Below are positions 1 through 57,274 of a DNA stretch of 57,274 nucleotides, one piece after another. The stretch spans positions 1 to 57,274 of the forward strand of contig CANQIX010000003.1 in NCBI GenBank assembly GCA_947624105.1. Reading direction: 5' to 3'. The stretch's first letter is position 1. Every line of letters starts with the position of its first letter. The notes under the pieces are model-generated. The model ran no database searches. It saw only the letters and a program-made list of their open reading frames with translations, and was not told where the DNA came from. Source of the stretch: an uncultured Clostridia bacterium (GTDB lineage: Bacteria > Bacillota > Clostridia > Christensenellales > UBA1242). The position numbers and the translations under genes were made by a program.

Positions 1-179
1 GTGCGATTTACATCATTGCATATATGACGACAATCGAAAATTACAGTGCACCATATCTAGCCCCCTTTGCGCCATTTATTTTGAAAGACAACAAAGATGG
101 AATATACAAAGCAAACATACTAAAAATGAAAGATCGGCCGTATTCCTTTAATCAAGAGAACAAAAGGAGGCAAAAATGA
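1..179 (+). CDS. Spore germination protein, GerA/GerKA-type subunit, C-terminal fragment (5' end outside window)
   Basis: Reading from base 3: AIYIIAYMTTIENYSAPYLAPFAPFILKDNKDGIYKANILKMKDRPYSFNQENKRRQK*. The APYLAPFAPF..D..D....K..RP pattern is typical of the GerA alpha-subunit C-terminus. The stop overlaps the next ATG (ATGA). Confidence 0.8.
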   Translation, partial: AIYIIAYMTTIENYSAPYLAPFAPFILKDNKDGIYKANILKMKDRPYSFNQENKRRQK

Positions 180-1252
180 ACGAAAAATCGGTAAATATTT
201 GGCAAATTGGGATAATTTTGTTCATTGTTTTGCTTGCCAATAAAATTCTTCTGCTGCCATCACTCGTCTTTAAAGATGCAAATTTTGAAGGCCTAATCAC
301 AATAACAATTTTGTTTTTAATCGAAATAGGAATAATAACTTTGTTTATCTTTTTAAAAAGAAAATATAAAACACTGAGTTTTGCACAAATTTTGCGTGAA
401 AAATTTGGAAATTGGCTAAAAATAATCATATTTTTGCTGCTTGCGATATTTTTTGTCTGCAAAATATTGCTGTTGTATAACGTTACATATGCTTTTTTCA
501 ACGAACTTATCTACAAAGAGAGCAGTCCGCTTTTGTATCTTGTTTGCTTTGTTCCAATAATGACATATTTTGTGTTTTGTCCTCTTAGAACGATGGGAAG
601 AACACTGCAAATATTTTTTCCGGTTATCTTGGTGCTGACAATCTTTTGCACCTTTCTCCCATTTGTGGGACTTAATTCAACGCCGCTACTCTTTCAATCG
701 AGCGCAAGTGGAGTGTTTTTTTCAATCTTAAAGCACTCTGCTGCGTTTGGCGACAGCATAATTTTGCTTTTGTTTATCGATAAAATAGAGTATAAAGAAG
801 GAGATGGCAAAAAGATATATTTTATGGCGCTATTAGCAATCCTCTTTGTCTTTCTAATATTTTTATCATTTTATTTTTCTTACACATATACTGCATCGTT
901 TCATAGTTATGCGATTTTTGAAATACTTGGCAACATAAAAAGTTTTGGCGGAATCGGGAGAGTAGATGTTATTTCGCTTATTTTAGTGATGTTTTTGACA
1001 TATTTTCAGTTTGGAATTTTTTTCAAGGCATACACAAATTGTTTTTGTGAGGTTTTTACAAGAATAAATGCCAAATTTGCAGTGATTTTGTTTGACGTAT
1101 TGTTTGTTGTGCTAATAAATTTCGTCGTTCTAAACCTCGAAAAAGCGGTGATGTTTGCCGAAAACTTCTTTCCATACATTTCGATGCCAACGATAATTAT
1201 TGTTTTGCTTTTTGTCGCCATTTCACTGCTTAGGAGGCGAAAAAATGAATAA
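176..1252 (+). CDS. Spore germination permease, GerAB/GerKB family
   Basis: 358-aa multi-TM protein directly following the GerA alpha subunit and preceding a GerAC-like protein; RBS aaaggagg. Confidence 0.85.
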   Translation: MNEKSVNIWQIGIILFIVLLANKILLLPSLVFKDANFEGLITITILFLIEIGIITLFIFLKRKYKTLSFAQILREKFGNWLKIIIFLLLAIFFVCKILLLYNVTYAFFNELIYKESSPLLYLVCFVPIMTYFVFCPLRTMGRTLQIFFPVILVLTIFCTFLPFVGLNSTPLLFQSSASGVFFSILKHSAAFGDSIILLLFIDKIEYKEGDGKKIYFMALLAILFVFLIFLSFYFSYTYTASFHSYAIFEILGNIKSFGGIGRVDVISLILVMFLTYFQFGIFFKAYTNCFCEVFTRINAKFAVILFDVLFVVLINFVVLNLEKAVMFAENFFPYISMPTIIIVLLFVAISLLRRRKNE

Positions 1253-2477
1253 AGAACAGATAAAAAGGAGCATAAAAAAATTTTTTAAAGTTCCTATGCT
1301 TTGGGTGTTGCTTGTTATTGCGATTTGCTTTGGGAGTGTTTCGTTTGCAAAAAGTGCAGAGATAAACACCTATGCAATTGTTACCGCGCTTGGAATAGAC
1401 CAGGCTGACGATATGATAGAACTTTCGCTTTTAACCTTTGTGCCGATTGTGGAGCAGAACTTTAAGGACTCTTATAAGATAATCACTGCAAAAGGCAAGA
1501 CGATCAACGAGGCGCTAAATTATGCAAGCGTGCACGTGGGCAGAAGAATTGGGCTGTCGCATATAAAAACTTTGGTTGTAAATGTCGACATCTTTAAAAG
1601 CGGTGCTGCAAAAACGCTTGACTTTTTGGCGCGCAGCAAGGAACTTTCCCTTTCGACCTCTCTTATCTGCACCGATAAAAAGGCGCTTGATTTTTTAGAG
1701 GTGGTGCAACAACTTGACAATTCTGGCGCGCTAAAGATTGAAAATGTGGTCAATTTTAACAAAAAATACGTGGCAGCAGACGAAAGCACGATAGAAAGTT
1801 TTTTCAAAGGAGTAAACTCCAAAAGTAAGGCGTCAATCGTTTCGTTTATGACGCTAGACGAAAACGAGGGGCTTGACATCAGCGGACAAAGTGGCGGCGG
1901 AGACTCGTCGTCATCGCAGTCTTCTTCCAATTCGCCTGGCAAGATGATTAAAAATTCGGGCGACTGCATTTTGTGTAAGGACGGGAAGTTAGTTAAATAT
2001 GTAGCAAGCGAGGATGTCGAAAAAATAAACTACCTCAGGGGCGGATTTGAACAAGGGCAACTTGTGCTTGAAAATTGCGTAAGCGATATGTTTAAAGACA
2101 CAACTTTAACTTTTAAAATCTACAACAATTCGATTATGAAGGAGGCGAGATTTGTAAATGGCATACCACTAATTTATCTTGACGTAAAACTCAATGTTAA
2201 ACTTGTGGAGGTAAATTCCAACAAAGCAAATTACGACATCGAATTTGACGATTTGCCGGTGGAGATTATCAAGGATATTCGCTGTAAAGTCAAGGAGATG
2301 ATAACCGACGGACTTGCCATTCTGCGTGAAACGAAGTGCGATATAATTGGAGTATACGAATTTTTAAATAACAACAATTACGGCGAGTTTAAGCGCTTTT
2401 TAAATAAACTAGACGACAAAGACGACTATCTTTCAAAGGTTTTGTTTAAGGTGTCGCCAAATATTTACGCAAAATAA
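1245..2477 (+). CDS. Ger(x)C-family germination lipoprotein-like protein
   Basis: Start chosen at MNKEQIKRS (RBS taggaggcg). Contains AIVTALGIDQADDMIELSLLTFVP and the third-gene position of a gerA operon. Confidence 0.8.
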   Translation: MNKEQIKRSIKKFFKVPMLWVLLVIAICFGSVSFAKSAEINTYAIVTALGIDQADDMIELSLLTFVPIVEQNFKDSYKIITAKGKTINEALNYASVHVGRRIGLSHIKTLVVNVDIFKSGAAKTLDFLARSKELSLSTSLICTDKKALDFLEVVQQLDNSGALKIENVVNFNKKYVAADESTIESFFKGVNSKSKASIVSFMTLDENEGLDISGQSGGGDSSSSQSSSNSPGKMIKNSGDCILCKDGKLVKYVASEDVEKINYLRGGFEQGQLVLENCVSDMFKDTTLTFKIYNNSIMKEARFVNGIPLIYLDVKLNVKLVEVNSNKANYDIEFDDLPVEIIKDIRCKVKEMITDGLAILRETKCDIIGVYEFLNNNNYGEFKRFLNKLDDKDDYLSKVLFKVSPNIYAK

Positions 2478-2480
2478 AAC

Positions 2481-2516
2481 AAACTGCATAAATTTATATG
2501 CAGTTTTATCTTTTTT
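2481..2516 (+). terminator. Rho-independent terminator
   Basis: AAACTGCATA-aattta-TATGCAGTTT followed by tatctttttt. Confidence 0.8.
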
Positions 2517-2547
2517 ATGGTATGATTATATACGAAGGAGAGCGAAT

Positions 2548-3309
2548 ATGGAACACATTGCTATTTTAAGGCAACCATTTTACGATATGATTCTTAGCGG
2601 AGAAAAGACGATTGAAAGCCGATTTTCGATGAACAAGTGTGCACCATACAAAAGAGTGAGCGTAGGCGATGTTGTGTGGTTTAAAGAAACTGGTAAGCCA
2701 GTAACAGTTAGAGCGATTGTTAAGGACGTAAAATACTTTGAAACAACGCCAGAGATTATCGAAGAGATAAGAAAAACATATGGCAAAGAGATAGGAACTG
2801 ACCGATTTGAAGATTGGCAGGAAACTTGCAAGAAAAATTTTTGCACACTAGTGTGGATTAAAGACGTGAAAAGAGTGCTTCCAATAAACGTTCCAAGAAG
2901 CAATGGCGCAGGGTGGATTATCCTAAATGGCAGTTTAGGAAGTATAGAAGAAACAGGCGCAGAGATTGAAAGATGGAAGTTTGGAACGGACAATGCAAAA
3001 CTTATCGACCTTGTGCTGCGTGGTAAGAAGACGGCAACAACATATCTAACTGCTGACGAAAACGATGTGGTAGGCAAGCAGTCAATCATTGTTGATGACA
3101 ATGGCAAAGATGCGTGCCTTGTTGAAACGACTGCAATACACAAGATGAAGTTTTGCGATATGACGTGGGAACTAGCAAAGTTAGAGGGCGAAAACAAAAC
3201 ACTAAAAGAGTGGAAAGAAATTCACGAAAAATATTTCAAAAAAATAAATAAAAATTTTAATGAAAATACAAAAATTATTTTTGAAATATTTAAATTAGTA
3301 AAAAAATAA
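2548..3309 (+). CDS. Tandem ASCH-domain protein (N-terminal ASCH plus YhfF-like ASCH)
   Basis: Residues 1-110: RQPFYDMILSGEKTIESRFS...VGDVVWFKETG. Residues ~140-230: FGTDNAKLIDLVLRGKKTATTYL...VETTAIHKMKFCDMTWELAKLEGE...LKEWKEIHEKYF. Confidence 0.75.
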   Translation: MEHIAILRQPFYDMILSGEKTIESRFSMNKCAPYKRVSVGDVVWFKETGKPVTVRAIVKDVKYFETTPEIIEEIRKTYGKEIGTDRFEDWQETCKKNFCTLVWIKDVKRVLPINVPRSNGAGWIILNGSLGSIEETGAEIERWKFGTDNAKLIDLVLRGKKTATTYLTADENDVVGKQSIIVDDNGKDACLVETTAIHKMKFCDMTWELAKLEGENKTLKEWKEIHEKYFKKINKNFNENTKIIFEIFKLVKK

Positions 3310-3433
3310 TAAAAAATAGGAAAATACCATAATATAAGGCGAATAAATTGTTGAATAAATAATTATTTTTGAATTTTATTGTAATTTTTATCGAAAAAAT
3401 AAATTATTAAAAATAAAAAAATAGGAGGATAAA

Positions 3434-3925
3434 ATGAAAGAAAAACTTGACATATATGACGAAAACAAAAATAGAACAGGAAAGGTTGTTTTTAGAGGAA
3501 CGGCACTGCCAGAAGGGGAGAAGATACTTTTGACGGTTGTTTGGCTTAAGAATGGCGATAAATACCTTGTTCAAAAGACCAGCGAGGCGAAGGGCGGAGA
3601 ATATGCCATCACAGGTGGGCATGTTCCAAGCGGAAAGACAAGCAAGGAGCAGGCGCTTGTTGAAGTGAAAGAGGAACTAGGATTAGACCTTCAAGAGAGT
3701 AAACTTCAATACCTTGGCGATGTTTCAAAGCCTAATGCGATTTTTGACGTCTATCAATATGAACTTACCGGCAAACTGCCAAAGATAGTTTTGCAGGAGA
3801 GTGAAGTGGAAGATGCATTATGGCTTACAAAAGGCGAGATTGAGGGCTTGATTGCAAAGGGCGTTTTTCGAAAGTCATCTGCTATGCACTATGAAAAATT
3901 TATAAAGGATCAAAAGGAACTTTAA
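3434..3925 (+). CDS. NUDIX hydrolase
   Basis: Nudix box GGHVPSGKTSKEQALVEVKEELGL; RBS ataggagg. Confidence 0.9.
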   Translation: MKEKLDIYDENKNRTGKVVFRGTALPEGEKILLTVVWLKNGDKYLVQKTSEAKGGEYAITGGHVPSGKTSKEQALVEVKEELGLDLQESKLQYLGDVSKPNAIFDVYQYELTGKLPKIVLQESEVEDALWLTKGEIEGLIAKGVFRKSSAMHYEKFIKDQKEL

Positions 3926-3950
3926 ACAAGGCATTTTGCATTGCGCCATA

Positions 3951-3990
3951 TTGTCAAAAATTTGACAAAATGATTATTATTTAGTATGAT
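3951..3990 (+). promoter_or_regulatory. Consensus-like sigma-A promoter with an inverted repeat over the -35
   Basis: TTGACA (3962-3967), 17-bp spacer, TATGAT (3985-3990); palindrome TTGTCAAA-AA-TTTGACAA at 3951-3968. Confidence 0.65.
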
Positions 3991-4046
3991 ATATGATGCA
4001 AGAAAAGGGAGCAAATTTGCTTCCTTTAAAAATAGGAGTTGCAGTT

Positions 4047-6761
4047 ATGATTCAGTTGGATAAGATTACGAAGATATACAAAGTTGCAGAGTCAGAAGTA
4101 GATGCGCTGCAGCAAGTTTCTATATCCTTTAGAGAGGCGGAGTTTGTTTCTATTTTAGGGCCATCTGGCTGCGGAAAGACAACTCTTCTTAATATCATTG
4201 GCGGACTTGACCACTATACAGAGGGCGATATGTTTATCGACGGCGTTTCCACGAAAGAATATAAGGATCGCGACTGGGATACATACCGAAATCACAGAGT
4301 TGGATTTGTTTTTCAAAGTTACAATCTTATTCCTCACCAAACGATACTTGAAAACGTCGAACTTGCACTAAACATCGCCGGAGTTAAAAAGGACGAACGA
4401 GTTGCAAGAGCGAAAAAGGCGTTAGATAAGGTTGGACTTGGAGGATTATATAACAAAAAGCCAAATCAACTTTCCGGTGGACAATGTCAAAGAGTGGCAA
4501 TCGCGAGAGCACTCGTAAATGAACCAGAAATTTTGCTTGCCGATGAACCTACCGGAGCGCTTGACACAGAAACATCTGTGCAGATTATGGATATTATCAA
4601 GGAAATTTCAAAAGACACCCTTGTTATTATGGTTACGCACAATCCAGACCTTGCAGAAAAATATTCGACAAGAATTATAAGACTTCTTGACGGCAAAGTT
4701 ATCTCCGATTCAAAGGAGTTTAATCCAAAGATAGAAAAGGTTGAAAAGGTGGAACACACCACAAAATCTAGAAAATCTAAACTTGGCTTTTGGTCCGCGT
4801 TTAGGTTGTCTGCGCGCAACCTGTGGTCGAAGATTAAAAGAACCCTTATGGTTTGCGTTGCAGGTTCGATAGGCGTCATCGGTGTTGCATCAGTTTTGGC
4901 TGTTTCAACCGGTATTCAATCGTATATCAACAATATGCAAAACGATATGTTGTCCGGAAACCCAATAACAATTTCGGAAACGGTGCTTAATATGTCGGGC
5001 ATTCTAAGCAGTATGGACAGAAATTCGCAGAACGAGGCGATTAAACAATCGGTTGAAGACGGCTATGTCAATGTTGACAAGGTTATGGATTACATCATCG
5101 ATATGGCGGGCAGAGTTGACAACCTTATGGTTCAAAACGAGATTGACGAAAATTATGTAAATTACGTTCTTCAAATGCCAAAAGAATATTACGCGGCTTT
5201 CAATTTGGATTATGGCATAAACGTTTTAAATAACATCTACACGCAAAGCCCATTCACAGGGCAAGAGGAGATGCAAATTTCGTTGCAGACAATTAGGCAG
5301 GTGTATACGCAGATACTTGCAGAAACAAATTTAAGCGAATATGCAAGTTTGATAACTACACTTGACAATCCATTTAAAAAATTGCCATCAAGCAAAGAAT
5401 TTGTGCTTTCGCAGTATGACATCATTGCTCCAAACGGCAACCTTGAATATCCAAAGAACAAAAATGAGATTGCGCTTGTTGTAAATGACGATACTGCACT
5501 TTCCGACCTTACACTCGCTCAACTTGGATATTACTCTCAGGATCAGTTTATCAATTTAATTTACAAGGCGCTGGAAGATGAGAGATATAACGAAGAGATT
5601 GACAATGTAACTCGCTTTAGTTATGAAGATTTGCTTGGCAGAACATTTGTTTGGTATCCAAATGACACTGTGTATAACGCAGGAAGCGGTTTAATTCCAT
5701 TCACTTACAATCCAACAGTTACGGAAGGCTTTGAAAATGGTGTAGAGTTTACAATCAGTTGTATTTTAAGACCAAAAGCAGGGCTTTCTTACGGAAGTTT
5801 AAGCACAGGGCTTTATTACACAGAAGAATTGACCAATTATATATTAGACACCGAATATAATTCTAGAATTGTTAAACTTTTAAGAGAAAACGAAAAAGAT
5901 TATTTCACAAACATTCCATCATCAATGGGGGCTGACCAAAATAGTAGTTATGCACCTCTTGAGTTTTCATTTAACTTTATATTTGATAGCGGAGATGGAG
6001 AAGGCCCAACCGAAAGAACTATGACGGGACATATTGGAAGCCAATCTGCTTTGTCAGGGATACTTAGCAGTATGCCAGGCTTTGGTGGAGGTAGTAGTGG
6101 CGGCGGAAGTTCGATGTATAATGGGATATACCAACTTTCACTTCGCGAACTTGGCGGAGAAAAATTGCCACAATCAATCAGCATTTATCCAGTTGACTTT
6201 GAGATAAAAGACCAACTTACAAGTTATCTTCAAAAGTGGAACGAAGATGGCGACATTGTGATTTTGGATAGCAACGGACAGCAAAAGACTTTAAAGAAAG
6301 AAGATAGACAAGAGATTCAATATTCCGACAATTTGGGGCTTGTTATCAGTATGATCAACGACTTGTTGTCGATCATAACAACCGCACTTGTTGCATTTAC
6401 TTCCCTTTCACTTGTTGTGTCGACGGTTATGATTGCAATTATCACCTACGTTTCAGTTATCGAAAGAATCAAAGAGATTGGCGTTATTAGATCTTTGGGT
6501 GGCAGAAAGAAAGACGTTTCAAGATTGTTCATAGCAGAAAGCATCATTATCGGCGGAACGAGTGGAATTATCGGGCTTGTTATCACATTTATAATAACAC
6601 TTATAATCAACGGACTTGCGGATCTCACAATCGCAACGCTGACATTCCCAATTTCGGCAATAATGTTCTTAATCAGCGTGCTACTTACTTTGATTTCTGG
6701 ATTGATTCCAGCACGTGCAGCAAGCAAAAAAGATCCAGTTGTTGCACTAAGAACAGAATAA
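4047..6761 (+). CDS. ABC transporter, fused ATPase and FtsX-like permease (MacB-like)
   Basis: Walker A GPSGCGKTT, LSGGQCQRVAIARAL, LLADEPTGALD; C-terminal FtsX-like TM segment. Start moved from 3993 to MIQLDKITK because the first ATG sits at the predicted transcription start. Confidence 0.9.
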   Translation: MIQLDKITKIYKVAESEVDALQQVSISFREAEFVSILGPSGCGKTTLLNIIGGLDHYTEGDMFIDGVSTKEYKDRDWDTYRNHRVGFVFQSYNLIPHQTILENVELALNIAGVKKDERVARAKKALDKVGLGGLYNKKPNQLSGGQCQRVAIARALVNEPEILLADEPTGALDTETSVQIMDIIKEISKDTLVIMVTHNPDLAEKYSTRIIRLLDGKVISDSKEFNPKIEKVEKVEHTTKSRKSKLGFWSAFRLSARNLWSKIKRTLMVCVAGSIGVIGVASVLAVSTGIQSYINNMQNDMLSGNPITISETVLNMSGILSSMDRNSQNEAIKQSVEDGYVNVDKVMDYIIDMAGRVDNLMVQNEIDENYVNYVLQMPKEYYAAFNLDYGINVLNNIYTQSPFTGQEEMQISLQTIRQVYTQILAETNLSEYASLITTLDNPFKKLPSSKEFVLSQYDIIAPNGNLEYPKNKNEIALVVNDDTALSDLTLAQLGYYSQDQFINLIYKALEDERYNEEIDNVTRFSYEDLLGRTFVWYPNDTVYNAGSGLIPFTYNPTVTEGFENGVEFTISCILRPKAGLSYGSLSTGLYYTEELTNYILDTEYNSRIVKLLRENEKDYFTNIPSSMGADQNSSYAPLEFSFNFIFDSGDGEGPTERTMTGHIGSQSALSGILSSMPGFGGGSSGGGSSMYNGIYQLSLRELGGEKLPQSISIYPVDFEIKDQLTSYLQKWNEDGDIVILDSNGQQKTLKKEDRQEIQYSDNLGLVISMINDLLSIITTALVAFTSLSLVVSTVMIAIITYVSVIERIKEIGVIRSLGGRKKDVSRLFIAESIIIGGTSGIIGLVITFIITLIINGLADLTIATLTFPISAIMFLISVLLTLISGLIPARAASKKDPVVALRTE

Positions 6762-6767
6762 AACATC

Positions 6768-6795
6768 AAAAAAGACCGATTATTCGGCCTTTTTT
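6768..6795. terminator. Bidirectional terminator-like hairpin
   Basis: AAAAAAGACCGA-ttat-TCGGCCTTTTTT. Confidence 0.8.
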
Positions 6796-6892
6796 CGTAG
6801 TAGCAGTTGGCGACTTACAGAATTTAGGAAACAGAGAAAAATGTTTTGAAAATGTTTCTGTTTTATGATACAATAAAAAAGAGGAGAAAAAT

Positions 6893-8344
6893 ATGAAAAA
6901 GAAAATTATTTCGGCAATTTTTATGTTGTGCGCAATAGTTTGCCTGGGATTTGGACTGACAGCGTGCAACGGTAGTGAAGAATCAGACCCAATCAAATAT
7001 GCACAATCCGTTTTGTCTAATTATGGCGAAAACTATGACTACGTTTACACGTATGATGAGCAAAATTTGCAAGAAGCACAAGGATATACCGGCGGGTGGC
7101 ACACTTATTATTGCTATGTTTCAACAACTGCAAACAAAATAACTATTACAAAATTAACAGATGTTGAGTCGGACGATTCAAAGAATGCAAGAACCATTAT
7201 TGGCTATTTTGAACTTGTTTCAGATGGCGAAAATGTAAATGTTTCATACTATGATGTTCACAATTTAACTTACACAACCGACGTTTTGACACAGAGTGAG
7301 TATGAAGAGGAATATCCATTTCTTATCGAAAATATAGTCAATGCCTTTGTAAACTTTGACGTTGACAACCCTATTCCTGGCTCGCAAGAACAATATTATA
7401 AGAATGAAGAGTTAAGAACTTATCAAAAGAAAGTCGACGACAGTTTTATTACCCTCGAAAACACTTGCTCTTATTATGTTGGCGGGATTCCATCGGGAGA
7501 TGAGCGCGGCAAAGAAACCGACGATGGGATACAAACAGATCTTTGTGGCGTTGAAATAAGAATCGAAAGAAAGACTGGGCATATTGTAAGTGTTATAAAT
7601 CAAAACATAAACGGGCGAGAGGTTGAATACTCTTACAATAAAGGCAAAAAGAGTGTTGACACAAAATATTTTGGAGCAACCAAGTTGGAAGCACTTGGCA
7701 AGATTTTAAGCGATATGACACAAGAGCAACCTAATGGAAATTACAAGATGGACGGCTCAATCGTGCTTGGAAGTGGAGCACCACAAAATGTTACCATCGT
7801 TTATGATGCAGAAAAGGATATGACAAAGACCATAAGCGAAAGCGGTGTTGTATATCAAAAATTTGAATTTAACGAAGATGCAACTGAAACCGAAACATTT
7901 TTAACTTTGAAAAACTACACAGAAAACAATCACAGTGTAGATGTAAGAACATATACAAGAGAAGAATATCTCACAACCACTGACAGCAATTTAGCGTTAA
8001 GCGAGGCATTTAAGGGCATTAAAGTTGTTCTGCAAGACTACGACGAGGCTGGAGTTGAAATAGTGCACGACGAAGATGAGCACACAACACTTATAACTCT
8101 TACAAGTGGCGACAACACAATTACAATCAACTTCAAAAACGCAAACGACTACACCATAAAGAGCGAAACAGAAAACTTGTCTTACACATTCGACTACAAA
8201 AACCACAAATTTTCTTCGGCAGAGTTAATCATCGATGCAACATCGATGGGCGGTGTAAGGGAAATAGTTACCTTAACATACACCTACGAAAATGTTAGCG
8301 GATTTGATTTTGACGAAAGTTTGTATACAGGAAACGCAGGTTAA
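6893..8344 (+). CDS. Hypothetical lipoprotein
   Basis: Signal peptide and lipobox (LGFGLTACNG); RBS gaggag; no family recognised. Confidence 0.8.
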   Translation: MKKKIISAIFMLCAIVCLGFGLTACNGSEESDPIKYAQSVLSNYGENYDYVYTYDEQNLQEAQGYTGGWHTYYCYVSTTANKITITKLTDVESDDSKNARTIIGYFELVSDGENVNVSYYDVHNLTYTTDVLTQSEYEEEYPFLIENIVNAFVNFDVDNPIPGSQEQYYKNEELRTYQKKVDDSFITLENTCSYYVGGIPSGDERGKETDDGIQTDLCGVEIRIERKTGHIVSVINQNINGREVEYSYNKGKKSVDTKYFGATKLEALGKILSDMTQEQPNGNYKMDGSIVLGSGAPQNVTIVYDAEKDMTKTISESGVVYQKFEFNEDATETETFLTLKNYTENNHSVDVRTYTREEYLTTTDSNLALSEAFKGIKVVLQDYDEAGVEIVHDEDEHTTLITLTSGDNTITINFKNANDYTIKSETENLSYTFDYKNHKFSSAELIIDATSMGGVREIVTLTYTYENVSGFDFDESLYTGNAG

Positions 8345-8351
8345 TAAAAAC

Positions 8352-8386
8352 AAAAAAGGATTGATTAAAGTCAGTCCTTTTTTATT
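8352..8386 (+). terminator. Rho-independent terminator
   Basis: AAAAAGGATTGA-ttaaag-TCAGTCCTTTTTTA. Confidence 0.8.
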
Positions 8387-8461
8387 TTCAAAACATTGTC
8401 CGTTTTAAGATTGTTTGACAAAATTTTTTGTTCCGTGCTACACTTAAAATGAAGAGGGAAA

Positions 8462-9436
8462 ATGAAAAGAAAGTTTTTGATACAACCAATAATGTTTATT
8501 TTGGCAATTTTTATGGTTGTTCCACTTGTTTTTGCAGGTTGCGGAACTACCAAGGACTATATTTTTAGCCTTAAATATGTCGAAAACTTCAAAATTATGC
8601 AGTTGGCAGATGTTCAGGCGTCTTCTGTTGAAAAATGCGAAGAGGCGTTTGTTGATATCAAAAAAATGGTAGAAAAAGAAAAGCCAAACTTAATAGTTTT
8701 GTCTGGCGATAATATCGATGTTCCGGAGAATGAAGATGTTTTTAACTGCCTTGTTGAAAGTATGGAGAGTTTAAACACTCCGTGGGCGCCGGTTTTTGGC
8801 AATCACGATGCCGAAGGCGTGCTTACAAAAGAGTTTATGGCAGAACGCTTTAAACAGGCAAAAAATTGCTACTTTGCAAGTGGCGAGGAAGGTGTTGACG
8901 GAGTTGGGAATTATGTAATCAACATAATGGACAAAAAAGAAGTTGTTTGCAGCGTCTTTCTTATTGACAGCAATATGTATTACGACGAAGAAAAAACAGA
9001 ATATGACTCGATACACCCAAATCAAATTGAATGGTATGAAGAGACGGTTAATTTTATAAAAGAAAGCAACCACAACAAAACTCCAAAATCGTTGGCGTTT
9101 TTCCACATTCCACTCCACGAATATCGCGATGCAAAGGAATCCTTTGAAAGAGGGGAGAGCGAAGGGCGTGCAGAATTTAATGAGGGAATATACAGCGGTT
9201 ATGAAAACACCGGATTTTTTGAAAAAGTTAAGGAACTGCAAAGCACCAAGGCGATTTTCTGTGGGCACGACCACGCAAACACTTGCGACATAAACTATCA
9301 AGGCGTGCATCTTGTGTATGGCTTAAAGTCATCAAGAGATTCCTATTACAACGAATCTTTGCTTGGAACGACAATAGTAACGCTTTCAAAAACCGAGATA
9401 AAGATTGAAAATAAGTTTTTTAGAGATTTGGATTAA
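8462..9436 (+). CDS. Calcineurin-like metallophosphoesterase, predicted lipoprotein
   Basis: Lipobox VFAGCG; motifs LADVQ, LSGDNID, FGNHDAE, FCGHDHAN. Confidence 0.85.
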   Translation: MKRKFLIQPIMFILAIFMVVPLVFAGCGTTKDYIFSLKYVENFKIMQLADVQASSVEKCEEAFVDIKKMVEKEKPNLIVLSGDNIDVPENEDVFNCLVESMESLNTPWAPVFGNHDAEGVLTKEFMAERFKQAKNCYFASGEEGVDGVGNYVINIMDKKEVVCSVFLIDSNMYYDEEKTEYDSIHPNQIEWYEETVNFIKESNHNKTPKSLAFFHIPLHEYRDAKESFERGESEGRAEFNEGIYSGYENTGFFEKVKELQSTKAIFCGHDHANTCDINYQGVHLVYGLKSSRDSYYNESLLGTTIVTLSKTEIKIENKFFRDLD

Positions 9437-9595
9437 AAAATTATGAAATTCATACCAAAGGTGTAAATTAAACGACCTAGTTAAAAATTAAAAGCCACAT
9501 ACTATTGTGGTTTTATTTTTATTGGACAGCCCTTGAAACATAAAAAATTCCAATAAGTTGTGAGGGGGAAACGGACTTATCTGGAAACTAATAGA

Positions 9596-9851
9596 GCAGT
9601 TGCTTGATAGAATCAAGCCGAGCCCACGGCAATAAAAAAAGACCTAAAAAGGTCTAGTTTGGTGGACTGCCGGGGGAACGTTATGAAACTTGCTTAGGAG
9701 CAAGTTGAATGGCCGACCACGAAAACTTACTTGACCGGTCCGACCCGGACTTGTCCGGGGTTAACTGCAGGGCAGTTGCTTGATAAAATCAAGCCGAGCC
9801 CACGGCAATAAAAAAAGACCTAAAAGGTCTAGTTTGGTGGACTGCCGGGGG
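9596..9851. repeat. Two-copy direct repeat (9596-9676 and 9772-9851) including the tRNA-Lys 3' end and terminator
   Basis: 81-nt and 80-nt copies differing by one substitution (gatAGaatc/gatAAaatc) and one A-run indel; read directly. Confidence 0.9.
9809..9830 (-). terminator. Rho-independent terminator of tRNA-Lys
   Basis: Minus strand: AGACCTTTTAGGTCTTTTTTT immediately downstream of the tRNA. Confidence 0.85.
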
Positions 9852-9910
9852 CTCGAACCCCGGACCCTTCGATTAAGAGTCGAATGCTCTACCAACTGAG
9901 CTAGCAGTCC
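9835..9910 (-). tRNA. tRNA-Lys (CTT anticodon), CCA encoded
   Basis: Minus strand GGACTGCTAGCTCAGTTGGTAGAGCATTCGACTCTTAATCGAAGGGTCCGGGGTTCGAGCCCCCGGCAGTCCACCA folds as a cloverleaf; loop CTCTTAA. Confidence 0.97.
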
Positions 9911-9989
9911 AAATTTGGTATACCACCGCAACAAAAAACTATGTGTATTATACAACACATTTTTTTAATTGTCAATCATTTTACAACAA

Positions 9990-10175
9990 TTACGCGTCAA
10001 AATTTGCGTCTGGGTCAATTACTCCGTGTAGACTTTCAAAATCTTGAAGATAGCGCTTAATTGCCATTTCAATTTCTTTATTTTTGGAACGACCATTGTA
10101 TTTTGCTGTGTAATCTATTTTTTTGTGCAATTTTTGTGAAATTCTAAGCGTATATCGTGGAAAATTGTATTCCAT
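9990..10175 (-). CDS. Small ribbon-helix-helix/Arc-like DNA-binding protein candidate
   Basis: MEYNFPRYTLRISQKLHKKIDYTAKYNGRSKNKEIEMAIKRYLQDFESLHGVIDPDANFDA; start placed at the internal Met with RBS ggaggaag. Confidence 0.7.
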   Translation of the reverse strand: MEYNFPRYTLRISQKLHKKIDYTAKYNGRSKNKEIEMAIKRYLQDFESLHGVIDPDANFDA

Positions 10176-10318
10176 AGATTTTCTTCCTCCATTGAGAAAT
10201 TTTACTAAATATTTAAAATAATTACACAACTTTGACGGCAGCGTGATGTCATATTTTCGACATATTTCGACACAATTCGACATATAACAATTTGGAAAAA
10301 AGATTGATATATATTATT

Positions 10319-11311
10319 ATGGGAAACACAAATTTAAAGGTTATATCAAAATCCGCTTTGCTAAATAATTTAAGCCGATTTGCATCTAAAAAAATATGCC
10401 TAATGGTCAAGGCAAACGCCTATGGGCACGGAGTGGCGGAAATTGTTAGGGCGAGCGATGATGTTGTCTATGCTTATGGCGTTGCAACAGAAAGAGAGGC
10501 GGTGGAACTTAGAAAGTTGACCCGAAGAAAGGTTATCGTCTTTGGGAAGGTGCAAGATTTTCATAATTGCGTTAAAAACAACATTGAATTTATGGTGGAC
10601 GAACTAGAAGACTTGTGGCTTGCAATAAAAAGCGGCGCAAAACACCTTATGCATCTTGCCATAAATGTTGGAATGAACAGATATGGATTTAAGAATAATT
10701 TTGATAAAATATTGCAAATTGTGGACAAAAATGAGGTAAAATTTTGTTCAATTTACACGCATTTCCCAAATACGAGCGATAAAAAACAGACGGAATATGA
10801 GTATAAAAAGTTTGTGGAAATTTCAAATAACTTTTTAAGCACTCCAAAGTGTTTGGGCGGCAGCGAGGTTTATGCCTATAACTTTGACTACGACATCTTG
10901 CGACTTGGAATATGCGCTTATGGATATGGCGATGGTGTGAAACCGATTATGAGAATAGAGTCTAAGATAGTGAAAGTTTTAAAGTTAAAACGCGGCGAAT
11001 TTATCGGCTACGGAAGGGAATATATGGCAAAGGAAGATGGACTTTTTGGAGTTGTGCCGATTGGATATTTTGACGGACTGAGAAGGGGACTATCTTCCAA
11101 TTTTGAAGTTACTATCGGCGGAAAGAAATATCACTCGGTTGGCAACATCTGTATGGATTGCTTTTTTGTTAAGATTGACAAGAATGTAAAGTTGTTTGAC
11201 AAAGTTGTCGTTATGGACGATGCCGATTATTTTGCGAAAAAGTTAGGCACGATTTCGTATGAAGTTTTAACAGGATTCAATTCGCTGCGCGCAAACACTA
11301 TAATAGAGTAG
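10319..11311 (+). CDS. alr: Alanine racemase
   Basis: MVKANAYGHG PLP-lysine motif; NVGMNRYGF; VGNICMDCFFV. Confidence 0.9.
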   Translation: MGNTNLKVISKSALLNNLSRFASKKICLMVKANAYGHGVAEIVRASDDVVYAYGVATEREAVELRKLTRRKVIVFGKVQDFHNCVKNNIEFMVDELEDLWLAIKSGAKHLMHLAINVGMNRYGFKNNFDKILQIVDKNEVKFCSIYTHFPNTSDKKQTEYEYKKFVEISNNFLSTPKCLGGSEVYAYNFDYDILRLGICAYGYGDGVKPIMRIESKIVKVLKLKRGEFIGYGREYMAKEDGLFGVVPIGYFDGLRRGLSSNFEVTIGGKKYHSVGNICMDCFFVKIDKNVKLFDKVVVMDDADYFAKKLGTISYEVLTGFNSLRANTIIE

Positions 11312-11351
11312 TTTAGTTGATATTTTTTTAGCATTTTGATATAATTTTGCT

Positions 11352-11876
11352 ATGAAAGTTAGTTCTGGAACGCTAAAAGGGAAAAATTTAATAGAAAATA
11401 AGTTTGATCACATAAGGCCAACAACCGACAAAGTTAAGCAGGCGTTATTTACAAAACTGCAATTTTTTTTGCCGGGAAAGGCAGTTTTGGATTTGTTTTG
11501 CGGAACGGGCGCGCTTGGAATCGAAGCGCTAAGCCGTGGGGCAGGAAGCGTAATTTTTGTCGATAAAGATGCAAGAAGTTGCAATATGACAAGTCAAAAT
11601 CTTAAAAACCTAAAATTAGACGCCAAAGTTGTGAAAATCGACTCGGTCGAATTTGTTAAGATTTGCAAAGAAAGTTACGACCTTATTATTTTAGATCCGC
11701 CATACAAAAGCGGGCTATATGAGAAGGTTGTGCCAAATCTCCCAAAAATTTTGAACGATGACGGGATTGTTGTGTGCGAGCACGCAAAAAATGACACCTT
11801 TTGTTATGAACCTTTCGAGATTTTTGACGAAAAAACGTATGGAAATATTATGCTGACATATTTGATGAAAAAATAA
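11352..11876 (+). CDS. rsmD: 16S rRNA (guanine(966)-N(2))-methyltransferase RsmD
   Basis: RPTTDKVKQALFTKL, VLDLFCGTGALGIEALSRGA, LIILDPPY. Confidence 0.92.
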   Translation: MKVSSGTLKGKNLIENKFDHIRPTTDKVKQALFTKLQFFLPGKAVLDLFCGTGALGIEALSRGAGSVIFVDKDARSCNMTSQNLKNLKLDAKVVKIDSVEFVKICKESYDLIILDPPYKSGLYEKVVPNLPKILNDDGIVVCEHAKNDTFCYEPFEIFDEKTYGNIMLTYLMKK

Positions 11877-11917
11877 ACAATTTTTTGCAGCAAACATATA
11901 TATTCTTAGAGGTATAT

Positions 11918-13633
11918 ATGTGCGGAATTTGTGCTTGTATTGGAAATTTTTTATGTAAAGATTTTATTATTGATGGTTTAAAGAAATTGGAATACCGCGG
12001 ATACGATTCTGCTGGTATTTCTTTTATTGACAATAATGCGCTGAAAGTGATAAAAACTGTGGGAGATATTGATGCGCTAAGCAAACTTGCAGAAGGCGTA
12101 AAGGCCGATGCGATTATTGGGCACACTCGTTGGGCAACTCACGGTGGCGTTACAGTGGAAAATGCTCACCCACACCTATCGAAAAGTGGCAAACTTGCAA
12201 TCGTTCACAATGGTGTGATTGAAAATTATAAAGACTTAAAAGCACAGATGGATGTAGAGTGGAAATCGTCGACTGATAGCGAAGTTTTTGTAAATTTAAT
12301 CGAGCGGCAAAAAGAGGATTGCTTGATAAGAAAAGTTATCTCGGCTTCTAAAAAAGTTGAGGGGAGTTTTGCAATTGCACTGCTCTCTGCCGATGGAGAA
12401 ATTGTTGCTGGCAGAAGAGAAAATCCGCTATACATAGCAGAGGTTGATGGTGGCTTTGTTGCGACAAGCGACCTATACGTTTTAAGTGAAAAAACAGAAA
12501 ATTATTTTGCTCTTGAAAACGATGAGTTTGCAGTTTTGAAAAAGTCAGGTGTGGAATTTTATGATAAAAATGGCGAAAAAATAGCAAAAAAACAGCAAAA
12601 AATTGAAAAATTTAATAAAATTTCTGCAAAATTTAAAAATACGCATATGGAAAGCGAAATTTTTGAAGCAAAAGATGTGCTAGAAAAAACATTGGATTTT
12701 TATCTAAAATATGGATTTTCAACTATCAAAATTCCAAAGAACTTGCAGGAGATAAATTTCATTGCGTGCGGAACGGCATACCACAGCGGGCTTGTCGCAG
12801 CAGAATATTTTAAGAAGATTGGCTTGCCATCTCACACCTACATTGCAAGCGAATTTAGATATGGAAATGAGGTGCTAAACTTAAACGCACTCTATGTGTT
12901 TATTAGTCAAAGTGGAGAAACCGCCGACACCATTGCATCTGCAAAACTCATTAAAGAGAGTGGGTGCAAAATGCTGGCAGTTACAAACACACAAAATTGC
13001 TTTTTAAATCAGATTTGTCAAAATGTGCTGCCTACCTTTGCCGGCAAAGAGATTGCAGTTGCTTCAACAAAAGCGTATCTTGCGCAAGTGTTTTCGCTCT
13101 ATCTTTTTGCTTGTTTTTTGGGTGGAAGAGATGTCAAAGAGGCGAGTGATGCTGTTTCAAAGTTTGAGATTGTTGACTTTCCAGATTCGCTAACGCAATA
13201 TGCCTTAAAATTTAAAAAAATAATATTTGTCGGCAGGGGACTAGACTATATAACCGCCCTTGAAGCGAGTTTGAAGTTGAAGGAAATTTCTTACATTAAT
13301 TCAATCGCCATTGCAAGTGGGGAACTTAAACACGGAACTCTTGCCCTTGTTGACAATGAAACGCTTGTTGTTGGAATCCTTACTCAGCAGAAGACGAGAG
13401 AAAAATTTTTGACAAATTTAGAAGAAGTAAAGGCGCGTGGCGGAGAGATTTTGCTTGTTTCAAATTGCATCGAAGAGGGATACAACTGTTTGACTCTGCC
13501 TAATTGCGCCGAAGACCTTATGCCAATCTATTCTGTCGTTCCTTTGCAGATATTTGCCTTAAAAATGTGCAAAAAATTGGGATTTAACCCCGATAAACCG
13601 CGAAATCTTGCAAAATCGGTTACAGTGGAGTAG
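11918..13633 (+). CDS. glmS: Glutamine-fructose-6-phosphate aminotransferase
   Basis: MCGICACIGN N-terminal Cys nucleophile, GHTRWATHG, two SIS domains (ACGTAYHSG; SQSGETADT), C-terminal KPRNLAKSVTVE. Confidence 0.95.
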   Translation: MCGICACIGNFLCKDFIIDGLKKLEYRGYDSAGISFIDNNALKVIKTVGDIDALSKLAEGVKADAIIGHTRWATHGGVTVENAHPHLSKSGKLAIVHNGVIENYKDLKAQMDVEWKSSTDSEVFVNLIERQKEDCLIRKVISASKKVEGSFAIALLSADGEIVAGRRENPLYIAEVDGGFVATSDLYVLSEKTENYFALENDEFAVLKKSGVEFYDKNGEKIAKKQQKIEKFNKISAKFKNTHMESEIFEAKDVLEKTLDFYLKYGFSTIKIPKNLQEINFIACGTAYHSGLVAAEYFKKIGLPSHTYIASEFRYGNEVLNLNALYVFISQSGETADTIASAKLIKESGCKMLAVTNTQNCFLNQICQNVLPTFAGKEIAVASTKAYLAQVFSLYLFACFLGGRDVKEASDAVSKFEIVDFPDSLTQYALKFKKIIFVGRGLDYITALEASLKLKEISYINSIAIASGELKHGTLALVDNETLVVGILTQQKTREKFLTNLEEVKARGGEILLVSNCIEEGYNCLTLPNCAEDLMPIYSVVPLQIFALKMCKKLGFNPDKPRNLAKSVTVE

Positions 13634-13702
13634 TTTTTGTTATTTTTTTCGCCCTCACCTCATATCGTTTACTAAGTATACATTTTTAGGAGGGAGGTAA
13701 TA

Positions 13703-14107
13703 ATGAAAGGTAAAGCAGGGGCTTCTGCCGCCGAAAAGAAACCAATATTTAAAGTGCTGTTAAAGGGAGTTGTTGTAAGTTTGTGTGTGGCATTTGTGCT
13801 TGTGCTTCTGTTTGCCTTCATACTGAGGTTCACAACAATCTCCGACAGCATCATTGCACCGGTAAACGAAGTGATAAAGGGTGTGTCGATATTTTTAGGC
13901 GTTTTTATCGGTATGCGAAAAGTTAAAAGCAACGGCATAATTTCTGGGATTCTCATAGGATTTTTCTTTACCATACTTGCTTTTTTGATTTTTTCGCTGC
14001 TAGATGGACATATTGTGTTTGACAAGACTCTTATCTTTGATTTGATTTTTGGAACTATCATTGGCGGTATATGTGGAATTATCTCCGTCAACCTAAAAAA
14101 AATTTAA
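13703..14107 (+). CDS. TIGR04086-like membrane protein
   Basis: 134-aa four-TM protein matching the remembered pattern of this Firmicutes family; RBS ggaggtaat. Confidence 0.65.
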   Translation: MKGKAGASAAEKKPIFKVLLKGVVVSLCVAFVLVLLFAFILRFTTISDSIIAPVNEVIKGVSIFLGVFIGMRKVKSNGIISGILIGFFFTILAFLIFSLLDGHIVFDKTLIFDLIFGTIIGGICGIISVNLKKI

Positions 14108-14115
14108 CTATTTGA

Positions 14116-14144
14116 TTGACAATAGCCCCGTTTTGTATTATACT
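14116..14144 (+). promoter_or_regulatory. Sigma-A promoter of secDF
   Basis: TTGACA, 17-bp spacer, TATACT. Confidence 0.65.
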
Positions 14145-14179
14145 TATCAAAGTATTTTAACGACATTTTAAGGGGCACT

Positions 14180-15544
14180 ATGGCACGTAAACTAAATCGA
14201 TCACAAAAAAATTCAATCCGTAACTTTGTTGCTATGGCACTTCTCACAGTTATAGGATTGTTTTTTACATTTTGCAGTATTCCAGTTCCATTTTCATCAA
14301 CAGGGGAAATCTTTAATGGTTTTGCCGGTTCTGTTTCTGTTGGTATGGACCTTTCTGGCGGAGTTTCTGCCGTATATGACTGCGCATTACCAGAGGGGAG
14401 TGAAAAATCACTTGACAGCGCAATAAGATCAACTGTAAATCGCGTTTCGGATCTTCTTAACAGAGAATACAGCGAGGCTGTTGTAACAAGCCTTGGAAGT
14501 TCTCAAATTCTTGTTGAAGTATCCGGAGCAGAAGACAACGACTCTGTCTTTTCAAATATAGGACAAGGTAAAACACTATACCTAACCTATGAAGAGCACG
14601 GAAAAGTGTATGTTGATGGAAGCAAAGATATCAAAAATATGAAAGCACTCTTTCAATCATATTGGGGAGTTTTAATTGAATTTACCGAAGAAGGACAAGC
14701 ACACTTTGCTGAATTAACAAGACTTGCCGGTGAATCTAGCGACCAAAAAATTCACTTCTATCTTGGAGATGTTGAAGGCGAAGAATTAACATATATGCAA
14801 TGCACTTCCGAAATCAACGAGGCAAGCACATTCATAGGAAACAGCGATTGGTCGGAAGATAACGCAATAACATACATCTACCAAATCGTTGGCGGAACTT
14901 TTGAATCAACACTTACACTAAAAGAAATTACAACTGTTTCTGCAACACTTGGCGACAACACGCTCACTCTTGTTATGATTGCTCTTGCAGTTGCACTTTT
15001 GCTTGTTATGATTTTGATGTGGGTTAGATATGGCGCACTTGGACTTCTTGCCGACTTTGCTATGCTTATCTACACAGTTCTGTTTGTCTTCTTGATGCAG
15101 GCTGTTACACTTATTCAACTTACAATGTCAGGCATCGGGGCAATATTATTAAGTTATCTATTCTTAATCGATGGAATGATCATCACATTTGAAAAGATTA
15201 GAAATGAATATCGACTTGGAAAGAAGATTCCTCTTTCTGTTAAAAACGGAATCAATGGTTCTTTCTGGACGATATTTGACACATCGATTGCTGGACTTTT
15301 GCTTAGCGTTGTTCTCTGCATTGCGGGAACACCAAAAGTTTTAAGTTTTGGACTTATCCTTGTTGTTGGAATCGCTTTGTCGTTCTTTGTAAACCAAGTT
15401 TTACTTCGTGGATTTGCAAAGTGGTATGTTGCATTAAACGGCACAAAACCAAAATCTTTGCATTTTCCAAAACAAGTTAAGCACGAAAAGGCAACAGATG
15501 AGATTGTTGTTGAATACGAAGGAGGTGATGTGAATGAAAAATAA
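14180..15544 (+). CDS. secD: Protein translocase subunit SecD
   Basis: GMDLSGGVSAVYDC; TM region with ADFAMLIYTVLFVFLMQ; followed by SecF. Confidence 0.9.
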   Translation: MARKLNRSQKNSIRNFVAMALLTVIGLFFTFCSIPVPFSSTGEIFNGFAGSVSVGMDLSGGVSAVYDCALPEGSEKSLDSAIRSTVNRVSDLLNREYSEAVVTSLGSSQILVEVSGAEDNDSVFSNIGQGKTLYLTYEEHGKVYVDGSKDIKNMKALFQSYWGVLIEFTEEGQAHFAELTRLAGESSDQKIHFYLGDVEGEELTYMQCTSEINEASTFIGNSDWSEDNAITYIYQIVGGTFESTLTLKEITTVSATLGDNTLTLVMIALAVALLLVMILMWVRYGALGLLADFAMLIYTVLFVFLMQAVTLIQLTMSGIGAILLSYLFLIDGMIITFEKIRNEYRLGKKIPLSVKNGINGSFWTIFDTSIAGLLLSVVLCIAGTPKVLSFGLILVVGIALSFFVNQVLLRGFAKWYVALNGTKPKSLHFPKQVKHEKATDEIVVEYEGGDVNEK

Positions 15545-16622
15545 TCGCCTATCGTTTGATGAAAAACTTGAAAGCACAAAGGTTAATTTTAATAGACGCA
15601 CACTTCTTTACCTCATCGCACCAGTAATAATAATTCTTGTTGGCATCGTGCTGGTATGCTCGATAAATTTCAATCTTGGAATCGACTTTACTGGGGGATC
15701 GACCCTTACTGTATATACAAACTCTGCAAAAGATGAAGGCTTTTCTGAAAAAGGCTATGACTTAAGCATCAACAAAGAGTATAACGAAGTAAAGAAAATT
15801 CTTAAAAACACACTTAAAAAGTTTGACGTTTCGGTTGCATCGTATCAAAAGATTGGAATTACCATAAATGACTATGCCGTAGTTCCAGCAAGTGGCGAAA
15901 AAAATGCCGTAATCGTCAAATATCAAAACTCTAAAGAAGATGTTGACGCCGAAAACAGAGAGATTCGACTTGCTGTTTTGGAAGCACTTGGATATGACGT
16001 CGAATTTGATGAAGTATTTGTTATAAGTGGAGCGGTTAATCCATCTGTAAACGCGGAATACTTTATGCGTATGGCAATTGCACTTGCAGTTTGCATCGTT
16101 TTGACCTTTGTTTATGTTTGGATTAGATTCAACATTCAGGGCGCTTTTGCCGCGCTTTTGACCGCAATGATTGACGTGTTTGTTGCAGCAGGACTTGTTG
16201 CTATATTTAGAATTAAAGTTGGCACTGCTTTTGTAACGGCACTGTTTGGAGTGTTAATCTTCTCAGTTATCTCAACTTTTGTTGTGGTAAGCAAAATGAA
16301 ACAACACCTAAAGGTTGGGTTGTCGCTCGCTAAGGTTGAAAACGAGGAGATAGTTAACAGAGCGGTTGTTTCAAACCTTGTTAGAACGATTTTGATGTCT
16401 ATCACATTTGTAGTTGCCGGTGTTGTTGTTATGGCATTTGGCGGCTTGACAGTTACCGAATTTTTGTTGACAATCGTGTTTGGAGCACTTTCTTCCTTCT
16501 ATACATCAACATTTATAACTCCAGCGCTTTGGGCTGCAGTTTACAAACCATCAAAACGTAAACTTGAAAAATACAAAGAAAAAGCAGAAAAGAGGGACAA
16601 AAAAGAGGAATATCAAGTTTAA
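15534..16622 (+). CDS. secF: Protein translocase subunit SecF
   Basis: NFNLGIDFTGGSTLTV; AMIDVFVAAGLVAIFRIKV; overlaps secD by 11 nt. Confidence 0.9.
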   Translation: MKNNRLSFDEKLESTKVNFNRRTLLYLIAPVIIILVGIVLVCSINFNLGIDFTGGSTLTVYTNSAKDEGFSEKGYDLSINKEYNEVKKILKNTLKKFDVSVASYQKIGITINDYAVVPASGEKNAVIVKYQNSKEDVDAENREIRLAVLEALGYDVEFDEVFVISGAVNPSVNAEYFMRMAIALAVCIVLTFVYVWIRFNIQGAFAALLTAMIDVFVAAGLVAIFRIKVGTAFVTALFGVLIFSVISTFVVVSKMKQHLKVGLSLAKVENEEIVNRAVVSNLVRTILMSITFVVAGVVVMAFGGLTVTEFLLTIVFGALSSFYTSTFITPALWAAVYKPSKRKLEKYKEKAEKRDKKEEYQV

Positions 16623-16626
16623 TATT

Positions 16627-16653
16627 AAGACTGCTGTTTGGCAGTCTTTTTTA
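16627..16653 (+). terminator. Rho-independent terminator
   Basis: AAGACTGC-tgttt-GGCAGTCTTTTTT. Confidence 0.8.
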
Positions 16654-16759
16654 TTGCATAAATTTTTAAGATAGTTGCCTTGCATAACCTACCTTTCGTT
16701 TGACTTTTTAGCCTAAAATTAGGTATTATTTTATATATATCAATGATAACGGAGAGGCT

Positions 16760-17989
16760 ATGAGTATACTATATAAAAATGCTCTTCTTGTCGACTTTGA
16801 AACAGGGGATAGTTCTAAGGTTGACATACTTGTTGAGGAAAATAAAATTGTCGAAATTGCAAGCAAAATCAAGGCAGATGCCGAGGTTGTTGACCTCGAT
16901 GGAAACATCGTTATGCCTGCCTTTTGCAACTGCTATTTTAAGTCTGGCGAGGCGTTTTATAACTCTTATCTAAACGCACAAAATTCTTATTGTAACGGAC
17001 TTCAAAGTGCCGATGGCGAGTTTACGCAAAACATCTACTTCGGCGGAAGAACTTTGACTGCGGAAGAGAAAAACTGCGTCCGTGATTTCTTGACCTACAA
17101 AAATCTGCTTGCCGGTGCAGTGTATTTCTTTGATTTTTCTAATGTCGAGAATCTGTCTAATGTCGACATAATTTCTTTATGGAAAAACAAGTTAAATGCG
17201 GTTACGAACAGGCAGTTAAGTATGTTTGCAAGCGCCGGCGCTTTAGAAACAGACGATGAGGAGAAAGAGAATTTTTCTTACATCGAAGATATCGCACAAC
17301 TAGAAGAAAAACAACTAGACAATTTCTGCGTTGACTTAAAAGAAAATGTCATAGTAAAAGTTGGGCAGAATCTTGAAGAGATGGGCAAGATAAACTCCAA
17401 AACCAAGAGTATGCCAAGTGAATATATCGAAAGTTTTGGCATCTTAGATAATCACGCAATTATCGTTGGGAGCAACTGCTTTGAAAAAGATGAAATTTCG
17501 CTGTTTTCTGGCTATGACACCGATTTTGTGCTGTTACCAAATGATGATGCAAGAAGTGGCAGACGCTTTGCAAACTTAAACCTTTTAAAAGAACTCAATC
17601 TTGGCATCGGGAGTGGAAGTTTTGCGGAAATTGACTTTTTTGCGTTTATGAGACAAATTCTCTCTTACAACTCGTTTGTTATGGAGTCTTCAAACCTTAT
17701 GGACGAAAGAAAAGTGCTTAGAATGGCAACGATTGACGGCGCAAAGATTATGGGCGTTGACTCGAAAGTAAAGGTTGGAAATCCTGCCAACTTTTTGGTG
17801 CTAAATTATAAAAACATCTTTAGCAACGACATCTTCAAAGGTATTATCTATGAACTTTCAAAAGAGGACATAGTTTACAGCGTTGTGAACGGAAAAATTA
17901 TTTGCAAAAATGGTGTTTTTGTTATGGAAAACCAAGCGAAATATGATAAAATAAAAGAGTGCATAAGAAGCATATTAAGGAGTAATTAA
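16760..17989 (+). CDS. Amidohydrolase-fold protein with degenerate metal site
   Basis: Overall similarity to the MtaD/SsnA-type amidohydrolase framework (VDLDGNIVMPAF; RMATIDGAKIMGVDSKVKVGNPANFLVLN), but no HxH motif. Confidence 0.75.
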   Translation: MSILYKNALLVDFETGDSSKVDILVEENKIVEIASKIKADAEVVDLDGNIVMPAFCNCYFKSGEAFYNSYLNAQNSYCNGLQSADGEFTQNIYFGGRTLTAEEKNCVRDFLTYKNLLAGAVYFFDFSNVENLSNVDIISLWKNKLNAVTNRQLSMFASAGALETDDEEKENFSYIEDIAQLEEKQLDNFCVDLKENVIVKVGQNLEEMGKINSKTKSMPSEYIESFGILDNHAIIVGSNCFEKDEISLFSGYDTDFVLLPNDDARSGRRFANLNLLKELNLGIGSGSFAEIDFFAFMRQILSYNSFVMESSNLMDERKVLRMATIDGAKIMGVDSKVKVGNPANFLVLNYKNIFSNDIFKGIIYELSKEDIVYSVVNGKIICKNGVFVMENQAKYDKIKECIRSILRSN

Positions 17990-20146
17990 ATGGATATACA
18001 ACAACAATTATCAAGCGAATTTGGTCTTAGAATGGACTACACACAAAACATTATCAATCTTATCGATGAGGGAAACACAATCCCTTTCATTGCGAGATAT
18101 AGAAAGGAAATGCACGGTTCGTGCGATGACCAAGTGTTAAGAAATTTTGCAGACCGCTTGAAATATATAAGAAACTTGAACGAAGAAAAAGAGAAAGTTC
18201 AAAAGGTAATCACTGAGCAAGGCAAATGGACAGACGAACTTGCTGCCGCTCTTGACCAGGCGATGACACTTACCGAAGTTGAAGATATTTACAGACCATA
18301 TAAGCCTAAGCGTAAAACAAGAGCATCGGTTGCTATTGCAAAGGGACTTGAAGGACTTGCCGATGTTTTGCAGGCGCAGAGTAAGTCGTTCGTTTTAAAT
18401 GATGAGGCACAGAAGTATATCACCGAGGAAGTTCCAACGATAGAAGAGGCAATCCAAGGGGCGAAAGACATCGTTGCAGAGCGCATATCTGACAGCGCAG
18501 AACTTAGAAAGGAACTTAGAGAAATTATCTCCGAAAAGGGATTTATCGTTTGCTCGTTGCTTGAAAATGAAAACAATTTGACATACGAAACATATTCAAA
18601 CTTTAAGCAAGAGCTTAAAAATCTTCCAAGCCACAGAATTTTGGCAATAAATCGCGGAGAAAAAGAAAAATGCTTAAAGGTTGACATAACAATAGAAGAA
18701 AAACTTGTTTTTGACGTTATCAACAGATACTTCAAAAAGAACAATCCAGACACCGATGCTGTTATGGAAGAGGTTATAAGAGATAGTTATGATCGTTTGC
18801 TCTTCCCATCTCTTGAAAGAGAATGCAGAAACAGCCTTACAGATGTTGCAAACGAGCAAGCAATCAAAATGTTTGAAGTTAACCTCAAACCTCTTCTTAT
18901 GGAAGCACCACTTAAAAACAACATCATTTTAGGCTTCGACCCAGCATATAGAACGGGTTGCAAGATTGCTGTTATCGACAAGAACGGGGCTGTGCTAGAC
19001 ACAACAGTTGTTTATCCAACTCCACCACAATCCAAAACGGAAGAAAGTATCGAAAAACTTACTGCACTTATCGAAAAGGATAAAGTTGACATAATCTCTA
19101 TTGGAAACGGAACGGCATCAAAGGAATCTGAAATATTTGTTTCGGAACTTATAAAGCACTGCTCTAGACCGGTAAGTTATGCAGTTGTAAGCGAAGCAGG
19201 GGCATCAGTTTATTCGGCATCAAAACTTGGTGCGGAGGAATTTCCAGACTTTGATGTTTCGCTGCGTTCGGCAGTTTCGATTGCAAGACGTCTTCAAGAC
19301 CCTCTTGCTGAACTTATTAAGATTGATGTTAAGTCGATTGGCGTAGGGCAATATCAACACGATATGCCACAGAACAGACTTAGCGAAGTTTTAAACGGCG
19401 TTGTTGAAGATTGTGTAAACAGCGTTGGAGTTGACCTCAACACAGCATCTCCAAGTCTGCTTTCTTACGTGTCTGGGCTTAATATGAGCATCGCTAAAAA
19501 TATCGTTGCATATCGAACAAAAATTAAAGGATTTAAGAACAGAGAGGAACTCTTGTCAGTTCCAAAACTTGGACCAAAAGCATACGAGCAGTGTGCAGGC
19601 TTCTTGCGTGTTGTTGGCGGAGAAAATATCTTAGATAACACCGCTGTTCACCCAGAAAGTTACGATGCCACACGCAAACTTTTGAAACTTTTTGATATGT
19701 CTGAAGAAGATGTTAAGAACAACAACCTTACACTCCTTCCAAAACTTATCGAAAAGGCAGGAGAGGCAAAGGTTGCAGAAAAATGTGGGGTTGGAGTTCC
19801 AACTCTTGCGGATATCACTGCCGAACTTCAAAGACCAGGACGCGACGTGCGTGAAAGTATGCCAAAGCCAGTTTTAAGAAGTGATGTTATTCATCTTGAA
19901 GATTTGAAAGAGGGAATGACATTCTCTGGCGTTGTTCGTAACGTTGTTGACTTTGGTGCGTTTGTGGATATTGGTGTGCATCAAGATGGACTTGTGCATA
20001 TATCACAACTATCTGACCAATACGTAAAGCACCCAAGTGAAGTTGTTAAGGTGGGCGACCGCGTAGATGTAAAAGTTTTGTCAGTTGACGTAAACAAAAA
20101 GCGTATTTCTCTTACTATGAAAGGTTTGGAAAAGGCGGAAGAATAA
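17990..20146 (+). CDS. tex: Tex-family transcription accessory protein (YqgF-like, HhH, S1)
   Basis: NIINLIDEGNTIPFIARYRKE, NIILGFDPAYRTGCKIAV, C-terminal S1 domain GVVRNVVDFGAFVDIGVHQDGLVHISQLS. Confidence 0.95.
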   Translation: MDIQQQLSSEFGLRMDYTQNIINLIDEGNTIPFIARYRKEMHGSCDDQVLRNFADRLKYIRNLNEEKEKVQKVITEQGKWTDELAAALDQAMTLTEVEDIYRPYKPKRKTRASVAIAKGLEGLADVLQAQSKSFVLNDEAQKYITEEVPTIEEAIQGAKDIVAERISDSAELRKELREIISEKGFIVCSLLENENNLTYETYSNFKQELKNLPSHRILAINRGEKEKCLKVDITIEEKLVFDVINRYFKKNNPDTDAVMEEVIRDSYDRLLFPSLERECRNSLTDVANEQAIKMFEVNLKPLLMEAPLKNNIILGFDPAYRTGCKIAVIDKNGAVLDTTVVYPTPPQSKTEESIEKLTALIEKDKVDIISIGNGTASKESEIFVSELIKHCSRPVSYAVVSEAGASVYSASKLGAEEFPDFDVSLRSAVSIARRLQDPLAELIKIDVKSIGVGQYQHDMPQNRLSEVLNGVVEDCVNSVGVDLNTASPSLLSYVSGLNMSIAKNIVAYRTKIKGFKNREELLSVPKLGPKAYEQCAGFLRVVGGENILDNTAVHPESYDATRKLLKLFDMSEEDVKNNNLTLLPKLIEKAGEAKVAEKCGVGVPTLADITAELQRPGRDVRESMPKPVLRSDVIHLEDLKEGMTFSGVVRNVVDFGAFVDIGVHQDGLVHISQLSDQYVKHPSEVVKVGDRVDVKVLSVDVNKKRISLTMKGLEKAEE

Positions 20147-20292
20147 TGACAAGATGTCCAAAATGTAACACAAGCGTTGACGAGATTTTGGAAAGCGGAT
20201 TTGTAGGCTGCGAAAAGTGCTATGAGATTCCAGAGATTCGCGATGCTGTTAAAAAAATGTATAAAGGGAAGAAGCATAAAGAAACACTATGA
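20146..20292 (+). CDS. mcsA: Minimal McsA-like zinc-finger protein, 48 aa (not in ORF track)
   Basis: MTRCPKCNTSVDEILESGFVGCEKCYEIPEIRDAVKKMYKGKKHKETL*. CPxC..FVGCxxCY matches the second zinc motif of McsA. TaATGa coupling with tex and ATGA coupling with mcsB. Confidence 0.85.
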   Translation: MTRCPKCNTSVDEILESGFVGCEKCYEIPEIRDAVKKMYKGKKHKETL

Positions 20293-21290
20293 ACGAATTT
20301 GAAAAAGTAGCAATTTCTTCAAGAATTCGATTAGCACGTAATCTTAGCGGCTTTAATTTCTTTACGAAGTTAAATGAGCAAGATGCTGAGTATATTGTTT
20401 CCACGATCTCCGATATCCTTAAAAATTTTGGGCAAATTGACATAATTAAGTTAAAAAATTTATCTCTAAACGAGTGCAATTCTCTTTTAGAGCGACACAT
20501 AATCAGCAAAGAACTCATCGAAAACAAAGACATCTCTGCCTTTGCAATAAGCGAAGACGAGCATCTTATTGTTATGATGAATGAAGAGGACCATATAAGG
20601 CTACAATGTATATATGATGGCCTAAATTTATATCGCCCTTATCGAAGAATCAAAGAGGTTGACGAGAGAATACTCAGCGAGGTTGACATAGCGTATAACG
20701 ATGAGTTCGGCTTTATCACGTCAAGCCCTTCAAATTTAGGCACTGGTATGAGGGCGTCTGTTATGTTGTTCTTGCCGGCGATTGAAAGGCGAGGGGAGTT
20801 TGACTTTGTTAAAAAGGAACTACTTTCAAAGGGGTTTACTCTGCGAGGACTCTATGGAGAGGGAAGCGGAGAATATGGCGGATTCTATCAAATCTCCAAT
20901 CAAAATTCTTTGGGCGAAAACGAAAAAGAGATATTAGATAAGGTGCTTGACGAAGTTTACGGCATCTGCGAGATGGAAATATCCGCGCGTGAAGATTTGC
21001 TTGCAACCGACCATCTAAAACTTAAGGACGAGATCTTTAGGGCGTATGGCGTGCTTAAGGAGTGTGCAAGTATCTCTGATGCGGAGATGATTAAACTACT
21101 TTCGCTCATCAAATTTGGCGGTGCGCTCGGCTTTTTTGAAATAAAAGAGCGTGAATTTGAACGACTTTTTACAGAAGGTTCTTCTGCAAACCTAAAAGAA
21201 TTAAATAATTTTGATACGCGAGAGGAAAACATAATAAGAGCGGAGTATATAAATAGGAAGATTAGAGATTGCGTTTCTAAGGGGGTGTAG
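20289..21290 (+). CDS. mcsB: Protein-arginine kinase McsB
   Basis: ISSRIRLARNLSGFNF, NEEDHIRLQ, TGMRASVMLFLPA; phosphagen-kinase-like; adjacent to clpC. Confidence 0.93.
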   Translation: MNEFEKVAISSRIRLARNLSGFNFFTKLNEQDAEYIVSTISDILKNFGQIDIIKLKNLSLNECNSLLERHIISKELIENKDISAFAISEDEHLIVMMNEEDHIRLQCIYDGLNLYRPYRRIKEVDERILSEVDIAYNDEFGFITSSPSNLGTGMRASVMLFLPAIERRGEFDFVKKELLSKGFTLRGLYGEGSGEYGGFYQISNQNSLGENEKEILDKVLDEVYGICEMEISAREDLLATDHLKLKDEIFRAYGVLKECASISDAEMIKLLSLIKFGGALGFFEIKEREFERLFTEGSSANLKELNNFDTREENIIRAEYINRKIRDCVSKGV

Positions 21291-21292
21291 AA

Positions 21293-23710
21293 ATGGATTA
21301 TAACAACAATATTCAATTTTCTGACAACATAGAAAAAGTTATCAAAAATGCCAGCAAAATAGCGTTGCGTTTTGGCAGTCAACTTGTTGGAACGGAACAT
21401 ATACTTTATGGCATTGTAAGTGTTACAGACTGCCTTTCGGCACAACTTTTAAGGGAGTATGGCGTAACGGAGAGTGAACTGTTTGATTTGTTTGAGCAGT
21501 CATTTTCGGGAATCTCTCTGTTTGGAAATGTCGAACTAACTCCTCGCACAAAGGAACTTTTTAAGCAGGCACAACAGACTGCCATTCAATTTAACCATTC
21601 GTTTATTGGAACGGAACATCTTTTGCTTACGATTCTTTCGAACAAATCGTGCTATGCAACAAAGATTCTTTCGGGGTTTTTCAATGTCGATGTCGACGAA
21701 CTGAGAAACAAACTTATGTCTAATATGCAAACTCCGGCAGCATCTGCTCAGGCCGACAAAAACAAGCAGGCGGGCAGCACCTTGCCAGAAAAGTTGCTTG
21801 AAATGGGAAGTGATATCACTCTTAAAGCAAGACAACATAAACTTGACCCAGTTATTGGCAGAGAGGAAGAAATCCAAAGAATCGTTGAAATTTTGTGTAG
21901 AAAAACTAAAAATAATCCAGTGCTAATTGGTGAAGCGGGCGTTGGTAAGACGGCTGTTGTTGAAGGACTTGCACAGGCGATTGTTGCAGGCGATGTTCCA
22001 GAGGAACTTAAAGACAAAATTGTCTACTCGCTTGAGATTGGCGGACTTATGGCAGGCACAAAATATCGTGGGCAGATGGAAGAAAAATTAAAAGATGTTA
22101 TTGAAACGATTATTCAAAGCAAAAACATCATTGTTTTCATCGATGAAATTCACACACTTGCACAAGCAGGCAGTGAGAAGGGAGAAACAAGCCCATCGGA
22201 TATGCTTAAACCATATCTTGCTCGTGGCGAACTGCAAACAATCGGCGCAACAACAACTGACGAATATCGCAAGTTTATCGAAAAAGATAGGGCACTAGAA
22301 CGTAGATTCCAGCCGGTTATGGTAAATCCACCATCTGTCGAGCAAACTATTGAGATATTAAAGGGCTTAAAGGATACTTACGAGGCATACCACAAGATTA
22401 TCATAACAGACGAGGCAATTGAGGCGGCTGCCAACCTTTCGGACAGATACATTATGGATAGAAGTCTGCCAGATAAGGCGATTGACCTTATCGATGAGGC
22501 TTGTTCGCGTGCAAAGGTAAATTTTACTCTTAAGCCACAAAAAGTGAGAGAATTAGAGGAAAAAATTAGAGTTTTGTCTGCAAACAGAGATGAGGCATCT
22601 ATTCAACGTTACTATGAAAAAGCGGCAAAAATGCAGTCGGAAATTGTTAAACTTGAAGAAGAATTGAACAAATTTCAAGTTACAAAGAAGGCGTCAACCG
22701 GGCAAATTGGCGCAAACGAAATTGCCGAAGTTGTTGCAAAGTGGACGGGCATTCCAGTAACAAAAATCACAGAGGGAGAGAAAGAAAAACTTATTCACCT
22801 CGAAGAGATATTGCATAAGCGTGTTATTGGACAATCGCAAGCAGTTGATGCCGTTTCTAAGGCTATTAGAAGGGCAAGAGTTGGACTTCAAGACAGCAAG
22901 CGCCCAATCGGGTCGTTCTTGTTTATGGGACCTACCGGCGTAGGGAAGACCGAACTTTCTAAGGCTATTGCGGAGGCGATGTTTGACAACGAAAACAACA
23001 TCATAAGAATCGATATGAGTGAATATATGGAAGGGCACACCGTGTCAAAACTTATCGGTTCTCCTCCAGGATATGTTGGATTTGACGATGGTGGTCAACT
23101 TACCGAGCAGGTAAGACGCAAACCTTACAGTGTTGTTCTTTTCGATGAGATTGAAAAGGCGCATCCAGACGTTTTAAATGCACTCTTGCAGATTCTTGAT
23201 GATGGAAGGCTTACCGACAGCAGAGGTAGAACGGTTAGTTTTAAAAACACTATCATAATTATGACCAGCAACATCGGGGCAAATGAAATCAAACAGCACA
23301 AAAAACTCGGTTTTGGCGATGCTGAAGAGGAAAGACGCAGCGAAAAAGAAATATATATGGATTCTCTTAAACGCCGCTTTAAGCCAGAACTTATCAACCG
23401 TATTGATGTTATCTGCATATTTGAACCTCTGTCAAAACAGAACCTTGTCGATATCACAAATGTTATGTTAAATAATGTTTGCAAGCGTCTTTCTGCAAAG
23501 GGAATAAACCTTGAAATTGGCGACGACGTGATTGAATATATCGTGGGCAAAGGCTCTAACTTAGAATATGGCGCAAGACCTCTTAGAAGATTTATCGAGC
23601 AAGAAATTGAAGATAAGATTGCAGAGAAGTTGCTGCTTGGAGAATTAGATGACCACGGAACAATTTCCATTACCTTGAAAAATAACGAACTATATTTTGA
23701 AATGGTATAA
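21293..23710 (+). CDS. clpC: ATP-dependent Clp protease ATPase subunit ClpC
   Basis: N-terminal Clp repeats, GEAGVGKTA, GPTGVGKTE, SPPGYVG; about 805 aa. Confidence 0.96.
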   Translation: MDYNNNIQFSDNIEKVIKNASKIALRFGSQLVGTEHILYGIVSVTDCLSAQLLREYGVTESELFDLFEQSFSGISLFGNVELTPRTKELFKQAQQTAIQFNHSFIGTEHLLLTILSNKSCYATKILSGFFNVDVDELRNKLMSNMQTPAASAQADKNKQAGSTLPEKLLEMGSDITLKARQHKLDPVIGREEEIQRIVEILCRKTKNNPVLIGEAGVGKTAVVEGLAQAIVAGDVPEELKDKIVYSLEIGGLMAGTKYRGQMEEKLKDVIETIIQSKNIIVFIDEIHTLAQAGSEKGETSPSDMLKPYLARGELQTIGATTTDEYRKFIEKDRALERRFQPVMVNPPSVEQTIEILKGLKDTYEAYHKIIITDEAIEAAANLSDRYIMDRSLPDKAIDLIDEACSRAKVNFTLKPQKVRELEEKIRVLSANRDEASIQRYYEKAAKMQSEIVKLEEELNKFQVTKKASTGQIGANEIAEVVAKWTGIPVTKITEGEKEKLIHLEEILHKRVIGQSQAVDAVSKAIRRARVGLQDSKRPIGSFLFMGPTGVGKTELSKAIAEAMFDNENNIIRIDMSEYMEGHTVSKLIGSPPGYVGFDDGGQLTEQVRRKPYSVVLFDEIEKAHPDVLNALLQILDDGRLTDSRGRTVSFKNTIIIMTSNIGANEIKQHKKLGFGDAEEERRSEKEIYMDSLKRRFKPELINRIDVICIFEPLSKQNLVDITNVMLNNVCKRLSAKGINLEIGDDVIEYIVGKGSNLEYGARPLRRFIEQEIEDKIAEKLLLGELDDHGTISITLKNNELYFEMV

Positions 23711-23767
23711 ATTTGTTTGGAAGTTTTTAACGATTTTGATATAATAAATCTTGATAAGGAGATGTAT

Positions 23768-24295
23768 ATGAAAATTAAATTCACAGAGAAAAAATATAAA
23801 ATTAGCGATAAATTAAAGCAAATTATCACATCAAAACTCTCAAAATTAGAGAAATATTTTGATGAAGATGTTTCTGCAACAGTAGTTTGCAGCGAACAAA
23901 ACAAAATTCAAAAACTTGAAATCACCGTTCTTGGTAAAGGAGCAATGTATCGTTCCGAAGTAAGCAGCGGAAATATGTATGACAACATCGACCTTGCACT
24001 TCCAAAACTTGAACGCCAAGTTGTTAGAGTGGGGCAGAAACGTGTTGACAGAAGAAAGCGCGCTCCAGTTAATCTTGGATTTGAATTTATCGAAGAATTG
24101 CCAGAAAAGAAACTTCCAGGAATCTACAGAAGAAAATCTGTTGACCTTGAACCAATCACAGTTGAAGAGGCAAAAGATGCCATTGAAAGACTTGACCATT
24201 CGTTCTTCATTTTCTACAACAAAGACACCGACAAGATAAACGTGCTTTACCGCAGAAATGAAGCAGGTTATGGACTTATCGAAGTAAACTACTAA
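23768..24295 (+). CDS. hpf: Ribosome hibernation promoting factor (long form)
   Basis: MKIKFTEKKYKISDKLKQIITSKLSKLEKYF...; C-terminal EEAKDAIERLDHSFFIFYNKDTDKINVLYRRNEAGYGLIE. Start set at the RBS-proximal Met. Confidence 0.93.
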   Translation: MKIKFTEKKYKISDKLKQIITSKLSKLEKYFDEDVSATVVCSEQNKIQKLEITVLGKGAMYRSEVSSGNMYDNIDLALPKLERQVVRVGQKRVDRRKRAPVNLGFEFIEELPEKKLPGIYRRKSVDLEPITVEEAKDAIERLDHSFFIFYNKDTDKINVLYRRNEAGYGLIEVNY

Positions 24296-24304
24296 TAAAA
24301 ATAC

Positions 24305-24331
24305 AAAAACCTATCGAAAGATAGGTTTTTT
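24305..24331 (+). terminator. Rho-independent terminator
   Basis: AAAACCTATC-gaaa-GATAGGTTTTTT. Confidence 0.85.
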
Positions 24332-24368
24332 CATACATAAAACACAAAATTTTTCACAAAATAGTGCT

Positions 24369-24863
24369 ATGAAAAAGTTAATTCCACTTTTGTTAGTTTT
24401 TGCCGTTTTGCTTGCTAGTTGCAATGGGCCGGTTATGGCGGCACATCTAAGTGAGGGCACGCAGGCACTAAGCAGTCAATACGTTGTTCGAGTTGTAACA
24501 GACAAAGACGATCGATTTAAAGATAAAGGCGTTGATGTGCAAGTTATGTCGTCTAAGCCGGTGAACTTAAACATCGCCGAAGAGGGAGAAGATGCAGTTG
24601 AAATTTGCATAGAAGAGGCAGATGTTTGGTATAACTTGACTGTTTTGCTAGCAGATGCCAACCAAAAGAGCGGACAAGAAACATACGTCAAGTTTGAAGA
24701 ATATGGCAGTAGAAACTTTATATTTACAACCGAAGAGGAGTGCTGTTTAAAGTTTAGGGCAGTTGCCGGAAATATAACAGAAAATCAAGATAAAACAGGA
24801 CAAATTTTAACATCTAGTGAAGAAATTTCAAACGAACTTGAAATAAAAACAAAATCTAAATAA
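24369..24863 (+). CDS. Hypothetical lipoprotein
   Basis: MKKLIPLLLVFAVLLASCNG lipobox; no recognised domain. Confidence 0.75.
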   Translation: MKKLIPLLLVFAVLLASCNGPVMAAHLSEGTQALSSQYVVRVVTDKDDRFKDKGVDVQVMSSKPVNLNIAEEGEDAVEICIEEADVWYNLTVLLADANQKSGQETYVKFEEYGSRNFIFTTEEECCLKFRAVAGNITENQDKTGQILTSSEEISNELEIKTKSK

Positions 24864-24971
24864 AAATCTACGTAAAAGCATCGCCGCAAAAGTTTTTGAT
24901 TTTTGCTTAAAATGCTTTTATTTTTTTCGAATTTATAGTAAGATATTATTATATTTAGTTGGGAGATTGAT

Positions 24972-25616
24972 ATGTTATCTATTCAAAATTTGTCGCTGAA
25001 ATATACAAAAGAATATTACGCCTTAAACAAGATATCTTTCAAAGTTGACGCCGGCGAAAGTGTTGCAATTATGGGCGAGGAAAACAGCGGAAAAACCACC
25101 CTGCTTCGAGTTATTTGCAAACTTGAAGACTATGACAGTGGCGAAGTTTATATCAATAAGATTCCTCTTAAACGTGTAGATTTTAAAACGGACGTAAGTG
25201 TTGGCTATGTGCCATATTGCCCAGTATTTTTGGAAAATAAAACAGTTTACGAAAATTTTAAGTATATTCTTAAAAAGAAAGGCGAAAAACCAGCCGAGGC
25301 AGAAAAACTTATAAACAACGCAATCATTGAGTATTCGCTTGAAAAGATAAGAGATGAAAAAGTAAAGAATATTCGCAAAGAGGATAAATACATCTTGTCG
25401 CTAATTCGCCTTACCTTTAGGCCACTTGATTTGCTCCTTATCGACAACATCTTTGATGACATCTCTGATGTGTATGTTGAGGCGATAATCGACCTTATCA
25501 AGCACCTAAAAACACCTGAAACAACTCTTATTGTGGCTTGCACCAATCCAACTTATGCCGACAAAATCTGCAAGCGCAAGATATTCTTAGAAAACGGCGA
25601 GGTTGTTGAAGACTAA
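24972..25616 (+). CDS. ABC-type ATPase-like protein with degenerate signature
   Basis: Walker A MGEENSGKTTLL; Walker B-like LLLIDNIFDD; no LSGGQ and no H-loop His. Confidence 0.8.
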   Translation: MLSIQNLSLKYTKEYYALNKISFKVDAGESVAIMGEENSGKTTLLRVICKLEDYDSGEVYINKIPLKRVDFKTDVSVGYVPYCPVFLENKTVYENFKYILKKKGEKPAEAEKLINNAIIEYSLEKIRDEKVKNIRKEDKYILSLIRLTFRPLDLLLIDNIFDDISDVYVEAIIDLIKHLKTPETTLIVACTNPTYADKICKRKIFLENGEVVED

Positions 25617-25852
25617 TATTCGTCGATATGTTTTTGAAAAGTAGGAGGTTTTGCCTCCTCTTTTTTTTGTAAGTTTTGCATAACAGAAGCAAGAATCTCC
25701 GGAGAACTCTTCCCGCTGAGCAGCGAAAAAATGTTTTGTATGTCCTTGTTCTTTGCAAGTAGGGGCATAACAAGATTAAAAAGAGGATTTTGTGGCTTTG
25801 GCGATTCTCTACTGTTGGTGTTGATATCTTCTGGATAATACGGATTTTGCAT
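25613..25852 (-). CDS. Hypothetical small protein, 79 aa
   Basis: MQNPYYPEDIN...NPLFNLVMPLLAKNKDIQNIFSLLSGKSSPEILASVMQNLQKKEEAKPP...; minus-strand tgaggtatat upstream is compatible with an RBS. Confidence 0.6.
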   Translation of the reverse strand: MQNPYYPEDINTNSRESPKPQNPLFNLVMPLLAKNKDIQNIFSLLSGKSSPEILASVMQNLQKKEEAKPPTFQKHIDEY

Positions 25853-25929
25853 ATTTTTATATATACCTCAGAACAAAATATTGTGAAGTTTTTTAAATAA
25901 CTTCATATATTTTATATATGAGAGGGTGT

Positions 25930-26193
25930 ATGAAATTTAGTGAATTTGTAGACGAAAACAAGCAGCAAAACACTTCAAAAGAGGACTTTTCAAAAAGGTA
26001 TGAAGAACTTAAAGATTTAAGCGAAAATCAACTTATGGAAAGGCTACAGAGGGAGATTGCTCGGCAAAAGGAAAGTGGAGAGTTTAACTATGGAGCGCTG
26101 ATGGACAGTTTGGAAGTTGTTAAAAATTTTGTAAGTTACGAGCAGTATGAAAATATGAAAAAGATATTAAGTGGGCTAAATGAACAAAAATAA
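25930..26193 (+). CDS. Hypothetical small helical protein, 87 aa
   Basis: MKFSEFVDENKQQNTSKEDFSKRYEELKDLSENQLMERLQREIARQKESGEFNYGALMDSLEVVKNFVSYEQYENMKKILSGLNEQK; RBS gagagg; overlaps the next gene by 14 nt. Confidence 0.7.
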   Translation: MKFSEFVDENKQQNTSKEDFSKRYEELKDLSENQLMERLQREIARQKESGEFNYGALMDSLEVVKNFVSYEQYENMKKILSGLNEQK

Positions 26194-27331
26194 AATTGAT
26201 GAAAGATTGCTAAAACAGGTTGCGTGTTTAAGCACAGATGCAATAGCGGAATGTCTTGTTTACTATGATGATAGAAAAAAATTAGAGAAACTTTTAAGTT
26301 TAAGTGGTGCTGAAAAAATGTATGATTATTCATTTATAAACGTCTTGCACTGCAAACTTAAGAGAGAAAATTTATACAAAATCGCAGAAGATAGTTCGGT
26401 GAAATACATATCATCAATAAGTTTTGCTTGCTGCCAGATGGACATTTCAAAGAGAATATTGAAAAGCAAAAATGTAAAACTAAGCGGGCAAGATGTTGGA
26501 GTTGCTTTTATCGACACAGGAGTGGGTGCACACTGTGATTTTTTGATAGGCGAAAATCGAATAAAAACCTTTAAAGATTTCATACAAAACAAAAAGAACT
26601 TTTATGACGACAATGGACACGGCACATTTGTTGCTGGCGTGTGTGCGGGAAATGGCGTTCTGTCAAAATTCAAATATAGTGGAATAGCGCCAAAAGCAAA
26701 TTTGCATATTCTTAAAGCGCTGAACAAAGATGGGGAGGCGACTGCCAACAAAATTTTGGACGCGATGGAGTGGGTGTATGACAATCACATAAAGGAGGGG
26801 ATAAAGGTTGTTTGTATGAGTTTTGGAAGTGAGCCGGTGGGAATAAATGACCCGATTATGCAAGGTGCAAATGCACTTTGGAGAGATGGTGTTGTTGTGA
26901 TTGCTGCGGCAGGAAACAGTGGCCCAAATTTTGGCACAATAAAATCTCCGGGCATAAGCGCGGAGATAATCACAGTGGGTGGATTTGACGACAATCGTTT
27001 CGACAGAAATTCTTACAACAAAAACTTTTTTGAAATGGCAAACTTTTCCTCTCGTGGACCAGTATTTTCCTATACCAAGCCCGACTTAATTGCGCCAAGT
27101 GTCGAAATCAAGTCGTGCGGAACAGACACCTTTTACACAAGACTCAGCGGAACGAGTGTGGCAACACCTATGATCGCCGGAGTGGTGTGTTTGATGCTAG
27201 AAAAGAATCAAAATCTTCTTCCAAAGCAGATTAAACAAAAACTGCTTATGGGCTGTATGAGTTTGGGTTTTGATTTAAACAGCGAAGGATATGGCTTCCC
27301 AGACGTCGAAAAAATATTATCAAGTATTTAG
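26180..27331 (+). CDS. Subtilisin-like (S8) serine protease, no obvious signal peptide
   Basis: Catalytic motifs AFIDTGVG (Asp), DDNGHGTFVAGVCAG (His), LSGTSVATPMIAG (Ser). Confidence 0.93.
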   Translation: MNKNKIDERLLKQVACLSTDAIAECLVYYDDRKKLEKLLSLSGAEKMYDYSFINVLHCKLKRENLYKIAEDSSVKYISSISFACCQMDISKRILKSKNVKLSGQDVGVAFIDTGVGAHCDFLIGENRIKTFKDFIQNKKNFYDDNGHGTFVAGVCAGNGVLSKFKYSGIAPKANLHILKALNKDGEATANKILDAMEWVYDNHIKEGIKVVCMSFGSEPVGINDPIMQGANALWRDGVVVIAAAGNSGPNFGTIKSPGISAEIITVGGFDDNRFDRNSYNKNFFEMANFSSRGPVFSYTKPDLIAPSVEIKSCGTDTFYTRLSGTSVATPMIAGVVCLMLEKNQNLLPKQIKQKLLMGCMSLGFDLNSEGYGFPDVEKILSSI

Positions 27332-28354
27332 TTCATACTTTTTAATTATTTCAAAAATCTGCTTATTTGCAGTGTTTTTTGCTATTTTTTTCATCTTTTT
27401 TAGGTATTTTTCTTTATTTTTTAATAAATATTTAATTTTTGCTAGTATTTTGCTGAAGGTAACTTCTTCTTCCTCTACGCATTCAGCAATGCCAAGTTCT
27501 TTAAAGTAATGCGCGTTTTCGATTTGATCTCCACGCGATGCTTTTTTGGAAAGTGGAATAAGCAGCATAAGTTTGTTAAGTGCAAGAAGTTCGTTGATAA
27601 CTCCGCTGCCGGCTCGTGAGATAACAACATCGGCGCGCGCATAAAAGTCTTCAATATTGTCGGCATATTCAACTGCAAGATAATTTTTGTATTTAGGTGT
27701 TGGATTGTTTTTTCCGCAGATATGTAGCACATTGAAATTTTCGGTTAGTTCGTCCAAGTTGTCATAGACAAGTTTGTTTAAAAACTTTGCGCCGGTGCTT
27801 CCGCCAAGAACTAAAAGATATGGTTTAGGACTCTCTAGTCGCAATCTTGCTTTGTTTCCGGCAAATATTTTTTCTCTTATCGGCTGACCGGTGTAAACAC
27901 ATTTTTTGCTTGTTTTTGCTGTCTTTAAAAAGGCAGTGCACATCACTTTGCAGTAGTGTAAAATTATTTTGTTTGCAAGGCCGAGCGATAAATCACTCTC
28001 GTGGCTTATTAGGGGAGTGTGAGTTTTTCTTGTTGCTATTGCCACCGGAACGGCGACAAATCCGCCCTTTGAAAAGACGACGTTTGGCTGAATTTCTTTT
28101 AAGATTTCTTTGCAAATTTTAATCGACTTTGAAAGTTTGAATGGTATAAGCAGATTTTTTAGCGTCAAACGCCTTTCAAGTTTTACCGTTGGAATTTCGT
28201 GATAAATGATTTTTGGATATTGTTTTAATATATCTTTCTCCATTCCGCTTCCGCCGATGTAGTGAATTTCATAGTCTTTAAAGTTGTCTATTAACGCAAG
28301 TGCTGGATAGACGTGGCCTGCCGTTCCGCCTCCAGTAAATACAATCTTTTTCAT
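27320..28354 (-). CDS. murG: UDP-N-acetylglucosamine transferase MurG
   Basis: MKKIVFTGGGTAGHVYPALALI; VFSKGGFVAVPVAIA; DVVISRAGSGVINELLAL. Confidence 0.95.
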   Translation of the reverse strand: MKKIVFTGGGTAGHVYPALALIDNFKDYEIHYIGGSGMEKDILKQYPKIIYHEIPTVKLERRLTLKNLLIPFKLSKSIKICKEILKEIQPNVVFSKGGFVAVPVAIATRKTHTPLISHESDLSLGLANKIILHYCKVMCTAFLKTAKTSKKCVYTGQPIREKIFAGNKARLRLESPKPYLLVLGGSTGAKFLNKLVYDNLDELTENFNVLHICGKNNPTPKYKNYLAVEYADNIEDFYARADVVISRAGSGVINELLALNKLMLLIPLSKKASRGDQIENAHYFKELGIAECVEEEEVTFSKILAKIKYLLKNKEKYLKKMKKIAKNTANKQIFEIIKKYELNT

Positions 28355-28549
28355 ATATACCTTTATTATGTTTTTTGTCTGTCTTTTGCTATTTTGATAG
28401 TTTGTTAAATATGTATATTATTTCTATTTTCTGCATAAATATGCACGCATTAACCTCGCTTTAAACTTTAAGCAAATCGGCAAAATCATTTTTTTATTTT
28501 TTTTGTTTATGATATAATCTTAAAGTAAATTAATATATTTGAGGGCTCT

Positions 28550-30502
28550 ATGAAAGAAAAGACTTATGGATCAAAAGATATCGTTGTGCTTGAAGGACTT
28601 GAGGCAGTTCGTCTGCGTCCTGGTATGTATATTGGAACGACAAGTTCGCGCGGATATCACCACATACTTTGGGAGATTGTCGACAACTCCATCGATGAGA
28701 TATCAAATGGCTACGGCGATACCATTAAAATAACCCTAAACAAAGACGGAAGTGCCACCGTTGAAGATAACGGAAGAGGTATTCCTGTTGATATGCACCC
28801 AACACTTAAAAAGAGTGGTGTTGAAGTTGTTTATACCACCCTTCACGCAGGCGGAAAATTTGACACAAACAACTATAAGTTTTCCGGCGGACTTCACGGC
28901 GTTGGAGCGTCTGTTACAAACGCTTTGTCAAAGTGGTGTAATGTTACTGTGTGTAGAGGAAAGAAAAAGTATTACATCGAATTTCATTCCTATCAAGACG
29001 AAAGCGGAAAATGGCATAGCGGTGTGCCTGTTGCACCATTAAAAGAGATTGGCCCAGCAACCACAACCGGAACAAGTGTAACATTCTTGCCAGACCCAGC
29101 GGTGTTTGGTGAGCAGAGTTTTAGTTATGATGTTGTTACAAGGCGTGCAAGAGAACTTGCCTTTTTAAATAAAGGACTTAGAATCATTGTGCGCGATGAA
29201 CTCACAGACGAAACAACCGAATATCACTATGAGGGTGGAATCAGCGACTTTGCAAAATATCTTGTAGAAGGGAAGAATCCTCTCTACAAAGAACCAGTAT
29301 ACTTTAAGGCAGAAAGCAAGATTTTGTCGGTTGAGGTAAGTTTTATTCACACAGACTCCTACACCGAAAGCACTTTCTCCTTTGTAAACAACATTCCAAC
29401 CACTGAGGGCGGAATGCACGAAACCGGATTTAAGTCTGCTTTTACAAAAGTGTTTAACGACTATGCGCGTCAAAACAATATGCTTAAAGACAAAGAAGTC
29501 AACCTTATGGGCGAGGACTTTAGAGAAGGCATCATTGCGATAATCAACTTAAAAATGAACAATGTGCAGTTTGAAGGGCAGACAAAGACAAAACTTGGCA
29601 ATATAGAAGCAAAAACCGAAGTTGAAAACCTATCCACCATTGAACTAAGCAAGATACTAGCAGACAAGAAGAATACAACAATTGCAGAGATTGTTATTAA
29701 CAAGGCTAAGCAGGCGGCAAAAGTAAGACTTGCAGCGAAGAAGGCAAAAGAACTTACTAGAGCAAAATCAAATGCTGAAAACTTTAACCTTGTTGGAAAA
29801 CTTGCAGCATCAACTTCGAGAAACAGCGAAAAGAACGAACTCTTTATCGTAGAGGGCGATAGTGCGGGCGGAAGCGCTAAGCAAGGACGTAATCGTATGT
29901 TCCAAGCAGTGCTTCCATTAAGAGGTAAACCATTAAACGCAGAGAAAAAGCGTGTCGATCAGGTGCTTGCAAACGAGGAAATAAGAACGATTATTTCGGC
30001 TCTTGACACCGGCTTTGGCGAGGACTTTGACTTATCCTCATTGAAATATAACAAGGTGATTATCTTGTCCGATGCCGACCAAGATGGTGCGCACATAAGG
30101 GCGATCCTGCTTACATTCTTCTTTAGATATATGAGAGAACTGATAACAGACGGACACGTCTATATTGGACTTCCACCACTTTATAAGGTGTATAAGAAGG
30201 ACTATGAAAAATACGTATACAGCGACTATGAACTTGCTGATGCAGTTAAAGCAGCAGGGAAAGGCTATATGATTCAAAGATACAAAGGGCTTGGAGAGAT
30301 GAATCCAGAGCAACTTTGGGAAACTACTATGGACCCAGATAAGCGAACGCTGATTCAAGTTACCCTTGAAGACGCAGCGGAGGCGGAAAAGTTAATAACG
30401 ATTCTTATGGGCGATGCAATAGAAGACAGAAAGGCGTATATCAACGAACACGCCAACTTCGACAGAGAAGATACCTTTATGAAGGAGTATAAGAACATCT
30501 AA
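28550..30502 (+). CDS. Type IIA DNA topoisomerase subunit B (ParE/GyrB)
   Basis: [70 protein letters not shown]. Confidence 0.93.
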
Positions 30503-30516
30503 AAGGCGAGAGGTTT

Positions 30517-33333
30517 ATGGACGATAGAGAAGACGAGGAACTTAATAAACCACTGCCAGGGCAAATGCGATATGATGAACTTCTTTTTCAAGAAACAAAT
30601 GAGGAAGAAGAGGAAGATAAGCATACCGTTGCACCCGGGCAACTTGATCTATGGTCGATAGAAAAACCTAAGGAAAATAAACCTCCCCAAAAGGAAGAAA
30701 AAACAAAGCCACCTAAAGAAATAGAAGAAAAGGTTAGAAAAGAGAATACAAAAGAATTAGAGCCGCCTAAGACAAAAATTTTAAACCGAGTTACACCTAA
30801 AAAGGCGGAAGAGAAAGAAAGCGTTAAAGAGGCAGAAGAGCCGACTTTAAGCGCAGAAGAAAATATTTTAGACGAAGAAGAAACGACAACTTACGAAACA
30901 GACAAAGTTGAAAACGAAAACAACAGAAAAGAAGAGAGATTTATGGGAAACAATACAGGATTTTATGGAGATGGCGGAAGCGGAATACTTACAAAAACAT
31001 TGGGCGAAGTTTTACACGACTCAATGATTCCATACACCGAAATGGTCGTTATGGACAGAGCGTTGCCAAGAGTGGAAGATGGACTTAAACCGGTTCAACG
31101 CCGTATCTTATATTCGATGCTTGAACTTGGACTTTCTCCAGACAAGCCATACAGAAAATCGGCAAGAATTGTCGGCGATTGTATGGGTAAATATCACCCA
31201 CACGGCGACTCTTCAGTTTATGATGCAATGGTTAGACTTTCGCAAGATTTCGTTTTAAGAGCGCCACTTGTTGACGGACACGGAAACTTTGGTTCGGTCG
31301 ATGGCGACAGTGCTGCTGCTATGCGTTACACCGAGGCAAGACTTACCCCTCTTGCAATGGAAATGCTAAGGGATCTTGAAAAAGATACGGTAAGATGGGG
31401 ATTAAACTTTGATGACACCTTAAAAGAACCAGAACTTCTTCCAGGGCGCTTTCCAAACCTCTTAGTCAACGGAACGTCTGGTATTGCAGTTGGCGTTGCA
31501 ACAAACATTCCTCCTCACAACTTAGGGGAGACGATAGACGGCGTTGTGGCATACATCAACAACGAAAAAATCACTCTTGATGAGATGATGAAAATTATAA
31601 AAGGACCAGACTTTCCAACAGGAGGAGAGCTTATTTTGTCTGGACTTCGCAGTGCGTATGAAACCGGGAAGGGCAAGATTATCATAAGAGCGAAAGCGAA
31701 GATTGAAGATGTGGGAGATAGACAAAATTTGGTTATTACCGAACTTCCATATCAAGTAAATAAATCACAACTTTTGCAAAAAATTGCCGAATTAAAGGAA
31801 AAAGAAAAGGATAAATACTCTGATATCAGTGAAATTCGTGATGAAAGCGACAGAAGTGGTATGCGTGCTGTTATCAAACTTAAAAAGGGTGCAAAGGCAA
31901 AGAAAATCTTTGATATGCTGTGCAAAAACACCAATTTAGAGGTTTCATTCAGCATAAATATGGTTGCTATTGCCGGCGGAAAGCCAAGACTTATGGGATT
32001 GCTTGATATCATATCTTATTACGCAAACTTCCAAAGAGAAGTGATTGTAAGAAGAACTAAGTTTGATTTAGATGTTGCAAAAGATAGAGCGCACATCATT
32101 GAAGGGCTTTTGATTGCGATAAAAAATATCGATGCTGTTATTAAGATAATCAAAACATCACAAAGCGTAGGCGAGGCAAAGACAAGATTAAGAGAGAAAT
32201 TTAACCTCTCCGAAAAACAGGCTCAGGCGATTTTGGATATGAGGCTTGCGCGCCTTGTAAATCTTGAAGTAAACAAACTTGAAGAAGAATTAAAAGAACT
32301 TAAAGCAAAAATTAAAGAACTTGAGGCGATACTTGGCTCTAAAAAACTTCAATACGAAGTTGTAAAGAAAGAAATGCTTGAAATTAAAAAATGCTATGCA
32401 ACTCCTAGACGCAGTTTTGAAACGAGCGAAGAAATCGTTTTAAAGAAGGCAGACGAAGTTGAAGAGGCAAAGGAATATTACGTTTTGATTTCTGCCGGAA
32501 AGACAATCAAAAGAGTAAATATGACCAACTACTCTAAGTCGACAAGAACGATTGGTGATGGCTCGACTCTGCTTGATGTTATCACAACAAAGTTCAAACT
32601 AAAATCGACCGACAACATACTTATTATCACCGAAAAAGGTATGTGCATAAAGACGACTGTCGACAAGATTCCAGAGTGCAAGTGGAGAGAAAAGGGCGCA
32701 GCACTTAAACAAATTGACAAAAATGTCGATATTATGGACGCTCCAGTTGCCATTGTTGCTCTGCCAGCACAAGAAATCTTTATATACACCGAACAGGGAA
32801 ATGTAAAGCGTTCTACCGGCGAAAATATGGTTGTTGCAAAGTCATATTATCAAGTGATAAAACTTGCCGAAAACGACAAAGTTATCGGTGCAGAGGCCGA
32901 CATCAAAGGAACGAGAATTTTGATGTTTAGCAAGAGCGGAAGTTGCGTCAACTTTGAAAAGAGCGAAGTTTCCGTTCAAGGCAGAATCGCCGCCGGAGTA
33001 AAGGGCATCAACATTGACGCAAAAGATGTTGTTGTGTTTGCCGGACAAAGCGACTTTGAAAATGCAACTGTTGTTACTGACAATGGCTACATCAAGAAGT
33101 TTGCAGTCAGCGAGATTGCACCTACCGGAAGAAACAAGAAGGGGTTAAAATATATCAACTTTGAAGGCGGAAAGGCGGTCAAATTTGTTGGAAAAGAAGA
33201 TAAAGTTGCAATCGACTTAGGACTTAAATTTAAACTTGTCGAAACGAAAAAACTTGCCGTTTCAAAGAGATTGGCAACAGGCGAACAGGAAGTTAAAGGA
33301 AAGATTTTAGGCGTTTATCCATTTGAAGACTGA
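30517..33333 (+). CDS. Type IIA DNA topoisomerase subunit A (ParC/GyrA-like) with charged N-terminal extension
   Basis: [48 protein letters not shown] (catalytic Tyr). Residues 1-142 are a low-complexity charged extension. Confidence 0.93.
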
Positions 33334-33345
33334 GATAAAAATTAA

Positions 33346-33376
33346 GGAGGTGCTTTTAAAGGCATCTCTTTTTTTG
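33346..33376 (+). terminator. Rho-independent terminator
   Basis: GAGGTGC-ttttaaa-GGCATCTCTTTTTTT. Confidence 0.75.
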
Positions 33377-33505
33377 TTCTAATTTTTTAGTTGCAAAAAT
33401 AGGTTATATTGTGATTCGACAAAAGAGTATATACTTCGTAACTTTTAAAAACGATTTTCTTTTGCCGAAATTTTAATATTTAGTAATATTTTTAGTGAGG
33501 TTTGT

Positions 33506-34267
33506 ATGCATTTTTGCGTTCTCAAATCTAAAACAATCAAATTTGTTTTGTGCATCGCTTTGGTCGTTTTGCTTTTAAGTCTGTCGATAGACGGTTCAAC
33601 TTCTGCGCAGGTTTATCTTGGTTATGCTCCACGTCGAGTGCCAATATACGGAGTTGATACGGCGGAAAAGCAAGTTGCAATTTCATTTGATGCCGCTTGG
33701 GGTGCTGATAAAACGGAGAAAATTTTGGATATCTTAGATGAATTTGATGTGGGTGCAACTTTCTTTTTGGTTGGCATTTGGATAGACGAATATCCTGACC
33801 TTGTAAAGGAGATTGATGCGCGCGGATATGAGATTGGAACACACTCAAATTCGCACCCGGATATGTCTAAGATAGATAAAGACACAATGAAAAAGGAACT
33901 TCAAACATCGATTTCCAAACTCGAAAACATCACAGGTAAAAAAGTTAAACTCTTTAGGCCTCCATTTGGCGCATATAACAATGCACTTATTGATGTTGCG
34001 GACAATTTGGGACTTAAAACGATACAGTGGTCGATTGACACGCTGGATTGGAAAGGAATAAGCGCCAAAGAGATATGTTCAAGAGTGGAAAGCAAATTGC
34101 ACAGCGGAGCAATCATCTTGATGCACAACAACAGCGACAACATCTTAGACGGCTTAAGGCTTGTGCTTACAACGATACAAAACAAGGGTTATAGGGTTAC
34201 AAGCATAGGAGACCTTGTCTACGAAACGAATTACACGATAGATCAAAATGGCATACAGCACCAATAA
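33506..34267 (+). CDS. Polysaccharide deacetylase (PdaB-like, NodB fold)
   Basis: VAISFDAAWGADKTEKILDIL, YEIGTHSNSHPDM, FRPPFGAYN, ILMHNNSDN; N-terminal TM. Confidence 0.9.
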   Translation: MHFCVLKSKTIKFVLCIALVVLLLSLSIDGSTSAQVYLGYAPRRVPIYGVDTAEKQVAISFDAAWGADKTEKILDILDEFDVGATFFLVGIWIDEYPDLVKEIDARGYEIGTHSNSHPDMSKIDKDTMKKELQTSISKLENITGKKVKLFRPPFGAYNNALIDVADNLGLKTIQWSIDTLDWKGISAKEICSRVESKLHSGAIILMHNNSDNILDGLRLVLTTIQNKGYRVTSIGDLVYETNYTIDQNGIQHQ

Positions 34268-34284
34268 AATATAAGGAGAAATTT

Positions 34285-34926
34285 ATGGAATACAACAATA
34301 ACGAGCAAAACAACACTGCAACAATAGCAGGAACGGTCGCATCGCTTCCAAAACTATCGCACCAGACAGAGGGAGAAAACTTTTTGGAATTTCAAGTTGG
34401 CGTTGAAAGGTTGTCAAAGACGCAAGATTTGATACCGGTTATGGTGAGCGAACGTTCGATAATCGATGGAGGAATCAATATAGGCGACAAACTGCTTTTA
34501 AAGGGACAATATCGAAGTCATAACAAAAGCACAGAGTTTAAAAGCAAACTTCTTCTGCACTTTTTTGCAAAAGATATTTATAGGGCAACAGATGAGCAGA
34601 TAAACGAAGTTAAACTCACCGGATTTATATGCAAAACGCCGATCTACCGAAAGACTCCTTTTGACAGAGAGATTTGTGATGTGCTACTTGCCGTTAACAG
34701 AGCAAAATATCATCGCTCAGACTATATTCCGTGCATACTTTGGGGAAGAAACGCCCGATTTGTTTCCACTTTGCCGGTTGGAAGCAAGTTGACTTTGGAG
34801 GGAAGAATACAGTCGAGAATATACACAAAAACGCTCGACTCTGGAGAAACTGAAGAGCGAACTGCGTATGAGGTGTCGTGCCACAAAGTCGTTCAACAAG
34901 AAGATCAGCAAGACGCTGCACTGTAA
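34285..34926 (+). CDS. Tandem OB-fold single-stranded DNA-binding protein-like
   Basis: Two OB-like halves; the second reads VKLTGFICKTPIYRKTPFDREICDVLLAVNRAKYHRSDYIPCILWGRNARFVSTLPVGSKLTLEGRIQSR. Confidence 0.75.
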   Translation: MEYNNNEQNNTATIAGTVASLPKLSHQTEGENFLEFQVGVERLSKTQDLIPVMVSERSIIDGGINIGDKLLLKGQYRSHNKSTEFKSKLLLHFFAKDIYRATDEQINEVKLTGFICKTPIYRKTPFDREICDVLLAVNRAKYHRSDYIPCILWGRNARFVSTLPVGSKLTLEGRIQSRIYTKTLDSGETEERTAYEVSCHKVVQQEDQQDAAL

Positions 34927-35076
34927 TTATTTTTATTAAGATAAATTAGCATAAAAATTGTATCATTTTTTGTGATGCAATTTTTTATTTAAGGATAACT
35001 AACGAAATTTGTCGAAAATATGCGAAATTTTCCATTATTGTTTGTCTTTTTTCTATATATTTGATAAAATACAACT

Positions 35077-35658
35077 ATGGGATTTGAAATTAAAATTATA
35101 GAATTTTTGCAAGGTGGAAGAACTCCATTCTTCGATATGTCGTTCCAAGTGATATCACTTTTGGGGTCTTATATGGGCGTGATACTTGCGCTTGGAATTT
35201 TTCTTTTGTTTAAGCCAAAACTTGCACTATGGTATTCCGGCACTTACGCAGTTACCTTCTTGCTGTATAACATAATAAAGGAGTTGGTTGAAAGGGTAAG
35301 ACCTTACAATGCAACCGACACAATAATAAGCATAGGCGACAAAGTTACGTCGTTTAGTATGCCAAGTGGCCACGCGGTTACGGCGTGTATGACTGCAATA
35401 TTTATGGGAGTGTTCTTGTTTTCAATGTATAAAGGAAAGTTTGCAAGAACAATCGTTACACTTTCGATGATTATGTATGTCTTTTTAGTAGGTTTGTCGC
35501 GTATGTATCTTGGCAAACATTACTTAACTGATGTTCTAGCAGGAATCCTTCTTGCTAGTGCGATTTCTGTTATATTTATTTTGATTATGAAAGCATACAA
35601 CAAAAGGAGAGCCAAATATGAAGATCAAAACAGAGACACACAGCCTAGAGGAGACTGA
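35077..35658 (+). CDS. PAP2-family membrane phosphatase
   Basis: KELVERVRP, MPSGHAVTA, SRMYLGKHYLTDVLAG motifs. Confidence 0.92.
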   Translation: MGFEIKIIEFLQGGRTPFFDMSFQVISLLGSYMGVILALGIFLLFKPKLALWYSGTYAVTFLLYNIIKELVERVRPYNATDTIISIGDKVTSFSMPSGHAVTACMTAIFMGVFLFSMYKGKFARTIVTLSMIMYVFLVGLSRMYLGKHYLTDVLAGILLASAISVIFILIMKAYNKRRAKYEDQNRDTQPRGD

Positions 35659-36052
35659 TTCCCTTGCAAAAGCGTTTAGCAAGGTTGTTTCTGCGCCAAT
35701 GGTAATTCTTTTGAATGGCGACTTAGGAAGTGGGAAAACGACCTTTGTTAAAAGTCTAGCAAAATATCTTGGAAGTGGCGACCTTGTAACAAGCCCAACT
35801 TTCACCCTTTTAAACATCTATAACGCCAGCGTGCCAATTTATCATTTTGATATGTATCGTTTGTCGTCTATGGAAGAGGCGTATGCTGTTGGTTTTGAAG
35901 AGTATTTTGATAAGTCAAAGTTAGATGGTGTGTGCCTTGTTGAATGGGCAGAAAATGTTGACGGACTTATAAAAGATGTAGATTATGTAATAAATATCAC
36001 AAAAAAAGATGATTTTACACGTATATTTGAAATTTTAGAGGAGAAAAAATAA
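35618..36052 (+). CDS. tsaE: tRNA t6A biosynthesis ATPase TsaE
   Basis: LNGDLGSGKTTFVKSLAK; VTSPTFTLLNIY; YHFDMYRL. Confidence 0.93.
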   Translation: MKIKTETHSLEETDSLAKAFSKVVSAPMVILLNGDLGSGKTTFVKSLAKYLGSGDLVTSPTFTLLNIYNASVPIYHFDMYRLSSMEEAYAVGFEEYFDKSKLDGVCLVEWAENVDGLIKDVDYVINITKKDDFTRIFEILEEKK

Positions 36053-36681
36053 TGTTGCTTGCAATAAACACTGCCTTTCTTTCTGCCAATGTTGGAATGT
36101 GTGTTGACGGAAAGGACTATGCCAAAACAGTTGATGCAAAAAGTAAGCACGCCGAAATTGTTTTAAAAACGATTGATGAATTGTGCGAAGAAAGTAAGAC
36201 TCCTATCAGTCAATTAAAGAAACTTTACGTTGTTGTTGGGCCGGGTTCTTTCACAGGAATAAGAATAGGCGTTTCGATTGCCAAAGGGCTTGGGGCGGTA
36301 AATAAAAATTTAATGGTGTATCCAGTATCTTCTCTTGACCTTATTGCATATATTTATCAAAGCAAGAAGAAAGAAGATATAACCGTTGTTTTAGATGCGC
36401 ATTCAAATTTGTTTTTCGTTGCAGACTATGACAAAAACGGCAAAAAAATCACCGAAGAAAAACTTGTTGAAAGAGAATATTTGGATTCTATCAAAAATAA
36501 AATTGTTTGCTTAAATGGCGATTTTTCACTAAAAAATGCAGAAAATATCGATATTTCGACCGAAAATTTGCTAAATTTTGCAAAAAACAGCAAAATCGAA
36601 GGAATTGCAGCAGAGAAAGTTGTTCCGGTTTACATTCGTCCATCGCAAGCAGATCCAATTTTAAAGGCAAATAAAAACTAA
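36052..36681 (+). CDS. tsaB: tRNA t6A biosynthesis protein TsaB
   Basis: VVVGPGSFTGIRIGVSIAKGLG; KHAEIVLKTIDEL. Confidence 0.92.
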   Translation: MLLAINTAFLSANVGMCVDGKDYAKTVDAKSKHAEIVLKTIDELCEESKTPISQLKKLYVVVGPGSFTGIRIGVSIAKGLGAVNKNLMVYPVSSLDLIAYIYQSKKKEDITVVLDAHSNLFFVADYDKNGKKITEEKLVEREYLDSIKNKIVCLNGDFSLKNAENIDISTENLLNFAKNSKIEGIAAEKVVPVYIRPSQADPILKANKN

Positions 36682-36733
36682 TTTTCCGCTTTAAAATATT
36701 TGATGAATAATTCAATTTTTTTAAGAAAAATAG

Positions 36734-36762
36734 TTGACAACGATTTTTAGAATATGTAGAAT
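36734..36762 (+). promoter_or_regulatory. Sigma-A promoter
   Basis: TTGACA, 17-bp spacer, TAGAAT upstream of 36789. Confidence 0.65.
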
Positions 36763-36788
36763 ATTAGCAGTTTTTAAACGGAGGATAT

Positions 36789-37295
36789 ATGAAAAAACCT
36801 GTTTATATAAGATGCCCAAGATGTGAACTTAATTACATCGAAAAGAAAGAAAAACTTTGCAGTGTTTGTAAAGCAGAACTTTCTGCAAAGAAAGAAGAGT
36901 ATACAAGCGACTTAGATCTTGAACTTTGCCCTATCTGCAAAACAAATTATATAACTGCTGACGAAATTATGTGCGCAACTTGTTTAAAAGAACATCAAAC
37001 GGAAGATGGCGAACTTAATGCCGACTGGGAAGATTATGTTAACCGCGATGAAGAGGAGATTGTTGATGACGATGAAGAAACTGGCGATATGGTAAGTATC
37101 ACAGATATCGACCACGCTGATTCTCTTGACGATGACATTGATTCGGAGATTGGCTTTGACGCCTCGCTTGATGACGATCTTGACGAAGAACTCGACGGAC
37201 TTGATTTTGAAGACGATCTTGATGAGGACGACTTAGACGAAGATGAAGAAGATGATGAAGAATCTGATGATGAGGACGATGACGACGATTTCTAA
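36789..37295 (+). CDS. Double zinc-ribbon protein with long acidic tail
   Basis: CPRC..CSVC and CPIC..CATC, followed by an Asp/Glu-dominated C-terminal half ending DDEDDDDDF. Confidence 0.8.
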   Translation: MKKPVYIRCPRCELNYIEKKEKLCSVCKAELSAKKEEYTSDLDLELCPICKTNYITADEIMCATCLKEHQTEDGELNADWEDYVNRDEEEIVDDDEETGDMVSITDIDHADSLDDDIDSEIGFDASLDDDLDEELDGLDFEDDLDEDDLDEDEEDDEESDDEDDDDDF

Positions 37296-37318
37296 TTTTT
37301 GCTAATTCACTTTAACAT

Positions 37319-37346
37319 AAATAGGGAGCGAGGCTTCCTATTTTTT
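37319..37346 (+). terminator. Rho-independent terminator
   Basis: AATAGGGAG-cgagg-CTTCCTATTTTTT. Confidence 0.75.
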
Positions 37347-37418
37347 GTTGATATAAGATATATAATCACTTGCGTTTTTTAAATGAGTTTGTTAAAATAT
37401 TACGTATTAGGAGATAAA

Positions 37419-39227
37419 ATGACAACAGAGAAACAACTTAAGGAATTATGGTTTAAATTTTTCAAAGAGCACGGCTTTAAGCAAATCGATTCTTCTTCTA
37501 TCATACCAGAGAACGATGCAACTGTGCTGTTTACAACTGCAGGTATGCACCCACTTGTGCCATACCTTATTGGAGAAAAACACCCAGCAGGCAACAGAAT
37601 TTGCGATTATCAAAGATGCATAAGAACAACCGATATCGACAACGTTGGCGACAACAGCCACCTTACCTTTTTTGAAATGCTTGGAAACTGGTATTTAGGT
37701 GCTTGCCCAAAGGACGAAATGATTAGACTTTCTTGTGAATTTTTGACAAGCGAAAAATATCTTGGTATACCAAAGAACAGACTTGCCGTAACAGTGTTTG
37801 AGGGCGATGAGGTTGCTCCTCGTGATGAACTTAGTTACAAAACCTGGAAAGAGTGCGGAATCGAAGAGGTGTTTTACAAGGGCAAGGAAGACAACTGGTG
37901 GGCTCTTGGTGGTGGCGTAGGACCTTGCGGGCCAGACACCGAAATGTTCTATGACACCGGAAAGCCAAAATGTAGCAAAGATTGTTCTCCATCGTGCGAT
38001 TGTGGAAAATACATCGAAATTTGGAACGACGTTTTTATGCAATATGTCGTTGAAAAAGAGGGAGAAAAGGTAAGACTTCTTTCAAAGCCTAACATCGACA
38101 CTGGTATGGGACTTGAAAGAACGGTTATGATTTTGAATGGCGAAAAGAGTATTTACGACTTTGGAATTTTGCATAAAGTTATCGAGTTTATCGATTCAAA
38201 GGCAAAAGTTAAGTATGCAGAGAATATGCGCCCATACAGAATTATTGCCGACCACTTGCGCTCTTCGATGTTTATTTTAGGCGACGAAAAGGGAGTTGTT
38301 CCTTCAAACGTAGGACAAGGCTATGTTCTTAGAAGATTCATTCGTCGTGCAGTCAACTGCGCAAGAACTATATCGCTTGATGTGAAGTATTTTATGGATA
38401 TAATCGACATTTACACCGCTCACCACGGCGAAGATTATCCAGATATTAAGAAAAACAACCAATTTGTTAAAGACGAACTTTCTAAAGAAGTTGAAAAGTT
38501 TTCAAAGGCAATCGAAGAGGGACACAAGGAATTTGAAAAAGTTATAAGTGGCATCGAAAGACACAAAGAGTTTGCAAAAGCAAGCGGACAAGAGGTTGCA
38601 AGCGAACTTTCTGGCAAGGCTTGTTTTAGACTTTACGACACCTTCGGTTTTCCTTTTGAACTTACTAAGGAACTTGCCGCAGAACGCGGATACACTGTCG
38701 ACGAAGAGGGCTTTAATAAGGCATTTGCAGAGCATCAAGAAAAGAGTAGAACAGCATCTGCAGGAACATTTAAGGGCGGACTTGCTGACACATCAAATGA
38801 AAGCGCAAGATTGCACACAGCAACGCATCTACTTATGGCAGGACTTAGAAAGATGTTTGGACCACAAGTTATGCAAAAAGGTTCAAACATAACTCCAGAA
38901 AGATTGCGTCTTGACTTCAACGTAGACCACAAACTCACCGAAGAGGAAATTAAAAAACTTGAAGAGTTTGTAAATGATGCAATTTCGCAGGCTGTTCCAG
39001 TTACCTTTGAAGAACTTCCAATCGAGGAAGCGAAAAAGAGTGGGGCAGTGGGCGTGTTTGAAAGTAAATACGGCGAAAAGGTAAAAGTATACACAATTGG
39101 AAGCATTTCAAAAGAGATATGTGGCGGACCACACGCAAAAAACACCGCAGATTTGCATCACTTTAAAATATTAAAAGAAGAAAGTTCTTCTGCAGGTATA
39201 AGAAGAATTAAAGCGATACTTGACTAA
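37419..39227 (+). CDS. alaS: Alanyl-tRNA synthetase, short form lacking C-Ala
   Basis: TTAGMHPLVPYLIGEKHP, RCIRTTDIDNVG, HTATHLL and CGGPH editing motifs; ends at SAGIRRIKAILD. Start at MTTEKQL (RBS aggag). Confidence 0.92.
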   Translation: MTTEKQLKELWFKFFKEHGFKQIDSSSIIPENDATVLFTTAGMHPLVPYLIGEKHPAGNRICDYQRCIRTTDIDNVGDNSHLTFFEMLGNWYLGACPKDEMIRLSCEFLTSEKYLGIPKNRLAVTVFEGDEVAPRDELSYKTWKECGIEEVFYKGKEDNWWALGGGVGPCGPDTEMFYDTGKPKCSKDCSPSCDCGKYIEIWNDVFMQYVVEKEGEKVRLLSKPNIDTGMGLERTVMILNGEKSIYDFGILHKVIEFIDSKAKVKYAENMRPYRIIADHLRSSMFILGDEKGVVPSNVGQGYVLRRFIRRAVNCARTISLDVKYFMDIIDIYTAHHGEDYPDIKKNNQFVKDELSKEVEKFSKAIEEGHKEFEKVISGIERHKEFAKASGQEVASELSGKACFRLYDTFGFPFELTKELAAERGYTVDEEGFNKAFAEHQEKSRTASAGTFKGGLADTSNESARLHTATHLLMAGLRKMFGPQVMQKGSNITPERLRLDFNVDHKLTEEEIKKLEEFVNDAISQAVPVTFEELPIEEAKKSGAVGVFESKYGEKVKVYTIGSISKEICGGPHAKNTADLHHFKILKEESSSAGIRRIKAILD

Positions 39228-39243
39228 TTTTGCCGGTTAGTTA

Positions 39244-39272
39244 TTGACATAATGGCAGAAAAATGATATAAT
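39244..39272 (+). promoter_or_regulatory. Sigma-A promoter
   Basis: TTGACA, 17-bp spacer, TATAAT upstream of 39294. Confidence 0.7.
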
Positions 39273-39293
39273 ATAGTCAATAAGGAGGGAGAT

Positions 39294-40835
39294 ATGGCAC
39301 AAACAGGAATAAGAAAAGGGTTTTTCTTTTACTTCGGTTTGCTTGTTCTAGTTGTAATTGCAGTTGTGCTAGTTTGTATGACAGTTATGATTTTTTTACC
39401 TGGCACACCAGTTCTTTGGATGCAATACTTCACTAACAACAAAACTTACACAACAGTAAAACAGGACAGTGATAATGGTGAAAAAATTGACCTTGATTGG
39501 AGTAAGGTAAATAAAATTGTTGTAAATGCAGAAAATTATGCACACGTTGTCGTTAAAAACGACACAACTCCAAACTTGCCTAAAGTTGCAATCGTAAATA
39601 AGGCAAAGGGATTTGCACTTGCAAAAGATAAAGTAGATTCTACTTACAGCATCGTTCTTAAAGATGGGGTTCTTACAATCAGCGTAGATGTTCCATCAGG
39701 ATTTTTGAACATATCAAAAGACTACGACATCGTTATCAATGGAGTAAGTGAAAATACACAGGTATTTGATGGTAAAGAATTTATAATCACTACAGGTTCA
39801 GGAACTGTAGACTTTGGTGGAAGAGAGGAAACAATTTTCTATAAAAAACTTTCCGCTAAAAGCATCGATGTAACCACAACATCTGGTGAAATTCTATTCT
39901 CAGGACGCAACTTCAGCGACACTGCATTAGAGTCTTTGACAATTAAAACAGAATCTGGCAAAGTTGATATGAAAGTTCCAGGAAGTGCAGAGGTTAAAAT
40001 TAATGTTGACGGAAATGCAGAGCCAGAAACAGTAAAATTCTTTGGAGTAAAAAATAGTGTAAACCTTACAACTACTAAAGGTGGAATCAAATTTGAAACT
40101 TTAAAGACTGGCAATTTAACTATCACAAATGGCACAGGAACAATCAGCATTGGTTCAGTTGTAGCAGATGGCATCAAAATGGACGACTGCGAATCTGGAA
40201 TTTACGAATTCAACAAAATTATATTGAACAACAATGGTGAAATGAATTGGGCAGGTTCTGAAGACCACTTAGGATATGCAATTTTCAACGTTAAAGAAAG
40301 CCTTGAAGGAAATGTAAACATCTCTTCAAGTAAAAATTCTGATATGAAAGTTACAATTGCAAAACTTGCTGGAAACCTTAACATCGTTGGGGTAAACAGT
40401 GAAAACAACGGAACATCAGTTGACTTAACTGTTAATTCTGTTGTAAAAGGACAACTTAATGTTGAAGTTAATTCGGCAAACATCACCTATGCAAAAAATT
40501 CTGAAGCAGCAACCGACAGCATCACAGCAAAAGATGATTCTGTTATAACATTCAAAGGTGCAACAACAAGAAAAGTTACACTTCGTTGCAGCAAAGAAGT
40601 GCTTGTAAATGTTGTTTCTTCACTTAACTTCACATCAACTGCTTACACATCATACAAGGCTGATGAACCTGAAACAAATCAACTTAAAGGCGACGATAAG
40701 ATTAACGTATCAATTGATAACGCTCCACAAAACAAGAACCCATTAGTAATTGGAGAAAATGGAGCAGAGTTGATTATCGTAACAGGCGACACATTAACTT
40801 ATAGAACTATTGCTGAAGAACAAGAAGCAGCCTAA
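39294..40835 (+). CDS. Membrane-anchored beta-repeat protein (DUF4097-like)
   Basis: N-terminal TM; repeated short beta/turn segments such as IDVTTTSGEILFSGRNF, LTIKTESGKVDMKVPGSAEVKINVDG, NLTTTKGGIKFETLKTGNLTITNGTGTISIG. Confidence 0.65.
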   Translation: MAQTGIRKGFFFYFGLLVLVVIAVVLVCMTVMIFLPGTPVLWMQYFTNNKTYTTVKQDSDNGEKIDLDWSKVNKIVVNAENYAHVVVKNDTTPNLPKVAIVNKAKGFALAKDKVDSTYSIVLKDGVLTISVDVPSGFLNISKDYDIVINGVSENTQVFDGKEFIITTGSGTVDFGGREETIFYKKLSAKSIDVTTTSGEILFSGRNFSDTALESLTIKTESGKVDMKVPGSAEVKINVDGNAEPETVKFFGVKNSVNLTTTKGGIKFETLKTGNLTITNGTGTISIGSVVADGIKMDDCESGIYEFNKIILNNNGEMNWAGSEDHLGYAIFNVKESLEGNVNISSSKNSDMKVTIAKLAGNLNIVGVNSENNGTSVDLTVNSVVKGQLNVEVNSANITYAKNSEAATDSITAKDDSVITFKGATTRKVTLRCSKEVLVNVVSSLNFTSTAYTSYKADEPETNQLKGDDKINVSIDNAPQNKNPLVIGENGAELIIVTGDTLTYRTIAEEQEAA

Positions 40836-40847
40836 GATAAAAATAGA

Positions 40848-40877
40848 AAGGTGGATTGATTGTCAATCCACTTTTTT
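40848..40877 (+). terminator. Rho-independent terminator
   Basis: AGGTGGATTGA-ttg-TCAATCCACTTTTTT. Confidence 0.85.
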
Positions 40878-40968
40878 ATTTCTAAAAGTTGTTTGTTGGC
40901 GATGTAAACGCATAGTTTTGTTTTGATTTTTTTCTTCGATTTGTTATAATTTTGAGGTGGAGGTCGAG

Positions 40969-42501
40969 ATGAAGAAGATAAATTTAATTGCAAAAAAACT
41001 TAACTTGAAAAAAGAAAATCTCGAAACCTATGGAGATTATAAGGCGAAGATAAAAAATTATAGTCAAAATCCAAAAGGCAAACTGATTCTTGTAACGGCG
41101 ATCACACCAACCAAAAGCGGAGAGGGAAAGACAACTGTGTCTATTGGGCTTGCTGATGGACTTAATTTATTAAACAAAAACGTCTGTCTTGCCTTGCGAG
41201 AACCATCACTTGGGCCAGTTTTTGGAATGAAAGGTGGTGCGGTTGGTGGAGGTAAGTCGTTAGTTGTGCCAAGCGATGACATAAACTTGCACTTTACAGG
41301 CGATATGCATGCAATAACGGCAGCAAACAACCTTCTGTGTGCGCTTATCGACAATCACATTTTCCAAGGAAATGACCTAGATTTCCAAACAGTTGTATTT
41401 AATCGCTGTATGGATATGAACGACAGAAGCCTTAGGATTATTACGATAAATCAAGAGAAACTTAAAAACAACAAAGAGCGCAAGGAAAGTTTTGTTATTA
41501 CACCAGCGAGTGAAATTATGGCAATTCTCTGCTTGCACACCAGCGAAGAGGATTTAAGAGATAGGCTAGATAACATAATTGTTGGCTATAACTCTAAAAA
41601 GCAACCAATTTACGCAAAACAACTTTGCTCCACAGATGCACTTTTGATTTTGCTTAAAGAGGCGATAAAACCAAACCTAGTTCAAACGACAATAGGAACG
41701 CCAGCGATAATTCACGGTGGACCTTTTGCAAATATTGCACACGGTTGCAACAGCATTGTGGCAACAAAAACCGCGCTTTCACTTGCCGACTATGTTGTTA
41801 CTGAGGCGGGTTTTGGTTCTGACCTTGGTGCAGAAAAGTTTTTCGACTTAAAGTGCAGAGTGGGAAAACTTGACCCATCTGTTGTTGTGGTTGTTGCAAC
41901 TGTTAGGGCGATAAAGCAAAATGGCGTTCAAAATGGACTTGAAAACTTAAAAAGGCATATACAAAATATAACAAAACTGTTCAACAAAAAGTGCGTTGTG
42001 GCAATCAATCATTTTGAAGGCGACAGTGAGGAAGATATCGAGATGATAAAGCGCAGTTGCAAATGTCCTTGTGTAGTTTGCTATCCATTTACTGAGGGTG
42101 GCAAGGGTTGTGTTGCTTTGGCGCAAGCAGTTTTAGATAATATCGACAATACAAACAAACTTAAATTTGCATACAACCTAAAGGACGGCATAAAGCAGAA
42201 GATATTTGACATTGCAAGCAAAGTTTATGGCGCAGTTGATGTTGAATATGAAAGTGGCGTAGAAGAGAAAATTGCACAGTATGAAGATATTGCAAAGGGC
42301 TATCCGGTTGTGATAGCAAAAACACAATATTCCTTCTCCGATGATGACAATCTTGTTGGTGCTCCAAAATTTACACTTAAGATTAGAGATGTCGAGGTTA
42401 AGAATGGGGCGAGATTTGTTGTTGCGATTGCAGGGAAAATCAACTTGATGCCAGGACTTCCAAAAGTTCCTAACAGCGTCAATATGAAATATAAAAATTG
42501 A
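40969..42501 (+). CDS. fhs: Formate-tetrahydrofolate ligase
   Basis: TPTKSGEGKTTVSIGLADGLN; LREPSLGPVFGMKGGAVGGG; INLHFTGDMHAITAANNLL. Start at MKKINLI with RBS ggagg. Confidence 0.95.
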   Translation: MKKINLIAKKLNLKKENLETYGDYKAKIKNYSQNPKGKLILVTAITPTKSGEGKTTVSIGLADGLNLLNKNVCLALREPSLGPVFGMKGGAVGGGKSLVVPSDDINLHFTGDMHAITAANNLLCALIDNHIFQGNDLDFQTVVFNRCMDMNDRSLRIITINQEKLKNNKERKESFVITPASEIMAILCLHTSEEDLRDRLDNIIVGYNSKKQPIYAKQLCSTDALLILLKEAIKPNLVQTTIGTPAIIHGGPFANIAHGCNSIVATKTALSLADYVVTEAGFGSDLGAEKFFDLKCRVGKLDPSVVVVVATVRAIKQNGVQNGLENLKRHIQNITKLFNKKCVVAINHFEGDSEEDIEMIKRSCKCPCVVCYPFTEGGKGCVALAQAVLDNIDNTNKLKFAYNLKDGIKQKIFDIASKVYGAVDVEYESGVEEKIAQYEDIAKGYPVVIAKTQYSFSDDDNLVGAPKFTLKIRDVEVKNGARFVVAIAGKINLMPGLPKVPNSVNMKYKN

Positions 42502-42507
42502 GAAAAT

Positions 42508-43596
42508 ATGGCAAAAAGAAGAGAAAAAGTTAAAATTAGGATAAGAAATTATTGGATATTTGCGCTAGTATTGGTGATAGTGCTAGTTGGCGTTTTTATT
42601 TGCTATGATCCGTTCAACTGGTTTACGCCAAAAGCAACTGCCGATATTTCAATTCATTTTTTGGAACTCGGCAACAAAAACGCTGGCGATTGCATCTACA
42701 TCAAATGTAGAGAAAATGACATACTTGTTGACGCCGGTTCGAAGCGCACTTCCGCTTCAACAATAGCAAACTATTTAAAAAATTATGTAACAGACAACAA
42801 ACTTGAATATGTGATTGCAACTCACGCCGATCAAGATCATATCTCTGCCTTTGCCGGAAGTAGTAGCGTTCAGGGGATTTTTGACAGGTATGACACAGAT
42901 ATAATTATTGATTTTCCTAAGACCAACAAAAACACACAAATTTTGCAAGATTACTATGCAAAGCGCGATGCCGAAGTGCAGAAAGGTGCAAAGCATTATT
43001 CTGCGCTAGAGTGCTATAACAATGAAAATGGTGCTCAGCGGGTTTGGTCGATAAGCGATGGCATTCAACTTGAAATCCTTTACAACTACTATTATGAAAA
43101 CTATTCGGCGGACGAAAACAACTATTCAGTTTGCTTCATTATAAACAATGGCGACCAACACTACCTTTTCACAGGCGACTTAGAGGAATCTGGAGAGACA
43201 AAATTGGTGGAGAATAACAATCTTCCAAGATGCGAATTGTTCAAGGCCGGACATCACGGCTCTAAAACCTCTTCAAATACTGTGCTGCTTGATGTGATAA
43301 GGCCAAAATATTCTGTTGTGTGTTGCTGCGCCGGAAGTGATGAATATACTTCCACCCCAAGCAATCAATTTCCAACTCAGGCATATATCGACCGAATTTC
43401 AAAATACACAAGCAACGTTTATGTTACAACCGTTGTCGATGGAAATTCTTACACTTCGATGAACGGCAACGTTGTGTTTAAGGTGGACAAGGGAAATATC
43501 ACTGTAACTGGGTCAAATAACACAACTCCACTTAAAGACACTCAGTGGTTTAAAGAAAACAGAACTTGTCCGCAAGAATGGAAGAGTGCTGCATAA
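42508..43596 (+). CDS. Membrane-anchored metallo-beta-lactamase-fold protein (ComEC C-terminal-like)
   Basis: N-terminal TM; ILVDAGSK, ATHADQDHISAF, LFTGDLEESGE, FKAGHHGSKTSSN. Confidence 0.88.
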   Translation: MAKRREKVKIRIRNYWIFALVLVIVLVGVFICYDPFNWFTPKATADISIHFLELGNKNAGDCIYIKCRENDILVDAGSKRTSASTIANYLKNYVTDNKLEYVIATHADQDHISAFAGSSSVQGIFDRYDTDIIIDFPKTNKNTQILQDYYAKRDAEVQKGAKHYSALECYNNENGAQRVWSISDGIQLEILYNYYYENYSADENNYSVCFIINNGDQHYLFTGDLEESGETKLVENNNLPRCELFKAGHHGSKTSSNTVLLDVIRPKYSVVCCCAGSDEYTSTPSNQFPTQAYIDRISKYTSNVYVTTVVDGNSYTSMNGNVVFKVDKGNITVTGSNNTTPLKDTQWFKENRTCPQEWKSAA

Positions 43597-43629
43597 AAAA
43601 AGCATATCAATCGATATGCTTATTTTTTT
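43595..43629. terminator. Bidirectional terminator between convergent genes
   Basis: AAAAAAAGCATATC-aatc-GATATGCTTATTTTTTT. Confidence 0.85.
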
Positions 43630-44330
43630 AAATATATCAAAAATTCGGTATTTCCAGAGCCACCTTTGATGGGCGATTCGATAAGTCCACACACCGAAAA
43701 ACCTTCGTTTTTGAAGCAAAATTCGATGTTTTTTATGATTTTTTCGTGCATTTTTGTATCTTTTACAATTCCTTTGTGTTTTCTGGCATATTCAGGCCCG
43801 CACTCAAATTGTGGTTTTATTAGGGCGACTATCTCAATGTTTTTAAAGTCGCTTCCAAGTTTTTTGGCGAGTTTTGTTAGGCTTATAAACGATACGTCGA
43901 TAACGACAAAATTTACATCACTCTCTACCTTATAGTCTAGATAGTTGTGTTTTGAAAGGTCGACAACTTTTTTATCAGTTTTGATTTTTTCGTGGAGTTG
44001 ATTTTCTCCAGTGTCAATGGCATACACCTTTTTTGCTCCGTTTTGCAAGGCGACATCACTAAATCCGCCAGTCGAAGCGCCAATGTCTAAAACTGTTTTG
44101 CCGTTAAGGTCGATGCCAAACTCTTCGATTGCCTTTTGGAGTTTGAATCCACCACGGGAAACAAATTCAAATGGGAGAGTATCAAAAGTTGCGCTTTCAT
44201 CACATAAGGTTGCTGGTTTTGTAATAGTTACTCCGTTTACCTTCACTCTTGAAGAGGCGATTGCTTGCCGTGCTTTTTCGCGCGTTGGGTATAAGGCCTT
44301 TTCCTTTAAGATTATGTCTAGTCGTTGCAT
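43620..44330 (-). CDS. tlyA: TlyA-family rRNA 2'-O-methyltransferase
   Basis: S4 start MQRLDIILKEKALYPTREKARQAI; FVSRGGFKLQKA; VLDIGASTGGFSDVAL. Confidence 0.92.
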   Translation of the reverse strand: MQRLDIILKEKALYPTREKARQAIASSRVKVNGVTITKPATLCDESATFDTLPFEFVSRGGFKLQKAIEEFGIDLNGKTVLDIGASTGGFSDVALQNGAKKVYAIDTGENQLHEKIKTDKKVVDLSKHNYLDYKVESDVNFVVIDVSFISLTKLAKKLGSDFKNIEIVALIKPQFECGPEYARKHKGIVKDTKMHEKIIKNIEFCFKNEGFSVCGLIESPIKGGSGNTEFLIYLKK

Positions 44331-45731
44331 TTACTTTATCTTCTCAACCCTTAAAAGATTGCTGCCGCTTTTGCCAGCCTTCATTCCGCCAGTCTGCACA
44401 ATCTTATCGCCTTTTTTAACAAGCCCTGTTTCTTTTGTTCTCTCTATTCCGCTCTTTAAGACTTCCTCAGTAGTGGCGTATTTCTTCTCCAAAACTGGAA
44501 TAACGCCATAGAGCATACTCATCTGGTGAAAGGCTTTTACGTTAGGGGTGCAGGCGACAATTGGAATGTTTGGTCTAAATCTACTTACATATTTTGCTGT
44601 GTCGCCGGTTTGTGTAACAACATTGATTGCTTTTACGTTTTCTGTCTGTGCAAGGCTACATACTGCATAGCCGATACTCGAAGTTGTGTTGTGCGTTTTG
44701 AAGTCGACCAGTTTGTTGCTGACATATTTTTCAACTTCTTCGGCGATGTTTTTCATTGCTTGGGTTGCTTCAACAGGATATTTTCCTGACGCAGTTTCGC
44801 CAGAGAGCATTATTGCAGTTGCGTGGTCGTATATTGCGTTTGCAACGTCGGAAATCTCAGCACGGGTTGGACGCTTGTTGGAAATCATACTTTCAAGCAT
44901 CTGGGTGGCTATTATGGAAATTTTGCCGTTTTCATTCAATTTTTTGATAAATTGTTTCTGCAAAATTGGAAGTTTTACATAATCTACTTCCACACCAAGG
45001 TCGCCACGGGCAACCATAACGCCATCGGAAACAGTCATAATTTCATCAAAATTTTGCACTCCTTGTGCACTTTCAATCTTTGAAATTATCTTTATGTTTT
45101 CAAAATGAATCTCTTTTAAATATCTCTTTATATCCATTACATCTTTCTTTGAATTTACAAAAGAAAGGGCAAGATAGTCGACATTCATTTCCTTTGCAAA
45201 GGCGATATCGCTTTTATCTTGTGCGCTTAGATATTCAATGCCGGTTTCGATGCCCGGAACGTTAATACTCTTGTGGTTCGATAGTTCTCCGGCAGAGGTT
45301 ACAACGCAGTGAACATCGGTTTTTGTAAGTGATTCCACTTCAAGTTCAACGATGCCATCGTTAAGCAAAATTTTATTTCCTTTTTCAAGTTTTTGTGGAA
45401 GTTGTTTGTATGTTACAGAAACGATACTTTGGTCGCCAAGCACATCTCTTGTTGTAAGGGTGAATTTGTCGCCAAGGTTAAGATAGATGTTTCTGTTTTT
45501 GAAGTCTTTTATTCTAATTTCTGGACCTCTGGTGTCAACCATAAGGGCGATTGCTTTGTTTAATCTTTTTCTAACAGCCTTGATTGCGTCAATAAGTTTT
45601 TTGTGCGATTCGTGTGTGCCGTGGCTCATATTGAATCGCGAAACGCTCATTCCGGCAAGCGCCAATTTTTCAATCATCTCTTCGGTTTCGCAAGATGGAC
45701 CGATGGAACAAATTATTTTTGTTTTATTCAT
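44331..45731 (-). CDS. pyk: Pyruvate kinase
   Basis: TKIICSIGPSCE, RFNMSHGTHE, VDTRGPEIR, KIESAQGV, MVARGDLGVE. Confidence 0.96.
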   Translation of the reverse strand: MNKTKIICSIGPSCETEEMIEKLALAGMSVSRFNMSHGTHESHKKLIDAIKAVRKRLNKAIALMVDTRGPEIRIKDFKNRNIYLNLGDKFTLTTRDVLGDQSIVSVTYKQLPQKLEKGNKILLNDGIVELEVESLTKTDVHCVVTSAGELSNHKSINVPGIETGIEYLSAQDKSDIAFAKEMNVDYLALSFVNSKKDVMDIKRYLKEIHFENIKIISKIESAQGVQNFDEIMTVSDGVMVARGDLGVEVDYVKLPILQKQFIKKLNENGKISIIATQMLESMISNKRPTRAEISDVANAIYDHATAIMLSGETASGKYPVEATQAMKNIAEEVEKYVSNKLVDFKTHNTTSSIGYAVCSLAQTENVKAINVVTQTGDTAKYVSRFRPNIPIVACTPNVKAFHQMSMLYGVIPVLEKKYATTEEVLKSGIERTKETGLVKKGDKIVQTGGMKAGKSGSNLLRVEKIK

Positions 45732-45929
45732 ATATCACTCCTTATAAAAATTTTATCAAACAATCTAAAAAATTGCAAACAAATTAAGTTATTAGCAAGT
45801 TATTTTGACTGTTTTTGGCGATTAAGCCGTTTTGCCCTTTGATTTTATCTCGAATTTGCAACTTTTTGCACAAAAATAGTTGTTTTATGATTTCTATTGT
45901 GTTAAAATAACACATATAGGAGAAAATCT

Positions 45930-46163
45930 ATGGAAAAATTATGGCTTAAAATTTGCGAGTGGGTTATGTCTTGGCCACAAACAGTATTTGTGCTTGTAAC
46001 AATCGCAGCAATCGCTTTAGGGCTTCTTTGCATTATGGGCTTTGTAAAAGATTCATACACAGCAAAGAAAGATAAAAAACTTAAATGGGGAAAACTTGTG
46101 CTGTTTATCCTTTTTGCAATTATTGTTGTGCTAGTTTGCTGTGCTAGATTTGCTCAAATCTAA
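45930..46163 (+). CDS. Small two-TM membrane protein
   Basis: 77 aa; RBS ataggagaaaa; immediately upstream of secG. Confidence 0.7.
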   Translation: MEKLWLKICEWVMSWPQTVFVLVTIAAIALGLLCIMGFVKDSYTAKKDKKLKWGKLVLFILFAIIVVLVCCARFAQI

Positions 46164-46190
46164 TTTACAACTAAATTTAAAGGAGAGATC

Positions 46191-46535
46191 ATGAATCATT
46201 TACTTGCATTAGGGACAAAAACAGTTAAGGCTTTTGCTGAAAACGAAGTTGCTATTCCAACTTGGGTTTCGGCATCTTTTCCTATCATTAGGATTGTTTT
46301 GTTTTGTATAATTGCTGTTGCTGCTATCATTATGATAGTTGCAGTGCTTTTCCAATCGGAAGATGCGGGAAACACAACAGCAATTACTGGCGGACAAGAT
46401 ACTTACTATTCTCAAAACCGCAACACATCGAAAGATGGAAGACTTAAAATAATCACTATTGTAATGGGAATCACAATTTTTGTTTGTGCCATCTTGTATT
46501 TCATCACTATTTTACCATTTGGCGGATTGGAATAA
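46191..46535 (+). CDS. secG: Preprotein translocase subunit SecG
   Basis: Two TM segments with MIVAVLFQSEDAG..; gene order secG-rnr-smpB-ssrA. Confidence 0.85.
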   Translation: MNHLLALGTKTVKAFAENEVAIPTWVSASFPIIRIVLFCIIAVAAIIMIVAVLFQSEDAGNTTAITGGQDTYYSQNRNTSKDGRLKIITIVMGITIFVCAILYFITILPFGGLE

Positions 46536-48616
46536 TGAACAAAAGAGAGCGAATATTAGAGTTAGTCGCTAAAAATAGTTTGGTCTATAATAATGTAGAC
46601 AAACTTTTTTTATTTCTGTCAACTGCTCTTGACACCTCTGTCGAGGAAGTTAAGCAGATCTTTTATCAACTCGTTGGAAACGGCGATATATATGAACTTA
46701 GAAAGAACAAGTTTATCGTCATTCCATCGTGCGGACACGTTAAGGGAGAGTATTGCGGCTCTGCAAAGGGCTTCGGCTTTGTTAAGGTAAGAGGATACGA
46801 AGACGACATCTTCATTCCTGCAAACAAAACTATGAACGCGATTGACGGAGAAAAAGTTATCGTCAATGTGCTTTCTCACACCAGCGAGGGCTCTTCTGGT
46901 GAGGTTGTTTCTATCTATCAACCACTTCAAAACATTGTTGGGCTTGTTAAGATAGTTGCAAATAACTTCTTCCTTGACCCAGACAATAAACATATAAACG
47001 AGGATTTTCCAATTGTAAAAACCGGCTTGAAACTGAAAAAAGATATGAAGGTTCTTGCAAAGGTTATAAGAACGGAAAAGGGCAAAGTTAAATGCGTTGT
47101 TGACGAAATTTTGGGAATGAATGACGACATAAAGACATTGGAACTTTCTATCATTCGTGAATATAACGTGTTTGAAAACTTCCCAGATGTCGTTTTGCAG
47201 GCGGAAAAAAGTGTTCCAAAGACAGTTAGTGCAAAGCAGAAAAAGGGCAGACTTGATCTAACAAATGAAGTTATATTTACTATTGACGGAGCAGATGCAA
47301 AGGACTTAGATGATGCTATTTCCATCAAAAAACAAGGCGAATTTTATGAGGTTGGCGTTCATATTGCCGATGTTGGAGAGTATGTAAAGCGCGATTCTGT
47401 CATCGACGAAGAGGCTTACAGAAGAGGCACAAGTGTATATTTTCCTACCTCTGTTATTCCAATGCTTCCAGTTGCGCTTTCTAACGGGATATGTTCGCTT
47501 AACGAGGGCGTTGAACGTCTTACACTTTCGTGCATTATGAAACTCGACAAAGATGCAAATGTTGTCGACTATAAGATTTGCGAAAGCGTAATCAAAAGCA
47601 AAGCAAGGCTTACTTATAAAGAAGTTTATGCCGCATTAAACGGCGAATTAAATGAAAAAACTAAAGATTTGGTATCACATTTCAAACTTATGAGAGAAGT
47701 TTGTGATGTTCTAGAGCAGAAACAAGCGGAAAGAGGGGCGCTCGACCTTGAAATTCCAGAAGTTCAATTTGTGTTTGACGAAAACGGAATGGCTGTTGAC
47801 CTTACACGAAGAGAACGCAATGAAGCGCACAGACTTATCGAGGATTTTATGGTGCTTGCAAACAGAGTTGTTGCAAAACACTTTAACGACCTTAAGATTC
47901 CTTTTGTTTATCGTGTTCACGAAGCGCCAACCAAAGAAAAAGTATACGCTTTGTGCGACTTCTTGAAGGGGCTTGGCGTAAGATATCCACAAGTTCCAGA
48001 TAAGATTGAACCATCTTATTTTCAAAAGATTCTTGCAGATGTCGAAGATTTAAACAGCAAAGACATCATAAACAAAGTTATCTTAAGAACGATGCAAAAG
48101 GCAAAGTATGCCAACGAAGATTTGGGGCACTTTGGACTTGCGCTTGTTGACTACTGCCACTTCACTTCACCTATTAGGCGTTATCCAGACTTAACGATTC
48201 ACAGAATCATAAAGATGTATTTGCACAATCAAATTGACGATGCAGCAAAGGAAGATTTGGATATATTCACTTTCGATTCTTCGGAGCAATCGAGCGAAAG
48301 AGAAAGAAATGCCGATGTTGCAGAGCGTGAAGTTGACGACTTGTGGAAGGCATACCTTATGAAAGATAGGATTGGTGAAACTTTTGACGCAACCGTTTCT
48401 TCGGTAACAAACTTTGGTATTTTTGTTGCCCTTGAGAACACCTGTGAGGGCTTAGTTCGCATCGAATCGCTTCCACTTGACACCTACATATTCTTTGAAA
48501 AACAACTTCAACTTAAAGGTGCAAGCCACATATACGCGATAGGCGATAAGGTTAAAGTTGAACTTATGAATGTAAATCTTTACAGCAGAGAGATAGATTT
48601 TAAGGTTGTTGAATAA
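46535..48616 (+). CDS. rnr: Ribonuclease R
   Basis: IDGADAKDLDDAISI; HFTSPIRRYPDLTIHR; C-terminal S1 domain. Start MNKRERILELVAKN overlaps the secG stop. Confidence 0.95.
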   Translation: MNKRERILELVAKNSLVYNNVDKLFLFLSTALDTSVEEVKQIFYQLVGNGDIYELRKNKFIVIPSCGHVKGEYCGSAKGFGFVKVRGYEDDIFIPANKTMNAIDGEKVIVNVLSHTSEGSSGEVVSIYQPLQNIVGLVKIVANNFFLDPDNKHINEDFPIVKTGLKLKKDMKVLAKVIRTEKGKVKCVVDEILGMNDDIKTLELSIIREYNVFENFPDVVLQAEKSVPKTVSAKQKKGRLDLTNEVIFTIDGADAKDLDDAISIKKQGEFYEVGVHIADVGEYVKRDSVIDEEAYRRGTSVYFPTSVIPMLPVALSNGICSLNEGVERLTLSCIMKLDKDANVVDYKICESVIKSKARLTYKEVYAALNGELNEKTKDLVSHFKLMREVCDVLEQKQAERGALDLEIPEVQFVFDENGMAVDLTRRERNEAHRLIEDFMVLANRVVAKHFNDLKIPFVYRVHEAPTKEKVYALCDFLKGLGVRYPQVPDKIEPSYFQKILADVEDLNSKDIINKVILRTMQKAKYANEDLGHFGLALVDYCHFTSPIRRYPDLTIHRIIKMYLHNQIDDAAKEDLDIFTFDSSEQSSERERNADVAEREVDDLWKAYLMKDRIGETFDATVSSVTNFGIFVALENTCEGLVRIESLPLDTYIFFEKQLQLKGASHIYAIGDKVKVELMNVNLYSREIDFKVVE

Positions 48617-48620
48617 TGTA

Positions 48621-48650
48621 AACTGGCAGAGCAATCTGTCAGTTTTTTAT
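48621..48650 (+). terminator. Rho-independent terminator
   Basis: AACTGGCAGA-gcaa-TCTGTCAGTTTTTTA. Confidence 0.8.
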
Positions 48651-48700
48651 TAAAATGACGGGTAAAAGCGCGGAAATAGTGTAAAAATAGATACACTTTC

Positions 48701-48729
48701 TTGATTTTTGCCAGGGTCTGTGATATACT
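48701..48729 (+). promoter_or_regulatory. Sigma-A promoter of smpB
   Basis: TTGATT, 17-bp spacer, TATACT. Confidence 0.6.
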
Positions 48730-48749
48730 AAATATGAGGAGATGGAAGA

Positions 48750-49205
48750 GTGGAAATCAAGGCAAACAACAAAAAAGCGTATTTTAATTATTTCATTTCC
48801 GATTGTGTAGAGGCTGGTATCGAACTTAAAGGCAGCGAAGTGAAGTCGGTAAGAGCGGGCGGCGTAAGCATTTTGGATAGTTTTGTCGACATAAAAAACG
48901 GCGAGATGTATCTTAAAAATGCCTATATAAAACCTTACGAAAAGACAACAGCGTTTAAGGTTGAAGAGCGCCGAAACAGAAAACTTTTACTTCACAAAGA
49001 GCAAATTTTGAAGTTTGAACGTGCCACAAAGGAAAAGGGGCTTACCATTGTTCCAACAAAAGTCTATATAAACAAGGCAGGAAAAGTTAAGGTTGAAGTT
49101 GGACTTGCAAGAGGTAAAAAGTTGTATGATAAGCGCCAAACCCTTAAGGATAGACAAGTGAAACGAGATATCGAGCGCTATCCAATCCGTCATGGGGGTG
49201 ATTAA
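48750..49205 (+). CDS. smpB: SsrA-binding protein SmpB (GTG start)
   Basis: NNKKAYFNYFISDCVEAGIELKGSEVKSVRAGGVSILDSF; KGLTIVPTKVYI; KKLYDKRQTLKDRQVKRDIER. Confidence 0.95.
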   Translation: MEIKANNKKAYFNYFISDCVEAGIELKGSEVKSVRAGGVSILDSFVDIKNGEMYLKNAYIKPYEKTTAFKVEERRNRKLLLHKEQILKFERATKEKGLTIVPTKVYINKAGKVKVEVGLARGKKLYDKRQTLKDRQVKRDIERYPIRHGGD

Positions 49206-49588
49206 GTTTCGACACAGTTAATTTCGCAAAACACAAAGCATGTGGCGTCTTTCGCCTAAAACAAGAAAACAAATAAACGCAGAAGAAAATTCTAATGCAA
49301 CAACTCTTGCTTATGCTTATGCTTATGCTGCCTAAGTTAGGAGTTACTTGCGCCTGATTAGAGCATATCTAATCCATCGTCATTTTGGTATGCCTACAAA
49401 ATGTTAGGTGTCAGACTAGGCAAAAATTTTATGCAAAGTTGTCCTTGTATGCGTAAAAAATTTTAAGGAATTGTTTTAGAAGTTTGTTTGCGGACCACTC
49501 TAAAATGAAACAAAAACACAAACTAAACATGTAGAAAAGTTTTGTTAAGTAACTATGGACTCGGGAGCGTAACCCGACACCTCCACCA
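49194..49588 (+). ncRNA. ssrA: Transfer-messenger RNA
   Basis: 5' GGGGGTGATTAAGTTTCGAC; 3' GGACTCGGGAGCGTAACCCGACACCTCCACCA; acceptor GGGGGUG pairs with CACCUCC; internal tag ORF ending TAA. Confidence 0.95.
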
Positions 49589-49592
49589 AAAA

Positions 49593-49622
49593 AGAACCAC
49601 AAAATTGTGGCTCTTTTTTTTA
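49593..49622 (+). terminator. Rho-independent terminator of ssrA
   Basis: CCACAA-aa-TTGTGG followed by ctcttttttttt. Confidence 0.85.
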
Positions 49623-49961
49623 TAGAATATATAGTTTGAATCTTGCATATTATATATAGAAAAAAGAATACCACGGGTTATTATTACTGCCCCGTGGCAA
49701 AAGAAATATTTTTCTTTAATACAATTATTATATATTAAAGAGATCAAAAAGTCAATCTGTTTCGGCAAAAAACATTTGCATCGGCGAGCGTAAAGAGGAG
49801 GCAAAGTTTGTTAAAAACACCTCAAAATTTTAACTTCTTTAAGAAGTTTTGGTGAGAGGGCAATTTAGCAAATTTGGGCAAAAATCGCAAAAAATCACTA
49901 AAAAATCGCAAAAAAACTCAAAAAAAGTTAAAAAAATTGCAATTTTTTAAAAATTTGCTAT

Positions 49962-49990
49962 TGACTTATAGGGAGTAGTGTGTTAAAATA
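49962..49990 (+). promoter_or_regulatory. Sigma-A promoter
   Basis: TTGACT, 17-bp spacer, TAAAAT upstream of 50046. Confidence 0.6.
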
Positions 49991-50045
49991 CAAGCGATGT
50001 AAATCTTGATACAAGATTAAAAAATTATTAAAGGAAGGTGGGTAT

Positions 50046-51152
50046 ATGAAAGGAATGCTTTTAGACGCTATTGGATTTGACTCTGTTATTTTGCAAATCT
50101 GCATCATTCTTGGAGTTGTAATTGCAGCAAGTTTGATCATCTATTTTATCTGGGAAGGTATCGCTGTTGCACTTGCAAAGAAGAAGGCAGCGCAAAAACA
50201 AGATGTTGCTCCAGTTGCTGCTAAGGAAGAAGACTCTGAAGAACTTCAACACTATTCATTAAACAATGAGGAGGCTGCAGTTGCTGCTGCTCCAGTTGTA
50301 GAAGAAACTACAGTTGTTGAAGAAGAGGAAGACGAAGAAACTAGAGAAGAAAGAGAAACTAGGGAACAACGTGAAGGACTTGAAAGAAGAAGACGTGAAC
50401 TTCTCTCTAGACTCCGTGAAGATGACGTAGAAGATTTGGAAGAAGTTGAAGAACCTGAAGACGTCGAAGAAGAAGTTGAAGAAGAACCACAAGAGATTGA
50501 AGAAGTAGAAGAAGAGGAAGACGAAGATGACGAAGTTATCCCTTCTGCATACGAAGAAGAATACAATCAACTTCAAGAGGAGAGAGAAAATCTCCAAAGA
50601 GAAAAAGAAAAGTATGAACAAATGGCTCAAGAACTTGAACTTGCTAAGGCTAAGTTGCTTGAAAAAGTTCAACCAGCAGAACCAGCCGTTCCAGTTCTTA
50701 CTCTTGATGACCTTAAAGAAAGACTTGCTGATGCACAAGAAAGATTAAAGTTAAACGAAAAAGACTTGAAACTTTGCAAGAAAGATTACATTCCTCTTAA
50801 CAAAGTTTGGAGAACTCACGAAAACGATGAAAAGAAACTTCGTAGAAAAGAGGCTCTTGTTGCTAAGCAAAAAGTTGTTCTTTATGGTGTAAACAACTAT
50901 GCAGACATCGATGAAGAAAAAGCAAAGAAATTAGCAGAAGACTTAGACTTACTTGATGGACTTAAACTTTCTGTTCAACATTGCGAAGAAGTTATGGCTA
51001 AGAACGAAGAAAGATATCCACTTTTGAAACGTATGTATGAATTGCTCACAAGTCAACACGACAGACTTAAAGAAGAAGTGGCAACACTTGAAGCCCAAAT
51101 TGCAAGAATTGAAAACAAAGATTCAAGCGAAGAAGAAGACGAGCAAGAATAA
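50046..51152 (+). CDS. Membrane-anchored acidic coiled-coil protein of unknown function
   Basis: Single N-terminal TM (ILQICIILGVVIAASLIIYFIWEGIAVALA), Glu-rich central region, C-terminal coiled coil; RBS ggaaggtgg. Confidence 0.8.
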   Translation: MKGMLLDAIGFDSVILQICIILGVVIAASLIIYFIWEGIAVALAKKKAAQKQDVAPVAAKEEDSEELQHYSLNNEEAAVAAAPVVEETTVVEEEEDEETREERETREQREGLERRRRELLSRLREDDVEDLEEVEEPEDVEEEVEEEPQEIEEVEEEEDEDDEVIPSAYEEEYNQLQEERENLQREKEKYEQMAQELELAKAKLLEKVQPAEPAVPVLTLDDLKERLADAQERLKLNEKDLKLCKKDYIPLNKVWRTHENDEKKLRRKEALVAKQKVVLYGVNNYADIDEEKAKKLAEDLDLLDGLKLSVQHCEEVMAKNEERYPLLKRMYELLTSQHDRLKEEVATLEAQIARIENKDSSEEEDEQE

Positions 51153-51155
51153 CAA

Positions 51156-51184
51156 AAGGACCTGCAACTGCAGGTCTTTTTTTA
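51156..51184 (+). terminator. Rho-independent terminator
   Basis: GACCTGCA-ac-TGCAGGTCTTTTTTT. Confidence 0.85.
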
Positions 51185-51323
51185 TGCAATAAATGAAAGG
51201 TATTTAATAAATAAAGTGATATTATTATATAAAAGAGCGAAAATGTTTTGCAAAAAAAGTTATTTTTGATATACTAATATTTGTGAGAATTGCTCACAAA
51301 TTTATCTTTTCTGTGCGGAGTGA

Positions 51324-52628
51324 ATGATGAAAGAAAAAAAAGAGCACAAGATTTTTAATTTAAGTTCAATATCAATCATTGTATGCGATTGCTTGCAGTC
51401 GATAGTGTCTATCTTTTTCGATTTGTTTGTGGTTGCAAACATTTTGCAATACGACAACAAGCCTGCTTACAACATTATGAACATTGGGTTATTCTATCTT
51501 CTAGAATATGTAACTCTTGCACTTATGTATTTTGGCACGGGCTACTTCCTTAAAAAGCACAACAAAAGCATATTTGTTTCAATCGGCTCTGTGATGCTGA
51601 CGGTTACCGTGCTTGTTGTATATCTACTTGGAAATCATCTATACACATTCTTGCCACTTGTTGGTATGATATATGGAGTCAGTTGGGGATTCTTCTCTTC
51701 TGGATTCTACAACCTCACAACCGAAACAATCTCAAGCAAGCACCAAGTAAGGTTTTTTGCGGCTAAGCGTATCGCTTTCCAACTTACAAGCGTAATCTTC
51801 CCTATCATACTTGGCTATATTGTTGAATACATAAACTTCTCAATTTTGGCACTTATTATGCTTGTTTTGTGCCTTGCACTTATAACATTTTCCTTCCTCA
51901 TTAGACCAAAACAACACTACGAACTCACATTTAACGTCAAAGCCTTTGTTAAATATCTAAAAGAGCACAAAGAGGAAGTTAAACCGCTGAAAAAGATGTA
52001 TGTTGCAATGTTATTCCGTGGGGCAATCTATGACTGCATAGGAACGTTCATTACCATACTTGTTTACACCTCATTGCGCTCAAATGCGATGCTTGGAACA
52101 CTTCAATCGGTGTTTACTGTGCTTTCGCTTGTAACGATGTTCCTATACCTTAAATTCTACCGCAAAAAGAGAGCGAAAGGATTTATTATTCCAATCATCA
52201 CCTTAGTGCCTCTGGCTATTGTTGGAATTGTTGCAACGGCAGGCACAAATGTTGTGTTTATAATACTGTTCTATGCGTTCTATGTTACATTAAACGTCGT
52301 TTTGACATCAATCACAGACAGCAGAAGAAGCAGTGTTATTCGCACACTGTCGCTGCATAAAAACATACTTGAAAGCACCGTTATTATGGAACAATATCTC
52401 GGTGTTGGGCGTTGTGCCGTAACGGGACTTCTTATTTTGTCGGGCTTCCTTGACTCGTTAATGGGAGATAATTCTACACTTTTCCTCCTTATAGCACTTG
52501 CAATCGTGGGAGTTATATACGTTTTGTATGGAATTTCGGTAATACAAATGGAAAAGAGTTTGATAGAGCAAGACAAGGCATTTACTGAGGCTCACGTTGG
52601 CAAGGCCTTTGAAAAGAACGAAGATTAG
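51324..52628 (+). CDS. MFS-type transporter
   Basis: About 12 TM segments; start could be 51327 (second Met). Confidence 0.75.
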   Translation: MMKEKKEHKIFNLSSISIIVCDCLQSIVSIFFDLFVVANILQYDNKPAYNIMNIGLFYLLEYVTLALMYFGTGYFLKKHNKSIFVSIGSVMLTVTVLVVYLLGNHLYTFLPLVGMIYGVSWGFFSSGFYNLTTETISSKHQVRFFAAKRIAFQLTSVIFPIILGYIVEYINFSILALIMLVLCLALITFSFLIRPKQHYELTFNVKAFVKYLKEHKEEVKPLKKMYVAMLFRGAIYDCIGTFITILVYTSLRSNAMLGTLQSVFTVLSLVTMFLYLKFYRKKRAKGFIIPIITLVPLAIVGIVATAGTNVVFIILFYAFYVTLNVVLTSITDSRRSSVIRTLSLHKNILESTVIMEQYLGVGRCAVTGLLILSGFLDSLMGDNSTLFLLIALAIVGVIYVLYGISVIQMEKSLIEQDKAFTEAHVGKAFEKNED

Positions 52629-52667
52629 CGTATCTTCTTGTTTTTAGGCTTAAAAAAGGAGAAAAAG

Positions 52668-53784
52668 ATGGTAGTATTAGATTTACAAAAAGAAAAACTT
52701 AAAGAACTTACAAACGAATTCTATTTCGTTAAGGAGTGTCTTTGACCAAGAAAAATTAGAAAAAGACTTAGAAAATCTTAAAAAAATTCAACTTTCTGAC
52801 GGCTTTTATAACGACCCAAGCGCCGTTTCTAAGGTTGGAAGAGAGATTAAAATATGCGAAAGCAAACTAAACAAAATTAAAGGCTTGAAGGCAGATATAG
52901 ACAATTTGTCGGCAATAATTGAACTTTTGGACGAGGCGGAAGATAAGGCACTTGAAGAGGAACTTGATGCCTCGTTGAAGGAGTTAGAAAACAAACTTGC
53001 AGTTGCAAAACTTGAAACACTGCTCTCTGGAAAGTATGATGGATACAACGCTATCCTCACTCTGCACGCAGGGGCCGGTGGGACGGAGGCGCAAGATTGG
53101 GCGTCTATGCTCTATCGTATGTATTGTATGTATGCTGATAGGCAGGGATTTAAAACAAAGGTGCTTGACATACTCGATGGCGACGAGGCGGGAATCAAAT
53201 CGATTTCGTTCTTGGTTTCTGGCGAAAATGCTTACGGCTATTTAAAGGCAGAAAAAGGGGTGCATAGGCTTGTTAGAATATCGCCATTTGACGCCAATGC
53301 ACGCAGACACACAAGTTTTGCTTCGCTTGAAGTTATGCCAGAAATCGATGAAGCGCCAGATATTGTGATAAGACCGGAAGACTTAAAAATCGACACCTAC
53401 AGAAGTTCGGGCGCAGGCGGACAGCACGTAAACAAAACGGAGAGCGCCGTTAGAATCACCCACATTCCATCTGGAATAATTGTGGCGTGTCAAACAGAGA
53501 GATCGCAACTTCAAAACAAAGAAACTGCAATGAAGATGCTTTATAGTAAACTTGTTGAAAAGCAAGAAACAGAGGAGTTAGAAAAACTTGCCTCAATTCG
53601 CGGAACAATCAAAAAAATAGAATGGGGAAGTCAAATCCGCTCTTATGTGTTCTGCCCTTACACTTTGGTAAAAGACCACAGAACAAACTATGAGAAAACC
53701 GATATTCAAGCGGTTATGGACGGAGATATTCAAGAATTTATCAACGAATATCTAAAACAGATAAATACAACAGTAGGAGAGTAA
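52668..53784 (+). CDS. prfB: Peptide chain release factor 2, programmed +1 frameshift (join 52668..52742, 52744..53784)
   Basis: Zero frame runs to AAGGAG-TGT-CTT-TGA-C (in-frame UGA at codon 26). The +1 frame continues DQEKLEKDLENL... to GAGGTEAQDWASML and GGQHVNKTESAVRI. The ORF track start (52885) is internal. Confidence 0.96.
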
Positions 53785-53785
53785 G

Positions 53786-54853
53786 ATGTCATATATCGAT
53801 GATGCAAAACGTAAATTTGATGCACTGAAAGACAAGAAAGATGTCATTATTTTATCTATCGAATCGTCTTGCGATGAAACCGCTTGTGCCGTTGTTAAGA
53901 ATGGAAGAGAGGTGCTGTCGAACGTTGTTGCATCACAGATTGAAATCCACAAACTCTACGGCGGAGTTGTGCCAGAAGTTGCATCGCGAAATCATATTTT
54001 GGCAATATCGGAGTGCTACGAAAAGGCATTAAAAGAGGCAAATATCACACAAGATTCTCTTGATGCCATCGCAGTTACCTATGGTGCTGGGCTTATGGGA
54101 GCGCTGCTTGTTGGCATAAATTTTGCAAAAAGTGTTGCGTATGCGCTGAATGTGCCACTTATTGCTGTCAGCCACGTGCACGGACATATAAGTGCAAACT
54201 ACATCTCTCATCAAGACCTCACGCCGCCATTTGTCTGTCTTATGGTAAGTGGTGGACATACTGCACTTTTAAACGTCGAAGATTATTGCAAAATCAAGAT
54301 GATTGGCTCGACTGTTGACGACTCAGTCGGAGAGTGTTTTGACAAGGTTGCAAGGGTGCTTGGATTATCGTATCCGGGAGGTCCAAACATTGACAGACTT
54401 GCAAAATTGGGCAAAAATAACATAAAATTTAACTATCATTTGCCACTTAAAGACACTTTTAACTTCTCATTCAGCGGATTAAAGACGGCGGTTATTAACT
54501 ATGTTCATAACATTCAACAAAAGGGAGAAGAGGTTTGCACTGAAGATGTTGCTTGCTCCTTTCAAGAACTTGTTACAGACGAACTAACTGAAAAGGCAGT
54601 GAAACTTTTGGAGGAAAATAACGCCAAAAAACTCGTCGTTGCAGGAGGAGTTGGAGCAAATTCAAGACTGCGCGAAAAACTTGAGTTGGCATGCAAAAAA
54701 ATTGGCGTAGATGTCTATCTTCCAGTGCTAAAATATTGCACAGACAACGCGGCAATGATAGGCTCTATGGCGTATTATTATATGAAAAATGGAATAGGAC
54801 TTGCAGATTTAACTTTGACTGCAAAGCCTAATGTCGATATCACAATCGGTTAA
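53786..54853 (+). CDS. tsaD: tRNA N6-threonylcarbamoyladenosine synthase subunit TsaD
   Basis: LSIESSCDETACAVV; VPEVASRNHI; HVHGHISANY; VSGGHTALL. Confidence 0.96.
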   Translation: MSYIDDAKRKFDALKDKKDVIILSIESSCDETACAVVKNGREVLSNVVASQIEIHKLYGGVVPEVASRNHILAISECYEKALKEANITQDSLDAIAVTYGAGLMGALLVGINFAKSVAYALNVPLIAVSHVHGHISANYISHQDLTPPFVCLMVSGGHTALLNVEDYCKIKMIGSTVDDSVGECFDKVARVLGLSYPGGPNIDRLAKLGKNNIKFNYHLPLKDTFNFSFSGLKTAVINYVHNIQQKGEEVCTEDVACSFQELVTDELTEKAVKLLEENNAKKLVVAGGVGANSRLREKLELACKKIGVDVYLPVLKYCTDNAAMIGSMAYYYMKNGIGLADLTLTAKPNVDITIG

Positions 54854-54862
54854 GAGGGGAAT

Positions 54863-56065
54863 ATGGAACTTTTATCACCAGCAGGCAATTTTGAAAAATT
54901 TTTAACTGCACTCCACTTTGGTGCTGATGCGGTTTATCTTGCAGGAAGAAGTTTTGGACTTCGTGCTTTTGCAGGAAATTTTTCTGACGAAGAAATCGTC
55001 GAAGCGGTCAAAATTGCACACAAATTAGGTAAAAAAGTGTATATTACGATAAATATTATTGCAAAAGATGAAGATTTTGTTGGTCTAGACAAATATCTTC
55101 TTTTCTTACACGATGTTGCAAAAGTTGATGCGGTTATCGTTGCTGACGTGGGCGTTTTGCAATATGTAAGGCAGATTGTGCCAGATCTTGAAGTGCACGT
55201 AAGCACACAAGCGAACATAATCAACTCATATTCGGCAAAGTTATTTGTAAGTTTGGGCGCAAAAAGATTGATTTTGGCACGCGAACTTTCGCTTGAACAG
55301 ATAAAAAACATACGAAAAAACATTCCAGATGACGTCGAACTTGAAGTTTTTGTGCACGGCGCAATGTGTATGGCATACTCTGGGAGATGCTTGCTTTCAA
55401 ACTATCTAACCGGCAGAGATTCCAATCACGGCGAATGTGTGCAGGCTTGCAGATGGAAATATATGGTGAGAGAAGTTTCGAGAGATGATGAACTTGAAGT
55501 GCAAGAAGATGAGCACGGTTGCTATATTTTCAACTCCAAAGACCTCAATATGCTTGAACATTTGCAAGAACTTAAAGATGCCGGTGTAAACAGCATAAAA
55601 ATCGAAGGGAGAATGAAGTCTGCTTATTACGTTGCAACTGTTACAAATGCCTATCGTATGGCACTTGATATGCTTCCAAATAAGCCTACTGAAGAACTTA
55701 AAAACGAACTTACAAAAACAAGCCACAGAAGATATACAACAGGGTTCTATTTTGGCGAAAAAGATAAGCAATTTAGAGAGGATTCTATGCCAATTCAAGA
55801 CAGCGATTTTGTTGCTGTTGTGAGTGAAGATAGCAACGGAAAGACTTGCGAAGTTGAAATGCGCAACAAATTTTCTGTGGGCGACACACTTGAAATTTTA
55901 TCTCCAAATAAGGACCTTTTGAATAAGAAATTGACGATCACAGAGATTGTATCTTCAAATGGAGAAAATGTTGAAAGTGCCAAAAATGTGCAGGAAAAAG
56001 TGCGAACTAACTGCAATTTTGACCTAAAAATTGGCGATATTTTAAGAACTATACCAAAAAAATAG
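54863..56065 (+). CDS. Peptidase U32 family protein
   Basis: MELLSPAGNFEKFLTALHFGADAVYLAG; FVHGAMCMAYSGRCLLSNYLTGRDSNHGECVQACRW; IKIEGRMKSAYYVA. Confidence 0.94.
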   Translation: MELLSPAGNFEKFLTALHFGADAVYLAGRSFGLRAFAGNFSDEEIVEAVKIAHKLGKKVYITINIIAKDEDFVGLDKYLLFLHDVAKVDAVIVADVGVLQYVRQIVPDLEVHVSTQANIINSYSAKLFVSLGAKRLILARELSLEQIKNIRKNIPDDVELEVFVHGAMCMAYSGRCLLSNYLTGRDSNHGECVQACRWKYMVREVSRDDELEVQEDEHGCYIFNSKDLNMLEHLQELKDAGVNSIKIEGRMKSAYYVATVTNAYRMALDMLPNKPTEELKNELTKTSHRRYTTGFYFGEKDKQFREDSMPIQDSDFVAVVSEDSNGKTCEVEMRNKFSVGDTLEILSPNKDLLNKKLTITEIVSSNGENVESAKNVQEKVRTNCNFDLKIGDILRTIPKK

Positions 56066-56081
56066 AAAAATAAGGGCGGAT

Positions 56082-56741
56082 ATGATAAGAATAACAAAGG
56101 ACTGGGCAAACCGTTTAAGAGGGGAATTTGACAAGGAATATTTCAAAAATTTGCAAAAGTTTTTGGAAGATGAATACTCGCGCTATGATATTTATCCTAA
56201 AATGGAAAACATCTTCAATGCGTTAAATTCTTGCAAGTTTGATGATGTAAAAGTGGTGATAATTGGGCAAGACCCTTATCACGAACCTCATCAGGCGCAC
56301 GGACTTTCGTTTTCGGTGGAAGAAGGAGTTGATTTTCCTCCATCGCTTGTAAACATCTTTAAGGAGATTGAAGACGACTTAAAGATAAAAGTTCAACCAT
56401 CTGGAAATTTATCGCGTTGGGCAAGACAAGGAGTTATGCTTTTAAACACCACACTTACCGTTAGACGCGGACAGGCAAATTCGCACCGCGGGCACGGGTG
56501 GGAAACTTTTACAAACGAAGTTATCAGGCAACTGTCTGTGAGAAAAGATCCGCTCGTCTTTTTGCTTTGGGGAAGCAATGCGCAAAGTTTTGAACCTATT
56601 ATCGAAAAACAGCACTTAGTTTTAAAAGCCCCTCATCCAAGCCCACTTTCTGCATACAGAGGGTTCTTTGGTTGCAAACATTTTTCAAAGGCTAATGAGT
56701 TTTTAATCAAAAACGGAAAGACACCAATCGATTGGAGTTAA
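56082..56741 (+). CDS. ung: Uracil-DNA glycosylase, family 1
   Basis: VVIIGQDPYHEPHQAHGLSFSV; LLNTTLTVRRGQANSHRGHGW; APHPSPLSAYRGFFG. Confidence 0.97.
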   Translation: MIRITKDWANRLRGEFDKEYFKNLQKFLEDEYSRYDIYPKMENIFNALNSCKFDDVKVVIIGQDPYHEPHQAHGLSFSVEEGVDFPPSLVNIFKEIEDDLKIKVQPSGNLSRWARQGVMLLNTTLTVRRGQANSHRGHGWETFTNEVIRQLSVRKDPLVFLLWGSNAQSFEPIIEKQHLVLKAPHPSPLSAYRGFFGCKHFSKANEFLIKNGKTPIDWS

Positions 56742-56773
56742 TTACGCAATTTTGAAAAATTTTCATAAATTGC

Positions 56774-56802
56774 TTGATTTTTAGTCTGGTATTTGGTATA
56801 TT
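56774..56802 (+). promoter_or_regulatory. Sigma-A promoter of the tRNA cluster
   Basis: TTGATT, 17-bp spacer, TATATT. Confidence 0.5.
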
Positions 56803-56858
56803 AATAGAGCAAGTTGTCAAAAAGTTCTTTATTTGAATATAACTTATTGACATTGTGT

Positions 56859-56933
56859 GCGGGAGTGGCTCAGTGGTAGAGCGTTGCCTTGCCAAGGCAA
56901 ATGTCGCGAGTTCGAATCTCGTCTTCCGCTCCA
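56859..56933 (+). tRNA. tRNA-Gly (GCC), CCA encoded
   Basis: GCGGGAG..CTTCCGCTCCA cloverleaf; anticodon loop TTGCCAA. Confidence 0.96.
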
Positions 56934-56987
56934 ATCTATGAAGTGGCGGGTTTGTATAATTTCTCAAATTCGCCATTTTTGTTAGAT

Positions 56988-57062
56988 GGTACCATGGCCA
57001 AGTGGTAAGGCAAAGGTCTGCAAAACCTTTATTCCCCAGTTCGAATCTGGGTGGTACCTCCA
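56988..57062 (+). tRNA. tRNA-Cys (GCA), CCA encoded
   Basis: GGTACCA..TGGTACCTCCA; anticodon loop CTGCAAA. Confidence 0.96.
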
Positions 57063-57100
57063 AAAAAATGCCCCAAAGTTTCTTTGGGGCATTTAATTAG

Positions 57101-57186
57101 GCCGGTGTGGCGGAATGGCAGACGCATGGGACTTAAAATCCCAAGTTCGAAAGGACGTGTGGGTTCGACCCCCACCACCGGCACCA
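57101..57186 (+). tRNA. tRNA-Leu (TAA), CCA encoded
   Basis: GCCGGTG..CACCGGCACCA; long variable arm; anticodon loop CTTAAAA. Confidence 0.96.
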
Positions 57187-57274
57187 ACAAAAAAATTGCA
57201 AACGATTTTTGGTGGGGGTTAAAAAGCTTCGCTTTTTTAGCAAAACTTTGTTTTGCACGAACCCACACTGTGTG

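Follow-up and report, generated by a model that had tools for sequence, protein, structure and literature searches.

Within the window, i.e., the whole stretch of 57,274 nucleotides that was analyzed, a tmRNA gene (ssrA) occupies positions 49194-49588 of the plus strand and is adjoined by the gene of its partner protein SmpB (smpB, 48750-49205, plus strand), an open reading frame with a GTG start whose 151-residue product ends ...RYPIRHGGD and is up to 77% identical to the SmpB of relatives. The tmRNA was identified through a match to RF00023 that spans model positions 1-374 and has a score of 121.3 bits (E = 6.6e-47), above the gathering score of 47. Its ends pair in a tRNA-Ala-like acceptor stem of 7 bp, GGGGGTG/CACCTCC, with the G3-U pair, followed by ACCA, so that the CCA is encoded. 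A proposed pseudoknot PK1 (49244-49266, plus strand), traced by eye in the sequence and in a 15-row alignment, would be formed by GGCG/CGCC and TCTT/AAGA directly 5′ of the resume codon. The full-length match, the acceptor stem with its G3-U, the tag frame between pseudoknots and the adjoining smpB are all as in standard one-piece tmRNAs of the RF00023 type, whereas the window tmRNA differs from these in a tag of 18 residues with an AYAYAY run, the commonest tag length database-wide being 10 residues (PMC11915505), and in its escape from ARAGORN, which made no tmRNA call at 49194-49588 in the window. Since this tmRNA is missed by ARAGORN, automatic annotation of the genus may lack ssrA.

The tag frame (49279-49335, plus strand) starts at the resume codon GCA (49279-49281), which is directly preceded by ATAAAC, and runs for 18 codons to the stop TAA (49333-49335), giving AEENSNATTLAYAYAYAA, with an alanine resume codon and a hydrophobic xAA end; the sequence-only reading had arrived at the same frame. 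Another possible resume codon, GCA at 49297, was dropped, as it lacks the ATAAAC context common to the genus. That context, NNAAAC-GCN, was the same across the 103 tmRNAs extracted from the genus, and, because 102 of the 103 frames end in xAA although the extraction ignored the tag end, the ends themselves are independent support for the resume codon. Tandem Repeats Finder listed a single period-6 array in the window, the perfect tandem (TGCTTA)x3.7 at 49308-49329 (plus strand, 100% match), and it is this array that encodes AYAYAY. No tandem in the other tags of the set exceeds 14 nt, making the window's the longest, and the perfect (GCTTAT)3 is private to the window among the 103. The window apparently belongs to a metagenome bin (50 contigs, with MAGs as relatives), a caveat to be read beside the fact that a repeat of 22 nt is within the reach of short reads.

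The genus, which includes Candidatus Caccovivens, was sampled with 112 genomes, the window's among them. RF00023 detected a tmRNA in 104, and 103 tags were extracted by an AAAC-type context followed by G(C/G)N at 75-120 nt, with a length bound and an unconstrained tag end. In the other eight genomes (G051, G014, G030, G022, G114, G059, G046 and G055, one of them 99% complete) there was no RF00023 match at E ≤ 1e-20; their tmRNA is either missing, or permuted, or hidden by a gap in the assembly. The tags are 10-23 residues long, with a mean of 15.5 and a commonest length of 17, and they end in CAA (33), YAA (17), VAA (16), AAA (14), MAA (12), IAA (6), FAA (3), LAA (1) or YAC (1). Counted on a tmRNA tree built without the tag, the minimum number of changes was at least 12 for YAA, at least 31 for residue -3 and at least 30 for tag length. 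A long tag ending in YAA is therefore ordinary in this genus, and neither the YAA end nor the 18 codons that had been flagged as unusual from the sequence alone turned out to be so; the statement behind the flag, that known tags have 8-15 residues, is fair for bacteria at large but not for these relatives. The comparison with the ssrA tags of related genomes that had been proposed as a check thus left (GCTTAT)3 as the one feature restricted to the window. In this genus, both the length of the tag and the residue ahead of Ala-Ala drift so fast that, as a caution, LAA should not be taken as a rule.

Tag codons had a pN/pS of ~0.33 over 40 close pairs, implying that the peptide is under some constraint, and AY units recur elsewhere in the genus, singly or doubly, in ETLAYAA, ALAYAA, SSYAYAA and NAYAYAC. 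A core, NVV(S/R)(M/F/L), is conserved in the middle of many tags (e.g., L046, L066 and L083) and lost in the window; it is a candidate adaptor-binding motif. The tag of G122 (locus L274), AEKEDNVTTMNAYAYAC, is Cys-terminal and is the sole one of the 103 without a terminal Ala-Ala.

As for how the window's tag came about, the window falls within a clade of 15 genomes that has full support (100/100), and 13 of the 15 tags end in MPCAA, the exceptions being those of the window and of G122 (NAYAYAC). The nearest tags, from G105 and G117, read ADKNANNVESMNVMPCAA and are, like the window's, 18 residues long, so the tandem took the place of existing residues and added nothing to the length. The idea of a tag that had grown by repeat expansion could accordingly be discarded, sister tags having 17-18 residues against the window's 18. 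Local repeat expansion as the origin of the Ala-Tyr run itself fared better: the tandem is perfect at the codon level and missing in the nearest relatives. The alignment of the sisters, TTATGCCTTGCGCTGCCTAA, against the window, TTATGCTTATGCTGCCTAA, suggests that a small deletion and substitutions came before the GCTTAT duplication; the simplest path would be small indels and then a slippage duplication of GCTTAT, through which an ancestral tag of the form ...NVVSMNAMPCAA would have exchanged its C-terminal half for LAYAYAYAA. We consider it very probable that this gut Clostridia genus bears an ordinary, functional tmRNA of the standard type, that the window's tag is a lineage-specific rewrite of a long and fast-changing genus tag, and that tagged proteins are degraded by ClpXP. 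The explanation is built on the tmRNA, its tag frame, the private tandem, the clade context and the presence of ClpX, ClpP and SmpB, and from these we infer slippage and normal ClpXP recognition. The tag is, in short, a real but minor variant of its lineage.

That the rewritten tag would be handled in the usual way is suggested by the protease components. The C-terminal Ala-Ala of the degron is kept in the window tag, and the ClpX of the window's genome has kept the pore-1 GYVG, the pore-2 Thr (SLTRDV) and the RKH loop (GRKHPHQE), the same residues that in E. coli read Ala-Ala-COO- (PMC7652416). Since these Ala-Ala-gripping residues are present and the clpP gene adjoins that of ClpX, ordinary ClpXP degradation of tagged proteins via the conserved Ala-Ala is most likely. 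A counterpoint is the strength of the tag change in the window's lineage, which lost the NVV(S/R) core shared by many tags of the genus, and if there is an adaptor that reads this core, handling of the window's tag could differ. It might also be supposed that the Ala-Tyr run is adaptive and forms a different degron, for another protease such as Lon or ClpC. Its model would be the ssrA tags of the Mollicutes (the NYAFA end of Mesoplasma florum), which are likewise longer and alternate aromatic residues and alanine near the C-terminus, and which are read by Lon (PMC9382460); the appearance of AY units more than once in the genus would also fit. Mollicutes, however, lack ClpXP, whereas the window's genome has both ClpX and ClpP, with the recognition loops of ClpX intact and a tag that still terminates in Ala-Ala, and the recurrence of YAA among the xAA ends looks like drift at that residue. 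An adaptive degron is accordingly very improbable.

The stronger finding at this locus is the overlap of the two genes, a known arrangement in a new setting that is recurrent and non-degenerate. The first in-frame stop of smpB, TAA at 49203-49205, is at tmRNA positions 10-12, and the smpB codons GGG GGT GAT TAA are at the same time tmRNA positions 1-12, an overlap of 12 nt (49194-49205, plus strand). Because the acceptor stem places the start of the mature tmRNA at 49194, the cut by RNase P is expected exactly between CAT (49191-49193) and GGG. With the stop codon inside the tmRNA, maturation by RNase P should yield an smpB mRNA without a stop, and such a message, once cut, should be a substrate of SmpB's own rescue system.

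The overlap was present in 17 of the 100 scorable genomes of the genus (loci in the ranges L039-L091 and L229-L278), and its occurrence in 16 genomes besides the window's rules out an assembly error as its cause. The window, G105 and G117 share the 12-nt overlap with the SmpB tail HGGD. In a deep clade, all 14 members have it with the tail (R/G)GR and a length of 11 nt, set by acceptor-stem pairing also in the six-G members, and it was retained throughout although SmpB identity goes down to 53%. On the tmRNA tree built without the tag, two changes were needed, i.e., two origins within the genus. In members without the overlap, the smpB stop is mostly 0-19 nt upstream of the tmRNA, and in a few 59-131 nt. 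About 30 adjacent smpB-ssrA loci that were read from other families of the order had no overlap. When 391 genomes of Clostridia and 399 of the phylum were scanned with a pattern that needs a K-R-(D/E) SmpB tail, and that hence misses some true cases even within the genus, one family was added beyond the genus, f134, with a 13-nt overlap in three genomes of two genera (L313-L315); SmpB and tmRNA are full length in these, and the tag is a standard one, read as ANNDYALAA. Other matches to the pattern were tight but non-overlapping neighbors, e.g., L287, L290, L292, L293 and L321, and the candidate L312 was rejected because it is not an smpB neighbor.

The precedent for this arrangement is the 2014 survey by Hudson, Lau and Williams, in which the overlap was found only in Carsonella and the implied feedback was pointed out (PMC4131195); our literature search found no later report of an smpB/ssrA overlap. 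In Carsonella too, the smpB coding sequence runs into ssrA, and an smpB message without a stop is the expected result of maturation. Carsonella, however, is a degenerate endosymbiont of insects whose SmpB is without the C-terminal tail, whereas the present genomes combine a full-length SmpB with an intact tmRNA and have a short, fixed overlap (11-13 nt) that recurs in no fewer than three lineages of Bacillota. The overlap thereby shifts from a curiosity of a decaying endosymbiont to a recurrent arrangement of intact genes, in which self-regulation of a rescue cofactor through a stop-less processed message becomes testable.

Transcription of the region has a bearing on what the overlap might do. 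The genes ahead of ssrA are a putative secG, a putative RNase R gene, both named from their translations, and smpB. A terminator-like hairpin (48620-48645, plus strand) is at the end of the RNase R gene, a promoter-like site, TTGATT-17-TATACT with a TG before the -10 (48701-48729, plus strand), is just upstream of smpB, and a second terminator-like hairpin (49597-49617, plus strand; stem 49597-49610 plus a T run) follows ssrA; in the window no terminator was found between smpB and ssrA. With six promoter-like sites found against 3.5 expected, the 48701-48729 site is weak alone, but most relatives inspected have a comparable site at the same place, and a pair of the TTGAAA-TATAAT type is conserved directly 5′ of smpB in almost every member of the 14-genome clade. 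The site is probably the promoter of an smpB-ssrA unit, a layout in which smpB transcripts would contain the tmRNA; an ssrA promoter inside smpB is a possible alternative. In L043, L053, L062 and others of the 14-genome clade, the -10 box TATAATG shares bases with a potential smpB ATG. The transcript start is therefore probably a few bases ahead of a GTG or ATG located further in, and smpB may be nearly leaderless in those members.

The reading of the overlap that we lean towards is a neutral one, in which the smpB stop was lost and translation runs on, at little cost, until it meets another in-frame stop within the 5′ end of the tmRNA. Nearly all members of the genus have smpB and ssrA within 20 nt of each other, with genes 0-15 nt apart and the next stops, TAA or TAG, at tmRNA positions 9-13; stops are abundant in the 5′ end of tmRNA, and where the genes do not overlap, the place of the stop varies freely from member to member. 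Less easily accommodated is the retention in 14 of 14 genomes that have diverged deeply, even though a single tail substitution could bring back a stop upstream. It is this fixation, with SmpB diverging so far, that favors a feedback circuit in which a rising capacity for trans-translation lowers the output of SmpB: RNase P maturation would leave a non-stop smpB mRNA, the SmpB made from the cut message would be tagged and destroyed, and full-length SmpB would come solely from the uncut precursor. The occurrence of 11-13 nt overlaps in three lineages, the terminator-free smpB-ssrA gap, the promoter-like site directly 5′ of smpB, which stands out best in the 14-genome clade, and the statement of the same idea for Carsonella (PMC4131195) are in its favor as well. 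Most of the genus, however, lacks the overlap and has its stops 0-19 nt upstream, losing the upstream stop may make no difference if the message is translated before it is processed, and ssrA may have a promoter of its own within smpB. The circuit is consequently a tentative proposal, with rather less than an even chance. Its wider form, that trans-translation exerts direct negative feedback on smpB in several Bacillota lineages, with translation and maturation mutually exclusive because ribosomes ending smpB sit on the acceptor stem of the tmRNA, is somewhat more doubtful still.

If it were true, the feedback would set the level of what is possibly the only non-stop rescue system of the genus. 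RqcH, present in >90% of Firmicutes (PMC11633108), was over the PF05833 cut-off in none of the 112 genus genomes, and the B. subtilis control was found. Two RF-1 domain proteins are encoded in the window's genome, both by open frames of 367 codons; they fit RF1 and RF2 and so leave no ArfB. From the RqcH and ArfB checks, trans-translation may be the sole known non-stop rescue in the genus. A related case is E. coli arfA, which, according to PMC10107115 and PMC4131195, is also a rescue-factor gene whose mRNA is made non-stop by RNA processing and is thereby under trans-translation control. ArfA, however, is a backup factor whose message is cut by RNase III, whereas here the message affected would be that of SmpB itself and the predicted cut is by RNase P.
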